From assembly GCA_004376975.1 (NCBI GenBank), contig SOJA01000085.1:1-8052 (forward strand): 8,052 nt of DNA. The letters are read 5' to 3'. Each line of letters opens with the position of its first letter. Position 1 is the stretch's first letter. The notes beneath the pieces were generated by a model. That model did no database searches and had not been told where the DNA came from. It worked only from the letters and a program-made list of their open reading frames with translations. Below, piece by piece: positions 1-8,052 of the stretch. This stretch comes from Candidatus Bathyarchaeota archaeon. Its GTDB lineage: Archaea; Thermoproteota; Bathyarchaeia; Bathyarchaeales; UBA233. The position numbers and the translations under genes are program-made.

Positions 1-83
1 CGGCTACAAGTTAAGTACCACCGAAAATTGTCGTAAGGTCGCTGAATCTCAAACAACACGCCCTTACCACTATGCGAAAGCCG

Positions 84-97
84 ATGCATGCATGCAT
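84..97. repeat. ATGCATGCAT palindrome, copy a
   Basis: A perfect 14-base palindrome (ATGCATGCATGCAT) lies in the left-edge region upstream of the small gene starting at 229. It is the longest pure copy of the iterated element seen in this window. No convincing gene covers it. Confidence 0.8.
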
Positions 98-190
98 TTT
101 CATCTTCGATCCTTTCTCCCAACCTACACTTGCTGTACTTCTAATGAAGACATGTATCTAAAGGTTTTCGTGATGCGGCATAAGGATTTG

Positions 191-198
191 TATTTATA
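191..198 (+). promoter_or_regulatory. possible TATA box for the 55-aa gene
   Basis: The AT-rich octamer TATTTATA ends 30 bases before the ATG at 229, close to the expected archaeal TATA-to-start distance with a short leader. AGGTGAG directly after it (198-204) looks like a Shine-Dalgarno core but is too far from 229 to serve that start. Tentative. Confidence 0.35.
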
Positions 199-228
199 GG
201 TGAGCGAATTGATGATTGATGGATAGAT

Positions 229-396
229 ATGAGATATAGAGTTATTATTCAAACTCAGGTTGGAAATGAAAAGGTTGAAGAGTTAAACAAAGAAGAATCT
301 ACTATAGATGACTGCTTAGACATCCTCAACGAGTGGATACCCAACGTTATTCAAAGAAAGAATATCGTAAACATACAAGTACTCAAAGAAGATTAA
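229..396 (+). CDS. small protein of unknown function, 55 aa
   Basis: A short frame from ATG to TAA begins MRYRVIIQTQVG and ends NIVNIQVLKED. I do not recognise the family. The pattern is a beta strand (residues 3-10), a charged linker, an amphipathic helix (about 25-43, acidic then basic) and a second strand (46-52), so a small compact beta-alpha-beta fold is plausible. Coding character is supported by balanced charged and hydrophobic residues, a TATA-like sequence at 191-198, and the fact that it ends 14 bases before the end of the convergent gene at 411, so the two pack tightly without overlap. No signal peptide or cysteine cluster. The existence of the gene is reasonably likely; its function is unknown. 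Confidence 0.55.
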   Translation: MRYRVIIQTQVGNEKVEELNKEESTIDDCLDILNEWIPNVIQRKNIVNIQVLKED

Positions 397-410
397 GGCT
401 GCACGCGCAT

Positions 411-797
411 CTAGAAGGTTTCAAGTTTATAGAGAACTTTTAATCCTTTCAGTTTCTTATGAACTGTGTCTCCAAGCTTCGATATATCTTCTAACCCTAT
501 TTCATGTTTCCAATCATATACAAAGTCATGTTTCCCTATAGACGGCTTGAAACCTATTTCTTGAAGTTTCACCATTACAGATGTAGGCGCTTTTCCTTCA
601 CTGTTGAACCATAGCGTCAAATATGTCTCTGTAACTGCCTCATGTATTGCCTTAGCTTTCTCATCCAACTCTCTTGCTTTTAGCTTAGCATCAATTCTTT
701 CGATTTTTTGATTCAACACCTTCTCTTGATCTCCTATAGATTCAAGCTCTTTTTCTAATTTTAGGGTTTGCTTGTGTACCGCTCGCATTTCTACCAT
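411..797 (-). CDS. coiled-coil protein of unknown function
   Basis: The frame is open from a TTG at 842, but the ATG at 797 (128 aa, beginning MVEMRAVHKQ) is preferred because an AT-rich TATA-like stretch (830-838) sits about 35 bases upstream, and because the residues before it do not form a signal peptide. ATG 788 is also possible. Residues about 8-55 are strongly charged with heptad-like hydrophobics and should form a coiled coil. The C-terminal half is compact and aromatic (GKHDFVYDW, then a helix, then KVLYKLETF), suggesting a strand-helix-strand domain that could pair through the coiled coil. There is no signal peptide or membrane helix, so the protein is probably cytoplasmic. It looks like a conserved archaeal hypothetical, but I cannot name a family. 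Confidence 0.7.
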   Translation of the reverse strand: MVEMRAVHKQTLKLEKELESIGDQEKVLNQKIERIDAKLKARELDEKAKAIHEAVTETYLTLWFNSEGKAPTSVMVKLQEIGFKPSIGKHDFVYDWKHEIGLEDISKLGDTVHKKLKGLKVLYKLETF

Positions 798-885
798 CAC
801 AGTAAGTAGAAAACTAGAAGTATTTTCTAGAATAAATATCAAGTTCTAAAGCGTCAAATATGTCAAATCTCGATATACAAGGTGC

Positions 886-895
886 CATGCATGCA
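886..895. repeat. ATGCATGCAT-type palindrome, copy b
   Basis: CATGCATGCA, containing the TGCATGCA core, lies in the divergent gap between the coiled-coil gene and the zinc gene at 991. Its right flank (AAAACAAGATTTTAG) resembles the flank of copy e at 2361 (AAACGGACAAAGTTAAT), hinting at a shared longer ancestor. Confidence 0.75.
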
Positions 896-920
896 AAACA
901 AGATTTTAGTTTCACTAGAG

Positions 921-1098
921 TCTCTCTGTGCTCTCCAACTGTATGTTTCAACCAAGCTCCAATATCTGAAGTTTAAGAAATCGTAAGGATATGGCAGATA
1001 CTTGTCTCGCTAAGCCATGCGCGAAGTGTGGTTGCAGAATCACCGGTGTAAACTACCACTGTTCAAAATGTGATGTTTGCCTCTGCTTCCTCTGCGGC
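921..1098 (+). repeat. long inverted repeat, left arm
   Basis: This 178-base arm matches the reverse complement of 6086-6263 without gaps. The first 70 bases, which are the upstream region, differ at 7 positions. The last 108 bases, the first 36 codons of the zinc gene, are identical. The perfect run is 975-1098 (124 bases). The arms lie about 5 kb apart in inverted orientation, so recombination between them would flip the intervening genes. Confidence 0.9.
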
Positions 1099-1161
1099 AT
1101 CAAAACCTACGTTGAAACAGGGAAGGCTATATGTCCAAAATGTGGAAACGAACTCAAGTAA
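991..1161 (+). CDS. 56-aa Cys-rich zinc-binding protein, copy 1
   Basis: The protein begins MADTCLAKPCAKCGC and has eleven cysteines and one histidine in 56 residues (C5, C10, C13, C15, H23, C24, C27, C30, C32, C35, C48, C51). The spacing is CxxCxC, then HCxxCxxCxCxxC, then CPKCG near the end. This is enough for two or three structural zinc sites, combining a cross-brace-like N-terminal cluster with a C-terminal zinc-ribbon knuckle. Such proteins usually bind nucleic acid or protein, but no role is shown here. A second gene at 6023-6193 on the other strand has the same length and all the same metal ligands. TAAGGAT abuts the ATG; AATATC at 961-966 could be the TATA element of a leaderless transcript. 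The stop codon runs straight into palindrome copy c. Confidence 0.8.
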   Translation: MADTCLAKPCAKCGCRITGVNYHCSKCDVCLCFLCGIKTYVETGKAICPKCGNELK

Positions 1162-1170
1162 TGCATGCAT
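1161..1170. repeat. ATGCATGCAT palindrome, copy c
   Basis: A perfect ATGCATGCAT shares its first base with the TAA stop of the zinc gene. It runs into GCATATATGC (1165-1174), another palindrome, and is followed by TTTTT at 1180-1184. The block could act as a 3' end signal for the zinc gene, or its TATATA could be a promoter for a downstream frame starting at 1199. Confidence 0.8.
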
Positions 1171-1198
1171 ATATGCGAGTTTTTCTGTGGTGTTTTGT

Positions 1199-1366
1199 AT
1201 GTTTAGAGAGACAAAAATCTTGACCAGGTGTGCTTTATTAAAAGAAAAAGGGAATTTTAAGGGTGCTTATGAATGGCCCCAAGTTGAGCCGTATCTGCCG
1301 CAAATTGTTACAACGTCGAATATGTCGACTTTGAAGCGCACGCGCCAGCTTAAGGTTGTTTCCTAA
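1199..1366 (+). CDS. possible 55-aa small ORF, weakly supported
   Basis: A frame from ATG 1199 (MFRETKILTRCALLKEKG) to TAA 1366 lies between the zinc gene and the convergent secreted-protein gene, overlapping the stop of the latter by four bases. In its favour, CATATATG at 1167-1174 sits about 28 bases before the ATG, as in a leaderless archaeal gene. Against it, the product resembles no family I know, and the frame continues upstream antisense-free through the zinc gene, which makes a chance open frame quite possible. Kept only because it would otherwise leave 200 bases unexplained. Confidence 0.22.
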   Translation: MFRETKILTRCALLKEKGNFKGAYEWPQVEPYLPQIVTTSNMSTLKRTRQLKVVS

Positions 1367-1845
1367 TCGAAGTGTATCATTCCCTCGTACCATATATCAG
1401 GGCCCTCAGCACCGCCTCCTGGGCCCCACCAGTTTCCATGTCCATGTAGGTTCACCAGCTCGTCTGTACCGCTTATGATTACCCACTGACCATACCAATC
1501 CTGCCCTTCTGGTTTCTTGCCAACAAGTTGGATAACCATGGAACCCGGTTTTCCCTCTACTGTACCAGTAAAGGTACTTCGAAGCCATACGTTCCAAAAG
1601 CCCGAAGAAAACATTCCCACTCTGAAGACGGCCACTGCGGTTCCTTCGAAGTCTCCTTCCCAAGTCTCCCACTCTATTGCGTCAATGAACAGGTTGCCGT
1701 CGGCCTCCCTTGCACCAGTGACTTCAAATGTGTAGTCAAAATATCCTGATGCAGCTGTAGGTGTTGCTGCATGCACTGTGGTCGATAGCGTAGATAGAAT
1801 CACAACTATGCTCATCAGAGATAATGCTGATAACATTTTTCTCAT
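1363..1845 (-). CDS. secreted DUF3224-like beta-barrel protein
   Basis: The 160-aa product starts MRKMLSALSLMSIVVILST and has a textbook signal peptide (positive n-region, hydrophobic core 5-20, likely cleavage after VHA at residue 26). The mature part is rich in Gly, Trp and beta-prone residues and has no C-terminal anchor, so it should be released or loosely surface-bound. The order ASG-Y-F-x-F near the start, then F-x-GTVEGKPGSMVIQ, then G-x-W-x-I-x-SGTDEL-x-NLHGHG resembles the DUF3224 family, whose fold is like allene oxide cyclase barrels; this is pattern recognition, not a search. An asparagine-linked sequon is absent, unlike the neighbouring surface proteins. The ATG has a perfect archaeal Shine-Dalgarno 6 bases upstream, fixing the start. 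Confidence 0.85.
   Translation of the reverse strand: MRKMLSALSLMSIVVILSTLSTTVHAATPTAASGYFDYTFEVTGAREADGNLFIDAIEWETWEGDFEGTAVAVFRVGMFSSGFWNVWLRSTFTGTVEGKPGSMVIQLVGKKPEGQDWYGQWVIISGTDELVNLHGHGNWWGPGGGAEGPDIWYEGMIHFD
1768..1775. repeat. TGCATGCA core inside a coding region
   Basis: The core octamer of the iterated palindrome occurs within the signal-peptide cleavage region of the secreted protein gene (codons for V-H-A-A). It lacks the extended ATGCATGCAT form and may be coincidental. Confidence 0.4.
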
Positions 1846-1851
1846 AGTTTC

Positions 1852-1861
1852 TCACCTCCTT
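1852..1861 (-). promoter_or_regulatory. strong Shine-Dalgarno of the secreted-protein gene
   Basis: On the minus strand the sequence reads AAGGAGGTGA, followed by six bases and ATG. It contains GGAGGTGA, the full complement of the archaeal 16S rRNA 3' end, and is by far the strongest ribosome binding site in the window. It implies a transcript with a real leader and high translation. Confidence 0.85.
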
Positions 1862-2185
1862 CCTCCCAGTAGAGAGAGAATAGACAGGATTATGGGACAA
1901 TACCAGATTTAAGACTTTATGAAACATTTAAGCCATATTTCCATAAACAAGTTCTATGTAAACTCATGATTCATTTTGACCTGCATTTATGATACAAAGC
2001 ACGAGCGTCTCTCAACAAAAAAGGACAGAAAACAAATACCACTGACAATGCATGCATCTTCTAGAGAAAGAACCTAGAAATTACATCCATAAATCTTTTA
2101 TCAAGACTGGAGCACTGGAATTAGGAGAGGATTCAGATTCGCACTGTGAACCCTCCAGCCACGCACCATTGGATGTTGGCCCAAC
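1862..2185. other. divergent intergenic region
   Basis: About 320 bases without a convincing gene. Its left part should hold the minus-strand promoter of the secreted-protein gene; CTTAAAT-type TATA candidates on the minus strand lie around 1908-1915 and 1926-1933. Palindrome copy d is at 2048-2057 followed by TCTAGAGA. An open frame crosses 2052-2270 but has an uneven, non-protein-like composition and is in a different frame from the zinc ribbon at 2186. ATAAATC (2090-2096) is another TATA-like stretch on the plus strand. Confidence 0.5.
2048..2057. repeat. ATGCATGCAT palindrome, copy d
   Basis: A perfect ATGCATGCAT lies between two divergent genes, followed after two bases by TCTAGAGA. Copy g at 3743 shows the same arrangement, so the conserved unit may be longer than the palindrome itself. 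Confidence 0.8.
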
Positions 2186-2187
2186 AT
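2173..2187. promoter_or_regulatory. palindrome overlapping the start of the 40-aa zinc ribbon gene
   Basis: ATGTTGG-C-CCAACAT is a perfect inverted repeat with 7-base arms around one central base. Its right arm includes the first two bases of the ATG at 2186. It could be an operator, or an mRNA structure hiding the start codon, although a one-base loop does not favour a full RNA hairpin. The regulatory role is inference. Confidence 0.45.
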
Positions 2188-2308
2188 GCAGACATGTAGA
2201 AAATGCAAAAAAAGCCTTCCAGAGATCCAATTCACAGACAACGAACCCATATGTTCAACCTGTAGAATAATCTATTCCAAGAGGAAGCAGCCACTCCTCA
2301 GGCTTTGA
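2186..2308 (+). CDS. 40-aa zinc-ribbon protein
   Basis: A very short frame encodes MQTCRKCKKSLPEIQFTD and ends with a basic tail (SKRKQPLLRL). It has a classic four-cysteine zinc ribbon: CRKC at residues 4-7 and CSTC at 23-26, with 15 residues between the knuckles. The regular knuckle spacing and the basic, hydrophobic tail are hard to explain by chance, although a longer open frame (2052-2270) overlaps it. The upstream in-frame stop is at 2147-2149, so the ATG at 2186 is the only good start; no Shine-Dalgarno is seen. A perfect palindrome spans the start codon. The gene ends 110 bases before the anchored glycoprotein gene, with palindrome copy e between. Probable role is nucleic-acid or protein binding; the exact function is unknown. 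Confidence 0.55.
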   Translation: MQTCRKCKKSLPEIQFTDNEPICSTCRIIYSKRKQPLLRL

Positions 2309-2360
2309 CTCACCAGGACTATGGTACCAGCCAGGCTCATAGAAAGCTTTCTGCTGCAGA

Positions 2361-2371
2361 GCATGCATGCA
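2361..2371. repeat. ATGCATGCAT-type palindrome, copy e
   Basis: GCATGCATGCA lies between the zinc-ribbon gene and the glycoprotein gene, about 12 bases upstream of the possible TATA box at 2383-2390. Confidence 0.75.
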
Positions 2372-2382
2372 AACGGACAAAG

Positions 2383-2390
2383 TTAATAAT
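2383..2390 (+). promoter_or_regulatory. possible TATA box of the glycoprotein gene
   Basis: TTAATAAT lies about 30 bases before the ATG at 2419, fitting an archaeal promoter with a leaderless or very short-leader transcript. A second AT-rich stretch, ATATAATT (2399-2406), is too close to the ATG to act as its TATA box. Confidence 0.4.
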
Positions 2391-2418
2391 CTAAAGGATA
2401 TAATTTCTGTTGAAGCAG

Positions 2419-3126
2419 ATGAAAACAGGTTATGTGTGGGCTGCATATCTAATCTTTATTCAGTTTCTACTTACTGGACTATTAATTCAAGTAAGTCAAG
2501 CCACAAGATTTGCAGGTGTTCACCCTGGAGACTCATCAGAGTACTTCGCAACTCTTTCTGGGAACATGAGTAATATGTATCTGCAGTTTGAGTATGCGAA
2601 AGTCATTGTATTAGGTGTTTCAGGTTTGGAAATTACATTCAAAGCTCACGCGCTTAACGGAAGTGTATGGACGAACACAACATACGTCCATAATTTGGAG
2701 ACCGGAGAAAATGGATCCCTCTTTTTCATTGCAGCGAACCTTACTGCAGGCGACCTAATTTTTCCCTCTGCTCCTTTTCACCCTGGTACATTTACTTTTG
2801 TAGGTGCCACGATCAATGAGACAATTTATCGGGATTACCCAGGTGGACCTATAGAAGTTAACCATTGGAACGTAGTGATTTCATACAGCAAACAAGAAGC
2901 GAATTTCACAGATGTAGCCAATGTCTATTGGGAAAAATCAACAGGTAGGCTTATTGAGCTATCATGGTTTTCAGATGTAAAGGCAGAATCTGCATATGCA
3001 TGGGGAGAGATGAGTATGATTATCCCGGAGCTCAACGTAGTGATTTTTCTTCCTTTATTTATGACTATAACTCTATTCGTGGCAATACTGCGTAGAAATA
3101 TTCAACGAGAATTAAACAGGTCTTAG
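2419..3126 (+). CDS. secreted, C-terminally anchored surface glycoprotein
   Basis: From ATG 2419 the product has 235 aa; the frame also has a TTG three codons earlier, but the ATG gives a better signal peptide (MKTGYVWAAYLIFIQFLL, cleavage likely after SQA at 28). The extracytoplasmic part is beta-rich with several N-x-S/T sequons (NMS, NGS, NTT, NLT, NET, NFT), as expected of an N-glycosylated archaeal surface protein. The end has a proline-glutamate motif (IIPELN), one hydrophobic helix (about 206-226) and a basic tail (RRNIQRELNRS). This matches the archaeal PEF-type or S-layer-like C-terminal anchor seen also in the 489-aa protein. The central domain is not recognised. The stop overlaps the stop of the convergent membrane-protein gene by four bases. 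Confidence 0.85.
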   Translation: MKTGYVWAAYLIFIQFLLTGLLIQVSQATRFAGVHPGDSSEYFATLSGNMSNMYLQFEYAKVIVLGVSGLEITFKAHALNGSVWTNTTYVHNLETGENGSLFFIAANLTAGDLIFPSAPFHPGTFTFVGATINETIYRDYPGGPIEVNHWNVVISYSKQEANFTDVANVYWEKSTGRLIELSWFSDVKAESAYAWGEMSMIIPELNVVIFLPLFMTITLFVAILRRNIQRELNRS

Positions 3127-3470
3127 CTAAATGCATGCATGCGCAGAACAGGATATGGCAAGATTCCGAGAATCATCAGCATTGTGAGAATCAACAAGAC
3201 TACGGGTATTCCTAGAAATATTAACGAGAGTATTATCCGGGTTCTTTGAGTAGGCGCAGTCATGTAGAGTTGTGGACGGAATGCCATAACTGAACCGAAA
3301 AATGAAAAAACGATTATTATCGGGACTGCAATGCCCATCCATACCCATACATGGTATTCGAACATCCACAATAGAAACAAGGCAATTCCATAAAGTGGAA
3401 AGACAATTCCAAGTATTTTCCTCAAGTTTGATATGCCACCCTTTTTTCTTATAAAATACTGGTTTTTCAA
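3123..3470 (-). CDS. small three-helix membrane protein
   Basis: The 115-aa frame has three hydrophobic segments (about 17-37, 43-64 and 80-104) with basic residues before the first and between the second and third, typical of a small integral membrane protein of unknown function. The only start in this frame is a TTG at 3470 (MKNQYFIRKKGGISN) with no Shine-Dalgarno. A different frame offers ATG 3486 (MIRHKIEKPVFYKKK), which would join smoothly if one base were removed at the A-run read from 3447-3442; the product would then be 120 aa. It lies just behind the Gly-rich zinc gene on the same strand, so the two are probably co-transcribed. Palindrome copy f encodes part of its C-terminus (RMHAFS). 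Confidence 0.7.
   Translation of the reverse strand: MKNQYFIRKKGGISNLRKILGIVFPLYGIALFLLWMFEYHVWVWMGIAVPIIIVFSFFGSVMAFRPQLYMTAPTQRTRIILSLIFLGIPVVLLILTMLMILGILPYPVLRMHAFS
3131..3142. repeat. ATGCATGCAT palindrome, copy f
   Basis: ATGCATGCATGC lies inside the last codons of the minus-strand membrane-protein gene (read as R-M-H-A), five bases past the stop of the convergent glycoprotein gene. Its position at a convergent 3' end is compatible with a role in termination, or with insertion that extended the coding frame. Confidence 0.8.
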
Positions 3471-3506
3471 TCTTGTGGCGAATCATATACTGCAATCTGC
3501 AAGGAA

Positions 3507-3677
3507 TCAAGATGATGGCATCATAGCTGTTCCACATTCGGGGCACTTAGTGGAAAGACATGGAGTTCCTCTCATGTGGGGTGTCTTGTACCCGCATTTT
3601 GGACAAACACAGTAAGCTGGTCCACCAGTCCCTTGACGCCGTCCTCCTCCGCCTCTGCCCAAGCCTCTTCCGCTCAC
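3507..3677 (-). CDS. 56-aa Gly/Arg-rich zinc-binding protein
   Basis: A frame in the minus strand begins at GTG 3677 (MSGRGLGRGGGGRRQGTGG) and continues into AYCVCPKCG, then PHMRGTPC, then KCPECG, ending at TGA 3507. Ligands are C23, C25, C28, H34, C40, C45 and C48. I recall this layout, a GRG-rich head followed by CxCPxCG, PHxxGxPC and CPxCG, from short archaeal and anaerobe proteins found near NifB/NifX-type iron-cofactor genes; no such partner is visible here. The basic Gly/Arg head suggests nucleic-acid contact. An upstream GTG at 3686 is also in frame, but the S-G-R-G start fits the family better. The membrane-protein gene follows on the same strand. A TATA-like AATTTATTATG lies about 35-45 bases upstream. 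Confidence 0.75.
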   Translation of the reverse strand: MSGRGLGRGGGGRRQGTGGPAYCVCPKCGYKTPHMRGTPCLSTKCPECGTAMMPSS

Positions 3678-3714
3678 ATTAATCACTTCACATGCTGAAT
3701 AGAGAGACTATGCA

Positions 3715-3725
3715 CATAATAAATT
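3715..3725 (-). promoter_or_regulatory. possible TATA box of the Gly-rich zinc gene
   Basis: On the minus strand CATAATTTATTATG lies about 40 bases before the GTG at 3677, giving a predicted leader of roughly 15-20 bases. Palindrome copy g sits about 20-30 bases further upstream. Confidence 0.4.
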
Positions 3726-3742
3726 ATGGTTTGTATCTCAAA

Positions 3743-3756
3743 ACATGCATGCATGT
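3743..3756. repeat. ATGCATGCAT palindrome, copy g
   Basis: ACATGCATGCATGT is a perfect 14-base palindrome, followed directly by CTAGAGAC (TCTAGAGA when read with its last base). It lies between the 3' end of the 489-aa surface-protein gene and the promoter of the Gly-rich zinc gene. It is the rightmost copy in the window. Confidence 0.8.
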
Positions 3757-3792
3757 CTAGAGACAAACTATCAAGAAGAAAAGATCCGCCTG

Positions 3793-5262
3793 TTAAACTC
3801 TGGATATTACTCTCTTTCTCCTATACACCAAGACTACTAGGAGAGAAACAAACATGAAGAGTGGTAGAATGAGGAATGAAGGAAACTCTGGAATTATCTG
3901 TACCGATTCTTCTGAATGCCACGCTCTTGAGGCGGGTCTGCTCTCATTATACTCAATACCATAATTGTCTTTGACATCTAGTGTGACAAACCAACTGCCA
4001 GTGGTCCAGCGAGGGTCTGTCTCGAAAGTTACATTGCCATGCATGTTTGTCAGAATAATTCTTGGACATATTTCACCTGGGCCCCATAGAGCCCAAGTGT
4101 AACTTAAAATCACACCTTCAGGATCAGAATGTGTGCTGTTTGTAGTGTATTCAATAGTGTCCCCTGGCTCCGCAGAAAAAGGCCCGAATATGGTTAGTAT
4201 AGGTGTCCCGATTACTCTGAACTCGTTTACGATCACGTCAACAAAGTTGCTGCTATTATGAGATACAGAAATCGTCGCTGTAATCGTATGGTTACCTCTC
4301 GAAAGCTCCGATTCGTCGATAGTGTAATTGAAGGATTTCCGTTCACCTGCTTCGAGCGTTTCATTCTCCCATGCCTGGAGGAGAGTCATACCCCAATAGA
4401 GAGTAAGATTGTAAGTGTCCGTGATGTTACCATAATTAACAAGTGAAGCTCTAACCAACGCACTTTCACCCGAGATTATGGGAGATTCAAAGATTGACCC
4501 ATTATCGAAAGGTTCCACCTTAAAACTTTCGACGCCAGTCACTATGACTTCGGTCTGAAACTGTCCGTTCACTACGCAATGGGGAATTACAGGGTAGAAG
4601 TCCATGTATCCTGGCATCAGTGCCACGGCAAGATCCGACCATGTTATGTTAAGATGGGACTTTCCGATTCTTATCACATTGAATGTCATTTCGAAGACTG
4701 TTGCGTTGTCATCTGGACAGTTAAAAACGGGAGCACCAAAGAGTCCTCCAAAGGAGACATATGCTATCGTGTAAGTTCCTGCGTCGTCGTCAACTGTTTC
4801 ATTGGCCAATAAAACAGGATCCCACAGGACTCCATCAGGGTACGTGTCCACAGGAACTTTTACAGTGTGACTTACATAGTCCAAAATAAGTGGGTTCCAG
4901 CTGAAATCAATTTGGAATCCGTAAAGGTTGCCGAGAGAATAGTTATAGCGACCGCCTCCATCAGGGGGGAGTGGTTCTCCCCACGCCCATGTATCTGGGG
5001 TTGGAGGGGATGTGTCACCAAGGTACACGGTGTTTGTCAAATTGAAGATCTTAACGCTAATAGTGATGTTATCACCTGGGCTTGCTCTAGCATTTTCTGG
5101 ATCAACAAAGACAACGGGCATATCAGATTGAAGAGTCATTGACGCAAAAGCTTTATCTCCTATTATTTCATCAGCTTGCACCTTCTCAATTCTAAAAGTT
5201 ACGCTTAACAAACTCGTGAAAAGAACCACCATGACTAACATTAGAACAAGTTTTCTCTCCAA
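3793..5262 (-). CDS. cohesin-like and PKD-like cell-surface protein with C-terminal anchor
   Basis: The 489-aa product has a signal peptide (MERKLVLMLVMVVLFTSLL, cleavage near VQA at 30). Residues about 48-240 look like a cohesin-type beta-sandwich (VDPENARASPGDNITISV, then YGFQIDFSWNPLILDYV, then VFEMTFNV). Residues 241-345 resemble a CARDB/adhesion-type Ig fold (NYGNITDTYNLTLYW, AGERKSFNYTI). Residues 352-435 resemble a PKD domain (FSAEPGDTIEYTT, SYTWALWG, DVKDNYG). The end is IIPEFPSFLILPLFMF, a hydrophobic helix and RRKR, the archaeal PEF-type anchor. Sixteen N-x-S/T sequons imply heavy glycosylation. A structural or adhesive surface role is likely; I see no catalytic motif. The start is TTG 5262, chosen because it keeps the basic n-region and has GTGAGGG seven bases upstream. 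Confidence 0.88.
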   Translation of the reverse strand: MERKLVLMLVMVVLFTSLLSVTFRIEKVQADEIIGDKAFASMTLQSDMPVVFVDPENARASPGDNITISVKIFNLTNTVYLGDTSPPTPDTWAWGEPLPPDGGGRYNYSLGNLYGFQIDFSWNPLILDYVSHTVKVPVDTYPDGVLWDPVLLANETVDDDAGTYTIAYVSFGGLFGAPVFNCPDDNATVFEMTFNVIRIGKSHLNITWSDLAVALMPGYMDFYPVIPHCVVNGQFQTEVIVTGVESFKVEPFDNGSIFESPIISGESALVRASLVNYGNITDTYNLTLYWGMTLLQAWENETLEAGERKSFNYTIDESELSRGNHTITATISVSHNSSNFVDVIVNEFRVIGTPILTIFGPFSAEPGDTIEYTTNSTHSDPEGVILSYTWALWGPGEICPRIILTNMHGNVTFETDPRWTTGSWFVTLDVKDNYGIEYNESRPASRAWHSEESVQIIPEFPSFLILPLFMFVSLLVVLVYRRKRVISRV

Positions 5263-5269
5263 ACCATTT

Positions 5270-5276
5270 CCCTCAC
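5270..5276 (-). promoter_or_regulatory. Shine-Dalgarno supporting the TTG start at 5262
   Basis: On the minus strand GTGAGGG stands seven bases before the TTG. This partial match to GGAGGTGA is what decides the TTG over the internal ATG codons at residues 8 and 11, which would remove the charged start of the signal peptide. Confidence 0.5.
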
Positions 5277-5310
5277 AATGTCTCTAGCTAGATTAGATTT
5301 CTTAGAGGAT

Positions 5311-5320
5311 GTATAAAAAG
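5311..5320 (-). promoter_or_regulatory. TATA box of the 489-aa surface-protein gene
   Basis: On the minus strand CTTTTTATAC is a good archaeal TATA element. Transcription would start about 25 bases downstream near 5290, leaving a leader of roughly 28 bases that contains the Shine-Dalgarno at 5270-5276. Confidence 0.6.
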
Positions 5321-5387
5321 TGTGATAGAACAAATTCCATACGTGCTTTTCAGCTACCGCAAAAGGTGTTGCACGCGTATGTATGAA

Positions 5388-5951
5388 TCAGGTATTTCTT
5401 GTCCTATGCTTCCTGTTTTTTCTGAATCCATAACCTGTAAGTACGATTCCAACTGCAACTGACGCTATTCCTAAGATTAAGGTTCTCCATAGTGTATTAT
5501 TCAAGAGTTGGTTATGGTGTAGAGCAGTTATGATTACAGCTACAGGAGCATCCGTTGGATTGGTAACTCTCACACCTCTAATTGTTTTCCATGTGGTTGG
5601 GACATCAAATACAACATTAATCCAACTGTCTTGGTTTGATGTAACGCTAATGTTGTTTAGTCCTCCATCAGTTAGTAATTCAATTTGCGTGCCTCTCAAA
5701 AACGCCCAACTGCTTGCACCCCACAAAGAATCTACCCCAATTGGTCCATGGATTACATATACCTCAACCTGTTTTGTAGATTTAATCCAATGCCAGTAGC
5801 TTAGTTTGTTTGATAAATGCGGTCCAATTACTACGCATGCGTTGTCATGTAACTCAGTTTCCCAAGTGTATAAATTCAGATACGAGAACACGCTTGTTGT
5901 TACTCCAAATACTAGTAGTAAAGAACCTATCCATATTATTCTGATCTTCAT
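5388..5951 (-). CDS. bitopic membrane protein with extracytoplasmic domain
   Basis: The 187-aa product has an N-terminal hydrophobic segment (IIWIGSLLLVFGVTTSVFS, 5-23), an extracytoplasmic beta-rich domain (about 26-152) and a C-terminal helix (155-174) followed by a strongly basic tail (FRKNRKHRTRNT). This topology places the middle domain outside with the tail in the cytoplasm. The stretch VEVYVIHGPIG through WINVVFDVPTTWKTIRGVRVTNPTDAPVAVIIT suggests a jelly-roll or GOLD-like beta-sandwich, but I cannot name a family. Sequons NIS and NNT are present. ATG 5951 has a purine-rich GGAAGGGGAA just upstream and a TATA-like TTCTTAAAA at 5997-6005. The gene precedes the 489-aa surface-protein gene on the same strand but with its own promoter between them. 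Confidence 0.78.
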   Translation of the reverse strand: MKIRIIWIGSLLLVFGVTTSVFSYLNLYTWETELHDNACVVIGPHLSNKLSYWHWIKSTKQVEVYVIHGPIGVDSLWGASSWAFLRGTQIELLTDGGLNNISVTSNQDSWINVVFDVPTTWKTIRGVRVTNPTDAPVAVIITALHHNQLLNNTLWRTLILGIASVAVGIVLTGYGFRKNRKHRTRNT

Positions 5952-5996
5952 TCAATTCCCCTTCCGACGATAATCACTTCTATAGCATCAATACTG

Positions 5997-6005
5997 TTTT
6001 AAGAA
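5997..6005 (-). promoter_or_regulatory. possible TATA box of the bitopic membrane-protein gene
   Basis: TTCTTAAAA on the minus strand lies about 46-54 bases before ATG 5951, giving a leader of about 20 bases that includes the purine-rich ribosome binding site. It lies in the short 71-base gap after the second zinc gene. Confidence 0.4.
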
Positions 6006-6022
6006 CTCCGAATGTATGCACG

Positions 6023-6193
6023 CTACGAGAGCTGGCTCCCACATTTAGGACAGGTGGCCTTCCCAGTTTTTCTGTAGATGTTGACGCCGCAGAGGAAGCA
6101 GAGGCAAACATCACATTTTGAACAGTGGTAGTTTACACCGGTGATTCTGCAACCACACTTCGCGCATGGCTTAGCGAGACAAGTATCTGCCAT
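6023..6193 (-). CDS. 56-aa Cys-rich zinc-binding protein, copy 2
   Basis: Same length and the same twelve metal ligands as the gene at 991-1161 (C5, C10, C13, C15, H23, C24, C27, C30, C32, C35, C48, C51). The first 36 residues are identical in both DNA and protein. The last 20 differ at 10 positions (here GVNIYRKTGKATCPKCGSQLS) and the DNA there is only about 70% identical. Conservation of every ligand despite that divergence argues that both copies are functional. The upstream 70 bases are also shared at 90%, so the two are likely to have similar expression. The gene is divergent from the 360-aa protein gene. TGTATGCACG follows the stop, a degraded relative of the palindrome after copy 1. 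Confidence 0.8.
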   Translation of the reverse strand: MADTCLAKPCAKCGCRITGVNYHCSKCDVCLCFLCGVNIYRKTGKATCPKCGSQLS

Positions 6194-6263
6194 ATCCTTA
6201 CGATTTCTTGAACTTCAGATATAGGAACTTGGCTGAAATATACAGTTGGAGAGCACGGAGAGC
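6086..6263 (-). repeat. long inverted repeat, right arm
   Basis: Reverse complement partner of 921-1098, covering the upstream region and first 36 codons of zinc gene copy 2. Identity is 63 of 70 upstream and 108 of 108 in the coding part; downstream of 6086 it falls to 44 of 63. Confidence 0.9.
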
Positions 6264-6318
6264 CCCATGCGAAACTGAATGTATGCATTCATTTGTGGCG
6301 GTAAACCTATTAAATCCA

Positions 6319-6333
6319 CCGAAATTCTTTAAT
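6319..6333 (+). promoter_or_regulatory. possible BRE/TATA of the 360-aa gene
   Basis: CCGAAATTCTTTAAT combines a BRE-like CGAAA with an AT-rich TATA-like element. It lies about 35 bases before ATG 6366, implying a leader of about ten bases. No Shine-Dalgarno is visible before the ATG. Confidence 0.35.
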
Positions 6334-6365
6334 GTCAAATAGTAAGATAGGTCGTTTGAGCATAT

Positions 6366-7448
6366 ATGATTCATGTAGGTATTGATAGCGCTCCAATTTC
6401 AAAGGCAACGGTCACTCTTAATGGGAAGACGAAAGGTGAATTTGTTGCTAATCTCGGAGTTTCCGTTTCTACCCATGATAAAAAGAAATTCGAGTCTGCA
6501 TACGAAGATGCACTTTGCGAATTATTTGGTGATTTCCCCAAAAAACGAAAAAAGAAAATCTACAAAGGTGCCCATCTAGTCGCCCAAACCATGGAGAAAG
6601 CTCCTGAAATTGCAGCGAAAATTATTGATAATTTGGAGGATGTGATTGCACACATTGATGTATACTGTGCGTATTATTCGCGAGAATATATCTCAATCTA
6701 TGGTCAAAGCGAAGGTCAAAGGCTCTCTCCTCCAATCTTTGTGAAGAAGACCCAGAACGCCTTTCCTCACGTATGCGCAATGTGGTATGCTGAGACTTAT
6801 CTCGAATTGGAGCAACCATTACGTCTTGAAATTGACTATTTTCAGTCCGCGACTACTCCAGGATGGAGAAAGCTTTTAGGCAATGTGGAAACGGGGAAAC
6901 TAGACCTTAAATTCTTTTTCGGAGGAGATGAATGCAATCCACTGATCTCATTAGCTGATCTTGTCCTAAAGCTCATTCGTATTTATCATCATGGCACAGT
7001 TGATGGGCGCTCTCTACTACAACCATTACGTGAAAAGTGCCAATCGTTAGGAGGAGGAAAAAGAAGAACGTGGTTCCACAATCTGGGTTCACGGGGTTTC
7101 CTGATCAAAGCTACAGCACCAGATCTTCCTCTCCAGATTGATGCTAAGCCATTCCTTAAACACCCGATTTTCTTCTATTTATGGAATCCAAGATCACCCG
7201 AGAAGAAAGAGGTAATGAAAAGCTTTCAATGGTCTCCTGCGTACAACGCAATAGCTGCCAGTGCTTCCTTGAAACAAGGAGGCTTCAAGTCATTCTCTTT
7301 TGCAGAGGATACTCATATCTGGAACCCAGATGTTGATTTTATGGTTCCAATCTCAAAAGAAGATGAGTTGAACATAAAAGAACTAGAGAAGATCAGCTAT
7401 AAACTGCCAAAAATCTGTGGAATCAATAACCTTCCTATTCCTATCTAA
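6366..7448 (+). CDS. uncharacterised protein, possible RNase H-like (DUF3800-like) fold
   Basis: The 360-aa product starts MIHVGIDSAPISKATVTLNG and has no signal peptide or membrane helix. The N-terminal 210 residues show an order reminiscent of DUF3800, a predicted RNase H-fold nuclease family: a first strand with an acidic residue (VGIDSAP, D7), a lysine-rich helix region (KKRKKKIYKGAHLV, 59-72), a middle strand (AHIDVYCAYY, 95-104), LRLEIDYFQS with D157, and NPLISLADLVLKLIR with D198, like the closing Q-x-ADL motif. The DES signature of typical DUF3800 is absent, and the 150-residue C-terminal extension (ending ISKEDELNIKELEKI) is not recognised. DUF3800 proteins often occur in mobile or defence contexts, but here the gene stands alone, divergent from zinc gene copy 2. 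The gene is certain; the fold is tentative. Confidence 0.8.
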   Translation: MIHVGIDSAPISKATVTLNGKTKGEFVANLGVSVSTHDKKKFESAYEDALCELFGDFPKKRKKKIYKGAHLVAQTMEKAPEIAAKIIDNLEDVIAHIDVYCAYYSREYISIYGQSEGQRLSPPIFVKKTQNAFPHVCAMWYAETYLELEQPLRLEIDYFQSATTPGWRKLLGNVETGKLDLKFFFGGDECNPLISLADLVLKLIRIYHHGTVDGRSLLQPLREKCQSLGGGKRRTWFHNLGSRGFLIKATAPDLPLQIDAKPFLKHPIFFYLWNPRSPEKKEVMKSFQWSPAYNAIAASASLKQGGFKSFSFAEDTHIWNPDVDFMVPISKEDELNIKELEKISYKLPKICGINNLPIPI

Positions 7449-7488
7449 CATAATTTTAAAACTAAGGCGCACTTTCGCGGACAAGAGA

Positions 7489-7508
7489 TACCCTTTGGTC
7501 TTAGGGTA
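7489..7508. repeat. hairpin downstream of the 360-aa gene
   Basis: TACCCT and AGGGTA form a 6-base stem around an 8-base loop, 40 bases past the stop at 7448. No T-run follows on the plus strand, so it is not a standard terminator. It could stabilise the 3' end of the message. Confidence 0.35.
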
Positions 7509-7560
7509 CTCAAATTATCGAAGGGCTTAGCGTTATTTAAGCTTTGTGAAGAATTTCTCT

Positions 7561-7644
7561 ATGTATACATGCTCGAAAGGTATATGTTACAATAGCCTCC
7601 GTGGCAATCCGACGAACGACTCAATCGTCGGACTTAACATCTAG
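7561..7644 (+). CDS. possible 27-aa ORF, weak
   Basis: ATG 7561 opens a frame reading MYTCSKGICYNSLRGN and ending at TAG 7644, four bases into the stop of the convergent zinc-ribbon gene. TTATTTAAG at 7533-7541 lies about 25 bases before the ATG, as for a leaderless archaeal gene. The frame is too short to judge by composition, and the 8-base hairpin at 7608-7632 inside it suggests the region may instead be a non-coding 3' region. Confidence 0.15.
   Translation: MYTCSKGICYNSLRGNPTNDSIVGLNI
7608..7632. terminator. 8-base hairpin after the zinc-ribbon gene
   Basis: TCCGACGA and TCGTCGGA pair perfectly around a 9-base loop. On the minus strand the hairpin begins about eight bases past the stop of the zinc-ribbon gene (7641), a natural position for a 3' stabiliser or terminator. 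A T-run is lacking, so it is not a canonical archaeal poly-T terminator. Confidence 0.45.
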
Positions 7645-7856
7645 ATCCATAACGCTTTGTAGCAGCTAGGACAGTAATACACGTTTTGAGTGCGTCGGTT
7701 GTGACTTATCACCATGTCACCGACCTTTAATTGTACGCCGCAACGGCAGCAACGTAGCTTTGATTCGCGTACTTCAACTTCGTAGAAGCTGTGTGGTTTA
7801 GGCTTTAATGCGCGGTTGATCTGGGCCACGTTTAACTTGAATGTTGTCCACGGCAT
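7641..7856 (-). CDS. 71-aa zinc-ribbon / LIM-like protein
   Basis: The product begins MPWTTFKLNVAQINRALKPK and has a basic N-terminal third followed by a zinc module: CCRCG (C36/C37 and C39), a middle GDMVISHNRRT with H52, and YYCPSCY (C62, C65). Two CxxC knuckles 22 residues apart fit a treble-clef or LIM-like zinc ribbon. The basic residues (KPKPH, NRRT) suggest nucleic-acid binding, by inference only. The ATG at 7856 is well supported: TTTTAAATG on the minus strand lies about 28 bases upstream, so the transcript is probably leaderless. The gene is convergent with the 360-aa gene, with about 190 non-coding bases between. GTTAACAA repeats lie about 50 bases upstream of the TATA box. Confidence 0.75.
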   Translation of the reverse strand: MPWTTFKLNVAQINRALKPKPHSFYEVEVRESKLRCCRCGVQLKVGDMVISHNRRTQNVYYCPSCYKALWI

Positions 7857-7879
7857 ACCTAATATGTACGCGGTTATAC

Positions 7880-7888
7880 ATTTAAAAC
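7880..7888 (-). promoter_or_regulatory. TATA box of the zinc-ribbon gene
   Basis: On the minus strand GTTTTAAAT is centred about 28 bases before ATG 7856, predicting a start of transcription within a few bases of the ATG. This is the clearest leaderless promoter of the window. Confidence 0.55.
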
Positions 7889-7934
7889 GCTTTGCATCAC
7901 TTCAAATAGACAAAACACCAAATACACAACAAAG

Positions 7935-7952
7935 GTTAACAAGCGTTAACAA
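7935..7952. repeat. tandem GTTAACAA repeat, 10-base period
   Basis: GTTAACAA occurs twice with starts ten bases apart (7935 and 7945), each containing the palindrome GTTAAC. One helical turn between half-sites is a common operator layout. It sits upstream of the zinc-ribbon promoter. Confidence 0.4.
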
Positions 7953-7991
7953 CATATTAAGGCAAACGAAGGGTTCTACGTGGTTGAATGT

Positions 7992-8011
7992 AAAAAAGAG
8001 GCTAAGAGCCT
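7992..8011 (-). terminator. possible minus-strand terminator at the right edge
   Basis: On the minus strand AGGCT-CTT-AGCCT is followed after C by six T residues, like an intrinsic terminator. It would end a gene entering from beyond the right edge of the window. The stem is short and the loop has only three bases. Confidence 0.3.
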
Positions 8012-8052
8012 AGACCAAACTAGCCAACAGCTCCTTCTAGAGGATTAAGCTC

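Follow-up and report, generated by a model that had tools for sequence, protein, structure and literature searches.

Short TGCA tracts at rearranged DNA in some Bathyarchaeia and their possible role as junction scars

In mammals, interstitial telomeric repeats are inserted at double-strand breaks; in the available part of that account they form short repeat runs at joints, mostly with deletion and at times with random filler or target duplication, and share in-register nucleotides with the break (PMC2246262). In these respects they resemble the short TGCA tracts described here, although the unit of the latter is a self-complementary tetranucleotide and the host is archaeal. For the archaeon Haloquadratum walsbyi, deletion-coupled insertions and repeat-mediated deletions have been reported, the mechanism being unknown to the authors (PMC3119063). 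As in Bathyarchaeia, unrelated DNA occupies one place between conserved flanks, and segments between short direct repeats are lost with one repeat remaining; however, the accessible part of that report mentions no conserved sequence at the coupled events, whereas one stereotyped tract recurs at the joints in Bathyarchaeia. In the mitochondrial DNA of Fusarium, palindromic (A)n/(T)n microsatellites have been proposed to be mobile; they are likewise short, intergenic, species-optional and located beside indels, yet they are mononucleotide runs in mitochondria, and the available text does not show them sealing defined gene losses (PMC7218506). In integrons, whose gene cassettes have been reported in archaea too, single genes move as units between recombination sites (PMC9668308), as segments between tracts appear to do. 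Two further systems are similar in abundance: HIP1, the highly iterated palindrome of cyanobacteria, is hugely over-represented in certain lineages (PMC4390886), and REPs, palindromes of 20–40 bp with tagged ends, are extragenic and present in high copy (PMC3733652). No description of the TGCA tract itself was found among the titles and abstract openings listed from open-licence literature, which for one of the wider searches were 12 of 4,485.

The window, i.e. the whole 8,052-nt stretch analyzed here, contains nine exact matches to TGCATGCA, two of them overlapping, at eight places, all in the left half of the contig (match starts 85/89, 888, 1162, 1768, 2049, 2364, 3132 and 3746). Dinucleotide shuffles predict 0.18 matches, and a count of nine was reached in 0 of 200 shuffles. 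The iterated motif noted in an earlier sequence-only reading is thus real, and the coordinates given there for seven loci are correct to within one base. We defined tract limits as maximal TGCA-periodic runs of at least 8 nt containing TGCATGCA. Seven of the runs are 10–14 nt long. Exact matches and maximal runs place ATGCATGCATGCAT (14 nt, intergenic) at 84–97, a 10-nt tract at 886–895 on the left edge of a duplicated zinc-ribbon segment and another intergenic 10-nt tract at 2048–2057; the 10-nt maximal run at 1161–1170, on the right edge of the same segment, opens at position 1161, where the stop codon of ORF 991–1161 ends. Judging by exact matches and the ORF list, an 11-nt tract (2361–2371) lies 5' of the 234-aa ORF 2422–3126 and a 12-nt tract (3744–3755) lies 3' of the 489-aa secreted-type ORF 3793–5262 on the minus strand. 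The remaining 12-nt maximal run (3131–3142) is situated between the convergent ORFs 2422–3126 (plus) and 3123–3470 (minus). The major copies therefore do lie between genes or at a gene end, as had been claimed, with the qualification that the run at 3131 also encodes the C-terminal residues (..RMHAFS, then stop) of ORF 3123–3470 on the minus strand. The eighth exact match (1768–1775), within the DUF3224 ORF 1363–1845 on the minus strand, is just 8 nt long and probably not a true tract. Compared with 12 relatives, the window has matches in 11, each confined to one gene and its border and never spanning two neighbouring genes. A viral origin was rejected, the sole viral match being weak (24% identity).

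The TGCATGCA 8-mer was found in all 256 genomes of the class, mostly in 3–40 copies each (minimum 1), and 15 genomes carry at least 80 copies, the maximum being 427. Counting against a Markov expectation, which the sequence-only reading had proposed, gave an excess under an order-2 model in four genome samples of 100–400 kb (65 versus 4.9, 56 versus 10.2, 47 versus 3.2 and 17 versus 1.9 expected); a fifth sample, a single 18-kb contig of G061, gave 1 versus 0.4. In three of the four larger samples, all from relatives, TGCATGCA is the top over-represented 8-mer. Chance or a local accident as the source of the motif is thus ruled out by the shuffles, the class-wide counts and the Markov excess. 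In the proposed split by gene context, 155 of the 185 sites in the four samples are intergenic and 30 coding, though 80–85% of the DNA is coding, these counts resting on a home-made gene caller. Perfect (TGCA)n runs are about 25-fold denser in intergenic than in coding DNA, a bias that makes a general methylation site less likely.

In the samples from relatives, the real unit of the motif proved to be a perfect (TGCA)n run of 10–13 nt in any register rather than a single fixed palindrome. All four registers are present, run ends lean to A/T, and the run-length distribution has a hump at 10–13 nt, with no run of 16 nt or longer in sampled intergenic DNA. Elsewhere, longer runs do occur: G002 has one of 16 nt, and one of at least 18 nt is present in tract-poor G076. 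A run test returned 72 runs for the ATGC unit against 0.6 expected; the next named units reached 3, and other tetranucleotide units were near expectation. An ordinary microsatellite was rejected, as there is one unit only and no long-array tail in the sampled intergenic DNA. No in-phase continuation of TGCA past the first mismatch was seen. The proposed flank alignment revealed no conserved flank across 308 flank sides, and by our count only 25 of 154 tracts share similar flanks with any other tract of their sample; a longer element surrounding the tract was therefore rejected. The likeness to HIP1 suggested in the sequence-only reading holds in frequency only: unlike HIP1 (GCGATCGC), the tracts are TGCA runs, mostly intergenic, without fixed register and located at DNA junctions (PMC4390886). 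Unlike REPs, they are 10–13 nt long and have unconserved surroundings (PMC3733652).

These properties also bear on the suggestion that the motif is a nucleoid or regulator binding site. A fixed protein-binding palindrome is unsupported because four registers occur (A/T being favoured at run ends) and length (10–13 nt) counts rather than one centre; the register test rules such a site out. More broadly, a regulatory palindrome, be it the site of a global regulator, of a nucleoid protein or of a terminator, would account for the intergenic position and for two biases, one toward the region 5–50 nt after stop codons (54 tracts versus about 25 expected), where distance to stops had been proposed as a check, and the other toward convergent regions (39 versus 21). 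It would not account for the depletion of tracts close to gene starts, the absence of a T-run or other shared context at the tracts, the free register or the two gaps in a broken gene that are sealed by tracts. We consider it most improbable. Because of these sealed gaps, a transcript 3' end signal is not supported as the main role either, though tracts are commoner after stops.

Perfect (TGCA)n runs of some 10–13 nt lie at deleted, inserted or moved DNA in tract-rich Bathyarchaeia more frequently than expected by chance. We compared G070 and G073, two relatives that are 94% identical where alignable. Of the 138 alignment ends, 27 are within 12 nt of a tract, compared with 8.1±2.9 under the null (0/500 randomizations reach the observed value), and 111 are away from any tract. 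Ends of paralogous segments near tracts number 18 versus 6.0±2.6 in G073 and 16 versus 8.9±3.4 in G070 (null maximum 21); the figure is 1 of 20 in G187, and G063 has no repeats. Among the 363 tracts tested, both flanks fall in syntenic DNA for 44 rows (25 + 19), some loci being counted from both sides. In 30 of these rows the origin of the tract is not visible, because both genomes carry it or an equal or near-equal-length version with 0–2 substitutions or a one-base shift. At 14 distinct loci the alleles are unequal in length. By our reading the tract is in the shorter allele at ten of them; at one of the ten both alleles bear a tract, and at two the longer allele ends in a CATGCA hexamer. 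At three loci it belongs to the longer allele; in one of the three the insert is 56 nt long, is accompanied by a target duplication of 9 nt and resembles a transposon event. At 8 of 12 junction edges, one nucleotide in register is common to both genomes (3 expected); two further edges were left out, both genomes having a phase-shifted tract at them, and including them gives 9 of 14. Overlap at the 12 edges is 1 nt at most, which disfavours long primer annealing, and for telomeric repeats it is often longer (PMC2246262). Clean insertions make up about one-fifth of interstitial telomeric repeats in that account, whereas no clean tract-only insertion was seen in the loci compared here (PMC2246262). 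The tract is not the sole junction filler, since other filler of 1–120 nt is frequent.

One individual case is an enolase-superfamily gene, intact in G070 and broken in G073. In the latter, 173 nt inside the gene are swapped for an 11-nt tract, and 791 nt, comprising the 5' part of the gene and upstream DNA, for a 10-nt tract. The longer (G070) allele has no tract at either end of the 791-nt gap. Gene intactness fixes the polarity at this one locus; elsewhere we infer it. An acetyl-CoA synthetase gene and a glutamate-synthase-like gene are each present in one genome only, and the replacing DNA in the other bears a tract. As expected of a break filler, the repeat is found only in the allele with the break-site change at the 791-nt gap, at a 27-nt replacement and at the gene-absence loci. 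The patterns of deletion-coupled insertion and repeat-mediated deletion were found as well, in the form of unrelated alleles at one place and of a direct repeat collapsed to one: a 1.4-kb segment with a beta-helix gene is enclosed by a tract on each side, and the relative has a single tract at that place. The earlier idea of tiny-mobile-element remnants thus comes nearest among the suggested roles, in that tracts stand at the borders of DNA that was moved, inserted or deleted.

Taken together, these observations make it reasonably probable that the tracts are junction scars, later reused as joining points. The joint between two DNA ends would receive a few TGCA units, either added there or brought along. 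Since TGCA is self-complementary, ends bearing it could anneal with one another in whatever register, and a short tract would be what is left of the annealed ends. An existing tract may later serve again as a breakage or joining point: the segment between two tracts may drop out, leaving one tract, or a copy of it, flanked by tracts on either side, may be placed elsewhere. A HAD-hydrolase segment found in two contexts and the zinc-ribbon duplicate of the window, both described below and both bracketed by tracts, fit this proposal as well. Under it, scars are kept mostly in intergenic DNA because those within genes would be harmful.

A rather unlikely alternative is a dedicated recombinase that moves cassettes, as in integrons or pdif modules, and uses the tract for crossover; deletions would then arise when one tract recombines with another or with a secondary site. 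Known recombinase sites have a fixed register or core, and an integron attC combines conserved core sites with a long imperfect palindrome; the tracts have neither fixed register nor core and, unlike an attC, show nothing conserved around them across the 308 flank sides. Several loci are nevertheless what such an enzyme would produce. A 768-nt HAD-hydrolase gene copy, 99.1% identical, is present in two contexts, flush with tracts at all four ends; one allele with a tract pair stands against one with a single tract; some joints have a tract in common while their far sides differ (L140/L116 and L031/L111); and the window holds a duplicate of its own. The 791-nt gap, sealed by a tract although the longer allele lacks one at either end, does not fit. 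Tyrosine recombinase PF00589, detected in 28 of 30 genomes, is abundant in some tract-poor genomes and undetected in tract-rich G063 and G066. The tract, a 10–13 nt TGCA run in any register, differs from the attC fold, with PF00589 undetected in 2 of 15 tract-rich genomes (PMC9668308).

Transposons or MITEs that end in the tract and leave lone tracts as footprints could explain a G070 repeat of 214 nt that carries ATGCATGCAT at either end and has a related copy in G073, as well as hairpin-bearing repeats that begin at tracts and the insert with the 9-nt duplication. We find this distinctly improbable, given the small share of tracts with flanks like another's, the ordinary genes in moved segments (e.g. 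TBP and HAD hydrolase), the lack of target duplication at the other unequal loci, and one element in which comparison by eye revealed no inverted repeat beyond the tract.

It is also improbable that the tracts arose by ordinary mutation and slippage and, as fragile palindromic purine-pyrimidine alternations (Z-DNA or slippage), passively draw breaks. Other alternating runs do show some of the expected behaviour: GC-rich ones are enriched between genes (28 versus 10.9 in G070, 33 versus 6.9 in G073 and 17 versus 2.0 in G063, but 3 versus 1.8 in G187), mixed ones are enriched there 1.6–2.1-fold and lie near breakpoints (17 versus 8.4; 5/500), and one tract differs in length between alleles (13 versus 9 nt). 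However, the TGCA class is in 19- to 33-fold excess (e.g. 185 versus 6.5 in G070), AT-rich runs show no excess except in G063 (6 versus 2.1), and sampled repeat lengths have no long tail. Moreover, at the 791-nt gap only the allele missing part of the gene carries the tract, which the intact allele lacks. GC-rich alternating runs were not seen as equal breakpoint partners (2 versus 1.4).

As to the enzyme behind the proposed junction scars, Ku was detected in 54 of 256 class genomes and in 0 of the 15 tract-richest (P 0.026, kinship ignored), and the RVT_1 reverse transcriptase in 13 of 256 and 0 of 15, the latter zero being also likely by chance (P 0.45). The same zero, with the same caveat, sets the tracts apart from interstitial telomeric repeats (PMC2246262). 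Ku, RVT_1 and the tyrosine recombinase were rejected as the cause of tracts, none being positively associated with tract richness. More tentatively, one might picture a joining system, not described before and independent of Ku and RVT_1, that adds self-complementary TGCA and so makes any two ends cohesive; the genome would then consist of loosely stitched cassettes, cut, copied and re-stitched with readable scars. If true, this reading of self-complementary ends would mean a new way of joining broken DNA and a possible tool. Gene loss and gain in uncultured archaea are mostly inferred rather than observed, and intergenic TGCATGCATGCA-like tracts acting as stitches would reveal an unknown route of gene loss, gain and movement in some Bathyarchaeia. 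A stereotyped scar would allow deletions, insertions and transfers to be counted and dated across Bathyarchaeia, would make the deletion-coupled insertion puzzle of Haloquadratum testable and would point to an enzyme; it would be useful as a marker even should that enzyme prove ordinary.

The duplicate in the window concerns a segment at 905–1160 (plus strand) containing ORF 991–1161, which encodes a 56-aa zinc-ribbon-like protein whose zinc-ribbon matches are weak and under the cut-off. Repeat comparison identified a second, inverted copy, 88% identical to the first, at 6024–6279 (minus strand). The right half of the window, described earlier as free of the motif, indeed has no exact TGCATGCA copies, but it has near-copies at 6012–6021 and 6279–6292, and these frame the inverted copy. 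Read from the sequence, its two ends carry decayed tracts GAATGTATGCA at 6010–6020 and 6277–6287, which are direct repeats of each other, and the first copy is framed by the perfect tracts at 886–895 and 1161–1170.

The 8-mer TGCATGCA has nine exact matches in the window, two of them overlapping, at eight places that all lie within its first 3.8 kb (0.18 expected from dinucleotide shuffles). The maximal runs of TGCA period (tracts) that hold it occupy positions 84-97, 886-895, 1161-1170, 1768-1775, 2048-2057, 2361-2371, 3131-3142 and 3744-3755. Seven of the eight measure 10-14 nt and, as the sequence-only reading had reported, are intergenic or placed at the end of a gene; the run at 1768-1775 is coding and only 8 nt long. 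No reading frame of a (TGCA)n run contains a stop codon, and a minus-strand ORF takes its C-terminal codons from the tract at 3131, as expected if the gene had been cut there. A zinc-ribbon-like gene segment (905-1160), flanked by the tracts at 886-895 and 1161-1170, has an inverted copy (88%) at 6024-6279. This second copy is bordered by 11-nt direct repeats GAATGTATGCA (6010-6020 and 6277-6287), which we read from their sequence as decayed tracts. Positions 7998-8035 have copies at 92-95% in several relatives and, by eye, look like part of a tRNA gene truncated by the contig end; ARAGORN found no tRNA in the window.

Protein relatives assign the contig to Candidatus Bathyarchaeia. The window gave scattered short matches in 11 of 12 relatives, never with two neighbouring genes together, and genome-scale counts for TGCATGCA were made in relatives of its source. 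All 256 genomes of the class contain the 8-mer, mostly in 3-40 copies each; 15 have at least 80, the maximum being 427 in 1.9 Mb. Under an order-2 Markov model it is the top over-represented 8-mer in samples of three rich genomes, G070 (65 versus 4.9 expected), G187 (56 versus 10.2) and G073 (47 versus 3.2). In the G063 sample (17 versus 1.9) only CGCGCGCG and GCGCGCGC outrank it, and G061, represented by one 18-kb contig, has 1 versus 0.4. Presence throughout the class and the excess over Markov expectation in the four larger samples rule out a local accident, the alternative that the sequence-only reading had raised. Coding and intergenic densities are also unequal: in these four samples our own gene caller (80-85% coding) placed 155 sites between genes and 30 in coding DNA, an intergenic density about 25 times higher. 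Of 398 genomes drawn from the phylum, 9 have at least 10 copies of TGCATGCATG on the forward strand, and seven of these 9 are in the class set. Given the other two, G473 (23+16 copies) and G544 (10+6), both absent from the 256 class genomes, the range of the tract may extend further.

Intergenic runs of 10, 11, 12 and 13 nt number 27, 32, 19 and 17 (0.7, 0.1, 0.0 and 0.05 expected), followed by three of 14 nt, one of 15 nt and none of 16 nt or more in the sampled intergenic DNA; elsewhere, runs reach 16 nt in G002 and at least 18 nt in the tract-poor G076. Runs of at least 11 nt number 72, versus 3 for the next named tetranucleotide units, and no other tetranucleotide showed a TGCA-like run excess in the intergenic samples. 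All four registers are present and tract ends lean to A/T. Beyond the first mismatch, in-phase sequence does not exceed background, and no flank conservation was found. Thus, of the proposed single fixed palindrome, iteration and intergenic position stand, but the four registers and the length hump at 10-13 nt do not fit it. Neither a fixed-register binding site nor an ordinary microsatellite would be expected to show such a pattern. Tracts are in excess 5-50 nt past stops (54 versus about 25) and in convergent regions (39 versus 21), and depleted within 50 nt of starts (15 versus about 31), a bias that suits harmless DNA as well as a signal.

Tracts lie at joints more often than by chance. 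We compared one close pair of fragmented assemblies, G070 (1.05 Mb) and G073 (0.92 Mb), which align over 301 kb at about 94% identity. Internal alignment ends fall within 12 nt of a tract in 27 of 138 cases, versus 8.1±2.9 when tracts are relocated at random within intergenic DNA (0 of 500 relocations reach 27); the other 111 lie away from tracts. A smaller sequence set of the pair gave 20 of 91 versus 5.8±2.5. Gene segments in new contexts, among them a TBP gene and a gene segment of 551 nt, terminate at a tract on one side or on both. For paralogue ends, an excess close to tracts is clear in G073 alone (18 versus 6.0±2.6); it is not clear in G070 (16 versus 8.9±3.4), G187 has 1 of 20 and G063 is without repeats. 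The 363 tracts gave 44 rows (25 + 19, some loci counted from both sides) in which the two flanks both lie in available syntenic DNA; in 30 of them both genomes have the tract, either as such or slightly altered. Such same-place tracts have substitutions nearby, which argues against an assembly artefact.

Among the clearest cases is an enolase-superfamily gene (370 codons), intact in G070 and broken at two places, with tracts, in G073. There, 10 nt replace 791 nt (the 5' part with the start, plus upstream DNA) at the joint ..gaatg-gATGCATGCA-gaaatt.., both ends of which are without a tract in G070; inside the gene, 11 nt replace 173 nt at a joint bearing CATGCATGCA, whose final six letters are present in G070. 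At a further locus, a 12-nt tract-bearing stretch is opposite 27 nt. Where G073 has an acetyl-CoA synthetase gene of 2170 nt, G070 has 36 nt that include a tract; where G070 has a glutamate-synthase-like gene of 1864 nt, G073 has 120 nt plus a tract. Overall, the tract-bearing allele is the shorter at 10 of 14 distinct unequal-length loci; among these, both alleles bear tracts at one (the beta-helix locus), a CATGCA hexamer ends the longer allele at two, and flanks are just 78-82% alike at one. At three loci it is the longer allele that bears the tract, and at one the two alleles share it; no clean tract-only insertion was seen among the 14.

We propose that the tracts mark end joining, in which TGCA units would be added or carried in at the joint; being self-complementary, they could let ends anneal in any register, and existing tracts might later be reused. 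The first tract letter equals the other genome's next letter at 8 of 12 junction edges (3 expected, P 0.003), with a two-letter in-register overlap at 0 of 12, which fits short overlaps at joining, not long primer annealing. The main rival, a recombinase acting at tracts, accounts better for two other cases than for the broken enolase-superfamily gene. One is the beta-helix locus, where G070 has a lone tract and G073 has two tracts separated by 1.4 kb that hold a beta-helix gene; the other is a 768-nt HAD-hydrolase segment (99.1%) in two unrelated G070 contexts, with tracts at 4 of 4 ends, differing outer edges and identical inner edges. Ku is patchy (54 of 256 class genomes) and undetected in the 15 tract-richest (P 0.026 without kinship correction); RVT_1 occurs in 13 of 256 and 0 of 15, as could also happen by chance (P 0.45); tyrosine recombinases showed no link with tract number. 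The usual suspects are therefore without support.

The nearest known cases are break-inserted telomeric repeats of mammals (PMC2246262), deletion-coupled insertions of Haloquadratum (PMC3119063) and the palindromic microsatellites that accompany indels in Fusarium mitochondrial DNA (PMC7218506), none of which combines an archaeal host with a register-free, self-complementary tract at joints. No prior description of a TGCA joint tract was found among the titles and abstract starts listed for open-licence literature. Filler DNA at breaks is, as a broader idea, already known.

Several side observations were made. Adjoining the second HAD cassette copy, a tyrosine-recombinase-like ORF piece (our naming; L150:6427-6669) starts within a tract (MHAY...) and is apparently a gene cut there. 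A repeat family at L031:9042-9259, L070:1540-1771 and L144:16761-16993 has a tract at its start and a hairpin within, whose arms, by eye, covary between copies (AGTGGTT/AACCACT versus GGAGG/CCTCC); a small RNA or single-strand DNA element is possible. In G063 (L081-L085), GCGCGCGC (13 versus 1.1; 9 of 13 copies between genes) and CGCGCGCG (12 versus 0.8) are strongly over-represented and are perhaps a second joint filler of that lineage; TGCGCGCGCA is present in G070 filler too. The control pattern GTACGTACGT, with at most 7 copies per strand in other rows, has 16+14 copies in G539, where it is possibly another iterated tetranucleotide tract.
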